DNA of 64,000 nt, taken from positions 1-64,000 of the forward strand of contig NZ_LMHZ01000067.1 in the NCBI RefSeq assembly GCF_001428545.1, written 5' to 3'. The notes under the pieces are model-generated. The model had not been told where the DNA came from, did not search any database, and saw nothing but the letters and a program-made list of their open reading frames with translations. The position numbers and the translations under genes are program-made. Position 1 is the first letter of the stretch. Every line of letters starts with the position of its first letter. This document shows positions 1-64,000 of this stretch, piece after piece. This DNA comes from Noviherbaspirillum sp. Root189 (GTDB lineage Bacteria; Pseudomonadota; Gammaproteobacteria; Burkholderiales; Burkholderiaceae_D).

Positions 1-7
1 TATTCAT
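1..7 (-). CDS. Start of a gene leaving the left edge
   Basis: On the minus strand an ATG at 7..5 is preceded, at 7-nt spacing, by AAAGGAG (complement of 13-19). This looks like the initiation region of a gene running out of the window. Only two codons (Met-Asn) are visible, so no product can be named. It would be divergent from the VOC gene at 113. Confidence 0.35.
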
Positions 8-112
8 GACGGACTCCTTTTGTTGGTTGATCCCCATGCCCATGCGAACCAGTACGTCTACTTTGGCGCAAAAAGACGGAGGGAGTCCATCCCATCAATG
101 CAGGGAGGCAGA

Positions 113-748
113 GTGAAGCCGTGCAGTATTGATCACATTACGATTACCTCACCGACGCTCAAGGCCGGCGAAGAGTATGTGTTAAAGACGCTCGGTGTTG
201 CGCCACAGGCAGGTGGCGAGCATCCGCGCATGGGAACGCACAATCTCCTGCTTCGACTTGGCGACGCGCTGTTCCTTGAAGTGATTTCACCCAATCCCGC
301 AGCGCCATCACCTGCCCGGCCGCGCTGGTTCAATCTGGACCGCTTATCGGCGAATGCTGTTCCGGCGTTGACCACCTGGGTGGTGCGCACCGGGGACATT
401 TATGCGTCCCAGGCAGCGTGTACCGAAGCGCTCGGGGCGATCGAGCCGATGACGCGCGGGGCGCTGAACTGGCTGATCACCATCCCGGCCGATGGCTCTG
501 TTCCCTGTGACGGGGCTGCGCCGGCATTGATCCAGTGGCAAGCCGAGACGCATCCGGCTTCCAGGCTTGAAGATGTCGGCCTTAGCCTTGCGCGACTGGA
601 AGTCTTACATCCGGAACCCGCACGCATGGAAAGACTTCTGGCGGCAATCGGTCTTGACGGACCGGTGTCCATACGCAAAACGGAAAACGGCGCGGCGCCA
701 CGCCTGGTGGCGCACATCAACACGCCTGAAGGTCTCCGGCAATTGTGA
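113..748 (+). CDS. VOC-family protein with glyoxalase-like domain
   Basis: About 211 residues of a glyoxalase-like (VOC superfamily) fold. It opens with an IDHITITSPTL strand and continues with GTHNLLLRLGDALFLEVISPNP, the pattern of the Glyoxalase_3 type, in which two beta-alpha-beta-beta-beta halves form a metal site. The reading frame is open back to position 20, but GTG 113 has AGGGAGG just upstream (101-107), while the in-frame ATG at 98 has no comparable site, so I prefer GTG 113. The substrate cannot be read from the sequence. The gene stands alone, divergent from whatever leaves the left edge. Family call is good; function is unknown. Confidence 0.8.
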   Translation: MKPCSIDHITITSPTLKAGEEYVLKTLGVAPQAGGEHPRMGTHNLLLRLGDALFLEVISPNPAAPSPARPRWFNLDRLSANAVPALTTWVVRTGDIYASQAACTEALGAIEPMTRGALNWLITIPADGSVPCDGAAPALIQWQAETHPASRLEDVGLSLARLEVLHPEPARMERLLAAIGLDGPVSIRKTENGAAPRLVAHINTPEGLRQL

Positions 749-809
749 ACAGGGATGCCCGGTGCCGGACTGCATTCAAGCGTGATGCAATACGACTGTC
801 GACTCGGCT

Positions 810-1769
810 TTAATTCGACTCTTTGATCAACCGCCCGGAATTCGCCTGGGCAGGGCGCGCATTCATTGGATACAGTCTTCCAAATATGCCGATCTGCTGT
901 GCCGAAACCTGAATCGGTTCTTTCATCACTACCCATAATACGCCCTCGGTGCAGGGTGGCGTCGTGAGCGAGCCCATATAGGTGTAGTAATCGGTGCGCG
1001 ACGGCAGTAGTTGGTTCAGGTCTATCGTGATGGTGGGAACGAGTGGATCATTCTTTTCGAGCGGCAGATTATTCCATACCGTTTGAACCAGCGAATGGGG
1101 TTTGCCGCTTTCCATCAATACAGCCACGATCAGCAGGCGGCCATCATTGTCCTTGTGGACAAGGTGCGCGACCATATCAAACCCTCGGCCAGCGATTTTT
1201 TCTTCGGATGGGCGGTGAAAATGAAACTGCACAAGTTCATAGCTGCGGCCGGTCAGCGTTACCCGGTTGCCTGGTCCGACATTGACCTGGACCGTATGCC
1301 CATTGTCAACGACGTTGAATGCCGATGGTTTATATTCAAATACGGGCGTCTCCAGGTCGACCTGAATGCCATCACGGATATCGATAGGCGATTGCCGCGT
1401 GCCGACCTCGCACTTGGTCCAGGCGGGATTCAGCTTGCCCCAGCGGGCGGGACCCGCTTCGCCATCGTAGTCCCAGTGATCATGCCGTCCGGCGCCGTCC
1501 TGTTCCGCTTGCACATCGCCTGCGGATTTTCCCTTTTGCGTGCGGTCCACAGAGCGCAAACCCTTTTCCTTGCGTAATTCGTCCTGCCGCAATTTCAGCG
1601 TCGCGGCCACTTCGCGCTCGACCTGATCATGCCTGGCGCGTATTGCAGCCAGTTCCGCAGCGCGGGCCAAGGCGACCGCTGATTTGTCAGACTCAGCTTT
1701 TGCCGGGGCGAGAGGGAAAGATAAAGACGAAATAACAATGAGGGAAGTGCAGATACTTTTTACGGACAT
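810..1769 (-). CDS. Periplasmic alpha-class carbonic anhydrase
   Basis: Hydrates CO2 to bicarbonate in the periplasm. The N-terminus is a signal peptide ending LAPAKA. An unusual charged helical stretch follows (about residues 28-95, rich in A, R, E, K and Q), then the catalytic domain from about residue 98 ([16 protein letters not shown]). Family signatures are RQSPIDI, the zinc-ligand segment HFHRPSEE with a further His in MVAHLVH, and the C-terminal [14 protein letters not shown]. At 319 residues it is longer than typical bacterial alpha enzymes (about 220-250) because of the helical linker. ATG 1769 is chosen over the in-frame GTG 1775; neither has a strong SD. A beta-class enzyme is also present at 53.2 kb. 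Confidence 0.93.
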
Positions 1770-2046
1770 AATCACAAAATATGTTTCTTAAGCGAACCAT
1801 TCTATACGACTGCGCATACGTTGCGACGGCAGCGAGCAATAAACAACGCGATAACTTAGGTTCGATGCATCGGTGTACCTTCCGCCTTGTTAAACGCCGG
1901 TGCGCTAATGCCGTGCCGGTGGGCGGCTAACGAGGGGCTAACGAATGTCCGGTGTCGGGAATTGTCAGGGACGGCGTGAGCCATCCCCGCAGATCGGGAC
2001 AGAAGAGAACGCTCGCGGACATGCCACGTTAATTTGTGGATGGACT

Positions 2047-2526
2047 TCAGCCCAGCCGTGCCGCTTCTATCGTGGCGATGTCGATCTTCTTCATTGTCAT
2101 CATCGCGTCGAATGCGCGTTTGGCCGCAGCGCGATCAGGGTCGGCGATCGCCGCGATGAGGGCACGAGGGGTGATCTGCCATGACAATCCCCACCGGTCC
2201 TTGCACCAGCCGCAGGCGCTTTCCTGGCCGCCATTGCCGACGACGGCGTTCCACAAGCGGTCGGTTTCAGCCTGGTCGTCGGTTGCGATCTGGAAGGAGA
2301 ATGCTTCGTTGTGCTTGAAATGCGGGCCGCCGTTCAGCCCGAGGCAGGGGATGCCGACGACGGTGAACTCGACCGTGAGGACATCGCCCTGCTTGCCGTC
2401 GGGATAGTCACCCGGTGCGCGGTGGATGGCGCCGACGGCACTGTCGGGAAAGGTTTCGGCATAGAATTTTGCGGCCTCAACGGCATCACCGTCGTACCAC
2501 AGACAAATTGTGTTCTTGCTGGTCAA
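2047..2526 (-). CDS. VOC protein, PhnB / 3-demethylubiquinone methyltransferase-like family
   Basis: About 159 residues of the PhnB-like VOC group often mislabelled as 3-demethylubiquinone-9 3-methyltransferase. The typical opening is present (TSKNTICLWYDGDAVEAAKFYAETFPDS), as are GLNGGPHFKHNEAFSF and CGWCKDRWGLSWQITP. The frame is open upstream to 2592, but TTG 2526 has GGAGA at a sensible distance and starts exactly where the family begins, so a TTG start is preferred. No methyltransferase motif is visible, so that name should not be taken literally. Stand-alone gene. Confidence 0.85.
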   Translation of the reverse strand: MTSKNTICLWYDGDAVEAAKFYAETFPDSAVGAIHRAPGDYPDGKQGDVLTVEFTVVGIPCLGLNGGPHFKHNEAFSFQIATDDQAETDRLWNAVVGNGGQESACGWCKDRWGLSWQITPRALIAAIADPDRAAAKRAFDAMMTMKKIDIATIEAARLG

Positions 2527-2960
2527 TTCGTGTCTCCTGAAAAGTTGAACACCGGTGTCCGTTACCGTCCAAATAACTCCAATCGTCCACATCGCGGAAG
2601 TTTGGTCTGTCGGATGAGACTAATGTCTTTGTCGGACTCCGTCAATGTCACCATTTTTCCAGCCAATTGCAGACGGTTACAGCGCTGACTAAAGGCGGTG
2701 ATCCGGCGCGATTCGTTCCGCGACCAAGGCGTGCAGCCTATCACTCCAATGTCAGTATAGCGCCGCACATGGCCAACAAAGCCACCATGTGCCGCGGAAG
2801 TCGGCAGAATTACGGCGCGCTTTTTTTGGACAACTGAGCGCTGCCAGCCAGTCCTTCGGGCATTGCACTCGCGGCCCATAGGGATTACGATAGCGGCACT
2901 TTCAACACCACATCCGGAAAAGTAATCGCGAGGGAATTCGGCGCCAAAAATGTGATGGCT

Positions 2961-3003
2961 TCAATTGATTTCATTTGTCACGTTACAGCTTGGGATTGGT
3001 ATT
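2961..3003 (+). repeat. Dispersed repeat, 3' end fragment (copy A)
   Basis: Contains TTTCATTTGTCACGTTACAG followed by the terminal inverted repeat TTGGGATTGGTATTA. It matches the 3' part of the repeat family described at 3504. Only the right end is present. Confidence 0.75.
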
Positions 3004-3050
3004 ACCTGTTAGACCTCGCTTAGGCCAAGCGCTTCCACCACAATTTTGTC

Positions 3051-3485
3051 ATGAACCCTAAAACCCGACGAGTGCTTCAAGCCGTCCTGTATGAAGTCTT
3101 CGCTATTGCCTTTGTTGGTCCAATACTAAGCGTCGCCTTCGACAAGCCATCTACCTCAACCTTGGGGCTGGCCTTTGTTCTATCGAGCATTGCACTGGCA
3201 TGGAACTATGTATTCAATGCGATCTTTGAGCGCTGGGAGTCACGCCAGTCCGTGCGAGGCCGCTCATTCTTACGACGGTTGGCACATGGCACTGGCTTCG
3301 AAGGCGGCCTCGTTATCATACTGGTTCCGGTCATGGCCGTCGGGCTCGATATTTCACCCCTCAATGCATTTCTGGCGAATCTCGGCCTCTTGGCATTCTT
3401 CTTCGTCTATGCCATTGCATTCACATGGACTTTTGATCGCGTGTTTGGCCTTCCAGAGTCCGCGGTAACGCGCGATGAGGCCTAA
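3051..3485 (+). CDS. PACE-family multidrug efflux membrane protein (AceI-like)
   Basis: 144 residues with four predicted membrane helices arranged as two tandem bacterial transmembrane pair domains. Recognition features are the LYEVFAIAFVGP first helix, the AWNYVFNAIFERWE segment at the end of the first repeat, and a second repeat FEGGLVIILVPVMA ending FTWTFDRVFGLP. The PACE family exports biocides such as chlorhexidine, and short-chain diamines, using the proton gradient across the inner membrane; the substrate here is unknown. The gene lies between a right-end fragment (copy A) and a left-end copy (copy B) of the same dispersed repeat. Confidence 0.88.
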   Translation: MNPKTRRVLQAVLYEVFAIAFVGPILSVAFDKPSTSTLGLAFVLSSIALAWNYVFNAIFERWESRQSVRGRSFLRRLAHGTGFEGGLVIILVPVMAVGLDISPLNAFLANLGLLAFFFVYAIAFTWTFDRVFGLPESAVTRDEA

Positions 3486-3503
3486 TGCTTCCATCGACAG
3501 GGC

Positions 3504-3649
3504 TAATACCAATCCCAACCCATAACGCACCATGAGATCGCGTCTTTTTTCGACTGCCTGCGTTGCACTCGTCGTCAATAGCCCGCTATTGACTCCTCCT
3601 GCGCCTTGCCAGTCAAAAAAATCCATCGATCTCATTTGTCACGTTACAG
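3504..3649 (+). repeat. Dispersed MITE-like repeat (copy B)
   Basis: Begins with TAATACCAATCCCAA and has a perfect interrupted palindrome GTCAATAGC-CC-GCTATTGAC at 3574-3593. It ends at CACGTTACAG without the right terminal repeat. Related copies lie at 2961, 26929, 35663 (ends only) and 56571. Small ORFs on both strands inside the copies recur only because the DNA recurs. Confidence 0.85.
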
Positions 3650-3698
3650 GTTCTCTTATGTCAAACGTTATTCCCGGATACCGCACTGAGAAAATGAA

Positions 3699-4004
3699 AT
3701 GGTCACCTGTTATTTACGCTATGTAGTCGATCCCTCCAAACTAAAGGAATTTGAGCACTACGGGAAGTTATGGATTCCTTTGGTAGAAAAGTTTGGCGGG
3801 AAACACCACGGCTATTTCTTGCCTTCGGAAGGAGCAAACAATATTGCCTTGGCGTTGTTCACATTCCCGAGCCTTGCAGCATACGAACAGTATCGAACCA
3901 GGTCGCTTGCTGATATGGAGTGCTTGGCGGCTTTCAGGTATGCAGAAGAGACTAAATGCATTTTGAGTTACGAAAGAAGTTTTTTTAGGCCGGTCTTCGA
4001 ATGA
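3699..4004 (+). CDS. NIPSNAP family protein
   Basis: A 101-residue single NIPSNAP domain, a ferredoxin-like alpha/beta fold. Typical features are VTCYLRYVVDPSKLKEFEHYGKLWIPLVEKFGGKHHGYFLP at the front and FPSLAAYEQYRTRSLAD in the middle. Bacterial members are small cytosolic proteins of unsettled function. The start ATG 3699 lies shortly after repeat copy B, so the promoter may be affected by that element. No partner gene is evident. Confidence 0.85.
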   Translation: MVTCYLRYVVDPSKLKEFEHYGKLWIPLVEKFGGKHHGYFLPSEGANNIALALFTFPSLAAYEQYRTRSLADMECLAAFRYAEETKCILSYERSFFRPVFE

Positions 4005-4271
4005 AAAGAATGGCATAACATTCTTTTCAACTGGACGCGGTTAACCTGGCGGTGCAATGGATGACTTTCGTGGCCCGCGCCTGTTCGCCGCGGCGCAATC
4101 CGCACGTTGTCGATTGGGTGGTGCGCCACACGGCAGGTCGCCCGCCGTGCCCTGCACGTCAATATGAAATCTGCTCTAACAACAGCAGCCGTTCACTCAA
4201 TATCTGAACTTAACCCAAAAGGAATATTTCCCTTTAATATCGCGTTATATTAAACCGACAAGGAGGAGAAA

Positions 4272-4709
4272 ATGGCTTTTTGGAGAACCATTCTTCTGGC
4301 AGGAGCGACCGCTTGCCTGCCGCACGTGCCTTCACTCGCGCAAAGTATCGTAGTGCCATCACGTCAGGAACTGGAGGCCAAGGGGGTGAAGCCGTTATCC
4401 GCTGACGAATTGAAAACCCTCCTGACCAACAATACTCTCTACCATGTCGTCCCGAAGAACGGCTTCCGGGTTCCACTTCTGTATCTTCCAGACGGGAGCA
4501 GATACGTGAGGATCAGGGGAGAAGAAATGAAGAGCACTTGGCGCATCGAGCGCGACATGGTTTGTGAATACAGTGTCGTCCTCAAAAAAGATGTCTGCAG
4601 AACCTTATACAAGGCAGACGGCATAGGTGCGGTGTGTGATGAAGGTGCAAGTAATTGTGACTTTGGCCTCGACTGGGCCGCTGGAAACCCCGAGAGACTC
4701 GGTATGTAA
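4272..4709 (+). CDS. Secreted DUF995-like protein of unknown function
   Basis: 145 residues with an N-terminal signal peptide (cleavage near SLAQ). The mature part has LSADELKTLLTNNTLYHV, a Gly/Asp-rich strand YLPDGSRYVRIRG, STWRIERDMVCEYS and a C-terminal GNPERLGM. This order resembles DUF995 proteins, though I cannot confirm the match without a profile search. Cysteines at about 96, 105, 118 and 125 could form two disulfides, which suits a periplasmic location. GGAGG precedes the ATG. Function unknown. Confidence 0.7.
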   Translation: MAFWRTILLAGATACLPHVPSLAQSIVVPSRQELEAKGVKPLSADELKTLLTNNTLYHVVPKNGFRVPLLYLPDGSRYVRIRGEEMKSTWRIERDMVCEYSVVLKKDVCRTLYKADGIGAVCDEGASNCDFGLDWAAGNPERLGM

Positions 4710-4939
4710 GTAGGTAATTCAACACCAGTCACGCCCCAATATTGCATGCCGGTTTGCATGCCAGTTGTCATCCCGCTACTGCCGATCGGGCACTCAAGCT
4801 CAAGCAGCAACAACATGTCCCTATAAGACAGGCATTTGCTTGCTGTCGCCTGTACACTTCATGTAGCATCAGGCTCCCTTGCAATTACGCAACTAGTCAA
4901 ATGGTTGATTGCTCAACAGTCAAGATTTCAGCCGAACCG

Positions 4940-6934
4940 ATGCCCGTCCCTAAGTCGCCTCCTGCCCGACCCCTTGCTACGATGACATGCGCCTATCGCC
5001 AGCGGTCCCAAGGCGCGCGCGCAACGCTCAGCCTGGCATTGCTCAGCGGCTTAATTGTATGCACGCTCCGTCCTGCGTACGCGGCCGGACTGGACGCAAG
5101 GGATATTGCCGACCTAAGCCTGGAGGAACTGGCAACAGTCCGGGTTACTTCGGTGTCAAAACGACCAGAATCACTGGCTGAGGCGCCTTCTTCCGTTTTC
5201 GTCATCACCGGTAACGACATTCGTCGCTCCGGGTCCACGACGCTACCTGAAGCGCTGCGTTTGGCTCCCAATCTGCAGGTTGCGCGAGTCGACGCGCGCA
5301 ACTATGCGGTGACAGCGCGTGGTTTTAACAGCCCGTTTGAAAACAAACTGCTGGTGCTGATCGATGGTCGTACCGTGTATTCGCCATTGTTTTCCGGGGT
5401 GTACTGGGATGCTCAGGATGTCGTTCTTGAAGATGTCGATCGCATCGAAGTCATTAGCGGACCTGGCGGCACGCTATGGGGAGCCAATGCCGTCAACGGT
5501 GTGATCAATGTGATCACAAAGTCTGCGGCAGACACGCAAGGCGGGCTGGCGGGAGCCGGCCTCAGTAAAAACGAGAAGAATGGCGCTTTTAGGTACGGTG
5601 GTGTTCTTGCAAATGGCGGCCACTATCGCGTCTACGGCAAGTATGCCGATAACGACGATACGCAACGCGCCAGTGGAACGCCGATTCTCACCGGCTGGCG
5701 GCGCAAACAGGCGGGCTTTCGCAGTGACTGGGGAAATTCGGCACAGAACTTCACGGTGCAAGGTGACACGTATGACGGCTACCTGCATCAGCAGGGAACA
5801 CAGGACATCAAGATTGCCGGCGCCAACCTGCTCGGGCGCGTGAGTACGAAAATGGATGACGGTTCCACCGTCACCCTGCAAACGTATTGGGATTACACGG
5901 AGCGAAACCAGCCGAACGCCTTCGTCGAGCATCTGCACACCTTTGACGTGCAACTTCAGCAAGCGCGTACGTTCGGCGAGTCGCACAACGTGGTCTGGGG
6001 CGCCGGCTACCGTCTTGCGCTGGATCGTATTGTGAATGAGAGGTCATTTGCCTTTCTGCCTGCCTCGCTCAACATGTATTGGGGCAATATCTTCATTCAG
6101 GATGAAATTGCACTGCGTGACGACCTGCGCTTGACCGCCGGCCTGAAAATTGAAAACAACAACTACACCGGCGTCGAAACCCTCCCGACGCTCCGCCTTG
6201 CCTGGAAGCCTGCCGCCAACAATCTGTTGTGGAGTTCCGCATCGCGTTCAGTACGCACACCGTCCCGCATTGATCGCGACTTTTTCAGTCCGGCGACGCC
6301 AACAATAGTGAATGGCGTGCCGCGCTTTGCAGTGGCAGGCGGGCCGGAGTTCGAGTCCGAAGTCGCCAACGTGCTGGAAGTGGGATACCGGGTGCAACCG
6401 GTTCCAACCATCACCTATTCGGCCACGGCGTTCTATAGCCGCTACGACAAGCTTCGTACCCTGGAGCCGAACCCAAATGGTTTCGGATCGGTCTTTATGA
6501 ACATGGCTGAGGGGAGCGCAAGAGGAATCGAAATGTGGGGCACGTGGCAGGCAAGAGCGGACTGGCGGTTGTCGGCCGGCCTTGTTGCCCAAAAAGTCGA
6601 TACGACGCTCTTACCTCGCAGCAGGGATGCATCAGGCGCAACCGGTTTGGCGACGAGCGATCCGACGCACTATTGGATGCTGAGGTCATCGTACGACATC
6701 GTACAGGGGCAGGAATTAGATCTGACGCTGCGGCACGTTGGCGGCTTGCCGACACCTGCCGTACCATCGTACACCGCAATCGATCTGCGTTATGGCTGGA
6801 AAATCCAGCGCGACCTTGAACTGTCGGTCACAGGCCAGAACCTGATCGATCGTTCGCATGCTGAATATGGTTCAGCGCCCGGACGCAGCGAATATGAGCG
6901 CGCGTTCTTTATCAAATTGCTTTGGAAACAATAA
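4940..6934 (+). CDS. TonB-dependent outer-membrane receptor
   Basis: A 22-strand beta-barrel receptor that would bind an extracellular ligand and import or sense it with TonB energy. A signal sequence (LSLALLSGLIVCTLRPAYAA) precedes a region LSLEELATVRVTSVSKRPE. The plug follows: APSSVFVITGNDIRRSGSTTLPEALRLAPNL, LVLIDGRTVYSPLFSGVYWD and the IEVISGPGGTLWGANAVNGVINVITK signature. The barrel ends with an aromatic-poor FFIKLLWKQ. The frame is open to 4742; ATG 4940 or 4982 are the plausible starts and neither has a good SD. It is followed, 29 nt downstream, by yfiR-like and hybrid kinase genes, so it probably belongs to a sensing unit rather than plain iron uptake. Confidence 0.9.
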   Translation: MPVPKSPPARPLATMTCAYRQRSQGARATLSLALLSGLIVCTLRPAYAAGLDARDIADLSLEELATVRVTSVSKRPESLAEAPSSVFVITGNDIRRSGSTTLPEALRLAPNLQVARVDARNYAVTARGFNSPFENKLLVLIDGRTVYSPLFSGVYWDAQDVVLEDVDRIEVISGPGGTLWGANAVNGVINVITKSAADTQGGLAGAGLSKNEKNGAFRYGGVLANGGHYRVYGKYADNDDTQRASGTPILTGWRRKQAGFRSDWGNSAQNFTVQGDTYDGYLHQQGTQDIKIAGANLLGRVSTKMDDGSTVTLQTYWDYTERNQPNAFVEHLHTFDVQLQQARTFGESHNVVWGAGYRLALDRIVNERSFAFLPASLNMYWGNIFIQDEIALRDDLRLTAGLKIENNNYTGVETLPTLRLAWKPAANNLLWSSASRSVRTPSRIDRDFFSPATPTIVNGVPRFAVAGGPEFESEVANVLEVGYRVQPVPTITYSATAFYSRYDKLRTLEPNPNGFGSVFMNMAEGSARGIEMWGTWQARADWRLSAGLVAQKVDTTLLPRSRDASGATGLATSDPTHYWMLRSSYDIVQGQELDLTLRHVGGLPTPAVPSYTAIDLRYGWKIQRDLELSVTGQNLIDRSHAEYGSAPGRSEYERAFFIKLLWKQ

Positions 6935-6963
6935 GCCAGCGCAAACGAGCGACGGTCTTCATC

Positions 6964-7605
6964 ATGAGACACATGCAGCACCATTTTTTCGCTTCGCGCT
7001 GGCGATCGTCTTACCGGTCGATGGCAACTTGCGGGCAGGGCTTTCTGTACGCCCTGGTGTTTGCCATCGGCCTTTGTTTCCTTCCCTCTGACTCTATGGC
7101 CCAGGCTACGGGCACTGGTATTGGCGGCGATGCAAGCGAAGAGCGCGTGAAGGCCGCATATTTGTACAGATTCCCCAACTACGTTGAATGGCCTGCCTCT
7201 GCGTTTGCAAAGCCTGAGTCACCTTATGTCATCGCCGTCCTGGGCGATGACAATATTGTCGATGAGCTGAACCGCATTTCAGCTGGCCGCATGATCAATA
7301 GCCGCCCCGTGTCTATAAAAAGGCTACAAGGGAGCGAATTGGCAGCGGATATTCATCTGTTGTTCATTGGAAGATCCGAGCGCTCGCGATTACCGCAACT
7401 AGTCAGACAAGCAAATGGAAAGCCGATACTGATTGTGACCGAAACGGACGGCGCGCTCGCCCAGGGCAGTATGATCAATTTCCGCATTGCGGACGACCGC
7501 GTACGGTTCGAAGTGTCACTGGATTCCAGCGAAAAGGCAGAACTTAAACTAAGCGCCAGGTTGCTGGCACTTGCATTGTCGGTGACCAAGGGAAGTCAGA
7601 AATGA
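6964..7605 (+). CDS. YfiR-family periplasmic protein
   Basis: 213 residues: a long basic N-terminus and hydrophobic signal segment (FLYALVFAIGLCFLP), cleavage near SMAQA, then the YfiR (DUF4154) domain. Family features include EERVKAAYLYRFPNYVEWPASAF, YVIAVLGDD, the LLFIGRSE strand, PILIVTETDGALAQGSMINFRIADDRVRFEVSL and LKLSARLLALA. In Pseudomonas, YfiR is a periplasmic repressor of the inner-membrane cyclase YfiN. Here the next gene is a histidine kinase whose start overlaps this stop (ATGA at 7602), implying translational coupling and a regulatory role on that kinase (inference). ATG 6964 avoids overlap with the receptor gene. Confidence 0.9.
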   Translation: MRHMQHHFFASRWRSSYRSMATCGQGFLYALVFAIGLCFLPSDSMAQATGTGIGGDASEERVKAAYLYRFPNYVEWPASAFAKPESPYVIAVLGDDNIVDELNRISAGRMINSRPVSIKRLQGSELAADIHLLFIGRSERSRLPQLVRQANGKPILIVTETDGALAQGSMINFRIADDRVRFEVSLDSSEKAELKLSARLLALALSVTKGSQK

Positions 7606-10010
7606 TCAGAGATGCAATAAAGCGATCGATTTCACGGAAATACATGCTGGCCGTGTTGATGACCACGTGTGCGGCGCTTTTCGTTACTGCCGCAGCCATG
7701 CTCGCGCTCGACATAAGAAACTACCAGACCACCTGGGTTGCCGACCTGACCGCGCAAGCCGACATTCTTGCGCAGGTTAGCCTTCCCACCCTGGAATTCA
7801 ATGATCCCAAGGCAGCGAAGGAAAACCTTGAACAGCTCAAGGCCCGCCCCAGGATTTACGCCGCCGCGGTGTACCAGACGGATGGGACCTTATTTGCGAC
7901 CTACGTAAAGAGTCCTGCCATTGATATGCGTTTCCCGAGGACGCCTGGCGGCAGTGGGTATGTCATTGACAAGAGCAAGCTCGAAGTCTTCAAAACCATC
8001 GAGCGCAATGGTGAAGCCGTAGGCGCTGTGTACATTGGCACGGAGTATCCTCTGGAGGCACAGATCAAGCGCTACGTGAAGGTATTGGCAGTCGTCATTG
8101 CAGGCAGCCTGTTTGTTGCGCTGCTGGTGTCCACGTGGCTGCAAATGGCTATCACCAAGCCGATTCTGGCGGTGACCGATGCAGTGAACCAAGTCATCGC
8201 CAAGCGCGACTTCTCCAAGCGCGTGCGCAAGACGACAGAGGATGAAATCGGCGTTCTGGTCGATGCCTTCAACAGCATGCTCGCCGAGGTAGGTGACCGC
8301 TCACAGGCCCTTGAGGCCTCCAATAAAGCACTCCAGCATGCGATGAGCGAGCGTCAAGGTGCAGAAGACGCCTTGCGGCTACTGAACAATACCTTGGAAG
8401 AACGCATTGTCGAGCGTACAGCGGAATTGGAAAAGGCCCATGAGCAGCTGCGCCAGTCACAGAAACTGGAAGCGGTCGGTCAGCTCACTGGCGGCGTCGC
8501 ACACGACTTCAACAACGTGTTGCAGGTCATTACCGGCAACCTTCAGTTGATGCAGATGAGCTTTGCGGGAAATCCGGAAGCGCAACGGCGGCTTGAAAGC
8601 GCGGCATTCGCGGCGGACCGCGGGGCCAAGCTTTCCTCCCAGTTGCTGGCCTTTGCCCGTCGCCAGCCTCTGCAGCCGGTCGCCACCAATCTTACCCGCA
8701 TCTTGCGCGGAATGGATGATTTGCTCCGTCGTGCGCTGGGTGAATCCGTGCAGGTAGAAACCGTCGTGGCAGGAGGCCTCTGGACCACCCTGGTCGATCC
8801 CCACCAGCTCGAAAACGTCATACTCAACCTGGCTATCAACGCCCGTGATGCAATGAAGGGGGAAGGGAAGCTGACGCTGGAATTGGGGAACGCGATGCTG
8901 GACGATAATTACGTGGCGTCGGAACCGGGAGTCACCGCCGGGCAGTATGTGATGCTGGCCATTTCTGATACTGGATCAGGCATGCCGCCCGAAGTCATGG
9001 CCCGTGCGTTCGAGCCATTCTTTACGACCAAGCGCGAAGGCGAAGGAACCGGTCTCGGCTTAAGTATGGCGTACGGCTTTGTCAAACAAAGTCATGGCCA
9101 TATCCGGATGTATAGCGAGCTAGGAAGCGGCACGACCATCAAGATCTACCTGCCACGTTCGATGCAGCCGGAAGTCGAGATCAATAATGTGCGCAGCGAA
9201 CCGGTTGTCGGAGGGGCGGAAACCATTCTCGTCGTTGAAGACGACACCATTGTGCAGACCACGGTGATAGACATGCTGTCCGGCTTGGGCTATCGCGTGC
9301 TGAAAGCAAATGATGGCCAGAGTGCCCTGAACATCCTTCAAAGCGGTATCCCGGTAGACTTGCTGTTCACCGACGTGGTGATGCCCGGCCCGGTTCGCAG
9401 CGTCGACGTGGCAAGACAGGCGAAGCAACTTTTCCCCGGGATTGAAGTTTTGTTTACATCAGGGTATACGCAAAACGCCATTGTGCATGGCGGCCGCCTG
9501 GACCCCGGCGTCGAACTGATCAGCAAGCCCTACCGCCGTGAAGAACTGGCACGAAAGGTGCGGCAGATGTTCGCGCGTAAGAAGCCCGGCGCAGCCATCA
9601 CGGACACCGGGAACGTTGCTGGTAACGCCATTGCTGGTCTAACTAAAAACATCCCGTTACTTATCCTCGTGGTTGAAGATGACGCGGATGCGCGAACGCT
9701 GCTGAGCGAATTGCTGGAAATCCTCGGTCACCAGGTAAGCGTGGCATCCAGTGCAGAAGAAGCCCTTGATATGCTTGAGACAGCCACCTATCACGTTCTC
9801 CTGACAGACATCAATTTGCCCGGTATGTCCGGACTTGCTCTCGCACGTCATGTAGTTAACCAAGAACTGAGCCTTAAGATCATCTTCTCGTCAGGATATG
9901 GGACAGTTCCGCTACACGACTTCGAACATCCGTTCAGCGTATTGCCAAAGCCGTTTAATCTGAAACAGCTGCAACGGACGCTTGGCGAAGTGAGCGCGTC
10001 CTTGTGTTAA
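7602..10010 (+). CDS. Hybrid sensor histidine kinase with two receiver domains
   Basis: 802 residues in the inner membrane. A first helix (about 17-37), a periplasmic sensor of the CHASE8-like type (about 40-150) and a second helix (about 155-180) lead into a HAMP linker. A coiled coil (about 235-290) follows, then a HisKA domain with His301 in GGVAHDFNN, and an HATPase with N box NLAINARDAM, DTGSGMPPEV and GEGTGLGLSMAYGF. Receiver 1 has phospho-Asp 591 (TDVVMPG) and receiver 2 has Asp 736 (TDINLPGMSG), both with downstream Lys (SKPY, PKPF). There is no DNA-binding output, so the output partner must be encoded elsewhere. The HDFNN box places it with hybrid kinases of the NtrB-like HisKA class. 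Confidence 0.93.
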   Translation: MIRDAIKRSISRKYMLAVLMTTCAALFVTAAAMLALDIRNYQTTWVADLTAQADILAQVSLPTLEFNDPKAAKENLEQLKARPRIYAAAVYQTDGTLFATYVKSPAIDMRFPRTPGGSGYVIDKSKLEVFKTIERNGEAVGAVYIGTEYPLEAQIKRYVKVLAVVIAGSLFVALLVSTWLQMAITKPILAVTDAVNQVIAKRDFSKRVRKTTEDEIGVLVDAFNSMLAEVGDRSQALEASNKALQHAMSERQGAEDALRLLNNTLEERIVERTAELEKAHEQLRQSQKLEAVGQLTGGVAHDFNNVLQVITGNLQLMQMSFAGNPEAQRRLESAAFAADRGAKLSSQLLAFARRQPLQPVATNLTRILRGMDDLLRRALGESVQVETVVAGGLWTTLVDPHQLENVILNLAINARDAMKGEGKLTLELGNAMLDDNYVASEPGVTAGQYVMLAISDTGSGMPPEVMARAFEPFFTTKREGEGTGLGLSMAYGFVKQSHGHIRMYSELGSGTTIKIYLPRSMQPEVEINNVRSEPVVGGAETILVVEDDTIVQTTVIDMLSGLGYRVLKANDGQSALNILQSGIPVDLLFTDVVMPGPVRSVDVARQAKQLFPGIEVLFTSGYTQNAIVHGGRLDPGVELISKPYRREELARKVRQMFARKKPGAAITDTGNVAGNAIAGLTKNIPLLILVVEDDADARTLLSELLEILGHQVSVASSAEEALDMLETATYHVLLTDINLPGMSGLALARHVVNQELSLKIIFSSGYGTVPLHDFEHPFSVLPKPFNLKQLQRTLGEVSASLC

Positions 10011-10255
10011 TCCAACACCTCGCAAGGCGATCGACGATCAGGACCTTATGCATGAAGCCGAAGTCGAACACGCAAGCGCGAAAGACTTCATTTCATGCGT
10101 TTAACAGGCGCTGCGTGTGGCAGAACCACGAGAAGCATCCCGGGCGAGTAAAATTCCAGCTGACGCATGTCGTTGCGACCCGTCGATTCTTGAAGATGAA
10201 AGACAGTCAATAACGGCATTTTCAAGCGCTTACGCTTTTTCGTTGAAAAACTGCA

Positions 10256-10942
10256 ATGAATGTACTGATAATTGAAGACAATCCCGACATCATTGCTAAC
10301 CTGTTCGGATTTCTTGAACCATTGGGATACATACTGGATATAGCCCGAAATGGCCCTATCGGGCTTGAGCGAGCCATTGTTGGCGGATACGATGTCATCG
10401 TGCTCGATTTATCGCTGCCCGGGATTGACGGGATTGAGGTATGTCGCCGCCTTCGTGAAGATCATCAAATCGCTGCGCCGATTCTCATGCTGACCGCCCG
10501 GGATACGGAATGCGATAAGCTCGCTGGGTTCGACGTTGGTGCCGACGACTATCTGGTGAAGCCTTACTCGTTACTTGAACTCGATGCCCGGCTCAAGGCA
10601 TTGTTACGCCGTTCCCGCAACGAGCAAGTTAAATCCCTGTTGCGCTTCGGAGATCTCCATCTGGACACGGGCACCGGCCAGGTAATGCGAGCCGGCAAGC
10701 CACTCACACTGACGCCGACAGGTTATAAAATTCTGCGCGCGTTGGTGCGGCAAGCTCCCAGGCTTCTTACTCGTGAAGCACTGGAACGTGAGGTATGGGG
10801 CGACAACCCTCCCGAAAGCGACGCATTGCGTACGCATATTCACGCGTTGCGCCAGTCTCTGGACAAACCGTTCAGCAGGGCGATGCTCATTACACTGCCT
10901 GGCACAGGTTATCGTTTGGCGGACTCCGATGAAGACGCATAA
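10256..10942 (+). CDS. OmpR/PhoB-family response regulator, PmrA/QseB-like
   Basis: 228 residues: receiver domain (1-118) with acidic pair Glu7-Asp8, phospho-Asp51 (VLDLSLPG), Thr in MLTAR and Lys in YLVKPYS. A winged helix of the OmpR type (about 130-222) follows with TPTGYKILRALVRQAP and LRTHIHALRQSLDKPF, ending TLPGTGYRL. The kinase gene starts inside its last codons (14-nt overlap), a typical coupled two-component pair. The operon goes on to eptA and a PAP2 gene, so this regulator probably responds to envelope stress or cationic peptides, like PmrA/BasR. A PmrA-type box lies before eptA at 12199. Confidence 0.92.
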   Translation: MNVLIIEDNPDIIANLFGFLEPLGYILDIARNGPIGLERAIVGGYDVIVLDLSLPGIDGIEVCRRLREDHQIAAPILMLTARDTECDKLAGFDVGADDYLVKPYSLLELDARLKALLRRSRNEQVKSLLRFGDLHLDTGTGQVMRAGKPLTLTPTGYKILRALVRQAPRLLTREALEREVWGDNPPESDALRTHIHALRQSLDKPFSRAMLITLPGTGYRLADSDEDA

Positions 10943-12203
10943 CTCGCTGAAGCAGCGAATAACGCGCGCATTTATAGTGTTGACCACTATATTGGCCGGC
11001 TTCTTTTGCCTCGTCTCGTACATCGCCGTGGAAGTCATTGAAGAGCAGGTTATCGATGCAAGACTGGAAAAAGTGGCCGACACGCTGATTTCTCATCACC
11101 TGAAACATGAGGCGTTTGACCTTCCTCCAGAGGTTACATTTTTTGTCAACACATCGATCCCGCCGGAATTGCATGACAGAGAGGAAGGTCTGCACGAACT
11201 GCTGCTCGATGGCCGCGAGGTGGTGGCTGCGATCCGCGTGGAGGACGGAAACCGCTATGCAATCGTTCAGGAAATGACGGAATTTGAACATACCGAATTT
11301 ATTATCTTTTCCTCGCTGGCGGCGGGCTTCCTCTCCAGCGTATTGCTAGCAGTCATCCTTGGCTTTGCGACAGGACGGCGCATTGTGGCGCCAGTAACCG
11401 CCCTGGCTGACGCCGTCAGTGCCAATGCAGCCCCGTCTGCTCTGCCGTCGCTTGATGCAAGCGACGAAATCGGTATTCTTGCCAGAGCATTTGCCCGGCA
11501 TACCAATGAGTTGCAGCAATTTCTCATGCGTGAAAGGGAATTCACTGGAGATGTCAGTCATGAATTGCGCACGCCACTCACTATCATGCTGGGCGCGGCC
11601 GAGTTGCTTCATTCGCAACTTGCTGACCGGCCTGCGCAGCAAGCCGTAGCTGAACGGCTACGACGTGTCACGGCTGAGACTGCCGAACGTGTCAGTGCGC
11701 TTTTATGGTTGGCACGCGCACCGGAAAAGCTCGGTGTATCCAGCGTCGCCGTCAATCCGATAATCAAGCTGGAGATGGAGCGCTATGAGCCTCTGCTGGC
11801 ACACAAGCCAGTCCGGTACTGCTTCGAAGAAAATGAACAGGTCTATGTCAACGCTCGCCACGAGCTTGTCGGCATGGCGATTGGGAACTTGATTCGCAAC
11901 GCATGCCAGCATACCGAAGAAGGCGAAATCATCCTCAAGCTTGAACCGACACAATTCACTATCACCGATACAGGCCCGGGCATACCGGATTCGGTACGAA
12001 AACGTTTGTTCGAGCGTTTTGTCCAAGGGCAAAAAGACTCGTCGGAAGGAACCGGCCTGGGCCTGTCGATTGTGAAGCGGGTAGCAGAGCATTTGGGGTG
12101 GGAAGTACGGCTGGAACAACGTGGACGTACCGGGACATGTTTCATCATTACATTTGCAGGAGACGCATCCGTGCATCTTGGAATCAGTACCGCTCCGTCT
12201 TAA
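10929..12203 (+). CDS. Sensor histidine kinase, PmrB-like
   Basis: About 424 residues from ATG 10929, just before the regulator's stop. One helix at about 13-35, a short periplasmic domain of about 90 residues, a second helix at about 125-150, then a HAMP-like segment (VAPVTALADAV). HisKA carries the phospho-acceptor in FTGDVSHELRTPLTIM. The ATPase has NLIRNACQHT, DTGPGIPDSV, LFERFVQGQ and GTGLGLSIVKR. The periplasmic domain (EVTFFVNTSIPPELHDREEGLHELLLDGREVV) resembles that of QseC/PmrB-like kinases that see peptide or metal signals. It would phosphorylate the regulator encoded upstream. Confidence 0.9.
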   Translation: MKTHNSLKQRITRAFIVLTTILAGFFCLVSYIAVEVIEEQVIDARLEKVADTLISHHLKHEAFDLPPEVTFFVNTSIPPELHDREEGLHELLLDGREVVAAIRVEDGNRYAIVQEMTEFEHTEFIIFSSLAAGFLSSVLLAVILGFATGRRIVAPVTALADAVSANAAPSALPSLDASDEIGILARAFARHTNELQQFLMREREFTGDVSHELRTPLTIMLGAAELLHSQLADRPAQQAVAERLRRVTAETAERVSALLWLARAPEKLGVSSVAVNPIIKLEMERYEPLLAHKPVRYCFEENEQVYVNARHELVGMAIGNLIRNACQHTEEGEIILKLEPTQFTITDTGPGIPDSVRKRLFERFVQGQKDSSEGTGLGLSIVKRVAEHLGWEVRLEQRGRTGTCFIITFAGDASVHLGISTAPS

Positions 12204-12215
12204 CGCGGTCTTAAC
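12199..12215 (+). promoter_or_regulatory. PmrA-type direct-repeat box before eptA
   Basis: Two CTTAAC hexamers (12199-12204 and 12210-12215) are separated by 5 nt, an 11-bp period. PmrA/BasR boxes have the form YTTAAK-N5-YTTAAK; only the last base of each half differs. The first half-site overlaps the stop codon of the kinase gene. The site lies 48-64 nt before the eptA start. Confidence 0.45.
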
Positions 12216-12262
12216 AGTCCGTTCAATATCTTATCGCCTTCAGGTTCATGTGAGGGTGGTTG

Positions 12263-13954
12263 GTGTCCAAAGCTCTTTTCTTCCGGCGGAATGGCGCACT
12301 GTATACATCCATACAGGGTGCGAAAGAAATGCCGGCCGGCCGGGTGCGCTTCTGTTCGATGAGTACCGAACGGTGCGTCGTCCTGTGCAGCCTATTTTTC
12401 ACAGTGTTTTCCAACAACCGCTTCTGGCAGGCCTGGTCAGCGGGACATGACTGGGCCGCAGCCGAGACATGGTTGTTGGCCGCAGTCATGGCGGTGCTGC
12501 TGACGGCTGTGCATTCCCTGCTTCTTGGTCTCGTCGTTACGCGCCGAACCGCAAAGCCGCTGCTTTCTGCAGTCTTTGCCGTCACTGCGCTTGCTGCCTA
12601 TTACATGAACCATTACACCGTCTTCTTTGATGCGAGTATGGTGCGCAACGTGTTTCATACTGACTTCAAAGAGGCTCATGAGCTTCTCTCAATGGGGATG
12701 CTCGGTGCGGTCCTGACATACGGCGTTCTTCCTTCCCTGGTCTTGTGGCGTGCGCAATTCACGCAAAGAAGTCTGTTTCGTGCCGTGACCGCACGTCTTG
12801 TGTTTCTTCTGGGCACGGTCGCCGTCGGTAGCATTGCTATCATGATTGCGTTCCAGGATCTGTCTGCGCTCATGCGCAATCAAAAGGAACTGCGGTATTT
12901 GATCACTCCCGCCGATTTTATCGTTTCAACATTAAAGGTGGCACTGGCGGAACGAGACGAAGGACATACCGCCCGCGTTCCAGTGGGCTTGGATGCCAGA
13001 TCGGCAAACGTTTCGTCAAACGGCAAACCGCGTTTGCTGGTCGTCGTCGTTGGCGAGACAGCCCGTGCCGCAAACTGGGGTCTCAATGGATACGTACGCC
13101 AGACTACCCCACAACTGGCTGCGACAGGGGTTATCAACTTTTCTCATGTAACGTCCTGTGGCACCAATACCGAAGTCTCGGTTCCCTGCATGTTTTCGCC
13201 GTTCGGCAGAAAATCCTATGACGAGAAGAAGATACGCCGACACGAGTCAGTCCTGCACGTTCTCGAACACGGCGGTATCAAGACACTTTGGCGCGACAAT
13301 CAGTCAGGCTGCAAGGGTGTTTGCGACGGCCTGGAAACACAGCGACCGGAAGACACGCATGATCCGCTCCTTTGCAAGGGTGAACATTGCTTCGACGAAG
13401 TTCTGCTGAAAGATCTTGCATCGGAACTCCAGACGCGTCGGCGGGATATCGTGATCGTCCTGCACCAGCTGGGCAATCACGGCCCGTCCTATTCCCATCG
13501 GTATCCGGGTTCATACCGGCGCTTCACGCCAACTTGCGAGAATGCCGATCTTGGAAAATGCCTGCGGGAAGAGATCGTCAACAGCTACGATAATGCAATC
13601 TTATACACGGACCACTTTCTCGCGGAAACGATCCGCCAACTGCAGTCGCAACAGACTCACAATGCGGCAATGATCTATGTGTCCGACCATGGTGAATCCC
13701 TGGGAGAGAAGGGCATCTACCTGCATGGACTTCCTTATGCAATCGCTCCTCGTGAGCAAACAGAGGTACCAATGGTGATGTGGCTATCGCAGGATTTTGC
13801 AGCCGCAAGCCGCATTGATGTGGATTGCATGAGAAAGCGTGCATCGCAGCCTGCAAGCCACGACAACCTGTTCCATTCGCTGCTTGGCATGATGGGAGTG
13901 AGTACGGCAGTGTATGACGCCGCATTTGACCTTACCTCCACATGTCGGCTCTGA
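12263..13954 (+). CDS. eptA: Lipid A phosphoethanolamine transferase (EptA/PmrC family)
   Basis: 563 residues. It adds phosphoethanolamine to lipid A at the periplasmic face of the inner membrane, lowering surface charge and giving polymyxin resistance. Five membrane helices occupy about 30-195. The sulfatase-fold catalytic domain has VVVVGETARAANWGLNGY (zinc Glu), the nucleophilic Thr in TSCGTNTEVSVPCMF, and DHGESLGEKGIYLHG (Asp-His metal ligands plus distal His). Cysteine pairs around CKGVCDG, CKGEHC and CENADLGKC suit the disulfides of the family. GTG 12263 follows GAGGG; TTG 12260 is an alternative. The gene follows a PmrA-like box and precedes a PAP2 phosphatase gene. Confidence 0.93.
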   Translation: MSKALFFRRNGALYTSIQGAKEMPAGRVRFCSMSTERCVVLCSLFFTVFSNNRFWQAWSAGHDWAAAETWLLAAVMAVLLTAVHSLLLGLVVTRRTAKPLLSAVFAVTALAAYYMNHYTVFFDASMVRNVFHTDFKEAHELLSMGMLGAVLTYGVLPSLVLWRAQFTQRSLFRAVTARLVFLLGTVAVGSIAIMIAFQDLSALMRNQKELRYLITPADFIVSTLKVALAERDEGHTARVPVGLDARSANVSSNGKPRLLVVVVGETARAANWGLNGYVRQTTPQLAATGVINFSHVTSCGTNTEVSVPCMFSPFGRKSYDEKKIRRHESVLHVLEHGGIKTLWRDNQSGCKGVCDGLETQRPEDTHDPLLCKGEHCFDEVLLKDLASELQTRRRDIVIVLHQLGNHGPSYSHRYPGSYRRFTPTCENADLGKCLREEIVNSYDNAILYTDHFLAETIRQLQSQQTHNAAMIYVSDHGESLGEKGIYLHGLPYAIAPREQTEVPMVMWLSQDFAAASRIDVDCMRKRASQPASHDNLFHSLLGMMGVSTAVYDAAFDLTSTCRL

Positions 13955-13967
13955 GACGGGATTGGCT

Positions 13968-14666
13968 ATGACTCGCCGCAGTTTTCTATGGTGCGTACTG
14001 GCACTTCTGCTGAGTGCTTGCGCGCTCCTTTATATTGGCAGGTTCACTGATATTGACCTGCGCCTTGCTGACGCCGTGTTCGACGTTGGCGCGAACGATT
14101 TCCCCTGGCGGGAAAACTGGTTTTTCGCCAGCTTCATGCATCATGAGATGAAGGCCATGTGCATGGGTGTCGGCATGGTGCCGGTCGTGTCATTGATCGC
14201 CGATAGCGTACTTGGTAACACCTTATTTGACGAGGAGCTCCGTAGACGATTACTGATTGTCGTCGCTTCCGCAATTTTGATTCCGCTGACGATCAGTACC
14301 ATGAAGGGGATGTCGGTGCACCATTGCCCTTGGAGCTTGCAACGGTATGGCGGCTTTGCTCCTTACCTACGCATTCTTGCGGATGCTCCGCCAACAGTAT
14401 CGAACGGCCACTGTTTTCCTGCTGGTCATGCCTCCAGCGGACTATGGATTGCATCAGTTGCGGTTTTTTGGCTGCCCAGGTCACCTCAGAAAGCATTGAT
14501 CGCTTTTGTACTAGGTCTGCTTCCCGGGCTTGCACTGGGATTGGCCCAACAAATACGTGGCGCGCACTTTCTCACGCATACGCTCTGGTCCGTGTGGATC
14601 ACTGCGTTGATAATTCTTATCTTGTCGAAGTTATTGACTAAGTGTTCAGTTCAGGAATTCGGGTAA
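13968..14666 (+). CDS. PAP2-family membrane phosphatase, lipid A phosphatase-like
   Basis: 232 residues with about five to six membrane helices. PAP2 motifs: KGMSVHHCPW (motif 1; Cys-Pro replaces the usual Arg-Pro, as in the lipid A phosphatase-like branch), PAGHASSG (motif 2, His) and RGAHFLTHTLWS (motif 3, Arg and catalytic His). It starts 14 nt after eptA stops, so it is co-transcribed. In Helicobacter pylori a PAP2 enzyme (LpxE) strips the lipid A 1-phosphate and EptA then adds phosphoethanolamine. The same pairing is a reasonable inference here, with undecaprenyl-diphosphate recycling as the alternative. Confidence 0.87.
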   Translation: MTRRSFLWCVLALLLSACALLYIGRFTDIDLRLADAVFDVGANDFPWRENWFFASFMHHEMKAMCMGVGMVPVVSLIADSVLGNTLFDEELRRRLLIVVASAILIPLTISTMKGMSVHHCPWSLQRYGGFAPYLRILADAPPTVSNGHCFPAGHASSGLWIASVAVFWLPRSPQKALIAFVLGLLPGLALGLAQQIRGAHFLTHTLWSVWITALIILILSKLLTKCSVQEFG

Positions 14667-14758
14667 TGCCACTTTCCCAGTCTGGATGTCCCTGATCTTG
14701 TATTCACGAAATAGACATAGAGTAAACTGGCGTCCAGCCTGTCACCCGCTTTGGACCC

Positions 14759-15661
14759 ATGGATAACCTTCTTCGCAAGCTAGACCTGACATCCCTGCGG
14801 CTGTTCGTCGCAGTTTGCCAGGAAAAAAACATCGCCCGAGCGGCGGAGCGCGAACTCATCGCGCCCTCGGCCGTGAGCCGTCGCATCGCAGATATCGAGA
14901 GTGTCATCGGCCTTCCTGTTATCCAGAGGCAATCGCGAGGCATTACCGTGACGCCGGTTGGTGAAACCGTGCTGCGCCATGCACTTGCCATTTTCAGCAA
15001 CCTGGAATCGCTGGGCGCGGAACTGTCCCAATATGTTTCCGGCGCAAAAGGAAATGTGCGGATTGTGGCGAATCTGTCATCCATCGTTCAGTTCCTGCCT
15101 GAAGATGTCGCCGCCTACCAGCGTATCTTCCCTGAAGTCAATATCGATATCGAGGAACATAACAGTGTCGATGTCGTGCGCTTGCTTGCTGAGCGGGCGG
15201 CTGACTTCGGCATATGCAATGCGATTCCAGGCATCGAAGAGTTCGAGCATGTACATTACCGCACCGACCGGCTGTCCGTCATGTTTCCACAGTCGCACCG
15301 CCTGAGCAGTGCTATCAAGCTACCATTTTCCGACGTGCTGCGGGAAAGTTTTGTCGGCCTTCGCGGCGATAGTGCGCTTACCATTCTTTTGGCGCAGGAG
15401 GCCGCCGCCCTTGGCGCCAAACTGGAAGTAAAGATCCGCGTCGGCAGCCTGGATGCGCTGTGCCGTATGGTGCATGCCGGATTGGGTATTGCCGTTGTTC
15501 CCCACCAGGTCGGTGAGTTGTACATCAACACGCTGAATGTCAGTCTTGTGCCATTAAGTGATGTATGGGCCACTCGCCAGCTCATCATCGTGTTCCGGGC
15601 AAGGGACCAGTTGAACGCTACAGCGGCCACGTTAGTCAATTTTTTGGCGCAGCAGTCCTGA
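14759..15661 (+). CDS. LysR-family transcriptional regulator
   Basis: 300 residues: N-terminal winged helix (LDLTSLRLFVAVCQEKNIARAAERELIAPSAVSRRIADIESVIGLPVIQR) then a periplasmic-binding-protein-like effector domain from about 90 (GNVRIVANLSSIVQFLPEDVAAYQRIFPEVNIDIEE). It is transcribed in the same direction as, and ahead of, the RraA, aconitase-like and Bug genes, so it likely controls that pathway with an organic acid co-inducer (inference). The gap to the next gene is 134 nt. Confidence 0.92.
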   Translation: MDNLLRKLDLTSLRLFVAVCQEKNIARAAERELIAPSAVSRRIADIESVIGLPVIQRQSRGITVTPVGETVLRHALAIFSNLESLGAELSQYVSGAKGNVRIVANLSSIVQFLPEDVAAYQRIFPEVNIDIEEHNSVDVVRLLAERAADFGICNAIPGIEEFEHVHYRTDRLSVMFPQSHRLSSAIKLPFSDVLRESFVGLRGDSALTILLAQEAAALGAKLEVKIRVGSLDALCRMVHAGLGIAVVPHQVGELYINTLNVSLVPLSDVWATRQLIIVFRARDQLNATAATLVNFLAQQS

Positions 15662-15795
15662 GTCCTGACACTTCGACCGGAAAGGGCACGACGAACATCT
15701 CCTTTTGCGATGCCTGCTATGCCGAATCAGCTTTGCATTCCTGCCTGCGGCACGCCATCATCGGCAGTCTGCCCTTTTCCAGCGTGCATTAAACA

Positions 15796-16305
15796 ATGAA
15801 CCAAGCTTCGACTTCCGACCTGCATGACGCATGCATGAATAATCCCGAATGCCAGTTGCAGGTTGCCAGGCCCGGTTTGAAGTCTTTTGGCGCAAAGCCA
15901 GTCTACAACGGCGAAATCACGACTGTAGCCGCCAGCAACGGCGCACCGCTGCGCCTGCGCGATCAACTGTCCGAACCGGGGCAGCAGCGCGTACTCGTGG
16001 TGGAGGGAGGTGGTCATGCCGCGGAATGGGCTTTGCTCGGTGACAAGTTGAGTCAGCTTGCTCTTGATAACGGATGGTCAGGCGTGGTCCTCAATGGTTA
16101 TGTCCGCGATGTGGCGACGCTGCGGAACATTCCGCTTGGGATTCATGCGCTGGGAAGCATTTCTTCCCGGCCCAGATGGCCGGCACACATCCAGGCCATG
16201 CACGATATCGCCTTAGCCTTTCAAGGTGTGCGCTTTCTCCCCGGTCAATGGCTGTATGCCGATGAGGATGGGATTGTCGTGGTCGCGCGACGCATTACGG
16301 TTTAA
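15796..16305 (+). CDS. RraA-family protein
   Basis: 169 residues of the RraA / 4-hydroxy-4-methyl-2-oxoglutarate aldolase fold. Diagnostic segments: VLVVEGGGHAAEWALLGDKLSQLALDNGWSGVVLNGYVRD, PLGIHALGS and FLPGQWLYADEDGIVVV. Aldolase members of the family have R-D-x-x-E/D. Here the sequence is RDVAT, with Thr at the acidic position, which may argue against aldolase activity and for an RraA-like (RNase E inhibitor) or other role. Its place in a likely organic-acid operon argues the other way, so the function is open. Confidence 0.8.
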   Translation: MNQASTSDLHDACMNNPECQLQVARPGLKSFGAKPVYNGEITTVAASNGAPLRLRDQLSEPGQQRVLVVEGGGHAAEWALLGDKLSQLALDNGWSGVVLNGYVRDVATLRNIPLGIHALGSISSRPRWPAHIQAMHDIALAFQGVRFLPGQWLYADEDGIVVVARRITV

Positions 16306-16429
16306 TCCAGTCGATACCTGTATATAGGCTAAACACAGCACAGGCATCACAAACTGCGATGCCTGCCGTGGTTATTCAGCACTTCTTATTGTCCGGTCCG
16401 GCGTGTAGATTTCTTCACAGGAGATTTCA

Positions 16430-18388
16430 ATGACTACACTGAACCTGACCGGGCGTATTCTTTTCCTCAGCGCCGATCCTGACAAAGTTACTGCACAGCT
16501 TGAAGGAAATGACCTGTCATTGACGCAGGCGGGACCGCTGCGCGATGACGTATCGACGGACGAAATCACGCCGATCCCGGTGCTTGCCTATTACGACGAG
16601 CGCCTCGGCCGTTATCCCTATGTCGGATTCAAGGCAGGTGCGCACCTCCCGATCGGCAAGGACGCCGTCAAGAACGGAGGCTTTAGCGTGACCGTAGCGG
16701 GCAAGCGCTTCGGCAAGGGTTCCTCGCGCGAGCATAGCCCGGTTGCCGAGCGCACTGCGGGTATCCGCCTTGTCATTGCGGAAAGCTTCGAACGCATCTA
16801 CCGCCAGAATGCGGACAACGTCGGCTTGTTCACCTCTACGGATTTCGGCCTGATCGAACGTCTCCAGCGTGGCGATCCCATCGACATCGAAGAAATTATT
16901 GCCTCCCGTGACAAGCTTGCCGCAGCGATCCTGCGCCACGGCGGACTACTTCGCTATGGTCAGAAGCGCATGCGGGCGATATCGGTCGGCGCCGTGCAGC
17001 GGAACGTCGCGCCACGCACGCTTGCCGAGAAAATTCTTGAACGTCATCTGGTCAAAACCGATGATGTGGACGCTGACCTGCAACCAGGTGTCGGCGCATT
17101 TGTCCGCGCCAACTGGCGCTTCATCCACGAATACTATACCGGCATGTGCACGCATATGCTGCATGCCACTTTCGGCAAGCCTGTAACGCTGCACGAGCCG
17201 CAGTCCATCATCGCATTCGAGGATCATTTGTCGTATTCGCATCGCAGTCCGGTGCATATTGCACATGGCTTGATGAACGACGTGCGCAACCTGTCCGACG
17301 CCCATCGAGCCTTCGTTGCCGATTACGGTGTGCGCAGCCATGGATACCTTGATGGCATCGAAGGACGCGAAGGGGGATCGCAAGGCATATCCCACGCGAT
17401 GATGGCGGAACGGTATGCGTTGCCCGGTGATGTTGTCGTCGGGACCGATTCGCATACGCCGCATAGCGGTGCGCTTGGATGCGTCGCTTTCGGAGTCGGT
17501 ACCACCGATATGGCGAACAGCATGGTGACGGGCGCAGTGCGCATGACGGTTCCCGAAACATTGCGCATCGATCTGGATGGCGAGATCCCTCCTGGCGTGA
17601 CAGCGAAAGATCTGATTCTGACTCTGTTGGCAGAACCGAAAATCAAGGCTGGCGCGGGCGTAGGTAAAGTATTCGAATTCAGCGGCACCGCCATCTCGCA
17701 GTTGTCCACGGACGAACGGACGACGCTCACTAACATGACAGCGGAACTTGGCGGTTTCACCGGCATTGTCGCTCCCGATAAAGAAACTGTTCGCTATTTG
17801 AAGGAACGGCGCGGTATCGAATTTCAGATTGAGCCATGGATGTGCAGCGACGTGGGCGCGCAATATGCCGACACGATACGCATTGATTGCACCACGGTGA
17901 CGCCCATGGTGGCCGCGCCAGGTGATCCCGGAAACGGCCTTGCATTGGGGACGCTGAAGGAACGCGTAAAGCTCGACATCGCCTACGGTGGTTCCTGTAC
18001 CGCCGGCAAGCGCGAAGATTTCGACCATTACCATGAAGTGCTGGCCTGGGCCGCGAAGCAGGGCTTGCGTGTATCGCCCGGTGTAAAACTGTATCTGCAG
18101 TTCGGCACGGCCGATGTCCGTGACTATTGCATCAGCAAAGGTTACCTGGCGGCTTTTGAACAGGTCGGTGCGGAATTGCTGCAACCGGCTTGCGGCGCCT
18201 GCGCCAACTGTGGCCCCGGATCGTCGACCGATGCCGGGCAAGTCACCATCAGTGCCATCAACCGGAATTTTCCCGGCAGGTCGGGACCTGGCCAGGTCTG
18301 GCTCGCCAGTCCGCCGACCGTGGCGGCCAGCGCCATCGCTGGCGAACTTTTATCGTACGCCGAATTGCGTGAGCGCTTTTCAAGATAA
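16430..18388 (+). CDS. Aconitase/isopropylmalate isomerase-family hydro-lyase, swivel domain first
   Basis: 652 residues combining both parts of a LeuC/LeuD-type dehydratase in one chain, with the small-subunit swivel domain at the N-terminus (about 1-190: VSTDEITPI, GKRFGKGSSREHSP) and the large 4Fe-4S part after it (about 230-650: GTDSHTPHSGALGCVAFGVG, GGSCTAGKRED, PACGACANCGPG). The three cluster cysteines are those of GSCTAG and CGAC. Canonical aconitases carry the swivel at the C-terminus, so the order is permuted. The reaction is a stereospecific dehydration/hydration of a hydroxy-tri- or dicarboxylate; the substrate is unknown. AGGAG precedes ATG 16430. Confidence 0.88.
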   Translation: MTTLNLTGRILFLSADPDKVTAQLEGNDLSLTQAGPLRDDVSTDEITPIPVLAYYDERLGRYPYVGFKAGAHLPIGKDAVKNGGFSVTVAGKRFGKGSSREHSPVAERTAGIRLVIAESFERIYRQNADNVGLFTSTDFGLIERLQRGDPIDIEEIIASRDKLAAAILRHGGLLRYGQKRMRAISVGAVQRNVAPRTLAEKILERHLVKTDDVDADLQPGVGAFVRANWRFIHEYYTGMCTHMLHATFGKPVTLHEPQSIIAFEDHLSYSHRSPVHIAHGLMNDVRNLSDAHRAFVADYGVRSHGYLDGIEGREGGSQGISHAMMAERYALPGDVVVGTDSHTPHSGALGCVAFGVGTTDMANSMVTGAVRMTVPETLRIDLDGEIPPGVTAKDLILTLLAEPKIKAGAGVGKVFEFSGTAISQLSTDERTTLTNMTAELGGFTGIVAPDKETVRYLKERRGIEFQIEPWMCSDVGAQYADTIRIDCTTVTPMVAAPGDPGNGLALGTLKERVKLDIAYGGSCTAGKREDFDHYHEVLAWAAKQGLRVSPGVKLYLQFGTADVRDYCISKGYLAAFEQVGAELLQPACGACANCGPGSSTDAGQVTISAINRNFPGRSGPGQVWLASPPTVAASAIAGELLSYAELRERFSR

Positions 18389-18421
18389 CGATTCATCTAC
18401 CAAGAAAGTGAAGGAGACAAC

Positions 18422-19405
18422 ATGCACAGCTTTTCCAGCAAGCGCCGCCTGATTGGCGCGATGATGGCAGCCGCACTTGCCGCGCCGATTTTTAATGCGT
18501 CTGCACAAGGGTTTGGTGAAAAGACGGTCCGGCTGATCGTGCCATTGGCTGCAGGCTCAACGGTCGACGCGATTGCCCGCGTCATGGCTAACCAGTATGC
18601 AAAAGCCATGGGGCACCCGGTAGTGGTGGAAAACCTCGTTGGCGCGGGCGGCATCACAGGCACTGCGCAACTGGTACGCGCGCCGAAGGATGGGATGACC
18701 ATCGGTATGGTGTCTTCCAATCATGTGATCAATCCAAGCATCTACAAATCGATACCCTTCGACTCCATCAAGGACATCGCCCCGATTTCCATCATTGGCA
18801 CTGTCCCGCTGGTCCTGGTAACACATCCCTCCGTCCCGGCGACAAGTTTAAAAGAACTGATAGCGCTCGCCAAAGCCAAACCGGGTGAATTGAACTACGG
18901 TTCGGCGGGCAACGGCAGTTCGCTTCATCTCGCCACGGAAATGTTCAAGAGTGAGGCGGGCATCGACATCCGTCATGTGCCTTATCGTGGCACCGGACCG
19001 CTTACCAATGACTTGCTTGGTGGTCAGGTGCAGTTCGGTTTCGTTTCGGTTACGGCTGCGGCACCACATATCAAGGCAGGCAAGTTACGCGCTCTCGCGG
19101 TATCGACCTCCAAGCGCGCCAGCATTATGCCGGACGTGCCAACGGTCGCCGAACAGGGCTTGCCGAACTATAGCTTCGATGCCTGGATTGCCTTGGTCGG
19201 GCCCGCAGGACTGCCGGCGGCAACGATCAGTAAGCTTTACCAAGACACCAGGACGGCACTTGCCACTCAAGAGGTCCAGGAGAGTCTCGCTTCACAGGGG
19301 ATCATGGTCATTGGGAGCGCGCCGGATGTCGCCGCACAATTCTTCAAAACCGAACTCGATAAGCACACAAAGCTCGTTAAGCAATCGGGAGCACGATTGG
19401 AATAG
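18422..19405 (+). CDS. Bug-family tripartite tricarboxylate transporter binding protein
   Basis: 327-residue periplasmic solute-binding protein with signal peptide (AAALAAPIFNASAQ). Family hallmarks: KTVRLIVPLAAGSTVDAIARVMA, VVVENLVGAGGITGTAQLVRAPKDG, LNYGSAGNGSSLHLATEMFK and VPYRGTGPLTNDLLGGQVQFGF. Bug proteins bind carboxylates such as citrate, or amino acids. AAGGAG stands before ATG, 33 nt after the dehydratase gene, so it is in that operon. No TctA/TctB membrane subunits are nearby, so it would work with subunits encoded elsewhere or act as a sensor. Confidence 0.9.
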   Translation: MHSFSSKRRLIGAMMAAALAAPIFNASAQGFGEKTVRLIVPLAAGSTVDAIARVMANQYAKAMGHPVVVENLVGAGGITGTAQLVRAPKDGMTIGMVSSNHVINPSIYKSIPFDSIKDIAPISIIGTVPLVLVTHPSVPATSLKELIALAKAKPGELNYGSAGNGSSLHLATEMFKSEAGIDIRHVPYRGTGPLTNDLLGGQVQFGFVSVTAAAPHIKAGKLRALAVSTSKRASIMPDVPTVAEQGLPNYSFDAWIALVGPAGLPAATISKLYQDTRTALATQEVQESLASQGIMVIGSAPDVAAQFFKTELDKHTKLVKQSGARLE

Positions 19406-19665
19406 AAGCTCACAAATTGCCTGACTTCAAGCTTCAAGTTTTATGATTAACAACTTGTACGGCCAAACTGGCCGACCTGCTTGATGGCCTGAGTATTCCT
19501 TGAGTACGTCTTGATGTGTGGGAAAGAGCCTGGCACACCACCGTGTGCCGGTTCACAGGATGGCGCACCCATTCGCATTAGCGAACTGCGGTGATGAAAT
19601 GCGCCTTACAATATACCTGTCGGCTTATTACAACCCATCCGTTTCTTACGCACAGGAGTGTCCTC

Positions 19666-21180
19666 TTGATCACGCCTCCAGTTACTTCTTCGATGCTGTT
19701 TGACGATCCTGCCGCCGCGTTTGCCCAGGCACGCGTTATCTATGAGCAGAACATCAGCCATTTAAGGGATTACCTGCAAAGATTTATCGGCGGTGAGCAT
19801 CTGGCGAGCCGGGTGCGGGCCTATTATCCATTTGTCCGCATTCATACGGACACGGTCGCGCGTGCCGATTCCCGGCTTTCCTATGGTTTCGTTGCAGGAC
19901 CGGGTACGTACCAAACGACGATCACGCGCCCCGATCTATTCGAAAATTATTACATCGAGCAGTTCAAGCTGCTGCTCAAGAATCACGGTCGTAATCAGCA
20001 TGTCCAGCTTGAGATAGGCGCGAGCAGCCAGCCGATACCGGTACACTTTTCCTTCGCAGAGAATGACCACATCGAAGGCAGCATGAGTGTTGAGCGACGC
20101 CTCGCGATGCGTGATCTGTTTGACTTGCCGGATCTGGCCGCAATGGATGACGGGATCGCCAACGGCACCTATGAGCCGCTGCCAGGTGAGGCGAAGCCCC
20201 TGGCCTTGTTTACCGCACCACGAGTCGACTACTCACTGCACAGACTGCGCCATTACACAGGTACGGCGCCGGAGCACTTCCAGAATTTTGTGCTCTTCAC
20301 CAACTATCAGTTTTACATCGACGAGTTCATCCGGCTGGGACATGAGATCATGAACCGCGAGCCGGATCCGGAGACGGCTGACAATGAAGATCACTACGTC
20401 GCCTTTGTTGAGCCGGGCAATGTAGTAACACGCCGTGTCGGCCAGAGTGTCCAGCCGGGTGATGACCTTGGCGTCGCACCGCCACGCTTGCCGCAGATGC
20501 CGGGGTATCATCTGGTTCGTCCGGATGGCAGCGGCATTACGATGGTCAATATCGGCGTAGGTCCGGCAAATGCCAAGACGATTACTGATCACATTGCGGT
20601 TCTCCGCTCACATGCATGGCTGATGCTGGGCCATTGCGCAGGGCTCCGAAATAGTCAGCAGCTGGGAGACTATGTGCTGGCGCATGGTTATGTCCGCGAG
20701 GATCACGTACTTGATGAGGACTTGCCATTGTGGGTACCCATTCCGCCGCTCGCGGAAGTCCAGGTGGCGATCGAAGCGGCGGTCGAAGAAGTGACGCAAC
20801 TCTCGGGTTACGAGCTCAAGCGCATCTTACGAACCGGCACAGTCGCCAGTACCGATAATCGTAACTGGGAGCTGCTGCCGCACAACACGCCGGTCCGTCG
20901 CTTCAGCCAGAGCAGGGCGATTGCACTGGACATGGAAAGTGCAACCATTGCCGCGAATGGTTTTCGCTTCCGTGTGCCGTACGGCACACTGCTTTGTGTC
21001 AGCGATAAGCCGTTGCACGGAGAAATCAAGCTTCCCGGCATGGCAAATCATTTCTACCGCGAACGGGTCGACCAGCATCTGCGGATAGGCATACGAGCGT
21101 TGGAACTGCTGCGCAGGCAGGCACTGGGTCGATTGCACAGCAGGAAGCTGCGTAGCTTTGCGGAAGTCGCGTTCCAATGA
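19666..21180 (+). CDS. amn: AMP nucleosidase
   Basis: 504 residues. Splits AMP to adenine and ribose 5-phosphate in purine balance. The N-terminal AMP nucleosidase domain (YPFVRIHTDTVARADSRLSYGFVAGPGTYQTTITRPDLF) is followed by the nucleoside phosphorylase-like catalytic domain (MVNIGVGPANAKTITDHIAVLRSHAWLMLGHCAGLR, ALDMESATIAANGFRFRVPYGTLLCVSDKPLHGEIKLPG). The frame is open back to 19591, but TTG 19666 has AGGAG 7 nt upstream and gives a normal length, so a TTG start is preferred. The stop abuts, without a gap, the stop of the convergent gene at 21181. Confidence 0.93.
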   Translation: MITPPVTSSMLFDDPAAAFAQARVIYEQNISHLRDYLQRFIGGEHLASRVRAYYPFVRIHTDTVARADSRLSYGFVAGPGTYQTTITRPDLFENYYIEQFKLLLKNHGRNQHVQLEIGASSQPIPVHFSFAENDHIEGSMSVERRLAMRDLFDLPDLAAMDDGIANGTYEPLPGEAKPLALFTAPRVDYSLHRLRHYTGTAPEHFQNFVLFTNYQFYIDEFIRLGHEIMNREPDPETADNEDHYVAFVEPGNVVTRRVGQSVQPGDDLGVAPPRLPQMPGYHLVRPDGSGITMVNIGVGPANAKTITDHIAVLRSHAWLMLGHCAGLRNSQQLGDYVLAHGYVREDHVLDEDLPLWVPIPPLAEVQVAIEAAVEEVTQLSGYELKRILRTGTVASTDNRNWELLPHNTPVRRFSQSRAIALDMESATIAANGFRFRVPYGTLLCVSDKPLHGEIKLPGMANHFYRERVDQHLRIGIRALELLRRQALGRLHSRKLRSFAEVAFQ

Positions 21181-22506
21181 TTATTTAGCCGTAGATGGCG
21201 CAACGCGCCACACCGCGTTGCCCACATCATCGGCGACCAGAACAGCGCCTTCTTTGTCGACCACGACACCCACCGGTCGTCCTAGCGCATCGCCGTCCTT
21301 GCTTAGAAATCCGGTCAGGAAATCGCTGGGCATGCCCGATGGCTTACCGTCGGTGAATGGAACAAAGACGACCTTATATCCGCTGCGTGGCTCGCGGTTC
21401 CATGAACCGTGTTGCCCGATGAACGCTCCGCCCCGATATTCCCTGGGAAAAAGCCTGCCTTCATAGAAGGCAAGGCCAAGCGACGCAGTGTGGGAGCCGA
21501 GCGCGTATTCCGGCACAATCGCCTTTGCAACCATATCGGGCTTTGTGTCCTTCACCCGGGCATCGACATGCTGGCCATAATAACTGTACGGCCAGCCATA
21601 GAAGCCACCGTCCTTCACGGACGTCATGTAGTCGGGAACAAGGTCATTGCCGAGCTCATCGCGTTCATTGACGGTCGTCCATAAGAGTTTGCTTTTTGGC
21701 TCCCAGGCCAGGCCGTTCGGATTACGTAATCCTGAGGCAAACACGCGCGACTTGCCGGTTGCCAGATCGACTTCCAGAATGGCCGCTCTGTTCTCTTCCT
21801 TATCGAGGCCGTTCTCACCTACGTTGCTATTGGACCCGACTGTCGCATATAAATGCTTGCCGTCCAGGCTGGGAATGATGTTCTTGGTCCAGTGGTGATT
21901 GATCGGTCCGGCCGGCAAATCCGCCACCTTGCTACCCTTGGCAGTAATCTCGGTTGAGCCCTGTTTGTAAGGAAAGCGCATGATCGCATCGGTATTTGCG
22001 ACGTACAAATTGTCGCCGACCAGCGCCATGCCGAAAGGTGAGTTCAAGTCTTTAAGCATGACGGTACGGGTATCGGCTACGCCGTCGCCATTGGTATCCC
22101 GCAGCAAAGTAATCCTGTTGGCACTCGGTGCCCTGCCGGAGCCTGCTTTCTTCATCACGCCTTTCATGATCAGGCCCTTGATACCTTTGCCATCTTCAGG
22201 CTTGGGCGGAGCATCCGATTCCGCCACCAGTATGTCGTTGTTCGGCAATACATATAGCCAGCGCGGATGATCGAGATCGACCGCAAATGCGGACACGCTG
22301 AACCCGTCCGGCGCAGTAGGTTTTACGCCGCTCGGCCATCCTTTTGCCGGTGCGATATTGACGGTGGGAACAAGGCTTTTTTCGGGCGCCGGTAACTTGG
22401 GGGTTGGTCCCATGCCCGCTTCGGGAGGCAGTGCTTGCTGGTCGGCGAGCGCGCAGGACACCAGTAAAGTTGTCAGCGCGGTGGTGACAACGAAGGGCAT
22501 ACGCAT
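21181..22506 (-). CDS. Secreted PQQ-type sorbosone dehydrogenase-like protein
   Basis: 441 residues: signal sequence ([18 protein letters not shown], with a Cys that could serve as a lipobox) then a six-bladed propeller of the glucose/sorbosone dehydrogenase family. Typical motifs: [76 protein letters not shown] and [23 protein letters not shown]. Such proteins oxidise sugars or related compounds with PQQ, though many have no proven activity. ATG 22506 follows AGGAG. A second, larger propeller protein is encoded at 24053. Confidence 0.9.
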
Positions 22507-22560
22507 GTTGATCTCCTGAAGAGGTGTGGTGAACGGTGAGCGGAGTTCTCTAAGTTTCAA

Positions 22561-22995
22561 ACTTACGATGTCGTTCGGCGAGTAATCATTCCGACACTAC
22601 AAGTTAAAGTGTATGTTTTTTAATCTTGCTCAATCCGGACGGTAGGCAAGAATACGGACAAGTTCATCCTGCACATGACGGCAGAATTTCTCTGCATGTT
22701 GCAAGGCAGGAAGGTTTGTGAAGGATGCAGAGAGAAGTAGGCAACCATAATTTTGAGCTTGCGCAAGCGCCGATATCGCCCTTTTGCGCTATTGCGGTTC
22801 GCTTGGCGTAGCATCGGGTGGTGATGACTGCACATCTCACTGGTGGAGAGAAACCTCTGAGTGGAAAACGAGCATCCCGAGTGCAGGCAATTCGCATCTA
22901 AACAACGAAGAAGTGTGCTCAAAACATGTGCGGACAGGTCGTCATTTGTCTGCAGAATGGCTTGAAATAACAACCCTTACTGCAAGGAGACAAGC
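22561..22995. other. Intergenic region, no gene seen
   Basis: The space between two divergent genes (dehydrogenase leftward, CHRD lipoprotein rightward) must hold both promoters. The short open frames here have no recognisable domain or SD. AAGGAG stands before the CHRD start. Confidence 0.5.
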
Positions 22996-23457
22996 ATGAA
23001 CAATCTGAAGAATAGTGCTTTCAAGAATAGTGCCCGCCTTATCGCCGTCGCCAGCCTGGCTATCCTGATGACAGGCTGCGGAATGATGGAGAAGGTAGGT
23101 CTTGGAGGGTCTAAGCCGACAACCACCACCTTGAGCGGTGCCAATGAAGTTCCTGCAGTGACAACGAAGGCATCTGGAAAAAGCACGATTACCGTGGCCG
23201 ATGACAGAACCGTCAGCGGGTCCGTCATCATCGACGACATGGTGGCAACGGCCGCGCATATTCACCGTGGCGCGTCCGGGCAAAACGGCCCGGTCATGAT
23301 CCCTTTGTCAAAAACCTCGGACAAGGTGTTTTCCGTCCCGGCCAATACCAGATTGACGGATGCGCAATACGCTGACTACAAGGCCGGTAACTTATATGTG
23401 AACGTGCATAGCACGGCGCATCCCGCCGGGGAAATCCGGGTGCAGTTAAAACCATGA
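22996..23457 (+). CDS. CHRD-domain lipoprotein
   Basis: 153 residues with a lipobox LMTGC (Cys about 27) and a single CHRD domain. Landmarks are LSGANEVPAVTTKASGKSTITVADDRTVSGSVII, the metal-like AAHIHRGASGQNGPVMIPL and LYVNVHSTAHPAGEIRVQL. CHRD domains bind or stabilise extracellular partners in chordin and occur in bacterial envelope proteins of unknown task. The gene ends 2 nt before the convergent protease gene. Confidence 0.9.
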   Translation: MNNLKNSAFKNSARLIAVASLAILMTGCGMMEKVGLGGSKPTTTTLSGANEVPAVTTKASGKSTITVADDRTVSGSVIIDDMVATAAHIHRGASGQNGPVMIPLSKTSDKVFSVPANTRLTDAQYADYKAGNLYVNVHSTAHPAGEIRVQLKP

Positions 23458-23459
23458 AG

Positions 23460-23942
23460 TTATGGGCCGGTTGTGCCGGCATAAATGAACACGGCGTTAT
23501 AAAAGCAGTGGAGCACGGTTGCGGAATAAATATGCTGATGCCGTTCACGGAAAAAGCCAAACGCTAACGATGGTGCCATGACGGCAAGCGCCCATGGGAC
23601 AGGTTGATGCACCAGATGGGCAATGCAGAATGCGAGGGTCGTCACCATGTTGGCCAGCGACACTCCGCGGAGCACATATCGATGGTGAAAAATCCGGCCA
23701 AGATGACCTTGCAAAAAGCCACGGAAAAAGAGTTCTTCAGCCAGAGGCTGAATGAAAATCATCGACGCAAGCAACGAGAAAGACAGTGGGAGCCCATGCC
23801 GCCATGTCGGCCAGGCTAAATGAACTGCCCAAAGAAATAAGGGCCCGGCCAGGAATGCCGCATGAAATAAACGATCCTTTAAGAAGCCGGTCCGGAATTG
23901 CAGACCGAATTCTTTGATAGCAAGGGCGGTGGCGGTGTGCAT
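23460..23942 (-). CDS. CPBP-type glutamic intramembrane protease, MrtJ-like (JDVT-CTERM system)
   Basis: 160 residues, mostly membrane helices. CPBP/Abi catalytic motifs are in order: EELFFRG (Glu-Glu-x3-Arg), CIAHLVHQ (His) and LHCFYNAVF (His-x3-Asn). This is shorter than general CPBP proteins and fits the dedicated proteases that process C-terminal sorting signals. Its upstream neighbour on the same strand encodes a protein ending in just such a signal (Gly-rich stretch, invariant Cys, hydrophobic helix, Arg cluster), so I assign it as the cognate JDVT-CTERM protease. The 110-nt gap suggests one operon. The start ATG 23942 has no clear SD. Confidence 0.82.
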   Translation of the reverse strand: MHTATALAIKEFGLQFRTGFLKDRLFHAAFLAGPLFLWAVHLAWPTWRHGLPLSFSLLASMIFIQPLAEELFFRGFLQGHLGRIFHHRYVLRGVSLANMVTTLAFCIAHLVHQPVPWALAVMAPSLAFGFFRERHQHIYSATVLHCFYNAVFIYAGTTGP

Positions 23943-24052
23943 GGATCAGTCGGAGGGAAGGAGATGCGCCCATGTTCCCGGCGCAGTCCTTTCTCCAGGG
24001 TGGAAGATACCGGAGCAAGAACGCGCTGGGTAATCTACATCGTTAACAGGGT

Positions 24053-26458
24053 CTACCTGACGCTCTTGCGACGCCGCCAGACCACCGAAGCCAACGCAGC
24101 CAAAATCAAGCCTGGCAGTGTCGGATCGAAAGTGCCATCCGGCCGCATTGAACACCCGCCGCCACCCGCGCCAAGCGGCGATGGATTCGGGGTTTCAGTT
24201 GAAGGCGTGGTTGGAGGCGTGGTAGAAGGCGGCGGTGCCGGTGTGGGCACTGGGCAGCCGCTGACTCGGGCACCGGCCCAGTTTGCAATGTCCAGGGTAT
24301 TACCGTCGCCACCGTCATTGACGAGCAGTCGCAATTCCTTTACGCCGGCAATGCTGAGCTTCACTGTTTTTCGCAAGTCGGTGCCACGCATTACACCGCT
24401 GTCGAACGCGACTTGGCCATCGAGCAGGACTTGGAACGCGACGCTGCCAGCACCCTGTGCAATGTCGTCGATGCCTACGTCTGCCAGAAAGTGCCCGGTA
24501 CAGGTGCCACCAAGGTCGTAACGGATATCCGACGGGGCGTGCACGCCTATGCCTTTTGCATAGGGAATGCGTCCGAGGGAGATGGTGCTGCCATCGCCTG
24601 CGGCGGCTTCGCCGTTATTCATGTTGAGTTCAATCGGACCCTCGCCGTTGCGCGGAGTCCCGACTGGATTGAGCTCACTAAGCTGACCAAAGGGATACAC
24701 ATCCCGGAACACTGTTTCAGCCTGGCCAGCCGCATCCTTGACCGTGAGATAAAGCCTGAACCAGGTATTCGGCGCATCGGCCTCAAACCCCGGGACGATA
24801 ACGGAACCACTCGACTGTCCAGTCGTCTCGGCCATAAATGGATGCGAATGGGTATCGTGCATGAAGTCGATACGCCAGGTAAAGGCACTCGCTGGCAGGG
24901 TACCATCTTCCGCGTCGGTGGCGGTGCCGCTGTACGTTACCGTATCCCCGGCGTTAAAACCCGCGCCGGCGGCAGGAGTGGTAATGGAAGGTACCGGAAA
25001 TCTGTTGCTGGTGATCGTCAGAACCGCAGGAGCGGATGTTGCTGTCCCGAACGAATTAGTCGTCACTGCTGTGTAGATTGCCTGGTTGTCTGCAGCGGTG
25101 GTCTGGGGAATCGTGTACGAAGTTGATGTCGCGCCAGGTATGGCAACGCCGTTTCGCTGCCACTGGATGCTTGTGGCGTCAGTAGCTGCGACCGTGAAGG
25201 TAATCGGGTCCCCAAGAAATACTGTGCGCGACTGCGGGCTCTGTGTGATGCGCGGAACCTGCGAATTGGTGAAGACAATCTTGCTGACAGACCCGACATC
25301 TGCGGAGTCCCCGACGTTCTGATTTCTCGCGAGGTAATAGACGCTTCCGTCAGCCGCAACGGCCAGGTTGACCGGATTCGCGATGTCGCTGACAAAATCT
25401 GCCGCAACCGTGGGATTTGCGGGATCAAGCGTACGGATTGTTCCATTGCAAAAATCGGCAAACAGATACTTACCCGTGAACGATGCGGGAAACTGCGTGT
25501 TCAGCGGGTTGTAGAAAGCGCCGCCCGTGATTGCGCATCCAGTGGTATGCGAATAAGAAAACACCGCATTGGTATAGCGCGGATCGTTGTTATCTCCTTC
25601 ATAAGCTGGCCAGCCATAGTTCACCGCTGGTTGCCCGCGATTGATCTCTTCCCAGGTTCCTGCCCCGACATCGTTGATGTACATGAGGCCGGTGCCGGGC
25701 TGGATATCAAATGCAAACGGATTCCGCAACCCGAGATTATAGTTGTAGGAATAGGCGCCGGCGGTATTGATATAGGGGTTATCTGGCGGCACCGTGCCGT
25801 CCGGATTCAACCGCAGAATCTTGCCGAAGGGGTTGGCAAGATTTTGAGAATTGGAAGTTTCGACCGGCTCGCGTAAATCCTCTTGCCCGCCTACCGCGAC
25901 ATACAATTTGCCGTCAGGTCCAAAACGCAACGCGCCGCCCATGTGCCATTGCACACCTGCCGGTACATTCGGTAAGCGCAGGATCAACTGTTCGCTGCCG
26001 GGGACGGCGACGTCATTGGATTCGGTAACGCGAAAGATGCGATTGTGGCTCGTTGCGCCTTCTTTCACGGTGCAATATATGTAGAGGTAATGGTTAGTCG
26101 CAAATCCGGGATCGGCAGTGATGCCCAGGCACCCACGTTCAGAAAACGAGTCGACATTAGGAACGGCATAAAAATTTCCCGGAAGAAGCGCGTCATTCTT
26201 GATCGTTCTTATGATGCCGTTCTGTTGCACGACCAGAACGCGGCCATCCGGAAGTATGGTCATTGACGTGGGACTGTTTAATCCGGTGGCAATCAGGCGA
26301 TCGGCAAACCCGACGGGCACATTGGCGGCATGTACGTTGCCCAGGCACACCAATGATGCCGACGCAAACGCGGCTACTTGAATTGTGCGTACTACCCGAG
26401 CCAGAATAGAACGCGTTCTGTCATTTGACAGCTGAGTCCAACACACTCCAGTCATCAC
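24053..26458 (-). CDS. Secreted PQQ-dependent sugar dehydrogenase-like protein with JDVT-CTERM anchor
   Basis: 801 residues, modular. Signal peptide (VAAFASASLVCLGNVHA), then a glucose/sorbosone dehydrogenase propeller (about 45-390: PDGRVLVVQQNG, HMGGALRFGPDGKLYVAVGGQ, LGLRNPFAFDIQPGTGLMYINDVG, NYGWPAYEGD). An Ig-like domain (about 395-485: ITQSPQSRTVFLGDPITFTVAA), a PKD/Ig-like domain (about 490-590) and an NPCBM-like carbohydrate-binding domain (about 615-745: IPYAKGIGVHAPSDIRYDLGGTCTGHFLADVGID) follow. A Pro/Thr linker leads to the C-terminal GGGGCSMRPDGTFDPTLPG, hydrophobic helix and RRRKSVR. That tail is a JDVT-CTERM-type sorting signal, predicted to be cut and anchored at the Cys by the protease encoded next. 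Confidence 0.9.
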   Translation of the reverse strand: MMTGVCWTQLSNDRTRSILARVVRTIQVAAFASASLVCLGNVHAANVPVGFADRLIATGLNSPTSMTILPDGRVLVVQQNGIIRTIKNDALLPGNFYAVPNVDSFSERGCLGITADPGFATNHYLYIYCTVKEGATSHNRIFRVTESNDVAVPGSEQLILRLPNVPAGVQWHMGGALRFGPDGKLYVAVGGQEDLREPVETSNSQNLANPFGKILRLNPDGTVPPDNPYINTAGAYSYNYNLGLRNPFAFDIQPGTGLMYINDVGAGTWEEINRGQPAVNYGWPAYEGDNNDPRYTNAVFSYSHTTGCAITGGAFYNPLNTQFPASFTGKYLFADFCNGTIRTLDPANPTVAADFVSDIANPVNLAVAADGSVYYLARNQNVGDSADVGSVSKIVFTNSQVPRITQSPQSRTVFLGDPITFTVAATDATSIQWQRNGVAIPGATSTSYTIPQTTAADNQAIYTAVTTNSFGTATSAPAVLTITSNRFPVPSITTPAAGAGFNAGDTVTYSGTATDAEDGTLPASAFTWRIDFMHDTHSHPFMAETTGQSSGSVIVPGFEADAPNTWFRLYLTVKDAAGQAETVFRDVYPFGQLSELNPVGTPRNGEGPIELNMNNGEAAAGDGSTISLGRIPYAKGIGVHAPSDIRYDLGGTCTGHFLADVGIDDIAQGAGSVAFQVLLDGQVAFDSGVMRGTDLRKTVKLSIAGVKELRLLVNDGGDGNTLDIANWAGARVSGCPVPTPAPPPSTTPPTTPSTETPNPSPLGAGGGGCSMRPDGTFDPTLPGLILAALASVVWRRRKSVR

Positions 26459-26928
26459 TTACCTTTCAATCAAATTATTAAAAAAGAGTGGTCGCGGCCG
26501 AGGGAGCGACTACGTGGGACAGTGACGTGAAGACGGCATGACTTGCTCTTTACGTCGTTATATTGTCGGCGCGTTTTCGTTGCCTAAGCAGGCATCGGAC
26601 AAACTTGGGCCACCTTCCATACAAGCGGAAAGCAACCGATCAGCCATGCGCCGCAAGCGTCATGACATCATCTGAATGCGCTACTCACACTCTGGCTACA
26701 ACTATCCAATAGGGCAAAATTTGTAACTCTTGATAAAAATAGCAAAATGACGGACAGGCAATATGATCTTGATCAGCAACATTGCTTTTCTGCAGCTTTG
26801 AGTCCGGCAAATCCACCGTTTAGCGATGGACCGATTGATCGTCAACTTTGTGCGAAATTACATGAAACCTTATTGGCAACACAGCGTACTAACCATCTTG
26901 TGTTCACCACATCGCTCAGCACAATGTC
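26459..26928. other. Intergenic region, no gene seen
   Basis: AT-rich relative to the neighbours. It must include the promoter of the leftward dehydrogenase gene. No domain-bearing frame, RNA or strong hairpin was recognised before the repeat at 26929. Confidence 0.5.
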
Positions 26929-27047
26929 TTATACCAATCCCAACCCATAACGCACCATGAGATCGCGTCTTTTTCCGCCTGCCTGCGTTGCACTCGTCGT
27001 CAATAGCCCGCTATTGACTCCTCCTTTACAGGTTGGGATTGGTATTA
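26929..27047 (+). repeat. Dispersed MITE-like repeat, compact copy with both ends (copy C)
   Basis: Starts TTATACCAATCCCAACC and ends GGTTGGGATTGGTATTA, so both terminal inverted repeats are present. It keeps the palindrome GTCAATAGC-CC-GCTATTGAC (26999-27018). Compared with copies B and E it lacks the segment between CTCCT and TTACAG. This is the best copy for defining the element. Confidence 0.88.
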
Positions 27048-27065
27048 CTGATGAAAGGAAGCCCA

Positions 27066-27248
27066 ATGGCTAAAAACGTGAAAAACAAGTATCCCGCGGA
27101 CAAGACCGGAACGAAGTACAGCGAATTCAGGAATACCAAGCGGACTCCGCCTGGAAAGCCCCGTAGCGAAAAGGATTCCAAGCAATCCGGCAGCGTCGTC
27201 GACGCAGCTTCAAAAACACCAGCTAACGCAACCCCGCCCAGCCCATAA
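27066..27248 (+). CDS. Small basic hypothetical protein
   Basis: 60 residues, very hydrophilic, rich in Lys, Pro, Ser and Thr (MAKNVKNKYPADKTGTKYSE start), probably disordered. AAGGAAG lies just before ATG 27066. It starts 19 nt after repeat copy C, which may supply or block its promoter. It is followed directly by a perfect 19-bp hairpin. No family recognised. Confidence 0.5.
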   Translation: MAKNVKNKYPADKTGTKYSEFRNTKRTPPGKPRSEKDSKQSGSVVDAASKTPANATPPSP

Positions 27249-27264
27249 TTTTCCAGGCGTTCAT

Positions 27265-27305
27265 CCCTGTGTTTCTGTTATGCATGGCATAACAGAAACA
27301 CAGGG
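27265..27305. repeat. Perfect 19-bp inverted repeat with 3-nt loop
   Basis: Arms CCCTGTGTTTCTGTTATGC (27265-27283) and its exact complement (27287-27305) flank ATG. It sits between the end of a small gene and the 3' side of a decayed gene on the other strand. No T-tract follows on either side, so it is not a standard intrinsic terminator, though it may still stop or protect both transcripts. Confidence 0.8.
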
Positions 27306-27354
27306 GCACGCCAATGAGCAGCGCAGGATTCAGGTAAGTCAGATTCCGCAGCGC

Positions 27355-28111
27355 TCAGGAACAGGACGGCAAGACCCTTCTCAAGACACCCAGCTCAACC
27401 AGGTCATCCGCGCCTGTTGCGTTGCGCGTAAATGTACAACCATAGTTTGGACTCGCCACGATTCCCGGGTTCAGCACTTCGTCGCCGGCAGGCCGAATGC
27501 CGAGCTGCTCCCAGTTGACCATTGCTTCGAATGCCTCAACCTGTTCCGTGATCGTGAAATCACAATGGCCAGGAGAGCGGATTGCGCGTTGTACAAGCTA
27601 TTGATCGCTGCCGTTCGTGGTGGCGCGGCGCTTATAAATCTGCTGCATGCTGAAGGGCGCGAAGGGATCTCCCAACGTGTGCAGAGTCACCACCGGGACA
27701 TCAAATTGTCCGTTTACCTTCGGTACCCAGCGCAGGCCATCGGTGCGCCGCGGATTGGCAATATGCGCCACAGCTTTTCTTTGATTTCATTTTTCCTTGC
27801 CGCAAAGTCAGTGACCGGAAAGGTGGTCGCCGGGACACCGGCGAGATATTGGGCTGCAAGCTGATCAGTACCCCGAACCAGCGATCGGTCTGTGCGTTAG
27901 TATCTGCCAGCGGGCCAAACGGCAGCTTGGACTGATCGAGTGTATCGAGTGTATATACGAGGCTGTCCTGAAGACGCACAGCAGGTGCGGCCACAACCGG
28001 AGCAGGAGGAAGCACAGCTGGCGGAGCTACGGTGGCCGTTTCGCCTATTGCGGTCGGCTCATTGAGGGCTGCGGGAAATATAGTGAGAAGAAAATTAAGT
28101 TTTCTTTTCAT
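27355..28111 (-). pseudogene. Decayed alpha/beta hydrolase
   Basis: The first part (from ATG 28111) reads LQDSLVYTLDTLDQSKLPFGPLADTNAQTDRWFGVL, then the frame shifts. In another frame 27720-27865 gives DQLAAQYLAGVPATTFPVTDFAARKNEIKEKLWRILPIRG. A third stretch gives VNGQFDVPVVTLHTLGDPFAPFSMQQIYKRR, an in-frame TAG at 27600..27598 (probably once Trp), then VQRAIRSPGHCDFT and WEQLGIRPAGDEVLNPGIVA. This is the order of a secreted alpha/beta hydrolase family known in Burkholderiales. The middle, with the catalytic Ser, is missing. Frameshifts, a stop and a deletion make it non-functional. Confidence 0.8.
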
Positions 28112-28323
28112 TGTTGGCCTCTTATTTTTGATTTGAGCTGCGCTGTGTGCCGGACGTCAGCAGATATTCAGGCATATCGCCGCAACTTGGCTGGTGGCAA
28201 TCTGTTCGCCATACTTGCGCATTGCCGGTTTGGACACTAACTGTATTGGAAAGATTTCTGGCTCAATGAAAATGAGCAAGGGCTGCGACAGGGCGCACGC
28301 TCAGGTAGTGATCCTCGTTGGTT

Positions 28324-28758
28324 TCAAAGCCCGGCATGTCTGGCAAGCGCTTCGCCGATCCGTTTGGCAAGATAGCTTGCGCGAAGCGGCTTTAGTAGAT
28401 AGCGGACTTTATATCGCATGATGATGTTTTCCAGGCGCTCGATCCGTTCAGGCGCCGTCTGATTGCCCAAAACGAAAATCGGCACGTCGCCGTCGGTGCT
28501 TGCCCGGATGGAGCCGATAACATGTTCGAGTGCACGCGATTGCGGTAACCAGTCAGCCAGATAATCCAGCACGTACGCATCGAATCTTGTGGTCTGGTGC
28601 GCCTGCAATAATGAAGCAATATCGTAGAACGCCGATGCAACCAATCCGCTGTCGCGAAGTAGTCCGCATAGCGTATCGGCGAGATATTCGTCGCTGTCCA
28701 GCACAGCGACTGAAAATGGCTTTGGTTGCCAGGGCTTTGCACCAGGCCGTTCGTCCAT
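28324..28758 (-). CDS. Stand-alone receiver-domain protein
   Basis: 144 residues forming a single CheY-like receiver. The acidic pocket is in VAVLDSDE, the phospho-Asp about residue 65 in YVLDYLADW, and the conserved Lys in LLKPLRAS. The usual Thr/Ser strand reads FVLGNQT. There is no output domain and no kinase nearby, so it may be a phospho-relay or a cognate of an orphan kinase. The sequence is divergent; the receiver call is good, its partner unknown. Confidence 0.75.
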   Translation of the reverse strand: MDERPGAKPWQPKPFSVAVLDSDEYLADTLCGLLRDSGLVASAFYDIASLLQAHQTTRFDAYVLDYLADWLPQSRALEHVIGSIRASTDGDVPIFVLGNQTAPERIERLENIIMRYKVRYLLKPLRASYLAKRIGEALARHAGL

Positions 28759-29553
28759 AGGATTATTTATCCCCTACCGATATCGATATGCAATGCTGCC
28801 GGCTTTGCCGGTCCGGGCAATGCTCAACAAAACAAGGATGTAGTCCGAGGAGGAATTCAAGAGAGGTTGGCCAGGACGGTGGCCACTGCCGTTACCGTTG
28901 CCGTTTAATTGCGCCTTGGCAAATGACGAGTGCAGAGTAGAAAAAGCAAGACTCCCAGGTTCGGAGGTGAACGCTGAGAGCCTTGCCAAGATACGTTAAG
29001 AAATAATGGGGCAGGTAAGTTGACTGAATCAATTACCTTAGAACGGCAAGCCCTTATTAATGAGCAATTGAATCATCCATGCCAACATGCCGAAACTTAC
29101 GCTTGCCGAAGCCATGATGCAGCCCAACCCGAGCATCCTGTCACCAGTGTTCTGACGGGAATATGCTGCACTCTTCGTTTGTTGCCAATTCTTCACCATA
29201 GCTCCATTCCATCCAGTTTGAACAATCGCAAAAGGCTTGCGTCTTTCGTGGTTCGATTACAACATGATTTGCGAGTTCCCAAGAGAACATGGAATTACAG
29301 ACATTTTTTCGCATTTTATTCAATACGCCCGCGTGCCAATACAGCAAATTACGATGACTGGTTTCGTTGCGATGACCTGAGGTCCATCCATTGCAGGCAG
29401 ACCTTATGTAAACGGCAACGCCTTATCGAGCATGGACTAAACGTTTAGAGGCGTACCGTGACCTGAAATTGATGCCGTCTCGGCAATATCGCCAGACTGG
29501 TATTACAGTGGCGCGGCTGCAGCCTCTGCACAATGGGATCCGTTACGCGTACT
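28759..29553. other. Long intergenic region, no confident gene
   Basis: About 800 nt between the receiver gene and the 3' end of polB. A rightward frame at 29020-29448 (142 codons) has no SD and an unconvincing composition, and a leftward frame at 28774-28989 is no better. I see no tRNA, terminator or repeat. Confidence 0.5.
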
Positions 29554-31914
29554 TCAAAACAAGATTTGCTGGCGGCTGATGAGCTTGGCAAAATCGTCGT
29601 CGAGAAATGGCAATATGGCGTCCGCCACAGGTTGCAGCTGACGCGTCAGATAGTGTTCGTAATCGATGGGCGAGCGCTGTGTTTCCAGTGGTTCGGGACC
29701 AGACGACGTCATGACATACCGGATCCAGCCACCATTTTGATATTGCAGCGGCCGCCCCTGATGCTGATTGTATTCGTCGGCGATTCTGGCTGCGCGCACA
29801 TGTGGCGGCACGTTGCGCTGATACTCACCCAGCGGTCGACGTAGCCGTTTTCGATACACCAGCAAGGAATCGAACTCGCCGCTGATAGTGCGGTTTACAT
29901 AGTCGATTACATAGTCCCGATACGCTTCACCTTTGAAAATGCGCAGATAGAGCGCTTGCTGAAACTGCTGCGCCAGGGGCGTCCAATCGGTGCGTACCGT
30001 TTCCAGTCCCCTGAACACGGTTTCTTCGCTGCCGTCAGGTTTCACCATTAAACCTGCATAGCGCTTCTTGCTGCCCAGGTCCGAACCGCGAACGGTCGGC
30101 ATCAGGAAGCGCTTGTAATGGGTATCGACTTCAAGTTCGAGCGCGCTATCGAGTCCGAATTCAAGCCGCAGATGCTGATCCCACCATTGGTTGACATAGC
30201 GGACCAATGAGTCGCCAATTGCGGCGGCCTGTTCCTCCGTATGGGCATGCTTGAGCCAGACAAACGTGGAATCCGTATCACCGTAGATCACCTGATAACC
30301 CTGCTCTTCGATCAGTTTCCGGGTGCGGTGCATGATCTCGTGCCCGCGTAATGTGATCGAGGAAGCAAGCCGGGGATCAAAGAAGCGGCAACCGCTTGAT
30401 CCCAAGACGCCATAGAGCGCATTCATAATGATTTTCAGCGCCTGCGACAGCGGATGATTGCGTTCGCGTTTAGCCGCTTCGCGCCCTTGCCAGATTTGCC
30501 TGACGATCTCCGGCAGGCAATGCCTGTCGCGTGAAAAGCGTGCGCCGCGAAAACCGGGCACCGTTGCGGCCTCCTCGGCATGGAGACTGCCCTCGGCCAG
30601 ACCTACCGGATCGATCAGGAAGGTGCGGATGATGGAAGGGTAGAGGCTTTTGTAATCGAGCACCAGCACGGAATCGTATAAGCCGGCCCGGGAATCCATG
30701 ACAAAGCCGCCAGGACTGTTTTCGCCGGCTACGTCACCGAGATTGGGCGCCACATAACCCTTTCGATGCATCTTCGGCATGTACAGATGCTCAAAGGCCG
30801 CAACCGAGCCGCCGCTACGGTCAATTGCCAGTCCGGTGACGCTCGCGCGTTCCAGCAGAAACGACATCAGTTCCGTCTTGGCAAAAATGCGCGTCACCAG
30901 TTCGCAGTCTTTGAGGTTGTAACGCGCCAGGGCAGGTTTATCCTCGCGGAAGCGGCGGTCGATTTCCGCCATTCGCTGGTAAGGATTGTCGATGGACTTG
31001 CCTTCGCCCAGCAGTGTTTGCGCCACATGTTCCAGGCTGAATGACGGAAAATTCCAGGTCGCGGACTTGAGTGCCTCAATGCCGTCGATGATCAGGCGTC
31101 CGGCCGCCGCGGCGAAAAAATGCTGCGCCTTGCCGCCATGCTCGCGCCATTCCAGTACGCTACGGTCACGTCCAAAGCGCAACGGCACATGGTAGCGCTC
31201 CGCATGCCGTTGCAGCACTCGCAAGTCAAACTGCACCACGTTCCAGCCGATAATGGCATCGGGATCATGCTGCTCGATCCACCGATTTAATTGTTCGAGC
31301 ATCTGCGCATGGCTATTGCAGTATTCGAGGCGGAAATCGAGTTGATCGCTGTCGCCGTTCGAAGGCCCAAGCATGTACACCTGGCGCTGACCGCAGCCTT
31401 CCAGGGCGATCGAATACAGCTCCCCCTCTGCGCTGGTTTCAATATCCAGTGATACGAGTTTCAGGCTGGGACGGTAACCGCCCGCAGGCTTCATCTGGCT
31501 ATCGATCAGCTTGCCGTTTCCGCCTGATCCAGCCTGGCCGCCAAACCATACTGGTCCGGTGATGAATCGTTCCATGAGGTAGCGTTCGGGAGGACGCACG
31601 TCTGTTTCGTATATGTCGATACCGTTCTCCCGCAAGCGTTTCTCCAGCGCCAATAACTTGCGATAGTGCCGACAATACAAGCCAAGAACCGGCCTTTGCC
31701 GAAAGTCTCGCATCGCGAGAGAGCGCAATTCGACAGCGCGTTCGCCGCTTAAGACCGCTTCCGCTTGCTCGCGTTGCTCCGCCGGGATAAACGCGACCGA
31801 CGATTGCGGCGCAAGGCGGACATGGCGTGGACCATCATCGGTCGCCAGCCAGAATTCGACTTCCGTACCGGTAGCCGTATCGCGCCAGTGTCGGGTCAGA
31901 AGAAAACCCTGCAT
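29554..31914 (-). CDS. polB: DNA polymerase II (family B)
   Basis: 786 residues, close to the 783 of E. coli Pol II. Repair and translesion polymerase with proofreading. Exonuclease motif I is [13 protein letters not shown] (Asp157/Glu159); motif II is in [14 protein letters not shown]; motif III in [11 protein letters not shown]. Polymerase motif A is [14 protein letters not shown] and motif [13 protein letters not shown], with [18 protein letters not shown] between them. Often LexA-controlled in relatives; no SOS box was identified here. ATG 31914 starts at [10 protein letters not shown], the family start; the open frame continues to 31968 without support. No DNA-damage partner adjoins it. 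Confidence 0.95.
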
Positions 31915-32048
31915 CAATTGCACCAAGGCCCCACCTTTGATAACAAATCCCGCTGCGTAACCAAGCATTCCATGCTGTTGCCCGAGTGTGTCTTATACGC
32001 CTTATGCAGACGATCCTGAATGTTAAGGCAAACCGCCGCAGCAAGAAC

Positions 32049-32660
32049 TCATGTGCTTAGTTTGGAAAAGAGTGGTGAGCTGATCCCGACAAAGAAGATA
32101 ACGTTGAGCAGCACGCTTCCCCAAAACGCCGAGCGAAATTCCGCCTTGATCGATTTGTGTCGAAGTAGCTGCTGGGCGATGATGGCACCCGGCCATCCTC
32201 CAGCGAAACCAAGAAAGATAAGCGTACTTTCCGAAATTCGCCTGCGTCCTGCCACGGCGGCAGACTTGTCGATTGCATAGGCGATAAAGCAGATAACGCT
32301 TACTATCAGATATGCCAACCCAACCCAGCCTGGGACGCGCCATACAATTGCGGCAACTGCAAACACAACAAGAAACAGCAGGATAGCAAAATAGCTTGCA
32401 GTACCCCATTGAGCGGGAGATTTATCCCGATTGGGTCTTGTCGAGCGAGATGCGCGCAGAGCCTGCACGCGCCTGGCGCGCTTCTTTCCCTCTGCATCCG
32501 ACTCTACTTCGAACGAGACCGGCAAGCCAATCTCGGGTCTGCGTGAACGGTTGTCAAACGATTTGATATGGACGAAGATTTGTTGGCCACCAAGCGTCGG
32601 CTCGATAAAGCCGAAGCCTCGTTCGTCATTCCAGGATGTGAGTTTTCCTTCGAAGCGCAT
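32049..32660 (-). CDS. Cold-shock domain fused to DUF1294 membrane domain
   Basis: 203 residues. Residues 1-68 form a cold-shock (OB-fold) domain with the RNA-binding motifs GFGFIEP and IFVHIKSF. A basic linker (RARRVQALRASRSTRPNRD) leads to about four membrane helices containing the DUF1294 signature (AYAIDKSAA, GRRRISESTLIFLGFAGGWPGAIIAQQLLRHKS). The fusion is recurrent in Proteobacteria and would put an RNA/ssDNA-binding domain on the inner face of the membrane. Its function is not known. Confidence 0.9.
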   Translation of the reverse strand: MRFEGKLTSWNDERGFGFIEPTLGGQQIFVHIKSFDNRSRRPEIGLPVSFEVESDAEGKKRARRVQALRASRSTRPNRDKSPAQWGTASYFAILLFLVVFAVAAIVWRVPGWVGLAYLIVSVICFIAYAIDKSAAVAGRRRISESTLIFLGFAGGWPGAIIAQQLLRHKSIKAEFRSAFWGSVLLNVIFFVGISSPLFSKLST

Positions 32661-32906
32661 AGTCTGGATGCCGGTTTTAAGGTAAAGCTCGCCAAGGCAT
32701 AGTGACGGTGTTCAGCGCTTCATTAATTGGTTTCATTTTTCATCTTATTTACGTGCGGTATTCGGTGATTGTAATCCCAATTCCATGCGCCGAAAGATCT
32801 GCTCGTTACTGAACCGACAGGGACCACTGTGAACGCCTTTCGCGTCGTTTTGATCATGTGACGACTGAGACCCGGCGGTGCGTCGACCACCGGGACGCCG
32901 GATGGA

Positions 32907-33134
32907 TCAGTTCTTCGCGACCAGAAGCCGAACCGCCTTCTGGGTGAGTGGGGCGACCAGCATGACGACCGGAAGCGCAAAGAGCCATGCGGTCATCCAT
33001 GCACTGGTCCACAAGCTGGCAAAGTCCGGTACTGGGCCGGTAACGCGATACGTCGAAATGCCTGAGACCAGGAGTGACATCAGTCCCGACAGAATGACCG
33101 CGAACAGGATCGGTCCAAATTTCTTAGGAATCAT
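32907..33134 (-). CDS. DUF2798 small membrane protein
   Basis: 75 residues with two membrane helices (PILFAVILSGLMSLLVSGIST and AWLFALPVVMLVAPLTQKAVR), the standard DUF2798 layout. ATG 33134 overlaps the end of the flavodoxin gene by 11 nt, so it is the last gene of a three-gene operon (DUF2938, flavodoxin-like, DUF2798) read from the MerR-type promoter at 34311. Function unknown. Confidence 0.85.
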   Translation of the reverse strand: MIPKKFGPILFAVILSGLMSLLVSGISTYRVTGPVPDFASLWTSAWMTAWLFALPVVMLVAPLTQKAVRLLVAKN

Positions 33135-33726
33135 GCAAAGTCTCCAGATGCGTTTCAGCCGTCCGGCAGGAAATGCGATGCAGCGTTTCGGCAAAATTCT
33201 TGCCGAACATCCTGGCAGTCTTGATATCGCCTGATGCGAATGATTCAGCTGAAGTGGAATGCCCGGCCTGAGCCATCAGGCCCGACCACGATCCGAGTCG
33301 ATTAACGGCCTCTTCGTAGGGCACGCCGGTGTGCTGTTCTGGCAGGAACGGGTTGCCCGCCCAGAGCATTCCATGCTGCATGCAAAACACGAACATCGAC
33401 ATCAGCGTTGATTGTTTATCTCCGGCAGGTAGTGAAGATACCGTGAACCCGGCGGCAAGCTTGCCTTTGAGTTGCTGCGTACGCCACAGGCGCCCGGTAG
33501 CGTCCATGAATGCCTTGAATTGGCTTGATACGCCGCCAAGGTAGGTCGGTGATCCCAATAGGTATCCGTCGAACTTAACCAGTTCATCGGGACTGTTCAC
33601 GAAGTGCTCCGCCTTCAGCAAATGTACTTCGGTGTTTGAGACGCTTTTTGCGCCGTGAGCGACATGGGTTGCAATGTGTTCGGTATGCCCATGCGCGCTA
33701 TGGTAAATGACAGCGAGTTTTTTCAT
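33124..33726 (-). CDS. WrbA-like flavodoxin-fold NAD(P)H:quinone oxidoreductase
   Basis: 200 residues of the FMN-binding flavodoxin/WrbA type. The phosphate loop is YHSAHGHTEHIATHVAHGA; further motifs are DGYLLGSPTYLGGVSSQFKAFMDATG and AAGFTVSSLPAGDKQSTLMSMFVFCMQHGM. Likely two-electron reduction of quinones, protecting against redox cycling. ATG 33726 begins at MKKLAVIYHS. It sits between DUF2938 and DUF2798 genes; a MerR-family promoter points to induction by an electrophile or oxidant. Confidence 0.88.
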   Translation of the reverse strand: MKKLAVIYHSAHGHTEHIATHVAHGAKSVSNTEVHLLKAEHFVNSPDELVKFDGYLLGSPTYLGGVSSQFKAFMDATGRLWRTQQLKGKLAAGFTVSSLPAGDKQSTLMSMFVFCMQHGMLWAGNPFLPEQHTGVPYEEAVNRLGSWSGLMAQAGHSTSAESFASGDIKTARMFGKNFAETLHRISCRTAETHLETLHDS

Positions 33727-33775
33727 TTCTGTGGTTCCAGACAGGGTTGAGATTGCATTAGATGAAACGGCATCG

Positions 33776-34270
33776 TTATCGTGAAATCCATTCGATGACG
33801 ACCGCAGACAGATAGAGGCCCAAGCCAAAGACGGTGTGATTGGCCATGCTACGCAGGCAGCTCTTCAAGGGAGCGGGTGTCCTGGAGGCAGCAAAACCCA
33901 GTCCCATGGCCGGCTGCATGACAAATAAGGGAATGACCACCGTAGAAAAGCCGATTGCGACGGCTGGCAAGATGGACGGGCTCTGTATCCAGGCAGCGCC
34001 TTGCACAGCAACAAGTAATCCCGCAAAGGCAATACCAACTGCATAGTGAGTCAGCCAGCCCCATGTCACTTCACCTGAAATGGCCTGTGCCTGCCCGATG
34101 GAACGGTGTGCAAACCTGCCTCGAAACAGGTGCCCCGTCCATCGTCCGATGAATGCAAAGTTGAGTGTCTGGACGCCCATGTATCTCAACATCGTGAGCC
34201 AGACATCCATGACGACGGTGGCTCCGATACCGACGAATATGACGCGTGTAAGGACTTCGACTATGTTCAT
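33776..34270 (-). CDS. DUF2938 membrane protein
   Basis: 164 residues with about four helices. Typical DUF2938 elements are GIGATVVMDVWLTMLRYMG, FIGRWTGHLFRGRFAH, EVTWGWLTHYAVGIAFAGLLV and QPAMGLGFAASRTPAPLKSCLRSMANHTVFGLGLY. ATG 34270 is preceded by AGGAG at good spacing. First gene downstream of the MerR-type promoter. Function unknown; its pairing with a quinone reductase suggests redox or detoxification at the membrane. Confidence 0.85.
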   Translation of the reverse strand: MNIVEVLTRVIFVGIGATVVMDVWLTMLRYMGVQTLNFAFIGRWTGHLFRGRFAHRSIGQAQAISGEVTWGWLTHYAVGIAFAGLLVAVQGAAWIQSPSILPAVAIGFSTVVIPLFVMQPAMGLGFAASRTPAPLKSCLRSMANHTVFGLGLYLSAVVIEWISR

Positions 34271-34310
34271 GAGGGCTCCTTTTTCGTTGACAGGGGAAAG
34301 TCTTGACCTC

Positions 34311-34341
34311 ACTATAGAAGTTGAAGTCAACTTCAAGTCAA
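34311..34341 (-). promoter_or_regulatory. MerR-type promoter with 19-bp spacer and dyad operator
   Basis: Reading leftward: -35 TTGACT (34341-34336), 19-nt spacer, -10 TATAGT (34316-34311). The spacer holds a perfect dyad GAAGTTGA-AG-TCAACTTC (34317-34334). Over-long 19-bp spacers with a central dyad are the hallmark of MerR-activated promoters. It faces the DUF2938-flavodoxin-DUF2798 operon and abuts the divergent merR-like gene. Confidence 0.85.
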
Positions 34342-34351
34342 GGGCTTATTA

Positions 34352-34783
34352 ATGGATATCGCTGAAGTCGCCAAGCGCGCGGGTGTTCCTGCTTCGACAC
34401 TGCGCTTCTACGAGAAAAGAGGACTTATTGCGTCGGTTGGTCGACAAGGCATGCGACGTCGTTTTGCACCCGCCGTGCTGGACCAGCTGGCGCTTATTGC
34501 ACTTGGTCAAGCTGCCGGATTATCCCTGGATGAAATCAGCGCCATGTTGTCGCCAAATGGTGGGCCAGTGATCGACAGGCAACTGCTTGCAGCCAAGGCT
34601 GATGAGATCGACAAAACGATTAGTCAGCTGCGAGCGGTGAGCCGAGGATTGCGACATGCCGTCGCGTGCCCGGCCCCCAGTCATGCAGAGTGCCCGACCT
34701 TTCGGCGCTTGCTGAAAGCGGCGGCGTCCGGCGCCCTGGATAGCCGGCGGCATAGCAAGGAAATTAAACGCACCGTCAAATAA
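34352..34783 (+). CDS. MerR-family transcriptional regulator
   Basis: 143 residues: winged helix (DIAEVAKRAGVPASTLRFYEKRGLIASVGRQGMRRRF), a coiled-coil dimerisation helix about 78-108, and a short C-terminus with two cysteines (CPAPSHAECPTF) that could sense an electrophile, oxidant or metal. It is divergent from the DUF2938 operon and starts 10 nt from the -35 of the 19-bp-spacer promoter, so it should both repress and activate that promoter and limit its own expression. Confidence 0.9.
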   Translation: MDIAEVAKRAGVPASTLRFYEKRGLIASVGRQGMRRRFAPAVLDQLALIALGQAAGLSLDEISAMLSPNGGPVIDRQLLAAKADEIDKTISQLRAVSRGLRHAVACPAPSHAECPTFRRLLKAAASGALDSRRHSKEIKRTVK

Positions 34784-35040
34784 TGACTGAATGCCAGACA
34801 GTGATCAGCAGAGCTGCACTTTACCCAGCTAAACGCATGAATGACGGATTACAAAACCGCTTACCTTCGCATGTTTTTCAGGCACGCCAATATATTGCTG
34901 AGCTCGGTACGCAACTAGAGGAGAGAGGCTTGTCTTTTCGCAGTCCGCCGGAAGAGCCCACCAGTTGTTGCCAGTTGTTGCGGGCGTGGCTGCACGAAAC
35001 AACGGTGGGCGCCTCCCTTGCCAGCCGCGGTGAACCTTAA
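34783..35040 (+). CDS. Small hypothetical protein coupled to merR
   Basis: 85 residues. Its ATG overlaps the merR stop (TAATG), which suggests translational coupling. The middle is helical and polar (VFQARQYIAELGTQLEERGLSF), with adjacent cysteines in PTSCCQLLRAW. A direct repeat CCAGTTGTTG x2 lies at about 34960-34978. No family recognised. It could be a chance frame, since no independent SD is seen. Confidence 0.4.
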   Translation: MTECQTVISRAALYPAKRMNDGLQNRLPSHVFQARQYIAELGTQLEERGLSFRSPPEEPTSCCQLLRAWLHETTVGASLASRGEP

Positions 35041-35245
35041 GTTTGCTGTAATGTGGCTGCGGTATCATTCAGCCTGATTATTTCGTCACATCGCCGCGTC
35101 GGCTGGCAGCGGTCTGCCATGTATAGGCTTCTGCTGGCGGGACATAACCGGCTGAACGCCGGTGCAGCAAGTGCGCTCCCCGTCCGATCAGGGATGGATT
35201 TCTCCGCTGTTTCGCGTCACATCCTTATTTACTCCCGAAGTCTTC

Positions 35246-35662
35246 ATGCACGTCGTGTCAATGGTCCTTATTTTTCTGCTTGCCGTGGTCGTCAGCGCCA
35301 TGATAGGCCGCCTGCTGCCAATCAAGGTACCATTGCCGCTGCTGCAGATCGGCATTGGTGCACTTTTGGCCATGGCGGGTTTCCTGGTGCCGTTCGACTC
35401 CCATCTCTTCCTGCTGCTGTTCATCCCGCCGCTGCTCTTCCTCGATGGCTGGCGGCGGCGCAGTCATTGGGGGCGCCGTGACCTGGATCATCGGCTCACT
35501 CAACCGCGTTCTGGTCCGCCATACCGGCGAAGACCCGGCGGTGCAGATCATGATTAGCCTGCTGATGCCTTTTACCGCTTACATGGCAGCCGAACATTTC
35601 CATGTTTCCGGCATTCTTGCCGCGGTTGTGGCAGGTATGGCGATGCATTATGTAGCGATACC
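35246..35662 (+). pseudogene. Truncated CPA1-type Na+/H+ antiporter
   Basis: The frame from ATG 35246 gives MVLIFLLAVVVSAMIGRLLP, PLPLLQIGIGALLAMAGFLVPFDSHLFLLLFIPPLLFLDGWR, the start of a cation:proton antiporter. After about 35455 the homology passes to another frame: GGAVIGGAVTWIIGSLNRVLVRHTGEDPAVQIMISLLMPFTAYMAAEHFHVSGILAAVVAGMAMHY. The central helices with the ion-binding Asp are deleted at the junction. The end is cut by the repeat at 35663. Not functional. Confidence 0.85.
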
Positions 35663-35710
35663 TAATACCAATCCCGAGTCATCCCCTGACATGACTTGGG
35701 ATTGGCATAA
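35663..35710 (+). repeat. Repeat ends only, forming a hairpin (copy D)
   Basis: TAATACCAATCCC begins the element and TTGGGATTGGCATAA ends it, with almost nothing between. The arms CCAATCCCGAGTCA and TGACTTGGGATTGG pair with a single G-T exception. It interrupts and ends the antiporter pseudogene. Confidence 0.75.
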
Positions 35711-35856
35711 AACAAAAAAGGGCGGGCAAATTTGCCACGCCCCGTTCAATATCCGGAAATCATCAATGGCTTACTGCCATCGGCTCAACTCAGCGACGTA
35801 TCCGCTAAGATTGAATTAACGGATCGTTGTGCTTCGTCGGTTTACATCATCAGGAA

Positions 35857-35979
35857 TCAGGATTCCAGGGCAGCGCGCAAAGCTTCGGCAGCCTCTTCCA
35901 GCTCTGCCAATAATGCTGCCGCAAGAAGGCCTACGTAGAGACGCGAATAAAGGGCCTTCTTTCGTTTTCTCATATTCAA
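35857..35979 (-). CDS. Possible 40-residue helical peptide
   Basis: TTG 35979 lies 9 nt after AAGGAG and opens a frame containing MRKRKKALYSRLYVGLLAAALLAELEEAAEAL. This is a basic start followed by a hydrophobic, then acidic, amphipathic helix, as in small membrane-associated peptides. No homology is recognised and it may be chance. It sits among decayed genes. Confidence 0.25.
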   Translation of the reverse strand: MNMRKRKKALYSRLYVGLLAAALLAELEEAAEALRAALES

Positions 35980-36268
35980 TTTAAATTGCTCCTTAAGGGG
36001 GGTGTAATTGCCAGACTTTGCAAATTGATGCTTCGATCCATAAAGACCGGCAGATAGTGACGTACGCATTGTCGTCCGACAGTGCAAGGATACGCTGAAT
36101 TGCCGTTTCACTGCATGAGCGCTTTTCTGGAAATTGAATCATGCGGGCACACGTCCTACGGTTGCCCGCCTTATTAAATTCATCGAAAATTTCACGCTTC
36201 GTGCTCCGGCAAGTTTACCTTATATCAAACGGTATCCGGCCCGGCCCGACTATCTTGATCATGCGTTT

Positions 36269-36357
36269 GGGGGGGAGGCGAATATCGGTTAAGTCGCCCC
36301 GGGCTGTAATCCCGGAGTCTGCTGGACAGGGTGAAGGTTCAACTCCTTCTCCCCCCA
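36269..36357 (+). tRNA. tRNA-Tyr-like sequence (anticodon GTA), atypical
   Basis: Folds as a class II tRNA. Acceptor GGGGGGG (36269-36275) pairs with TCCCCCC (36350-36356), with one G-U pair. D stem GCGA/TCGC (36278-36281/36294-36297), with GG in the loop. Anticodon stem CCGGG/CCCGG around CTGTAAT (36304-36310) gives anticodon GTA. A 17-nt variable region has a small GTC/GAC stem. T arm GAAGG-TTCAACT-CCTTC. Discriminator A (36357), as expected for Tyr. Odd points: position 8 is A rather than U, the CCA end is not encoded (CCG follows), and the acceptor can also pair as 8 bp (36270-36277/36349-36356). It may be a divergent tRNA or a pseudo-tRNA. Confidence 0.5.
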
Positions 36358-36383
36358 CCGATTAAGCGGAGTAACGCATTGAT

Positions 36384-36932
36384 TCAATCGTGTATTGCCA
36401 TGCGCAATGCTGCAGAGGTATGACCTGCCAATGCAGTCATGATGCGCGCATCCTCTGCATCGAATACACGGCGTTCATCATGCAGGACGATCCAGATGGT
36501 GCCCAGTGGTATCTTGTCTTCCTGATACATTGGTACGACAAGTCCTTCCGTGATGGGAACATCGGTTTCGCGCAGCCAGGCAAAATACCGCTCGGGATGA
36601 GAAAAAAGCTGAGTAGCGCCGAGTTCCAGACACACGCCGCAGGGACTTTCGTGACGCGGCGCTTTTCCGCCGACAAACGGCGCAAAACGTCCTGCCAGAG
36701 CATCCCACGAAAAAGCTTCTTCGCCGTCGGACTCGCACAACAGGCTCACGCCTGTGGAATCTGCATTACAGAGTACCAAAGCCTGCTCGCATATGGTTTG
36801 CAGGATGGCGGCGCGCCCATATGTCGTACGTCGCGCGATCGTCGTGAAGCCTCTGCGTTCGCCAAAAACATCAGGCCTTCTGCTTTTGCGCGACTTAAGC
36901 TCGCCCGTGATGAGAACATCTTGTAGTTTCAT
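36384..36932 (-). CDS. GAF-domain protein
   Basis: 182 residues. A short basic N-terminus, then one GAF domain (about 38-180): ICEQALVLCNADSTGVSLLCE, ESPCGVCLELGATQLFSHPERYF, LVVPMYQEDKIPLGTIWIVLHDERRVFDAEDARIMTALAGHTSAALRM. The central Cys-x2-Cys (SPCGVCLE) is often kept in GAF proteins near signalling genes. There is no output domain, so it is probably a small sensor or partner of a kinase encoded elsewhere. Confidence 0.85.
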   Translation of the reverse strand: MKLQDVLITGELKSRKSRRPDVFGERRGFTTIARRTTYGRAAILQTICEQALVLCNADSTGVSLLCESDGEEAFSWDALAGRFAPFVGGKAPRHESPCGVCLELGATQLFSHPERYFAWLRETDVPITEGLVVPMYQEDKIPLGTIWIVLHDERRVFDAEDARIMTALAGHTSAALRMAIHD

Positions 36933-37329
36933 ATGGCAATTCTTTAAAGAACTTCGCGGGTGGAATCTCTTGTAATAAGTAACAATTATGCAATAAGACC
37001 CGTTCGTTATTCATATTTTACGAAAAAAAGTAAGCGTTCGGTCTGACCAAGGTTCGCCCAAAGTGTGGAGATATGTCGCCGCATTCGATTGCAGCTACAC
37101 CCCGCAGTACTGGATTGCAGGCGAGCAGACATCATTCGCCAACCAGGATAGACCATCTATGTGGCAGGATAACTCAACATGCAAGCGGCATCTTGCATGG
37201 CAATCTTGATCAAACCAGACCGCTGCTTTGGAGTATCAAAAATACAATGCATATCTTGAGTCGATAAACAGGTGTCGCAGATCACTGTTCTTCAAAAAAG
37301 CTTAGGGAAAAGAACAATTGCGGTTAAGT
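36933..37329. other. Intergenic region left of the IS element
   Basis: No gene recognised. A 64-codon frame (37073-37267) has no SD or known domain. It includes an isolated IS-end-like sequence at 37030-37048. The last six bases, TTAAGT, are repeated directly after the IS element. Confidence 0.5.
37030..37048 (+). repeat. Isolated IS end relic
   Basis: GTAAGCGTTCGGTCTGACC matches 17 of 19 positions of the outer right inverted repeat of the IS at 37330-38880, in left-end orientation and 282 bp outside that element. It looks like the remnant of an earlier insertion of the same or a close IS. Confidence 0.6.
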
Positions 37330-38880
37330 CGTAAGCGTAAGGTCTTGCTTTCAATTACCCATGGTTTCTACCGCTAGCTCATATCCAAGCTCGATTTCAG
37401 TCAGACGTGACAGTCCACGCCAGATCACCATGTTGCCAGGTGGTGGATCATGGGTGCGCCCCAAGTAGCCGCCAAGACAGGCGAGTTTGCGCAGGTAGAC
37501 TGACAGGTCCGGTGTTGTCTCGGCAGGTCCTCGTACAAGTCGATCAAGCAGTTTTACTTCTTGTGTGGTGAATGCTAGTGTGGCCGGTAGAGGACTACCT
37601 GCACGCTGCACCATAGTCGTCCAGAAGATCCGCCACCCCAGGATGCAGTAGAGTCCAATCAGGTTGACCAAACGTTCCGAAGTACGTAGCTTCGACTGCT
37701 CTACCTTGCAGCCTGATTTCATGATCTTGTGGAACGTCTCGATCTTCCAGCGCATTGCATACCACTGCAGCTTCTCGATTGCTTGCGCACGCGATGTGAC
37801 CGGCAAATCGGTGAGAAGCTTCCAATCGATACGGTCTCGGCCGACTGGTTTGCTGGGTTCTGTCGCCTGCAGTACCGTTAACGTCAGTGCAGGATACTTC
37901 GCCTGCTTGCCAATGGGGGGCAGCAAATGGATCCGCTTGAAGCGCAATTCGAGTACCGCCTTCGATACGTTGCCATGGCGATCACAAACGTCGATGCGGT
38001 GTAAGCCGTGGACCTGCACCTCTTCCATCTCGTCAGCAACGGTATGGCGAGCGTCGCCAGCAAGGCGATCAACACACGTGCGTACCAGGAAATGGGTGCC
38101 GAGTTGATGTGCGAGGCAGAAGAGTTCATAGATATCGCTCTCTCGATCACCAATATGCACGCAGCGACTGGCAGTACCGCACAAGACAGTCGAACGGCGA
38201 AGATTATCGAGCCAGCGAAAGCTTTTCTTGGTCTCAATTGGCACCCGTGTCGGATTGATCTTGCGCTTGAGCGCCGTGCAGCCGTTAAATTCCGTACGAC
38301 TCCAGAACTTGACTGCAGTTAGCCCCAATGGCAATCCTTCTGGCGTCACAGCGAGGCTGAAATGCATCAGAATGCCGCATAGCGCACATGTCCGGTGTCG
38401 TCCGTTTTTATCCTTGCCGACATAGTTTTTGTACGTGATGCCAATGGGCTGTTGGTCGTCGCGCTGAAACGTAAAGGTTGTGGTGTCATGCAAAATCAAG
38501 ACAGGGCCAGTTGTCGCGTTGAAGCGTTCGCCCGTCGCACGAAAATGTCCTTCTAGAATGATGTCTTCATGAACATGAGCATTGCCTAGAAATCGATAGG
38601 CTGCCTTGGTATTGGCCCAGTCCTGACATGCCATCGGAATGCTCTGGCCCAGATGGCTCCAGAGTTGGCCCGCTAACTCCTGCAAGCGCCTTGCCAGGCG
38701 CACATCGAAAAAGTGAAAGCCATCTAATTCATTCGCCAGCCACCCCGGCACGTGGGTACGACCAACCTGTTGCCACGCTTCCATCACGGCCTCCTGCCAA
38801 CTATTCTTCCTTCAGGCTAGACCGCGTCAACCGCAATGTCAAAAAGCGTGGGTAATTGAAAGTCAGACCGGACGCTTACG
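37330..38880 (-). mobile_element. IS4-family insertion sequence, 1551 bp
   Basis: Imperfect terminal inverted repeats of 32 bp (37330-37361 and 38849-38880) share 28 positions. The outer CGTAAGCGT, the middle GGTCT and the inner CTTTCAATTACCCA are identical. TTAAGT directly flanks both ends (37324-37329, 38881-38886) and is a possible target duplication, though shorter than the 9-12 bp usual in IS4. It carries one intact transposase gene whose stop lies in the left repeat, so it appears capable of moving. Confidence 0.88.
37351..38787 (-). CDS. IS4-family (Tn5/IS50-like) transposase
   Basis: 478 residues, intact. DDE-type transposase. The N-terminal region (GQSIPMACQDWANTKAAYRFLGNAHV) is the Tn5-like DNA-binding part. 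First catalytic Asp in LILHDTTTFTF, second in CVHIGDRESDIYELF, and the Glu in the YREK signature WYAMRWKIETFHKIMKSGCKVEQ. The C-terminal dimerisation segment follows. It acts on the inverted repeats at 37330 and 38880. Confidence 0.93.
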   Translation of the reverse strand: MMEAWQQVGRTHVPGWLANELDGFHFFDVRLARRLQELAGQLWSHLGQSIPMACQDWANTKAAYRFLGNAHVHEDIILEGHFRATGERFNATTGPVLILHDTTTFTFQRDDQQPIGITYKNYVGKDKNGRHRTCALCGILMHFSLAVTPEGLPLGLTAVKFWSRTEFNGCTALKRKINPTRVPIETKKSFRWLDNLRRSTVLCGTASRCVHIGDRESDIYELFCLAHQLGTHFLVRTCVDRLAGDARHTVADEMEEVQVHGLHRIDVCDRHGNVSKAVLELRFKRIHLLPPIGKQAKYPALTLTVLQATEPSKPVGRDRIDWKLLTDLPVTSRAQAIEKLQWYAMRWKIETFHKIMKSGCKVEQSKLRTSERLVNLIGLYCILGWRIFWTTMVQRAGSPLPATLAFTTQEVKLLDRLVRGPAETTPDLSVYLRKLACLGGYLGRTHDPPPGNMVIWRGLSRLTEIELGYELAVETMGN

Positions 38881-38963
38881 TTAAGTCTGTTCCCGTGGCG
38901 GTCTTAAAGTACTCAAACATAAGACTGGTCGATCGTCCTTATTAAATCTAGGTATATCCCTGA

Positions 38964-39686
38964 ATGGAAGAAAAACAAAACACGCGAAGCCGGCATCGGA
39001 TCGAGTTTGAGTCAATGCGCTTGCAAGTGGGAACCCGCTTGCAAGTCCTTACCGTGCTGGACATCAAGCCAGTTCAAACTTTTTCCACCTTGATCGGATA
39101 CGTGAAGAATGACTACCTTATTCTGAAAACGCCATTCGGTGACAAGGGATCCGTGACTTTTCGGGAAGGTGGGAAGTTAAGCATTCGTGTGTTTTCAGGT
39201 GTAAGCGTCTGCACTTTTGATGTCACGATCCAGCGTATCTTCGGCGCTCCGCTTCACTATATTCATGTCTCGTTTCCTGACACGATCCTGGCAAGCAATC
39301 TGCGCACAGCAATGCGCGTTCAGATGAATCTTCCCGCCACCGTGAGCACGTCTGGATCGAACGCGTTGTCGGATACGCCCGCCATACTGAGAAATCTAAG
39401 CGTATCGGGCGCGCTCATCGAATCCGTGACAGAGTTAGGCAACGAAGGCACAACACTCAGCATCTCGTTCGACACACAAGGCATGGTCGAAGTGGATGGT
39501 CTCGACACAGCAATTACCGCGCAAGCCATCATCAGGAATAGCAGTATGCGCCAGGAAGATGAGTCGGGCGATTCGAGCCGCTTTTACTGCGGTGTCGAAT
39601 TCTTGGATCTCGATCCCACGCATCAGCTCATCTTCCACACGTTGACGTACCAGGCCGTGATCGAAGACAGGCAAAAAATCGTATAA
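38964..39686 (+). CDS. YcgR-like PilZ-domain c-di-GMP effector
   Basis: 240 residues. N-terminal YcgR-type domain (about 20-105: LQVGTRLQVLTVLDIKPVQTFSTLIGYVKNDYLILKTP) and C-terminal PilZ domain (about 115-230). The c-di-GMP site is RTAMRVQMNLP (RxxxR) and NLSVSGALIES (D/NxSxxG, Asn in place of Asp). It would slow flagella or alter envelope functions at high c-di-GMP. It lies just right of the IS element, 84 nt from its end. A diguanylate cyclase is encoded at 62.3 kb, but any link is only inferred. Confidence 0.88.
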   Translation: MEEKQNTRSRHRIEFESMRLQVGTRLQVLTVLDIKPVQTFSTLIGYVKNDYLILKTPFGDKGSVTFREGGKLSIRVFSGVSVCTFDVTIQRIFGAPLHYIHVSFPDTILASNLRTAMRVQMNLPATVSTSGSNALSDTPAILRNLSVSGALIESVTELGNEGTTLSISFDTQGMVEVDGLDTAITAQAIIRNSSMRQEDESGDSSRFYCGVEFLDLDPTHQLIFHTLTYQAVIEDRQKIV

Positions 39687-39884
39687 GCAAGCTAGGCTTC
39701 TTAGTTCTATCGCGACCAGGAAAGGCAACCAGGTGTCCTTGCCAGTCGAGAGTCATGCGACGACGGTGTATCGCTATGTCAGCTTCCATACAATGCAAAC
39801 GCCAGGAGACGGGGCGATACCGGCAACTTTGGTAGAGATACAGCCTCTAACGATCTTCTTCAGGCAAAGTGGAGTATGACAGTC

Positions 39885-40229
39885 ATGAACAGCAATCAAT
39901 CAACAAGCACGAGCGCCGGCCCCCAGCAAAGCGGGGGTAACCCTATGCCTGATTCGACAGACGATTCCGACAGCAGGTTGCAGGTCGAAAATCCCACACC
40001 GGTGACAGCAACCGGCGCAGGGGCAGCGCGGAAAACTCATCAGGAAGCCTCATCCGGCGATAGCGCCCGGGACGCTGTAGACAACCCAGGCAACTCTGCT
40101 ATCGTCGGCGCGGCGGCAGGGGAAAAGATGTCTGGCAGCAAAGGCGGACCCGGTTTAGGCTCAGCTGCCTCGGCGGACGATACTCGCACTGGCACCGGTA
40201 TTTCCAGTGGCGGCGGGCGCAATACCTGA
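39885..40229 (+). CDS. Disordered Gly/Ser/Ala-rich hypothetical protein
   Basis: About 114 residues of low complexity (runs such as SGSKGGPGLGSAASADD) without hydrophobic core or signal peptide, probably unstructured. GGAG at 39871 is 10 nt from ATG 39885 and only 1 nt from ATG 39876, so 39885 is preferred. Similar proteins are common next to stress genes in Burkholderiales, but no family is recognised. Confidence 0.5.
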   Translation: MNSNQSTSTSAGPQQSGGNPMPDSTDDSDSRLQVENPTPVTATGAGAARKTHQEASSGDSARDAVDNPGNSAIVGAAAGEKMSGSKGGPGLGSAASADDTRTGTGISSGGGRNT

Positions 40230-40392
40230 TCATAGTGTTTTTCGCGACTTCAGAGCAACGGCATGAGACGACAGTCATTTGGCAAAACGGTCGGCTATGG
40301 CCGTTGCTAAGCCGACATGCCTGCGGCGCAATCGGTATCCTCCGATTGACAACCGACTATTGACGACTCGGTACCGGATGCTCAAAAAGTTT

Positions 40393-40701
40393 TTATCTCG
40401 GCGGATTCTCGTCAGGCAAGGGATAAGCATCGGCAACATAGGCATGTCCCTTCATGACCATGACGATAAAGCACACCAGGCCGCCGGTCAGAACAATCTG
40501 GCAATGCAAGAATATAAGGCCGATGCCTACGTAGTAGGCTTGCTCCATTTGCTTGAGACCAAGACCGAGTACGCCCGATTTCGCCAGCAGCATGAAGCTC
40601 GCAATACAAACCAGACCTACTATCAGGATAGTCGGCAGTTTTCTGAGTAGCGTCCACTCAAGCCCCGATGGGCATCGCTTTGAACCGGGTAAGCGTTTCA
40701 T
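40393..40701 (-). CDS. Small membrane protein of unknown function
   Basis: 102 residues with two strong hydrophobic helices (LPTILIVGLVCIASFMLLA and YVGIGLIFLHCQIVLTGGLVCFIVMVM) joined by a short loop, a basic N-terminus and a proline-rich tail. No family recognised. The topology predicts both ends in the cytoplasm. Confidence 0.6.
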   Translation of the reverse strand: MKRLPGSKRCPSGLEWTLLRKLPTILIVGLVCIASFMLLAKSGVLGLGLKQMEQAYYVGIGLIFLHCQIVLTGGLVCFIVMVMKGHAYVADAYPLPDENPPR

Positions 40702-40860
40702 GAGACCGATTTTATTTCAGCAATATCATTTAGACGGCATCGCTGAAAATTGGTTTGCTGTTTTGCCATTCTCATTTCTTGAGTCCGGCTGCTTCGTTAT
40801 AACCCGTGCATCATCGAAACCGGCTAGGATGTCTGCTTTACCAACTCCCCCGGAGTCTCA

Positions 40861-41148
40861 ATGTTTAATAAAGGAAAGATCTCCTCCGATCTGCAGTTAA
40901 AGAAGGAGACCCTGGAGGCGATCGGCTACGTCTTCGACAGCATTTCCAAAAAGTCTGGCTGGACTTGGTCTGCGCAGCTGAATGAGTCGATGGAACACTT
41001 TTCGAGCGAAAGCGAAGCGATACAGGATGCATGGAACAACGCAGGAGAACGGACCCAATCTGTACTGAGCATCCCCGCCGAGACATGGGACCGCATGTCG
41101 AGCAAGGAACAGAAAGAGATGATTCTGGAAGCGTTGGCCGTGGACTGA
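40861..41148 (+). CDS. Small helical hypothetical protein
   Basis: 95 residues, soluble, acidic and mostly helical (KKETLEAIGYVFDSISKKSGWTWSAQLNESMEHF; SSKEQKEMILEALAVD). GGAG precedes ATG 40861. No family recognised; composition and the SD support a real gene. Confidence 0.6.
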   Translation: MFNKGKISSDLQLKKETLEAIGYVFDSISKKSGWTWSAQLNESMEHFSSESEAIQDAWNNAGERTQSVLSIPAETWDRMSSKEQKEMILEALAVD

Positions 41149-41213
41149 TCGCGCCGCCATGATGACTGAGGAAACTTTAAACCGTTCCTTTTCGATAGGG
41201 AACAACGCGGTCC

Positions 41214-41451
41214 TATTCTGCCGGATCGTTGCGCGCGACAATTGCGCGCACGGCTTCAGTCGCGCTCAGGTTGATCGCTTCATGCGGTACTGACGGCGGT
41301 ATGAAAAGAAAGTCTCCTGGCTCGCTGATGACGGACTCTGCAAGACCCTCTCCATAACGCGTTTCGACGCGTCCCTCAAGCACATACCTGAACCCGGCAA
41401 TAATTCAGAGCGATGATAAACCAGCCACCGCAGGTTGGCACATTGGCGCAT
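41214..41451 (-). pseudogene. Frameshifted cupin remnant
   Basis: On the minus strand one frame gives LRWLVYHRSELLPG. After a shift at about 41400 another gives AGFRYVLEGRVETRYGEGLAESVISEPGDFLFIPPSVPHEAINLSATEAVRAIVARNDPAE and a stop at 41214. This is the metal-binding core of a cupin (HxxSE, YVLEGRVETRYGEG, PPSVPHEA). The N-terminal half is missing, so the gene is dead. Confidence 0.7.
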
Positions 41452-41627
41452 TGATTCATGCCTGGCCTTGTGCTGTTGTCATGGGACGCTGGCGTGTGCA
41501 AATCAATGAGGTGGTGTTGCAAACAGGTCAGCACCGCACCATGTTCCCGTCATCTCTGCGGGATCGCAAAACATTCGTCCAGACGGCAACTAAGCTGAGA
41601 GTAAGGGACATCAATGTGAGGCGCCGC

Positions 41628-42524
41628 ATGAAGCAAAGAAGCAAACACATTCTCTCCGGCTTGGCCGGAATGGCCGGAATGGCAGGCACGGTATGGCTGG
41701 GTCTGTTTGCGACGCTCTCCGCCAGACAACATAGATTGATATTCAACCCAATTCGTGTCAAAGAAGTCGAGCGTCCAAGAAGTGCCAGTCATCGTACTCG
41801 CTCGATTGTCTTGCGCAGCAAGGATGGGACAAGGCTATGTGGCTGGCTTTTGACGCCGAAGGCACCAGGCCCGCATCCAGCGGCGATCTATTTTGGCGGA
41901 CGCTCGGAAGAGGTCTCCTGGGTGGCGCGAGACGCTGGAACCATGTGCCCGGACATGACGGTTCTGGTGATGAACTATCGGGGCTATGGCGATTCCGATG
42001 GCATTCCGGCCGAGCGGCACCTGGTCGAAGATGGGCAGATGCTGTTCGACTGGCTGGCCGAACACAGGCGTGTTGATCCCGGGAGAATTGCTGTCATTGG
42101 TCGCAGCCTCGGTTCAGGCGTCGCTTTGCAGGTGGCGGCGCAGCGTCCTGCCGCTGCCGCTGTGCTGATTACGCCCTACGACTCTATCCTGGCGATTGCC
42201 AAGCGTCGCTTCAAGACGATCCCGGTTTCGCTGGTGCTCAGGCATCGGTTTGAGTCGATCAAGCACGCGTCGCAGGTCGTAGGGCCGGTCCTGGTCCTGC
42301 GCGCCGAGAATGACAGCGTCATACCGCGCTCGCACACGGATCTGCTGGTATCGAAGCTCGCCAGCGTGCAGGTCGACCAGACCGTGCCAGGATCGGATCA
42401 CTTCAATATTCCCTATCTTGCCGACACACAGCAGCGGATTGCGGGGTTTCTTCATGCACGCCTTTTCAGCGCGGAACAGAAAGTGCCCGCGATATCATCG
42501 CTGCTTACCTTGATTGGTCAATAA
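41628..42524 (+). CDS. Membrane-anchored alpha/beta hydrolase
   Basis: 298 residues. An N-terminal helix (ILSGLAGMAGMAGTVWLGLFATL) anchors a BEM46-like alpha/beta hydrolase. The nucleophile is in VIGRSLGSGVAL, Asp in LRAENDSVIP and His in GSDHFNIP; the oxyanion segment is NYRGYGDSDG. The frame is open to 41451, but ATG 41628, after GAGG and directly before the membrane helix, is preferred. Substrate unknown. Confidence 0.85.
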   Translation: MKQRSKHILSGLAGMAGMAGTVWLGLFATLSARQHRLIFNPIRVKEVERPRSASHRTRSIVLRSKDGTRLCGWLLTPKAPGPHPAAIYFGGRSEEVSWVARDAGTMCPDMTVLVMNYRGYGDSDGIPAERHLVEDGQMLFDWLAEHRRVDPGRIAVIGRSLGSGVALQVAAQRPAAAAVLITPYDSILAIAKRRFKTIPVSLVLRHRFESIKHASQVVGPVLVLRAENDSVIPRSHTDLLVSKLASVQVDQTVPGSDHFNIPYLADTQQRIAGFLHARLFSAEQKVPAISSLLTLIGQ

Positions 42525-42556
42525 AGACCTTTCGGGACGGACCGAGCCGGACGCAT

Positions 42557-42591
42557 AAAAAAAGCCCGCTGGCCAATTCAGGTAGCGGGCT
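42557..42591 (-). terminator. Intrinsic terminator (leftward)
   Basis: AGCCCGCT (42563-42570) pairs with AGCGGGCT (42584-42591), and on the minus strand a run of seven T (complement of 42557-42563) follows. It serves the small leftward gene ending at 42739, and possibly also the hydrolase gene in the other direction. Confidence 0.75.
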
Positions 42592-42738
42592 GAAAATGCT
42601 TCATTACAGGGATTCTTAATGCATCTATAGATTAAACCCGGTTTCGAGAGATGTCTTGGCTTGCGTCAATCCGGATACGTCTGCTTACATTTTTGACATG
42701 CTCCTTACATTCAGGCGCGTTTTTATTACGCTGCTTGC

Positions 42739-42927
42739 TTAAATCAGGAACCACGTATAGTCCGCTTCGTTATCGGGTTCCCGCTTCCAGTTTTTCCGGT
42801 CTTCCGTCGCCGATTCATCCTCTGGCGAACGGCGTGTCACGCGAAATTTCATCTTGTCCATACGGTATTCACCGGTTGGCATGTTGCCCGTCATCTCACG
42901 GCGCGCTTTGTCAAAATCGTTTTGCAT
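42739..42927 (-). CDS. Small charged hypothetical protein
   Basis: 62 residues, highly charged (MQNDFDKARREMTGNMPTGEY start, RRSPEDESATEDRKNWKREPD middle). GAAGGA lies before ATG 42927, and an intrinsic terminator lies downstream, so the gene is likely real. No family recognised. Confidence 0.55.
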   Translation of the reverse strand: MQNDFDKARREMTGNMPTGEYRMDKMKFRVTRRSPEDESATEDRKNWKREPDNEADYTWFLI

Positions 42928-43638
42928 AGGGTTCCTTCTGAATTATTTCATGCTGCATCAGGCACAACCCCGGACTACTACAAGGGAATACGCCATACCG
43001 TCAGATTAGGCCGTGCTGCAAAATCTGATATCGAAAACATCAAACGGCAGGCTGAGCAAAAACAAAGAATCGCCGGCATGTGGACCAATGGAGATGGTGG
43101 TGCAAGTACGTGCGCCGTTCGCACTGTCGCAGTGCGAAGACGCCATCGTCATGCGCTGTGTTGAGGCACAACACCCCAAGGTGATGCAAAAAATCCGTCA
43201 TTCCATGCTGAAAACCGGCACAAGTGGTATGGCATGCCGATTGCTAAAGTCAGTTCAAAGCAATAGCGCTTAGTAGTACTACGCCCAACGTCGGGCGAGC
43301 ATTGGACAAGGGTGTCCCGTGCATTGAAGCAGCAGCCTGCCGGCTGGTGCCAGGATGCGCGTACAGCTATGGATAACGGATGTTAATTAAAGCGAATTGC
43401 ATAGGCAGCTTCCGCGTATTGGCGGCTTTGATGCAAGCCACTCACATTGTTTGGAACCTGTTTTCGTCCCGTCTCCTCAGCAGGATCATTGATACCTCCA
43501 CCGACACGGTGGCTGGTATATCCGCCGCTACACCTGCCGGGCATGTTTTCTGCCGCCGGCCCAATTCGCCCCTCGCCCAAAGTTCAAAAATGATGCAGCT
43601 CTGCTGACGTCACCAATATTCACGTCCAAGGAAACGCT
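42928..43638. other. Upstream region of nirB, no confident gene
   Basis: About 700 nt. A 86-codon frame at 43013-43273 and a 75-codon frame at 43380-43607 lack SD and known domains. The stretch next to 43639 should hold the nir promoter; AAGGAA stands before the nirB ATG. I did not find a clear FNR-type dyad. Confidence 0.5.
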
Positions 43639-46170
43639 ATGAAAGTCCTCGTCATTGGCCACGGCATGGTAGGTCACAAATTTCTGGAAAGTCTGGACGA
43701 AGCCAACATCCGTGATGCGGAAGTGACCGTACTCTGCGAAGAGCCGCGCGCCGCCTACGACCGGGTTCATCTGTCCGAATTCTTTGCGGGAAAATCGGCA
43801 GCCGATCTGTCGCTCGTATCCGCGGACTTCTTCAATCGTGACAACCTGCTGCTCAAACTGAACACACGTGCCACCGCCATTGACCGTCACAACAAGACAG
43901 TCACGGTAAGCACGGGCGAAACCCTGTCTTACGACAAACTGATCATTGCCACCGGATCGTATCCCTTTGTGCCGCCTGTTCCCGGCAAGGACCGTCAGGA
44001 CTGCTTTGTCTACCGCACGATTGAAGACCTCGAAGCCATGCTCGAATGCGGCAGTCGTTCAACAAGCGGCGTTGTTATCGGCGGCGGCTTGCTTGGCCTC
44101 GAATGCGCGAAGGCACTGCGTGACATGAATCTGCTCACCCACGTTGTCGAATTTTCGCCGCGCCTGATGGCAGTTCAGGTGGATGACGCCGGCGGTCGCA
44201 TGCTGCGCAAGAAAATCGAAGACCTCGGTGTGCAGGTACATATCCAGAAGAATACCGTCGAGATCGTGGATGGCGAAAGCGCACGGCATCGCATGGTGTT
44301 TGCCGACGGTACGCACCTTGAGACAGACATGATCGTCTTTTCCGCCGGCATTCGCCCGCGTGACGAACTGGCACGCGAAAGCGCTCTCTCCGTCGGACCA
44401 CGTGGAGGCATTGTCATCGATAACTTTTGTCGTACGTCCGATCCGGATGTCTATGCGATCGGCGAATGCGCATTGTGGAACGGCCAGATCTTTGGCCTGG
44501 TTGCACCAGGCTACGACATGGCGCGTGTCGCGGCCAAACATCTCGCCGGCGAGGCGGCTGAGTTTGCCGGTGCCGACATGAGTACCAAGCTCAAGCTGAT
44601 GGGCGTTGATGTCGCCAGTATCGGCGACGCCATGGGCACCAGTGCCGGCAGCCGTGCATATCAGTTTGCCGACGAACGCAAGCAGGTCTACAAGAAAATT
44701 GTCGTGTCCGATTGCGGCAAGCATCTCCTCGGCGCAGTGCTGATTGGCGACGCCACCGAATACGGCACGCTGCAACAGATGATGCTGAACCGGATTGAAC
44801 TGCCAACTGATCCCGAGTTCCTGATTCTGCCGCAAAGCGATGGCAAGGCTAAACCCGGCCTGGGTGTGGACGCGCTACCGGCTTCCGCGCAGATCTGCTC
44901 CTGCAACAATGTGTCGAAGGGGCAGTTGTGCGAAGCGGTTGCGGGCGGGATCACGACGATTGGCGAACTCAAGTCCTGCACCAAAGCCGGTACCGCCTGC
45001 GGCGGATGCGTTCCGCTGGTGACGCAGGTCATGAAAGCGGAAATGAAAAAGCAGGGCCTTGCGGTAAACAATCACTTATGTGAACACTTTGCGTACTCGC
45101 GCCAGGAGTTGTTCCATCTGATTCGCGTCGGCGAAATCAAGACTTTCGATACGCTACTGGAAACACATGGCAAAGGCTTGGGTTGCGATATTTGCAAGCC
45201 CGTTGTGGCAAGCATCTTTGCATCTTGCTGGAATGATTTCGTCCTCAAGAAAGAGCATGCCAGTTTGCAGGATTCGAATGATTATTTCCTCGGAAATATT
45301 CAAAAGGACGGCACCTATTCCGTTGTGCCGCGGATGCAGGGTGGCGAAGTAACGCCCGACGGATTGATTGCAGTAGGACAGGTCGCCAAGAAATACGGCT
45401 TGTACACCAAGATCACTGGCGGACAGCGGGTCGACCTGTTCGGCGCCCGTGTCGACCAATTACCGGCCATCTGGGAAGAGTTGATCGATGCCGGCTTCGA
45501 ATCCGGCCACGCTTACGGCAAATCGCTGCGTACGGTCAAATCCTGCGTGGGATCGACCTGGTGCCGCTATGGTGTCGACGACAGCGTCGGTCTCGCGATC
45601 GAACTCGAGAACCGCTACAAGGGATTGCGCGCGCCGCACAAGATCAAGTTCGGCGTGTCCGGCTGCACACGCGAATGCGCCGAGGCACAGGGCAAGGATG
45701 TCGGCGTGATCGCAACCGAAAAGGGCTGGAACCTCTATGTCTGCGGCAATGGCGGCATGAAGCCGCGCCATGCCGAATTGCTGGCATCGGACCTGTCGAA
45801 GGAAGACCTCGTCCGCTACATTGACCGCTTCTTGATGTTCTATATCCGTACCGCGGACCGCCTGCAGCGCACCAGCGTCTGGCGCGACAACCTGGAAGGC
45901 GGCCTCGATTATCTGAAGGAAGTCGTAATCCAGGACAAGCTCGGCATGGCGGCCGAACTTGAGGCGCACATGCAGCATGTGGTCGACACCTACGAGTGTG
46001 AATGGAAGAACGCTGTCACCGATCCGGAAACCCGCAAGCGTTTCCGCCAGTTCGTCAACAGTGACCAGCCGGACCAGAACGTCGTGTTCGTGGAAGAGCG
46101 CGGTCAGATTCGTCCTGCCACGCCGGATGAACGCAAAGTCACCATTCCCATCATCGCAAAAGCAGCCTGA
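43639..46170 (+). CDS. nirB: NADH-dependent nitrite reductase, large subunit
   Basis: 843 residues, cytoplasmic, reduces nitrite to ammonia using NADH. FAD domain from VLVIGHGMVGHKFLE; NAD site VVIGGGLLGLECAKAL (about 150). BFD-type 2Fe-2S domain (about 410-475) with cysteines in ICSCNNVSKGQLC and CTKAGTACGGCVP. Siroheme/4Fe-4S part with SCVGSTWCRYG (Cys-x5-Cys) and GCTRECAEAQ (Cys-x3-Cys). A full set of cofactor ligands is present, so it should be active. nirD follows 11 nt later and an FNT channel after that: an assimilatory or detoxifying nitrite operon. Confidence 0.97.
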   Translation: MKVLVIGHGMVGHKFLESLDEANIRDAEVTVLCEEPRAAYDRVHLSEFFAGKSAADLSLVSADFFNRDNLLLKLNTRATAIDRHNKTVTVSTGETLSYDKLIIATGSYPFVPPVPGKDRQDCFVYRTIEDLEAMLECGSRSTSGVVIGGGLLGLECAKALRDMNLLTHVVEFSPRLMAVQVDDAGGRMLRKKIEDLGVQVHIQKNTVEIVDGESARHRMVFADGTHLETDMIVFSAGIRPRDELARESALSVGPRGGIVIDNFCRTSDPDVYAIGECALWNGQIFGLVAPGYDMARVAAKHLAGEAAEFAGADMSTKLKLMGVDVASIGDAMGTSAGSRAYQFADERKQVYKKIVVSDCGKHLLGAVLIGDATEYGTLQQMMLNRIELPTDPEFLILPQSDGKAKPGLGVDALPASAQICSCNNVSKGQLCEAVAGGITTIGELKSCTKAGTACGGCVPLVTQVMKAEMKKQGLAVNNHLCEHFAYSRQELFHLIRVGEIKTFDTLLETHGKGLGCDICKPVVASIFASCWNDFVLKKEHASLQDSNDYFLGNIQKDGTYSVVPRMQGGEVTPDGLIAVGQVAKKYGLYTKITGGQRVDLFGARVDQLPAIWEELIDAGFESGHAYGKSLRTVKSCVGSTWCRYGVDDSVGLAIELENRYKGLRAPHKIKFGVSGCTRECAEAQGKDVGVIATEKGWNLYVCGNGGMKPRHAELLASDLSKEDLVRYIDRFLMFYIRTADRLQRTSVWRDNLEGGLDYLKEVVIQDKLGMAAELEAHMQHVVDTYECEWKNAVTDPETRKRFRQFVNSDQPDQNVVFVEERGQIRPATPDERKVTIPIIAKAA

Positions 46171-46181
46171 GGTTAACCATC

Positions 46182-46529
46182 ATGAATAAAGAAGCTGAAA
46201 TGACAACCTGGAGTGCAGTATGTTCGGTGGACGACATCGTTCCCAATACCGGTATCTGCGCGCTGGTCAAGGACAGGCATGTGGCGGTATTTCATGTCAA
46301 GGACGATACCGAACGTCTGTTTGCAATCGACAACTACGACCCGAATGCACATGCCAGCGTGCTGTCGCGCGGCCTGATCGGTAATCTCGGCGAGCGGGTG
46401 GTGGTGGCGTCCCCGATTTATAAGCATCACTTCGATCTTCGCAATGGCGAATGTATTGAAGCTCCCCAGAACTCAGTAAGTACTTATCCGGTTCGAATTG
46501 AAAACCGCACGGTCTGGGTCGCGGTCTGA
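46182..46529 (+). CDS. nirD: Nitrite reductase, small subunit
   Basis: 115 residues with a Rieske-like fold lacking iron-sulfur ligands, as in NirD proteins (ALVKDRHVAVFHVKDDTERLFAIDNYDP, SRGLIGNLGERVVVASPIYKHHFDLRNGE). Partner of NirB. GAGG lies before ATG 46182; ATG 46200 is a second possible start. Confidence 0.95.
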   Translation: MNKEAEMTTWSAVCSVDDIVPNTGICALVKDRHVAVFHVKDDTERLFAIDNYDPNAHASVLSRGLIGNLGERVVVASPIYKHHFDLRNGECIEAPQNSVSTYPVRIENRTVWVAV

Positions 46530-46583
46530 CGCACAAGATTTTCGTTTATCAACCCTCATTCTTGCGACTTAAAAGGAAACATC

Positions 46584-47396
46584 ATGGCCTATTTAGCGCC
46601 CTCGGAATTCGTCACAAAAATGGTCGACGCCGGCGAATCAAAGATTTACATGGCCACCAGGGATGCATTGATCCGGGCTTACATGGCCGGAGCGATCCTC
46701 GCGCTGTCAGCCGTATTCGCGGTCACTGTCTCGGTACAGACCGGATATCCAATCATCGGAGCAATCTTGTTTCCGGTCGGCTTTTGCATGCTCTATCTTC
46801 TCGGCTTCGATCTGTTGACCGGCGTATTTGTATTGACGCCGCTTGCGCTGATCGACAAGCGTCCGGGTGTCACGATCGGTGCCGTTCTGAAGCACTGGGG
46901 TATCGTCTTTGTAGGTAACTTTTTGGGCGCCTTCACGGTTGCCGTCTTGATGGCCATCGTCTTCACGAATGGCTTCTCGACCGAGCCCAGCAAGGTGGGT
47001 CATGCCATCGGTGTCATTGGCGAATCACGCACACTGGGCTACGCACAATATGGCGCTGCCGGAATGCTGACTTTGTTTGTCAGAGGCATGCTCTGTAACT
47101 GGATGGTCTCCCTCGGGGTGGTCGGTGCAATGATCTCGACGACGGTGGGCGGGAAAGTCATTGCAATGTGGATGCCGATTATGCTGTTCTTCGGCATGGC
47201 CTTCGAGCATTCGGTGGTCAACATGTTCCTGTTTCCGTCTGGTCTGCTCATGGGAGGTAATTTCTCGCTCATGGACTATCTGATCTGGAATGAAATCCCA
47301 ACCGTACTGGGCAACCTGGTGGGAGGACTGGCATTCACCGGTCTGACTCTGTACACAACTCACGTGAAAACCGCTCCCAAGCGTTCCTTTCGTTAA
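46584..47396 (+). CDS. Formate/nitrite transporter (FNT) channel
   Basis: 270 residues with six membrane helices, a pentameric FNT channel moving nitrite or formate across the inner membrane. Family traits: YMATRDALIRAYMAGAILALSAVFAV, PVGFCMLYLLGFDLLTGVFVLTPLALIDKR and VRGMLCNWMVSLGVVGAMISTT, the last containing the omega-loop region, plus MAFEHSVVNMFLFPSGLL with the conserved His-x3-Asn. Lying behind nirBD it most likely brings in nitrite. AAAGGAAA precedes the ATG. Confidence 0.93.
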   Translation: MAYLAPSEFVTKMVDAGESKIYMATRDALIRAYMAGAILALSAVFAVTVSVQTGYPIIGAILFPVGFCMLYLLGFDLLTGVFVLTPLALIDKRPGVTIGAVLKHWGIVFVGNFLGAFTVAVLMAIVFTNGFSTEPSKVGHAIGVIGESRTLGYAQYGAAGMLTLFVRGMLCNWMVSLGVVGAMISTTVGGKVIAMWMPIMLFFGMAFEHSVVNMFLFPSGLLMGGNFSLMDYLIWNEIPTVLGNLVGGLAFTGLTLYTTHVKTAPKRSFR

Positions 47397-47420
47397 TCCG
47401 CAGGGAAAACTGTGAGAGAA

Positions 47421-47450
47421 GCGCCTCAGTGCCACCAGGCCCTGAGGCGC
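47421..47450 (+). terminator. Hairpin after the FNT gene
   Basis: GCGCCTCAG (47421-47429) pairs perfectly with CTGAGGCGC (47442-47450), followed by a weak TTTCAT. It lies 11 nt before the kinase gene, so it may be a leaky terminator reducing downstream expression, or may mask the ribosome site of that gene. Confidence 0.65.
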
Positions 47451-47460
47451 TTTCATATAC

Positions 47461-49197
47461 ATGATCAGTCAATTAAACATATCGATCGGACAGCATTCCG
47501 ATAAGGGGCGAAAGGAAATCAACCAGGATTTCCACGGTGCGTATGTCCCCAACGAACCGCTGTTGATGACCAAGGGGGTGGCGCTGGCTATCGCTGACGG
47601 TATCAGCAGCAGCGATGTGAGCCAGGTCGCCAGCCAGTCGGCCGTCACCGGCTTTCTTGAGGATTACTACTGCACCTCCGATGCCTGGTCGGTCAAGACG
47701 TCGATAGAACGCGTACTGGTTGCGACGAATTCCTGGCTTCATGCACAGACCCAGCAAAGTCAGTACCGGTACGATAAGGACCGAGGCTATGTGTGCACCC
47801 TGAGCGCGCTGGTTATCAAGTCGACGACGGCCCATATCTTCCATATCGGCGATTCGCGGATCTACCATGTGCGTGGCAATGCGACGGACTTGTTGACGAA
47901 CGATCACCGGATATGGATGTCAGCAGAGCAAAGTTATCTTGGTCGTGCACTGGGCGTTCATCAACAAATCGAAATCGATTACCGCACGCTGCAGGTTGAA
48001 CAAGACGATCTTTTTCTGCTCGCGACAGACGGCGTCTATGAACATGTTGACGCCGGCTTTATCATGGCAACGGTCAATGACAATCGGGATAACCTGGACC
48101 AGGCCGCAAAGGTGATCGTCCAGGAAGCATACCGACGCGGCAGCAAGGACAATCTGACCATCCAGATTGCCAGGATTGATGCCTTACCAGCGCCTGACGC
48201 CTACGAGATGTATCAGCAGCTAGCTGAATTGCCTTTGCCTCCACTGCTGGAGCCGAGGATGGCGTTCGATGGTTTTAGAATCGTCCGGGAAATGCATGCC
48301 AGCAGCCGCAGCCATGTATACCTGGCCATCGACGATGAGACCGGTACTGAAGTCAGTATCAAGACGCCATCGGTCGATCTGAGCGGCGATCCGGCATATC
48401 TGGAACGATTCCTGATGGAAGAGTGGATTGCGCGACGCATCAATAGCGCCCATGTGCTGAAGCCATGCTTACCCAATCGTAAGCGCAATTACCTGTACGT
48501 TGTGACGGAATTCATTAACGGCCAGACGCTGTCCCAGTGGATGATTGATAACCCAAAGCCTGACCTCGATACGGTGCGCCGCATTATTGAGCAGATTGCT
48601 AAAGGATTGCGTGCCTTTCATCGGCTGGAAATGCTGCACCAGGATTTGCGGCCTGCCAATATCATGATCGATACGACCGGCACAGTCAAAATTATTGATT
48701 TTGGTTCGACCAAGGTGGCAGGAATAACGGAAATGACTGCCAGTTCCGGGCCGCCTGAGTTGCTCGGAACGGCGCCCTATACCGCGCCGGAATATTTTCT
48801 GGAGGAAGACGGCTCATCGCGTTCGGACCAGTTTTCATTGGGGGTGATTGCTTATCACATGCTGACGGGAGGCTTGCCTTATGGGACGCAGGTGGCAAAG
48901 GCCAGAACCCATTCATCGCAAAACAAACTGGTCTATCAATCCGTGCTCGAACATCGCCGCGACATTCCACTCTGGGTGGATGAAGCAGTCCGCAAAGCAG
49001 TGCATCCGAAACCGCATAAACGTTACGATGACTTATCCGAGTTTATGTTCGATCTGCATCATCCTAACAAGGCCTTCCTCAACAAGACTCGTCCGCCACT
49101 CATCGAACGTAATCCTGTCGTTTTCTGGAAAGGCGTATCGTTCATTTTGATGCTCGTGGTTCTCTTGCTGCTCGGATATCCCTCGATCCCCAGGTAG
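47461..49197 (+). CDS. Fused PP2C phosphatase and Ser/Thr protein kinase
   Basis: 578 residues. PP2C domain (about 5-240): GRKEINQDFHG, LAIADGISSS, IFHIGDSRIYHV, LLATDGVYEHV, GSKDNLT. Kinase domain (about 270-530): Lys in EVSIKTPS, catalytic loop LHQDLRPANIMID, DFGS (DFG), APEYF. A single helix at the C-terminus (VSFILMLVVLLLLG) anchors it to the inner membrane. Such fusions often follow nitrate/nitrite transporter genes in Proteobacteria, as here. A switch acting on nitrite uptake or assimilation by reversible phosphorylation is an inference. Confidence 0.93.
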   Translation: MISQLNISIGQHSDKGRKEINQDFHGAYVPNEPLLMTKGVALAIADGISSSDVSQVASQSAVTGFLEDYYCTSDAWSVKTSIERVLVATNSWLHAQTQQSQYRYDKDRGYVCTLSALVIKSTTAHIFHIGDSRIYHVRGNATDLLTNDHRIWMSAEQSYLGRALGVHQQIEIDYRTLQVEQDDLFLLATDGVYEHVDAGFIMATVNDNRDNLDQAAKVIVQEAYRRGSKDNLTIQIARIDALPAPDAYEMYQQLAELPLPPLLEPRMAFDGFRIVREMHASSRSHVYLAIDDETGTEVSIKTPSVDLSGDPAYLERFLMEEWIARRINSAHVLKPCLPNRKRNYLYVVTEFINGQTLSQWMIDNPKPDLDTVRRIIEQIAKGLRAFHRLEMLHQDLRPANIMIDTTGTVKIIDFGSTKVAGITEMTASSGPPELLGTAPYTAPEYFLEEDGSSRSDQFSLGVIAYHMLTGGLPYGTQVAKARTHSSQNKLVYQSVLEHRRDIPLWVDEAVRKAVHPKPHKRYDDLSEFMFDLHHPNKAFLNKTRPPLIERNPVVFWKGVSFILMLVVLLLLGYPSIPR

Positions 49198-49230
49198 CAG
49201 CGCAAGCTTTGTGCGGCGCCTCTTCCATGT

Positions 49231-50772
49231 TCAGGCGATTTTAAATACGCCCACCGCCTGCGAAAGCGCCCCGGCCTGGTCGCGCATCGCGTCTGCCGCG
49301 GCTGCAGCTTCTTCAACCAGTGCGGCGTTTTGCTGGGTTGCCTGGTCCATATGGCTGACCGCCTGGTTGATCTGCTCGATGCCTGCGGTCTGTTCCTCGC
49401 TGGCGGACGTAATTTCTCCCATCACATCCGTGACACGCTGGATGCTTTCTACGATCTGCTGCATCGTTGCGCCGGCATTGTCGACAAGCTTGGTACCTGC
49501 TCCGACTTTTTCCACCGACTCGTTGATCAGACCTTTGATTTCCTTGGCCGCTGCCGCGGAACGTTGCGCCAGGGTGCGTACCTCGGAAGCCACCACGGCA
49601 AAACCACGCCCTTGTTCGCCGGCACGAGCTGCTTCCACAGCCGCGTTCAGCGCAAGGATATTGGTCTGGAATGCGATGCCGTCGATGACACTGATGATGT
49701 CCGAGATCTTCCTGGAAGATTCATTGATGGCGTTCATCGTCTCAACCACTTCCGAGACGACCGCGCCACCCTGATGCGCGACACTCGCCGCCGACTGTGC
49801 CAGCTGATTGGCCTGACGTGCATTGTCGGCATTCTGCTTGACTGTCGAGGTCAGTTCTTCCAGCGAGGATGCTGTTTCTTCCAGCGAGCTTGCCTGCTGT
49901 TCAGTGCGCGACGACAGGTCCTGGTTGCCCGTCGCTATCTGGGTCGAACCGGTGGCAATGGTATCGGTGCTGGTCCGAACCTGGCTGACAATCTGCAGAA
50001 GGCTGTCGTTCATATTCTTCAGCGCTTTCATCAGCTGACCGGTTTCATCGTTTGACATCACCCGAATCTGTTGCGTCAGGTCACCTGCCGCAACAGCGGT
50101 CGCGACTTTGACCGCCGCGTTCAGCGGCCTGGTGATTGCCTGCACCAGCCATGCGCCGACTACCGCTGCAAGGATCACGCCGAACAGGATGCCTGCCGTA
50201 CATGCGTTTCGGACCCACATATACACCGTCTGGGATTTTGTGAATTCAGCCTTTGCAACGTCCAGCTGCAACTGGATCAGGGCATCGAGCTTTTCTCGCA
50301 CCGGCTTGAATAACATGGTCATCGGCCCATGGACGGCTGCGATACCGGATTGGGTATCGAGCACTTTCAGCGCTTCAACAGCCGGCTTCAATCCCTCTGC
50401 CAGATATTTTTTGCGTACCTCGGTAAATTCTGCGGCAAGCTTTTTCTCTTCCGGCGTCAGGTAAGTCGCCATGTAGGCAGCCCACTCCTTGTCAACCAGT
50501 TGCGAACGCTCATTCACGTGTTTCAGGGATTCTTCGACGGCGTTCTGCTCACCGGTGAGCGCCTTGGAAATCACGATCTCATTCTCATTGATCATGCGGA
50601 TAATCCGATCGAGCTGGCCAAGGGTCACGAGCCGATCGTCGTAGATGGTCTGCATGGATCCATTTGCCTGGCTAAGGCTGACGATGCCGATAACGCCGCC
50701 AACGATCAACTGTATGGACAGGAAGGCGATCACGGCAATAAGCCGGGTTTTGATGGTGAAATTTTTGAGCAT
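49231..50772 (-). CDS. Methyl-accepting chemotaxis protein
   Basis: 513 residues. Helix 1 ([22 protein letters not shown]), four-helix-bundle periplasmic sensor (about 35-185), helix 2 ([21 protein letters not shown]), HAMP (about 212-265) and signalling domain with the hairpin tip [36 protein letters not shown]. Methylation regions include [25 protein letters not shown]. There is no C-terminal NWETF-type pentapeptide, so it would rely on other receptors for methylation. Class Tar-like. Ligand unknown. The intergenic space after it towards ftsH is 369 nt. Confidence 0.95.
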
Positions 50773-51141
50773 AGTGATTGGGTAAGAAGCTGTCAGGATA
50801 TGTTGAGCCTCAGGAAACGACAGTTTGTGACCGCTGCGACCTGTCTACCGCGGCATTACTGTATTTTGACATTTCCTTGCAACAATTAATTGAAAATCTG
50901 GCGTTGTGCAATTCGTACTGCATAAAATTGTTGTAAGTTGGCACCGCGACATAGCACGCATTGTTCTGCGGTGCAGCAAAATGTCTAAAAGATTACAGAT
51001 TGCAAACGTCTGGGGGTAGAAGGAGGATGTCAAGATAAATGCCGGTTCGCAGGCATCAGTTGCATGGTAGCTTGAGGTAAAACAACGCTGATTATGGAAG
51101 CTTGAGAAACTTACGCCTCGTTGTTCTGGCCGAATCGTTAT
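50773..51141. other. Divergent promoter region between the receptor and FtsH genes
   Basis: About 370 nt, AT-rich, must hold promoters for the leftward chemotaxis receptor and the rightward FtsH gene. No gene, RNA or strong hairpin was recognised. Confidence 0.5.
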
Positions 51142-53163
51142 ATGAAACGCGATGATAATCCTGGTCTGAGAAAGCAGCCTGTTCCGCCTGTCAATAAAGG
51201 GCAGAAAGATCCCACGCTCGGGGGAAAACCAAGGATGCCGCCCCGCAAGGCGTGGCTGTTATTCCTCATTATCCTTTTCGCCAATTATCTGGTGACGAAA
51301 ACGTTCTTCTCGGATGCCGACGCTCCGGTAACCGTCCCGTACACGGTCTTCAAGCAGCAAGTGGCCAACGGCAACGTGAAGTCCATTTACAGCCAGGGTG
51401 CCAGCATCGAAGGACGCTTTGGTGCGCCGGTGACCTGGCCGCCCGACAATAAGGACGACAAAGGCACCACGGATGCCAAGGAGTCGAAGGAGCGTCCGAG
51501 GTTGCTGCCGGAAGTTCCGAGCCGCACTTCCTCAACCTTTACGACGACCTTGCCGGCCTTCGTCGACGAAGGACTGGAACAATTCCTGATACAAAACAAG
51601 GTCGAAATCAGCGCGGTTCCCATCAATAGCGGCAGTGCGCTGGCGACCTTGCTCTATGGGTTCGGACCTGCACTGCTGTTGATTGGATTTTATGTATGGC
51701 TTTATCGCCGTGCCGCGCAGCAAGGTGGTGGCATAGGCGGGTCGATGTTCGGCATAGGCAAAAGCAAGGCGCGCCGCTATGACCAGGAGCAGGACAATCG
51801 CGTGACTTTTAATGATGTGGCCGGTATTGACGAAGCGGAGAACGAACTGATTGAAGTCGTGGATTTTCTGAAGGATCCCGAAAAGTACACTCGTCTTGGC
51901 GGCGCGGCCCCAAAGGGGGTATTGCTCATCGGCTCGCCAGGAACCGGCAAGACGCTGCTTGCGAGGGCGGTTGCAGGCGAGGCGGGCGTGCCATTCTTTT
52001 CGATGAGCGCGGCCGAGTTCGTGGAAATGATCGTCGGCGTTGGCGCGGCACGGGTCCGCGATCTGTTCAAGCAGGCGCGCGAACATGCCCCCGCAATCAT
52101 CTTTATCGACGAACTCGACTCAATCGGCCGTGCGCGCGGTCAGACTGTGATTGGAGGTTCAAGCGAACAGGAACAGACACTCAACCAGATTCTCACGGAA
52201 ATGGATGGATTTTCCAGTCGCGAGGGGATCATCGTGCTCGCCGCGACCAATCAGCCGGACGTCCTGGACAAGGCGCTGCTCAGGCCAGGCCGGTTTGACC
52301 GCAGGGTTGTCGTCAATCTTCCGGACCGGACCGGACGTGAGGCGATTCTGAAGGTACATACACGCAAGGTGCCACTGGCCAAGGATGTCAACTTGACGGA
52401 AATGGCCGGCGCCACGCCCGGGTTATCCGGGGCAGATCTGAAGAACCTGGTCAACGAAGCGGCGCTGCTGGCTGCGCGACGCGATCAGAGCGATGTGCGC
52501 CATAAAGATTTTCTGGATGCGCTGGAAAAAATCGTGCTCGGTCCGGAACGCCCGATCCTCCTGAGCCAGGCAGACCGCGAACGCATTGCCTACCACGAGA
52601 GCGGCCACGCGATTCTCGGCTTGCTGGTGCCCGGCGCCGATCCGGTACATCGCGTCACGATCGTTCCGCGAGGGCAGGCGCTTGGCGTGACATATCAGCG
52701 CCCGCAAACCGATCGCTACAATTATCCGGAAGCCTATCTGCGCGCCAGGATCATCGGCATGCTTGGCGGGCGCGTAGCGGAGGAGGTTATTTACGGAACC
52801 AGAACAACCGGTGCAGAGAACGATATCGAACAGGCGACCAACCTTGCCCGCAACATGGTGACCCGCTGGGGCATGAGCGACAAACTCGGTATGGTGGCGC
52901 TTGCGCCGCACCAGAATGCCTTCCTCGGCAGTTCCGCAGGCTTCGGCGGAGAAAAGCCATTCAGTGAGGAAACCGCGCGGCTCATCGATCTGGAAGTGCA
53001 GCAGATCATTCACGACAGCCATGCGGAAGCCACGCGCTTGCTACAGGCACACCGCAAAGAACTTGATGCGCTGGTGGGCGCGCTCCTCGCAAGGGAAACC
53101 CTGGATGAGCAGGAAATCCTTGACGTGACCGGACTGCCACCGGCCCCGGAGCTTTCGCAATAA
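51142..53163 (+). CDS. FtsH-type ATP-dependent zinc metalloprotease (paralogue)
   Basis: About 673 residues, inner membrane. Helix 1 ([22 protein letters not shown]), a periplasmic domain of about 110 residues with a charged insert ([18 protein letters not shown]), helix 2, then AAA+ (Walker A GSPGTGKT, Walker [26 protein letters not shown]) and the M41 protease. The zinc motif is HESGH, where housekeeping FtsH normally has HEAGH. The insert and its place away from rlmE suggest an extra FtsH, as seen in stress-linked loci. It is followed by a beta carbonic anhydrase gene. ATG 51142 was preferred over upstream TTG. Confidence 0.9.
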
Positions 53164-53235
53164 CTCACGCCGGATGCCGACACGACGCGACCATAGAAGC
53201 GATAATGGAGGTCCTGCAATAAAAAAGGATGATGC

Positions 53236-53862
53236 ATGACTACAGCATTAGAAGCGCTGGAGCGCCTGCGCGAGGGGAACCGGCGCTTTGTTCTCGATAT
53301 GGGAAACCGACAGACTCCCACCGATAGAGATCGTCGCAGCGAACTGCTAAAGGGACAAAAGCCTTTTGCGATCATCCTCGGCTGCTCCGATTCGCGGGTC
53401 CCGGCAGAAATCGTATTTGATCAGGGACTCGGCGATTTATTTGTTATCCGGATTGCCGGTAACATCGTCGCACCATCCCAGATCGGCAGCGTTGAATTTG
53501 CCGCCGAACAATTTGGCACGCCACTCGTCGTGGTGCTCGGCCATTCTCAGTGCGGCGCCGTTGCCGCCACGCTGCAGGAAGCGATCCGGCCTGTGGGCCT
53601 TCAATCCAAGCATTTGCATTCGATCGTCGAGCGCATCCTTCCTGCAGTAGAGCCGCTGCTGGCCACCGACCTCAGGCACCACCCCGAAGAACTGGCAAAA
53701 CAAGCGGTTCGTGCAAACGTGCGCATCGCGGCCAGCCACCTGCGGCATGGATCGGAAATCCTTGAACGCCTGATACAGCAAAATAAACTGGCGGTCGTTG
53801 GCGCGGAATATTCACTTGAATCCGGTATCGTTGATTTCTTTGATGGCGTACCGCCGTCGTGA
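53236..53862 (+). CDS. Beta-class carbonic anhydrase
   Basis: 208 residues, cytoplasmic. Zinc ligands and pocket: LGCSDSRVPAEIVFDQGLGDLFVIRIAGNIV, and GHSQCGAV. It interconverts CO2 and bicarbonate for biosynthesis or pH control. Starts 73 nt after ftsH. The alpha-class enzyme at 810 works in the periplasm, so the strain has CO2 hydration on both sides of the membrane. Confidence 0.94.
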   Translation: MTTALEALERLREGNRRFVLDMGNRQTPTDRDRRSELLKGQKPFAIILGCSDSRVPAEIVFDQGLGDLFVIRIAGNIVAPSQIGSVEFAAEQFGTPLVVVLGHSQCGAVAATLQEAIRPVGLQSKHLHSIVERILPAVEPLLATDLRHHPEELAKQAVRANVRIAASHLRHGSEILERLIQQNKLAVVGAEYSLESGIVDFFDGVPPS

Positions 53863-53940
53863 GATTTTATGTTCCGCGTGCGAAGTGCAGCACCTGCACG
53901 CAAGACATGACAATTGAAACCCGCACTGCCGACCGCCGTT

Positions 53941-54438
53941 ATGGACCGCATTGGAAAAGGCTACACGCCGCAAGTGACGCCCCTGACCCATGAGCGGGCC
54001 TATATCGGTTCGCGTACTGAAGATGAGCAGATGACGCCGCCTGACAATGGGGGCTGGAACGTAGAGACGAAGGTGTTCGAAGCCGTCCGTAATTACCAGG
54101 CCTTGAACAAATTCGACTACGACGACAAACGGTTTTTGTTCATACCGTTGTGGCGCTTGTTTCTGGATGCATTCACCGCTGGCGTGGAAAACGGTTACCT
54201 TCACCAGGCTAACTGGAAATCGGCGTTTCGCTTCAGCGATGACTGGCTGGCATTGGCAACGGAACTGATTGAATCCGAAACGGTTTGGCTGAACGAGCGG
54301 CACCGGCGCGCGACTTCCATTACGATGCTTGACACCGTGTCCGATCGCGACGCATTTCAGACTTACGCGGCAATTGGATGGTTTTTGAAAGATAAGGTAG
54401 ATTGGAACCTGTCACGGCCCGGGTTGCGTCTGGTCTGA
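53941..54438 (+). CDS. Hypothetical protein
   Basis: About 165 residues, soluble, with many aromatics (NYQALNKFDYDDKRFLFIPLWRLFLDAFTAGVENGYLHQ; FRFSDDWLALATELI; YAAIGWFLKDKVDWNLSRPG). Good composition and length support a real gene. An upstream TTG at 53914 is also possible. No family recognised. It lies between carbonic anhydrase and aldolase genes. Confidence 0.65.
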   Translation: MDRIGKGYTPQVTPLTHERAYIGSRTEDEQMTPPDNGGWNVETKVFEAVRNYQALNKFDYDDKRFLFIPLWRLFLDAFTAGVENGYLHQANWKSAFRFSDDWLALATELIESETVWLNERHRRATSITMLDTVSDRDAFQTYAAIGWFLKDKVDWNLSRPGLRLV

Positions 54439-54519
54439 TGGTTTGACCGTTTTGACCGTTTTGCCCTCGATTTCGTTAAGAAACAACGTCCGGCTCGATG
54501 CCAGACCAATGGAACAGTG

Positions 54520-55257
54520 ATGACCACAAATTTTTCTGCGCAAGAAATTTTTTACTCACCGGCGGTTGCGGGGTTGCGCGCCGATCTCGCACTGGCCTTG
54601 CGGGCAGCTGCACAACATGGACTGGCCGAGGGGGTGTGCAATCATTTCAGCGTTGCGCTGCCGGGCAGCGACTCGCATTTCCTGCTGAATCCGCGCGGAC
54701 TTCTCTGGAGCGAAGTCCAGGCGGACGACATCATTCTGATTGACGACACCGGCAACAAGCTGGCCGGTCGCCACGAGGTGGAGCCTACCGCCATGTTCAT
54801 TCATGCGGCGATTCATCGTATTGCACGTAAAAACTGCGTGCTGCACACGCATATGCCGTACGCGACCGCGCTGACGCTGACAGAGCAGCGTGGTCTGGAT
54901 ACCAGGCTATCGCAAAACGCGATGCGGTTTTATGGACGGGTTGCGATCGATGCCCACTACAACGGCCTTGCACTGGATGCCTCCGAAGGCGAACGTATCG
55001 CGCATGCGATGAACGGTGGTGATATCGTATTTCTGGCTAACCATGGCGTTATTGTTTGCGGTGACCGCATCGACTACGCGTATGACGATCTCTACTACCT
55101 TGAGCGCGCCTGTGCGGCGCAGGTAATTGCGCATTCTACCGGCAGCAAGCTGATGCCCGTCGATGATGCGATATCGTCCCGCGTGGCGGAGCAAGTACAA
55201 GGTGAGCGCCTGCAATCCACTTTGTTTTTCGATGCGCTCCGGAGAACGCTCCGTTGA
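54520..55257 (+). CDS. Class II aldolase/adducin-family protein
   Basis: 245 residues. Zinc-dependent fold of fuculose-phosphate aldolase type. AEGVCNHFSVALPG is the phosphate region; VEPTAMFIHAAIH holds the catalytic acid; VLHTHMPYATAL gives two zinc His; FLANHGVIVCG gives the third. Enzymes of this type split sugar phosphates or decarboxylate; many have unknown substrates. No sugar pathway genes adjoin it, so its role is open. Confidence 0.9.
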   Translation: MTTNFSAQEIFYSPAVAGLRADLALALRAAAQHGLAEGVCNHFSVALPGSDSHFLLNPRGLLWSEVQADDIILIDDTGNKLAGRHEVEPTAMFIHAAIHRIARKNCVLHTHMPYATALTLTEQRGLDTRLSQNAMRFYGRVAIDAHYNGLALDASEGERIAHAMNGGDIVFLANHGVIVCGDRIDYAYDDLYYLERACAAQVIAHSTGSKLMPVDDAISSRVAEQVQGERLQSTLFFDALRRTLR

Positions 55258-55374
55258 ATCGCGTGACAACAATGTAATAACAACTTGATGTTGTAGCGTG
55301 TGCGTCTTGACCATCACGTCGGGTGAGGGTGTAGAGTCTGCGGAATCATCGTCCATCACTCGTCGGCAAAATCC

Positions 55375-56145
55375 ATGAAAACAGTGCAGGTCACCCGGTA
55401 TATCACGCCGCTTCGCGAAGGCGGCTCGATGCCCGCGATTGTGGAAGGCAGTGACGACGGCATGTATGTGCTGAAATTTCGGGGCGCAGGGCAGGGCACG
55501 AAAGCACTGATTGCTGAATTGATCGCCGGCGAAATTGCGCGCAAGCTTGGCTTGCCGATTCCGGACATTGTATTGATGGAGCTGGATCCGGCGCTGGCCG
55601 ATACCGAGCCGGATCCTGAAATACAGGATCTCATCCGTGCCAGCGCAGGAATCAATCTGGCGCTGGATTATTTACCGGGGTCCTTTGCATTCGACCCGGC
55701 TGCCTTTTCTGTCGATAGCACACTCGCCTCGGAGATCGTCTGGTTTGACGCACTCGTGTGCAACATGGATCGTACGCGGCGTAATACTAATCTGCTGATG
55801 TGGCATCGCAAGCTCTACCTGATCGACCATGGAGCGGCGCTGTATTTTCATCATGCGTCATCCCCGATTCCATCCCGGGCCCGGGACCGTTTTCCGCAGA
55901 TTAAAGACCATGTACTTCTTGCCAATGCGAGTGCCTTGTCGGACATCGATACGAAGCTAAGTGAACGTATCGACAGGCAATTTATTGAAAACACGGTCGC
56001 CGACATACCGGAAAGTTGGCTAAGCGAACTACCAGAGGAAGCGAAGCGATTGCGGGACGAGTACATCCGTTATTTTTGTGATCGCTTACCATTCCCCCGT
56101 CCTTTTGTCCTGGAAGCCGTAGAAGCCTATGACCGCCTTGCCTGA
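55375..56145 (+). CDS. HipA-like kinase
   Basis: 256 residues of the short HipA-type kinase group. Nucleotide-binding residues are in MYVLKFRGAGQGTKALIAELIAGEIARKLGLPIPD (Lys, Glu). The catalytic loop is VCNMDRTRRNTNLLMW and the metal-binding Asp is in LYLIDHGAALYF. It lacks the N-terminal domain of canonical HipA (about 440 residues) and no HipB-like DNA-binding antitoxin is beside it. The next gene (DUF3037) overlaps it by 17 nt, a recurring pair whose task is not known. Confidence 0.88.
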   Translation: MKTVQVTRYITPLREGGSMPAIVEGSDDGMYVLKFRGAGQGTKALIAELIAGEIARKLGLPIPDIVLMELDPALADTEPDPEIQDLIRASAGINLALDYLPGSFAFDPAAFSVDSTLASEIVWFDALVCNMDRTRRNTNLLMWHRKLYLIDHGAALYFHHASSPIPSRARDRFPQIKDHVLLANASALSDIDTKLSERIDRQFIENTVADIPESWLSELPEEAKRLRDEYIRYFCDRLPFPRPFVLEAVEAYDRLA

Positions 56146-56521
56146 ATCTTCATTGCGCTACGACTACGCGATCGTTCGGGTGGTGCCGCGCGTCGAACGC
56201 GGCGAGTTTATGAACGTCGGTGTGATCGTATTGTGCGGGCCGGCAAATTTCCTTGCATGTTCCTTCGAATACAACCGCGATCGGTTGCGGGCACTGGATC
56301 CGCAACTGGACATGGATATGCTGGACAACTCCCTGAATGCGTTCCGGTCAGCCTGCGTAAAAGGTGATAACAGCAATAGCCGATCCCTTAGGAATGTGTT
56401 CGACTTTCTCGTTGCGACAAGAAGCGCTGTTTTGCAGGTATCACCGGTTCATTCAGGATTCAGCCGGCAGATTGATACGGTGGTCGAGAGTCTTATGGCA
56501 CGGTTCGTTCGGCTACCGTAA
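56129..56521 (+). CDS. DUF3037 protein
   Basis: 130 residues, the normal length. Signature: RYDYAIVRVVPRVERGEFMNVGVIVLCG near the N-terminus and DRLRALDPQLDMDML. Its start lies inside the last codons of the HipA-like gene, so the two are translationally coupled and probably act together. Biochemical role unknown. Confidence 0.88.
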   Translation: MTALPESSLRYDYAIVRVVPRVERGEFMNVGVIVLCGPANFLACSFEYNRDRLRALDPQLDMDMLDNSLNAFRSACVKGDNSNSRSLRNVFDFLVATRSAVLQVSPVHSGFSRQIDTVVESLMARFVRLP

Positions 56522-56570
56522 GTATCCGGTCTGAACCGTATAGACGTGGATCGGTGTGTTGAACGACTTG

Positions 56571-56742
56571 TGCCAATCCCGACCATAACGCAACATGAGA
56601 TCGCGTCTTTTTCCGGGGGCGCCGAGCCGTCTGCCTGCGTTGCACTCGTCGTCAATAGCTCGCTATTGACTCCTCCTGCGCCTTGGCAGTCAAAAGAATC
56701 CATCAATCTCATTTGTCACGTTACAGCGTGGAATTAGTCTTA
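56571..56742 (+). repeat. Dispersed MITE-like repeat, degenerate long copy (copy E)
   Basis: Shares CCAATCCC, the AACATGAGATCGCGTC block, palindrome GTCAATAGC-TC-GCTATTGAC (56651-56670), CTCATTTGTCACGTTACAG and a decayed right end (GGAATTAGTCTTA). It carries an extra GC-rich insert (about 56617-56632) absent from copies B and C. Confidence 0.85.
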
Positions 56743-56800
56743 CATCTGACGTTAATTCAGTCATTCATTCTGCCGGCTTACGCTCACGATGCCGGTGTCA

Positions 56801-57757
56801 CTACAACTTTGACTGTATCTCCTGCCGCAGCTTCTGGTAACTCGAAAGACGCGGACCACCCAGCGAGACCGCGCGATTAATCGCAGTCCATGCATCGCGA
56901 TGCCGGCCTTGATCAAGCAACACTTGGGCAAGATTATTCCACCCATCCGCGTTATCGGGATGAGTCTTCACCAGGTTTCGGTAAGCACTGGTGGCACCGT
57001 TCAGGTCTTTCATTATGTAAGCCGTATTGCCTGCGCCGAGCTGAAGTATCGGCTCCGTAGGCCATTGCTTGAGCGCGGTCATATACGCTGTGCGGGCAGC
57101 TTTCGCTGAACTGCGTTCGAGGACCGCAATGGATGCCGCATACGTGGTGGCGCTTGCCGTTGCCGGCAAGCGATCCGGACGCATCGCGAGCATAGCCCAT
57201 CGGTCCGCGCGACCCCAGGTCCTCTCAAAGGTGTAGAGCGACATTTCCATCCGCTCGGTACGGCCCGAATGCAATACGATGGTATTTCGCTCACGATCGA
57301 AACCAATCACCACGGCATAGTGCCACACCGGCGCAAATTCGAATGACAGGTTTTGCAGGACGATGACAGGATTGCCGGCCCCCACTTCTTTCAGCAAAGC
57401 CGACATGTCAGGACTGATTTGATGCGCTACCAGTCCCATGCGTCTGGTGGCGGCGAGCATCTCCAGCTGCAGCGTTCCCTGCCTGCCGGGCAGGTAGACC
57501 TGATCGACAAGCTGTTCCGGGCTCACGGCTACGCCCGCGGCACCGGCCGCCATGGCAAGGGCTGCCGGTCCGCACTGATAATCGCTCTGCGGATAGAACG
57601 GCACACCCTGAATCATCGTGGTCCGCTGCAGTGTTTCCGGCCAGTGTTGCTGCAATGAGGTGACCTGTGGCGTCGCGCATCCGCCTAAAGCGAGCACAAC
57701 AGTGAGGGATGCAATGAGCGCCCCCCACCCGCGTGCAGGAAACGCTCTTTGCTTCAT
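56801..57757 (-). CDS. PA2778-family C39-like cysteine peptidase, lipoprotein
   Basis: 318 residues. Lipobox ALGGC (Cys about 27). C39-like peptidase domain (about 50-190): catalytic Cys in YQCGPAALAMAAG, His in PVWHYAVVIGFD, then an Asp/His strand TIVLHSGR. TPR-like repeats fill the C-terminal half (TEPILQLGAGNTAYIMKDLNGATSAYRNLVKTHPDNADGWNNLAQVLLDQGRHRDAWTAI). Its start overlaps the PA2779 stop by 4 nt. The two are constant neighbours and probably work together in the envelope; the substrate is unknown. Confidence 0.9.
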   Translation of the reverse strand: MKQRAFPARGWGALIASLTVVLALGGCATPQVTSLQQHWPETLQRTTMIQGVPFYPQSDYQCGPAALAMAAGAAGVAVSPEQLVDQVYLPGRQGTLQLEMLAATRRMGLVAHQISPDMSALLKEVGAGNPVIVLQNLSFEFAPVWHYAVVIGFDRERNTIVLHSGRTERMEMSLYTFERTWGRADRWAMLAMRPDRLPATASATTYAASIAVLERSSAKAARTAYMTALKQWPTEPILQLGAGNTAYIMKDLNGATSAYRNLVKTHPDNADGWNNLAQVLLDQGRHRDAWTAINRAVSLGGPRLSSYQKLRQEIQSKL

Positions 57758-58143
57758 CGAACCGAGCGTGTGAACGGGAACACTTTTGTCAGGCCGAGAA
57801 TATCGGTCACCAACAGAACGATAAACACCGTGAACAATACGCCGAGGATGTCGCCGCCCGCCGGCAGCTGATCGATGCGGCCTGCAAGCTGCTGGACTTC
57901 CTGATCCGACATTGCCTGTACGCGGTCAAGCGCATCCTGAGGATTGACGCCTTGCGCTTCGATGGACTTGCGCACGTCTTCGCGCGACAAGAATCCGATC
58001 ACGCGGTCACGTTCACCAACGGGAACCGAACTCGAACTGGCTTCTTGCGTGGAAACAATGGCGGCACTTGCCTGCATGGGCAAGGCAGTAGCGGTGAAGC
58101 AGACAACAAGCAATGATGCCGTCAGTTTTTTGAATGCGTTCAT
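57754..58143 (-). CDS. PA2779-family membrane protein
   Basis: 129 residues: signal segment (LTASLLVVCFTATALPMQASA), a helical middle (RVIGFLSREDVRKSIEAQGVNPQDALDRVQAMSDQEVQQLAGRIDQLPAGGD) and a C-terminal membrane helix (ILGVLFTVFIVLLVTDILGL) with a basic end. AAAGGAAA precedes ATG 58143. The stop overlaps the next gene's start. Companion of the PA2778-type peptidase; it may be its substrate or its membrane partner. Confidence 0.9.
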   Translation of the reverse strand: MNAFKKLTASLLVVCFTATALPMQASAAIVSTQEASSSSVPVGERDRVIGFLSREDVRKSIEAQGVNPQDALDRVQAMSDQEVQQLAGRIDQLPAGGDILGVLFTVFIVLLVTDILGLTKVFPFTRSVR

Positions 58144-58550
58144 TATTTTCCTTTTATGAGATTGAGTTACTACTTCTGTCGGTGGTTGGTTCGAACGCAT
58201 CCCACTGTCTCGTCCGTCCTGTCACGTACATAAAGCATGCTGCATACAGCGGGTCCGGTAGCGTAACGATGCCAAACAAGTATGGAGTCCTAATACTATT
58301 TATATGAAAATCTTCGATAACAAAATTGAGCCGCCTCAATTTCTCCCGCGCTTATAAGACATTGCGTAAGCCTGTCCGTACTGCAATACCAACAGTGCGG
58401 CAATTATAGGCAGAGCTGCGTTCCCTCTTCGGGCAATTGTGTAACGGATTGTTATCGTTTTGAATAGAGAGAAAAGCCTTTACCTGATCAACCCTTCGTC
58501 GGGATCATATGAAGTTTATCTCTGCTGCGGATAAGATGCAGTTTTGGCAA
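58144..58550. other. Intergenic region, no gene seen
   Basis: About 400 nt upstream of the leftward PA2779 gene and downstream of the leftward tetR-like gene. AT-rich in the right half. It must hold the promoter for the PA2779/PA2778 pair. No RNA or terminator hairpin with T-tract was recognised. Confidence 0.5.
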
Positions 58551-59171
58551 CTAGGGAGTGGGCTTTCTTACTAAAACCATGCCAAGACGCAATGCCGAAT
58601 CAATCACTTTTTCAATGGGCGGCTCATACCCTTGCGCAATCCAGCGCAGTGCAATGTGGATCGTTCCGCCGATAACTCCCGCCTGGAGCAATTCATCAGG
58701 CTTTACTCCAGGGCGCGCGACGAACTCGGTGACGCCGCGTCCAATGGTTTGCAGGGCGAGATCGAATGCTTCATCCACGGCAGGGCTGACACCGCGAATT
58801 TCAACCAGAAACACGCGCGCCGAGCGCGGCTCCCGCTGGAGCGCCGTAAAGTAAGCGCGCAGCATGGCACGGGCGCGCTCGGTCCGGTTCCGTTTTACAG
58901 TCTGCGCAGCCTGGGTAATTTCGCGATACACGGTATAAGTCACCGCGTTAAACGACGCAATCAGTAACTCTTCGCTATTGGCGAAGGATTCATAGAAATA
59001 CCGTTCCGTCAGTCCAGCCGCCTCGCATACTCCCTTGACGGTTGCCTGGCGATAGCCGCGTTCGCCATACACTTTGATGGCGGCTGTAATCAATTGGGTT
59101 CGCCGTTGGGCACGCCGCTCGTCGGGCGACATGCCGCGGTAGGGGCGAGCGGGAACGGTTTCTGATGGCAT
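58551..59171 (-). CDS. TetR-family repressor
   Basis: 206 residues. DNA-binding part TQLITAAIKVYGERGYRQATVKGVCEAAGLTERYFYESFANSEELLIASFNAV, followed by an all-helical ligand domain. Divergent from the flavin monooxygenase gene, with two matching dyads in the space between, so it most likely represses that gene and itself, and is released by a hydrophobic ligand or substrate (inference). Confidence 0.92.
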   Translation of the reverse strand: MPSETVPARPYRGMSPDERRAQRRTQLITAAIKVYGERGYRQATVKGVCEAAGLTERYFYESFANSEELLIASFNAVTYTVYREITQAAQTVKRNRTERARAMLRAYFTALQREPRSARVFLVEIRGVSPAVDEAFDLALQTIGRGVTEFVARPGVKPDELLQAGVIGGTIHIALRWIAQGYEPPIEKVIDSALRLGMVLVRKPTP

Positions 59172-59181
59172 TCCATTATTT

Positions 59182-59226
59182 TGACACGAAATCTTGTCAG
59201 ATCAATTTTGACACGATACAGTGTCA
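59182..59226. promoter_or_regulatory. Two TetR-type operator dyads
   Basis: TGACACGAAATCTTGTCA (59182-59199) and TGACACGATACAGTGTCA (59209-59226) share the half-site TGACA and an 18-bp dyad layout; the second is perfect over six base pairs per arm. Their centres are 27 bp apart. They fill the space between the divergent tetR-like and monooxygenase genes. Confidence 0.75.
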
Positions 59227-59255
59227 GAAATATTTTCATCGCCTGAACCGTGCTC

Positions 59256-60743
59256 ATGCCTGATTCGCCGCATCATTTCGAAGAAGATCTTCTCGACGTC
59301 CTCATCGTCGGCGCCGGGCTGTCGGGCATTGGCGCTGCCCACCATTTGCAGCGGCGGTGCCGCAACAAACGTTATGCGATCCTGGAAGCGCGGGACGCGA
59401 TCGGCGGTACCTGGGACTTATTCCGTTACCCGGGGATTCGCTCCGATTCGGACATGTACACGCTGGGCTATGTCTTTAAACCATGGACCAATCCCAAGGC
59501 CATCGCCGATGGGCCGGCCATCCGCAGTTATATCCGTGAAACAGCGGAAGACGCCGGCATCACAAAGCACATCCGCTTTGGTCAGAAAGTTGTCGGGGCC
59601 GCCTGGTCGAGCGGGGAGGCTTGCTGGACAGTCGAAGTGGAACAGGTGGCGTCCGGCCAGCGCAGTACCGTGCAAGCCCGCTTCTTGTACATGTGCAGTG
59701 GTTACTACAGTTACGACGAGGCCTACCGTCCCGAATTTGAAGGTGAAGACAGCTTTCAGGGCACCGTTGTGCTGCCTCAATTCTGGCCGAAGGATCTGGA
59801 TTACCGTAGCAAGCGTATCGTTGTCATCGGCAGTGGTGCAACCGCGGTCACTATCGTGCCATCCATGGCGGAATCTGCCGCACATGTGACGATGCTCCAG
59901 CGTTCCCCCACGTATGTGGTCACCCGTCCGTCCGAGGACCGCATCGCGCACCGATTGGGGCGTCATTTACCCGCGCATCTCGCGTATGGCCTAACACGCT
60001 GGAAAAACGTCGCGGAAAGCATTTTTCTATACCGTCTGGCGCGGCGCTATCCGGAGCAGGCCAAACGACGTATCGTTGAGATGGCCGAAAAAGAACTGGG
60101 CGCCGGCTTCGATGTCGGCACACATTTCACACCTGGCTACAAGCCCTGGGATCAGCGCGTGTGCATGGTGCCGGACGGCGATATGTTCTGCGCGATACGT
60201 GAAGGTCGTGCCTCCGTGGTGACCGACACCATCGAACGCTTTACGCCCAATGGCATCTTGCTGAAGTCTGGGAAGGAATTGATGGCCGACATCGTGGTAA
60301 TGGCCACGGGGCTAAAGCTCAATGTACTGGGTGGAGTCGCTATCACCATTGATGGCCGTCCTTGTGTGGCCAGTGATGCGATTGCGTACAAGGGGATGAT
60401 GCTGTCGGACGTACCGAATATGGCGATGGCTTTCGGGTACACCAACGCCTCGTGGACGCTGAAAGCGGACCTGACGGCAGCGTATGTGTGCCGGCTGCTG
60501 AACTACATGGACAGACATCATATGCTTATTGCAGTGCCGCGCCGCGAGGCCGGTGTCGAGCCGCAACCATTCCTCAGTTTTACGTCGGGTTATGTGCAGC
60601 GCGCCAAGGATGTCTTGCCCAAACAAGGGTCACGCCGTCCGTGGCAGGTGTACCAGAACTACCTGCAGGATCTGATCACTATTCGTTTCGGGCGAGTCGA
60701 CGACGGCGTGATGCGGTTTGGCCAGAAAGGGGCGATGCCTTGA
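59256..60743 (+). CDS. Flavin-containing monooxygenase (Baeyer-Villiger type)
   Basis: 495 residues. FAD site VLIVGAGLSGIGAAHHL and NADPH site IVVIGSGATAVTIVPSM. The Baeyer-Villiger fingerprint F-x-G-x3-H-x3-W-P is present between them but reads FQGTVVLPQFWP: the His is Leu. Other features are GGTWDLFRYPGIRSDSDMYTLGY and PSEDRIAHRLGRHLP. Members of this group oxidise ketones or other lipophilic compounds. The frame begins at GTG 59250; ATG 59256 is preferred. The cluster also had a short-chain dehydrogenase, now lost, and has a hydrolase, as in cyclic ketone or terpenoid pathways. Confidence 0.92.
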   Translation: MPDSPHHFEEDLLDVLIVGAGLSGIGAAHHLQRRCRNKRYAILEARDAIGGTWDLFRYPGIRSDSDMYTLGYVFKPWTNPKAIADGPAIRSYIRETAEDAGITKHIRFGQKVVGAAWSSGEACWTVEVEQVASGQRSTVQARFLYMCSGYYSYDEAYRPEFEGEDSFQGTVVLPQFWPKDLDYRSKRIVVIGSGATAVTIVPSMAESAAHVTMLQRSPTYVVTRPSEDRIAHRLGRHLPAHLAYGLTRWKNVAESIFLYRLARRYPEQAKRRIVEMAEKELGAGFDVGTHFTPGYKPWDQRVCMVPDGDMFCAIREGRASVVTDTIERFTPNGILLKSGKELMADIVVMATGLKLNVLGGVAITIDGRPCVASDAIAYKGMMLSDVPNMAMAFGYTNASWTLKADLTAAYVCRLLNYMDRHHMLIAVPRREAGVEPQPFLSFTSGYVQRAKDVLPKQGSRRPWQVYQNYLQDLITIRFGRVDDGVMRFGQKGAMP

Positions 60744-60784
60744 AGTTAGCAGGGCGGGTTGCGATTGTTACAGGGGTTTTCTGA
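60740..60784 (+). pseudogene. N-terminal remnant of a short-chain dehydrogenase
   Basis: From TTG 60740, overlapping the monooxygenase stop as TTGA, the codons read KLAGRVAIVTG, the exact opening of a classical SDR up to the first Gly of the cofactor loop, then VF and a stop. The rest of the gene (over 200 codons) is missing; the hydrolase gene begins 17 nt later. It looks like the left edge of an internal deletion. Confidence 0.65.
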
Positions 60785-60800
60785 AGAAAGTGATAGGGCA

Positions 60801-61799
60801 ATGACAGGGTTCTTGATGGCAGTATTGGTGTTGCTGATGCTAATCGTAATGGTCCTGGCAGGTCTGGCCATTTTCACAGTGAGTACAACCCGAAAAATTG
60901 AAGCCGCCTTTCCGCCGGCAGGGCATTTTGTAGATGTTCCGGGTGCACGTTTGCATGTCAGCGAGACAGGTAACGGAAAAGGTCCGACACTGCTGCTGAT
61001 CCATGGCCTGGGCGGACAGATGGCAAATTTTACCTACGGGGTTGTCGAGCGCCTGTCGGCGCAGTATCGCGTGGTGACCGTGGACCGTCCAGGTTCCGGT
61101 TATTCGGTGCGGGATAGCGCAACGCGGGCCGACCTTTCCACGCAAGCTCGCGCGATCGCCGCCCTGATTGACAAGATGCAGATGGGCCCAACAGTCGTGG
61201 CAGGGCATTCTCTGGGCGGGGCGCTTGCCCTGACCTTGGCGCTGGAGCATCCGAAAAACGTAGCCGGCCTTGCATTGATTGCGCCGCTTACCCACATGCC
61301 AGAAGGGGGAGAGGTGCCGGCTGCTTTCAAAGGCTTGACGATCGCGTCGCCCCTGCTTCGTAAAATCGTTGCGTGGACGCTGGCCCTGCCGGTTTCAATT
61401 CGCGGTCGCGATCAGATTCTTGCGCAGGTATTTGGTCCCGATGCAGTCCCGCATGATTTTGCCACCCGTGGTGGCGGTCTGCTGGGGTTGCGGCCCAGTC
61501 ACTTCCTGGCTGCGTCGGCGGATCTGCAGGCGCTGCCAGCCGCCATGCCAAGCCTGATGTCCAGATACGCAGAACTGCGCGTACCGGTCGGTATTCTGTA
61601 TGGGCGGGAAGATCGTATCCTTGACTGGAAAATCAATGGCCAGGCAATGGTCGACAAACTCCCCGGCACGCGGCTCACCTTGGTGAGCGGCGGTCATATG
61701 CTGCCGGTCACGGACGCTGCACAGACAGCACGATTCATTCAGGACGTTGCGGAGAGGGTGTGGGCGTCGCAGAGTCCCGCCGAGCTTAGCGGTACCTGA
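60801..61799 (+). CDS. Membrane-anchored alpha/beta hydrolase
   Basis: 332 residues. N-terminal helix (FLMAVLVLLMLIVMVLAGLAIFTV), then an alpha/beta hydrolase: oxyanion LLIHGLGGQ, nucleophile in VVAGHSLGGALAL, Asp in LYGREDRILD and His in VSGGHMLPVT. Probably an esterase or lactonase acting on products of the monooxygenase in front of it (inference from the cluster). The frame is open to 60759; ATG 60801 starts at the membrane helix. Confidence 0.9.
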   Translation: MTGFLMAVLVLLMLIVMVLAGLAIFTVSTTRKIEAAFPPAGHFVDVPGARLHVSETGNGKGPTLLLIHGLGGQMANFTYGVVERLSAQYRVVTVDRPGSGYSVRDSATRADLSTQARAIAALIDKMQMGPTVVAGHSLGGALALTLALEHPKNVAGLALIAPLTHMPEGGEVPAAFKGLTIASPLLRKIVAWTLALPVSIRGRDQILAQVFGPDAVPHDFATRGGGLLGLRPSHFLAASADLQALPAAMPSLMSRYAELRVPVGILYGREDRILDWKINGQAMVDKLPGTRLTLVSGGHMLPVTDAAQTARFIQDVAERVWASQSPAELSGT

Positions 61800-61815
61800 T
61801 TCGCATTTCAATGCA

Positions 61816-61840
61816 GCGGCCGGGGAATATCACCGGCCGC
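61816..61840. terminator. GC-rich terminator hairpin
   Basis: GCGGCCGG (61816-61823) pairs with CCGGCCGC (61833-61840), followed rightward by ATCTTTC. It lies between convergent genes (hydrolase and yjdM-like), so it probably serves both. Confidence 0.65.
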
Positions 61841-61854
61841 ATCTTTCTGGACCG

Positions 61855-62196
61855 TCATACCTTTTTGACGAATTCCGATTTCAGGCTCATCGCGCCGAAG
61901 CCGTCGATCTTGCAATCGATATCGTGATCACTATCCACCAGCCGGATGTTTTTTACCTTGGTGCCCATCTTGACCACGCCGCCCGAGCCTTTCAGCTTCA
62001 AATCCTTGATGACAGTAACGGTATCGCCGTCCGCTAATACATTGCCGGCGGAATCACGATAAACCTTACTGCCTTCTTCAGCTGTTGCAACCGCCTGCGT
62101 TGACCATTCATGGGCGCATTCAGGGCAAATATAAAGGTTGCCATCTTCATAGGTAAATTCAGAGTGGCATTGCGGGCAGGCGGGTAATGCGCTCAT
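61855..62196 (-). CDS. YjdM/PhnA-type zinc-ribbon protein
   Basis: 113 residues. N-terminal zinc ribbon with two CxxC pairs ([12 protein letters not shown] and [10 protein letters not shown]). The C-terminal part is SH3-like ([65 protein letters not shown]). Named for alkylphosphonate uptake operons, but it is not a phosphonoacetate hydrolase and its role is unclear. Stand-alone here. Confidence 0.93.
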
Positions 62197-62338
62197 GGTG
62201 TAATCCTGTTATGTGGGAATCGCAGTAAAAGGTCGCAAGTATACTCCGCCGTTAGTGACATGCCCATTTGAAGCGGCGAGAAGCCGGTCCTGGTATCTCC
62301 TGGTATCGCAGGGCAGTTCGGTAAGGAGCGTTCCATGC

Positions 62339-63571
62339 TTAAAAAGCGAACCTGTACTGATTCTTCCCCCGACCTTTCGCCTGGTTCAACGCCCGGTCCG
62401 CGATGTCAAGCAGTTCGCTGGAAGATGTTCCATTCCGCGGGTAAAAGCTAATCCCGATACTGGCCGATATGTTGACGGATTTGTCCTTGATTAAGTAAGG
62501 CTTGGACACGGCATCGACAAGCGTTGTCGCAATTTGCGCTGCCGTATTCACTTCGTTCAGTTCCGGAACGACGACAATGAATTCATCTCCGCCTATGCGG
62601 GCTACCGTATCACTCGTGCGAATTGTCGCCCGGAGTCGTTGTGCGACACTCCTGAGCAAATCATCCCCGGCTTCATGGCCGATGGTGTCGTTGACTTTCT
62701 TGAACCCGTCGAGGTCCATGAACATGACGGCAAAGGCTTGCCTTTTTCTGTTGGCCTCGTCAATGTGGGTATCAAGCTTGTCCTGCAAGAGCCTGCGGTT
62801 GGGAAGTCCCGTCAATACATCGTGATTCGCCAGGTGGCGGATTTCAGCTTCGGAGCTTGCCGCGTACTGAACAATTTTTCGCATGCGGAAGTATTGCCAT
62901 ATTGCGCCTGCAAAGAGACACACTGTGACGAGGCCGAGAAGTGCCCAGAATTTCCCGTACGCGCCGTCACGCGCCGAGAGCGCCTTATCCAGAACGGTAT
63001 TCTCCCTGGCTTCCATTTCATTCAGCACGTCCTTGATGCGATCGGTTTCCAGTTTGTCCTGCTCGACCGACATCAATAACTGTGCCGATTGCGTACTGCC
63101 GGCTTCACGCACATCGACAAGGAACTGGAGGGTTTGTAGCTTGGCTTCAATGAGCTTTTCGAGTTGCCCAGCTTTACTGCGTTGCAATGGATCGTTTGAC
63201 GCAAGTGCGTAGATCAAATCCGTCGTCCAGCGTACCTCCTTGACAGCTTCCTCATACGGCGTTGCGGCAACTTCGCTGCCGACAACATAACCGCGTTCAC
63301 TCTTCTCCGCATTGGTCAGATTGATTTGCAGCCGGTTTAGCGCCGAGATCACTTCATGGTTGCGGGCTTTTTGCATCGCGGTGCTTTTGAAGTCGGCAAT
63401 AATGCCGAATACGGACCAGCCAATAAGACCAGCGAGAAGTCCCGCCGCAAGCATTCCGGAAATCAGCGTCCTGTGTGCTATCTGATGCTGCTTGTTCATT
63501 CCATCAGCCTTGGTTCGACGCGCACTTTGCGAAGAAGTACCTGCATTTACATGACAAGGTTCCAGATTCAT
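62339..63571 (-). CDS. CHASE3-GGDEF diguanylate cyclase
   Basis: 410 residues. A membrane helix (about 38-58), a CHASE3 periplasmic sensor (about 60-205: NAEKSERGYVVGSEVAATPYEEA), a second helix (FWALLGLVTVCLFAGAIWQYF) and a GGDEF domain (about 240-408). The active site is ARIGGDEFIVVV, and the inhibitory RxxD lies five residues before it (RTSD), so it should make c-di-GMP with product inhibition. Helical EIRHLANHDVLTGLPNRRLLQD opens the domain. The start may instead be ATG 63499. The product could act on the YcgR-like protein at 38.9 kb. Confidence 0.93.
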   Translation of the reverse strand: MNLEPCHVNAGTSSQSARRTKADGMNKQHQIAHRTLISGMLAAGLLAGLIGWSVFGIIADFKSTAMQKARNHEVISALNRLQINLTNAEKSERGYVVGSEVAATPYEEAVKEVRWTTDLIYALASNDPLQRSKAGQLEKLIEAKLQTLQFLVDVREAGSTQSAQLLMSVEQDKLETDRIKDVLNEMEARENTVLDKALSARDGAYGKFWALLGLVTVCLFAGAIWQYFRMRKIVQYAASSEAEIRHLANHDVLTGLPNRRLLQDKLDTHIDEANRKRQAFAVMFMDLDGFKKVNDTIGHEAGDDLLRSVAQRLRATIRTSDTVARIGGDEFIVVVPELNEVNTAAQIATTLVDAVSKPYLIKDKSVNISASIGISFYPRNGTSSSELLDIADRALNQAKGRGKNQYRFAF

Positions 63572-63896
63572 CCTCTCACTCTCCTTTGGTGTTGACGTTT
63601 TCCCATCTTTACAAGACCTACGACACGGTGATGCAGGTGTGTTACCGGACAGACATTGTCAAGAGGAAAGAGTTTCGCTTTTCACACATTTTGTTACCAA
63701 TTAGGTATTGGTCGACCAAAGCAGGTGCATCTAAGGGAGAGAGTGCGTCTTCATCACAGTAATCATATGAATGGAACCGCATTGATCCACCTCGTGCCGG
63801 CCTGCAAATGCTGCCCTATGATTGCCAGTAGACGCCGGAAAACAAGACAGCGTAATCAGCGTCAATCCGTTCAGTCTCACTGGAGAAGGAATTCCT

Positions 63897-64000
63897 ATGT
63901 CAGCCCACACGTATAAGCTGGTCGACCTGGTCGGCTCGTCACCGAATAGCTCGGACGAGGCAATACAGAATGCGATTGCAAAGGCATCGCAGACCCTCAA
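63897..64000 (+). CDS. Dodecin, partial at the right edge
   Basis: The first 34 codons read [33 protein letters not shown], the dodecin family opening (flavin-binding dodecamer, about 70 residues, storing riboflavin-type flavins in the cytoplasm). GAAGGA stands before ATG 63897. The gene continues beyond the window; the flavin-stacking Trp is not yet reached. Confidence 0.9.

Follow-up and report, generated by a model that had tools for sequence, protein, structure and literature searches.

Two adjacent genes on the minus strand of the window—the whole stretch of 64,000 nucleotides analyzed here, from contig NZ_LMHZ01000067.1 of Noviherbaspirillum sp. Root189—are best read, with a probability of about 0.8, as a JDVT-CTERM/MrtJ pair that is dedicated to C-terminal sorting and would act via lipidation of the target and a cut by MrtJ. 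The target gene (24,053–26,458) encodes a predicted secreted protein with a C-terminal sorting tail and is followed, after a gap of 110 bases between its stop and the next start (23,943–24,052), by mrtJ (23,460–23,942), which encodes a CPBP glutamic intramembrane protease of 160 amino acids. Both open reading frames lie where the initial annotation had placed them, and its assignment to JDVT-CTERM/MrtJ was borne out by the profile searches described below. The two-gene neighborhood of JDVT-CTERM (NF033191) and MrtJ (NF033192) is already in print: it stems from the in silico study by Haft, reference 16 in PMC11980579. Hence, the pair in the window is a further example of a described arrangement. 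The pair agrees with that description in both model matches, in adjacency, and in having a single target, and no essential difference was found, the GSDH–Ig–NPCBM body of the target being one of several bodies. What the present analysis adds comes from relatives—the joint absence of tail and protease, the embedding of mrtJ in a gsp operon, and an OmpA-linked form of the locus.

The C terminus of the target scores 54.7 bits against the JDVT-CTERM model (cut-off 27), whereby the whole profile (1–35) aligns to residues 764–798 (24,065–24,169, minus strand; residue numbers refer to the 801-amino-acid frame). With an E value of 6.9e-15, a chance tail was rejected. All of the C-terminal features claimed for this protein are present, namely GGGGCS with the Cys at position 769, DPT at 778–780 (within FDPT), a hydrophobic stretch, and RRR at 795–797, which together give the Gly-rich signature with Cys, the hydrophobic helix, and the basic end of such tails. 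The Cys is invariant across an alignment of 26 tails, all of which had been chosen as Cys-bearing, so that this invariance arises partly by construction. At the N terminus, inspection by eye reveals a hydrophobic stretch from residue 26 followed by VHA-AN, a candidate signal peptide. The length of 801 residues given earlier is correct for the frame opened by the GTG at 26,458; the ATG at 26,455 is the likelier start because it has a ribosome site, AAAGG, six bases upstream, and the protein then comprises 800 amino acids.

The protease reaches 118 bits against the MrtJ model (cut-off 75; profile 1–97 of 98), and the other CPBP models listed—myxosortase core, MrtP, MrtC, MrtX, MrtS, and others—remain below their own cut-offs, on which basis a general-purpose CPBP protease was rejected; the general Rce1-like family of Pfam is also matched over its cut-off. 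The motifs expected of it, EExxxR, His, and HxxxN, are found as EELFFR (69–74), H109, and HCFYN (145–149). E69, E70, F73, R74, G75, F105, H109, H145, and N149 are invariant in 24 aligned CPBP sequences (alignment A2), 23 of which were drawn from the 57 loci among the matches listed, these matches being mostly distant CPBP proteins. The predicted model of MrtJ (mean pLDDT 89.7, pTM 0.81) has its best solved match in Rce1 (4cad) with a Z of 8.3—a modest value for a helical membrane protein—over 136 residues at an rmsd of 4.3, the next row being at 5.5, in a re-scoring of 365 chains ranked by Foldseek. This suggests an Rce1-like fold. On the sequence level, a four-member MrtJ profile gave no match among solved structures at E 1. 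Upstream of the mrtJ start at 23,942 there is no clear ribosome site; nevertheless, the N terminus aligns with those of relatives.

In the proposed mechanism, the target would be exported by Sec via its N-terminal signal peptide, and its C-terminal helix would keep it in the inner membrane, the Arg cluster pointing into the cell. A host enzyme—Lgt or similar—would then attach a lipid to Cys769, which lies at the helix's outer face, and a cut by MrtJ just beyond the Cys would remove the helix, so that the protein would presumably come to lie at the cell surface. Cleavage at Cys769 and lipid attachment are plausible by analogy to MrtX of Myxococcus xanthus, which, according to PMC11980579, is responsible for the cleavage and surface anchoring of TraA and needs the Cys in the tail, the lipid being still a prediction there as well. 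No experimental study of MrtJ was found in the literature searched. An unlikely alternative is that no lipidation precedes the cut of the tail by MrtJ and that the target is set free instead of anchored, as in a timed-release secretion pair. The acylating enzyme can be named only as a candidate, and PMC11980579 describes the TraA tail as being processed by MrtX in Escherichia coli, with its authors leaving cleavage without modification possible. On the contrary, the requirement of the Cys for MrtX cleavage in that text, the Cys shared by all 26 aligned tails within the limits of their selection, and the predicted Rce1-like fold, which suggests a lipidated Cys as substrate, argue for lipidation preceding the cut.

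The comparison with known sorting systems points in several directions. GlyGly-CTERM/rhombosortase and PEP-CTERM/exosortase share with the present pair a tail, a helix, a basic end, and a dedicated membrane protease. GlyGly-CTERM and PEP-CTERM tails are not known to have an invariant Cys. According to PMC11980579, rhombosortase belongs to the serine proteases and exosortase to the cysteine proteases. A Cys-bearing tripartite tail together with a CPBP glutamic protease is common to MYXO-CTERM/MrtX and the pair described here; nevertheless, the MrtX model gives our MrtJ 49.7 bits, far below its cut-off of 180, and 35 MYXO-CTERM proteins are reported for an M. xanthus strain (PMC11980579) versus the one target found here.

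The body of the target is built from a GSDH β-propeller domain (residues 60–380; 25,319–26,281), an Ig domain (402–468), a Big_7 domain (488–519), and a sugar-binding-type NPCBM domain (593–732; 24,263–24,682) according to Pfam, which agrees with the propeller and NPCBM-like domains of the initial annotation. The more specific designation as a sugar oxidase holds up in part: the GSDH domain is clear with 169.3 bits (cut-off 25), but the model of the PQQ-dependent glucose/sorbosone dehydrogenase subfamily (TIGR03606) yields 95.8 bits, far below its cut-off of 434.55, and enzyme activity is hence putative only. Solved relatives of the GSDH domain comprise the putative oxidoreductases 2ism and 3das, the glucose/sorbosone dehydrogenase 2g8s, and soluble PQQ glucose dehydrogenase. 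The His of QWHMGG is aligned in all five solved relatives shown and the RNP of GLRNP in four of them (3das being the exception), whereby four of these alignments do not extend to the last blades; we take both to be residues with a catalytic role in PQQ sugar dehydrogenases. In some relatives, domains of the NPCBM type are sugar binders, and sequence matches of this domain were found as well. The target is probably a sugar-acting protein with a predicted surface location. Full-length orthologues of its body occur twice among 60 relatives. The first (G031, 64% identity) carries a JDVT tail and has mrtJ 25 bases downstream. In the second (G056, 60% identity), the tail is absent and the protein runs on into a different C-terminal region, and the genome has neither a tail by profile A3 nor an MrtJ over cut-off: in this one case, the same cargo is found without the tail and without the protease together.

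The genome of the strain, a draft of 6.15 Mb in 90 contigs with a completeness of 100, encodes one protein of the Pfam CPBP family. One tail over cut-off was found with the NCBIfam JDVT-CTERM model among 67 scored candidates, the second-best match having an E value of 0.291 and covering part of the tail, and one tail at E 0.01 was found among 105 candidates with profile A3, which consists of 26 tails (23 of the 26 in the profile used on the mrtJ loci below, with L134, L039, and L041 dropped, plus L159, L161, and L167). Hence, for the models used and in this draft genome, the pairing is one to one, and several targets in the genome were rejected. The single-target pairing proposed earlier is thus right for this strain and does not extend to a rule, since at least 13 of the 42 tail-bearing genomes of the class sample have 2 to 6 tails over cut-off. 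One genome (G204) bears at least six JDVT tails over cut-off, one of them in a frame of 3869 codons, and one MrtJ. A PEP-CTERM search of the own genome gave no match and neither did its controls, which makes that search uninformative.

Within the genus, only the own genome out of 15 (own included) has the intact pair; 13 are without MrtJ over cut-off and one (G010) bears remnants. There, at about 7929–9158 of locus L160, the target survives as a stub, its tail 70% identical, and is followed by an mrtJ broken by stops—the genome scored over the MrtJ cut-off via two pieces in one frame—and tblastn did not find the GSDH part of the target at this locus. A syntenic relationship of the two loci was rejected, as blastn at E 1e-5 gave no match between the 19-kb stretch of G010 and the window. 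This distribution, together with the lack of a clear ribosome site ahead of mrtJ, could mean that the pair was acquired and is now in decay, contributing little in its own strain; the open and full-length frames of both genes, the intact catalytic residues and tail, and the 64% identity to the body of the G031 protein make such a decay quite improbable. The GC3 values of target and mrtJ are 0.61 and 0.56 and those of five neighboring genes 0.63–0.65, a dip too slight to claim a recent acquisition.

Across the class, tail and protease occur together. Among 369 genomes, MrtJ is over cut-off in 53, the tail in 42, and both in 40 (Fisher p 1e-39, which overstates the evidence because the genomes are related and the Fisher test assumes independence); the tail counts are lower bounds, since for most genomes the scoring covered the best 20 candidates. 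Counted by family, a tail over cut-off occurs in 29, and in 28 of these MrtJ is over cut-off as well. Two genomes (G185 and G395) show tails over cut-off with MrtJ not over cut-off. In the other direction, the NCBIfam model finds no tail over cut-off in 13 of the 53 MrtJ genomes; among these 13, G062 and G264 give matches below cut-off. Profile A3 detects a tail in seven of these 13: G062, G085, G147 (weakly), G181, G243, G264, and G412, the match in G085 being partly by construction as its own tail is among the training tails. Six of the 53 are hence still without a tail by either model. The same profile found a tail in none of 20 MrtJ-negative genomes, from which G185 and G395—chosen as tail-positive—were left out.

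Among 59 fetched mrtJ loci (own pair excluded; L214 and L215 below the MrtJ cut-off; L160 a remnant), a tail-bearing open reading frame lies within the fetched stretch in 23, and the absence of a tail from a locus means little because several stretches end at contig ends. The training tails of the profile used lie in 9 of these 23 loci, the other 14 being outside the training set. In 21 cases, the tail-bearing frame precedes mrtJ on its strand, and in the other two it lies on the opposite one; 12 of the 21 are directly adjacent, with gaps of −115 to 180 bases when longest-frame starts are used and the G010 remnant included, eight are one gene away, and one is two kilobases away. Same-strand gaps of merely −4 to 4 bases occur in four loci (L167, L190, L197, and L209). 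Further adjacent targets differ in their bodies: of nine analyzed with Pfam, four are S8 subtilases, one is a GSDH–NPCBM protein, and four match no family at E 1e-4. That the tail is a membrane anchor only and the neighboring CPBP protein has another job, such as one of the general CPBP roles, is very improbable in view of these near-zero gaps, the presence of MrtJ in 40 of 42 tail genomes, and the joint absence in G056, even if JDVT-tail cleavage is a prediction and 13 MrtJ genomes are without an over-cut-off tail.

The gene found between target and mrtJ in relatives encodes an OmpA-family outer-membrane barrel (one member scanned: Pfam OmpA 88 bits, OMP_b-brl 67.8 bits). By phmmer, 12 of the 59 loci have a relative of this barrel gene as the immediate same-strand neighbor ahead of mrtJ (L165, L171, L178, L180, L181, L183, L184, L188, L192, L199, L200, and L203), and a JDVT-tagged protein precedes the barrel in eight of them, which are all eight loci with the target one gene away. 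PMC11980579 describes TraA/TraB and MXAN_5598 of M. xanthus, where a tagged surface protein is paired with an outer-membrane barrel bearing an OmpA domain; the likeness to the loci of relatives is one of layout only, and the barrel-containing arrangement is absent from the window.

Two of the 59 loci, which both come from the taxonomic order of the window, have mrtJ embedded in a type II secretion operon, in the stretch from gspF to gspG. In the first (L157, genome G048), the order is gspC-like, gspD, E, F, mrtJ, gspG, H, I, J, with gspF (515 bits, cut-off 424) and gspG (194 bits, cut-off 88.85) flanking mrtJ; gspD, gspE, gspH, gspI, gspJ, and gspL are over their cut-offs and the gspC-like gene is below. 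The whole genome of G048 yields no JDVT tail by either model, despite the MrtJ in its gsp operon. In the second (L158, genome G050), a JDVT-tagged subtilase gene accompanies mrtJ: gspC-like, gspD, gspE, gspF, subtilase, mrtJ, gspG, gspH-like, and gspI, with gspK further on. Here, gspD, E, F, G, I, and K are over cut-off, the gspH-like gene reaches 79.2 versus 80, and the gspC-like gene is below the cut-offs. Over the class sample, 52 of 53 MrtJ genomes have gspG (E 1e-20) versus 191 of 316 others (p 1.2e-9, with related genomes treated as independent); the one MrtJ genome without gspG at this threshold is G160. In the own genome, gspG lies on a different contig and lgt is also present; the target might use type II secretion in its own strain, too. 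We tentatively suggest—as a somewhat less than even prospect—that MrtJ is a processing step of type II secretion: tagged proteins would be lipidated, cut, and passed to the secretion system; many lineages would have a three-part surface unit of tagged adhesin or enzyme, OmpA-type barrel, and mrtJ laid out like TraA/TraB; and the window would hold the smallest version, two genes whose cargo is a sugar-binding enzyme. No mention of MrtJ within a gsp operon was found in the literature searched, which was available in part and did not include the original Haft study, and the link is not claimed as unpublished.

A pair of one protease and one target comes close to the smallest test bed for Cys-type C-terminal sorting. 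It could serve questions on the lipid-adding enzyme, the position of the cut, and the crossing of the outer membrane; for the last of these, relatives point to a testable answer, since mrtJ—once with its target—lies inside a gsp operon. As a comparison from nature, the same cargo is available without a tail in G056.

Around the pair, the window contains a second gene for a GSDH/NHL-type propeller (21,181–22,560, minus strand), 1.5 kb from the target gene, whose product has a signal-like N terminus and no match to the JDVT-CTERM model. A promoter scan predicted one site versus a shuffle mean of 2.6, i.e., no excess, and a terminator scan eight versus 4.3. Next to mrtJ, a CHRD-domain protein with a lipoprotein-like N terminus (MTGCG) is encoded on the plus strand (22,996–23,457), convergent with mrtJ and ending two bases from it, and a terminator-like site on the minus strand (23,338–23,319) lies within this gene, about 120 bases past the mrtJ stop.
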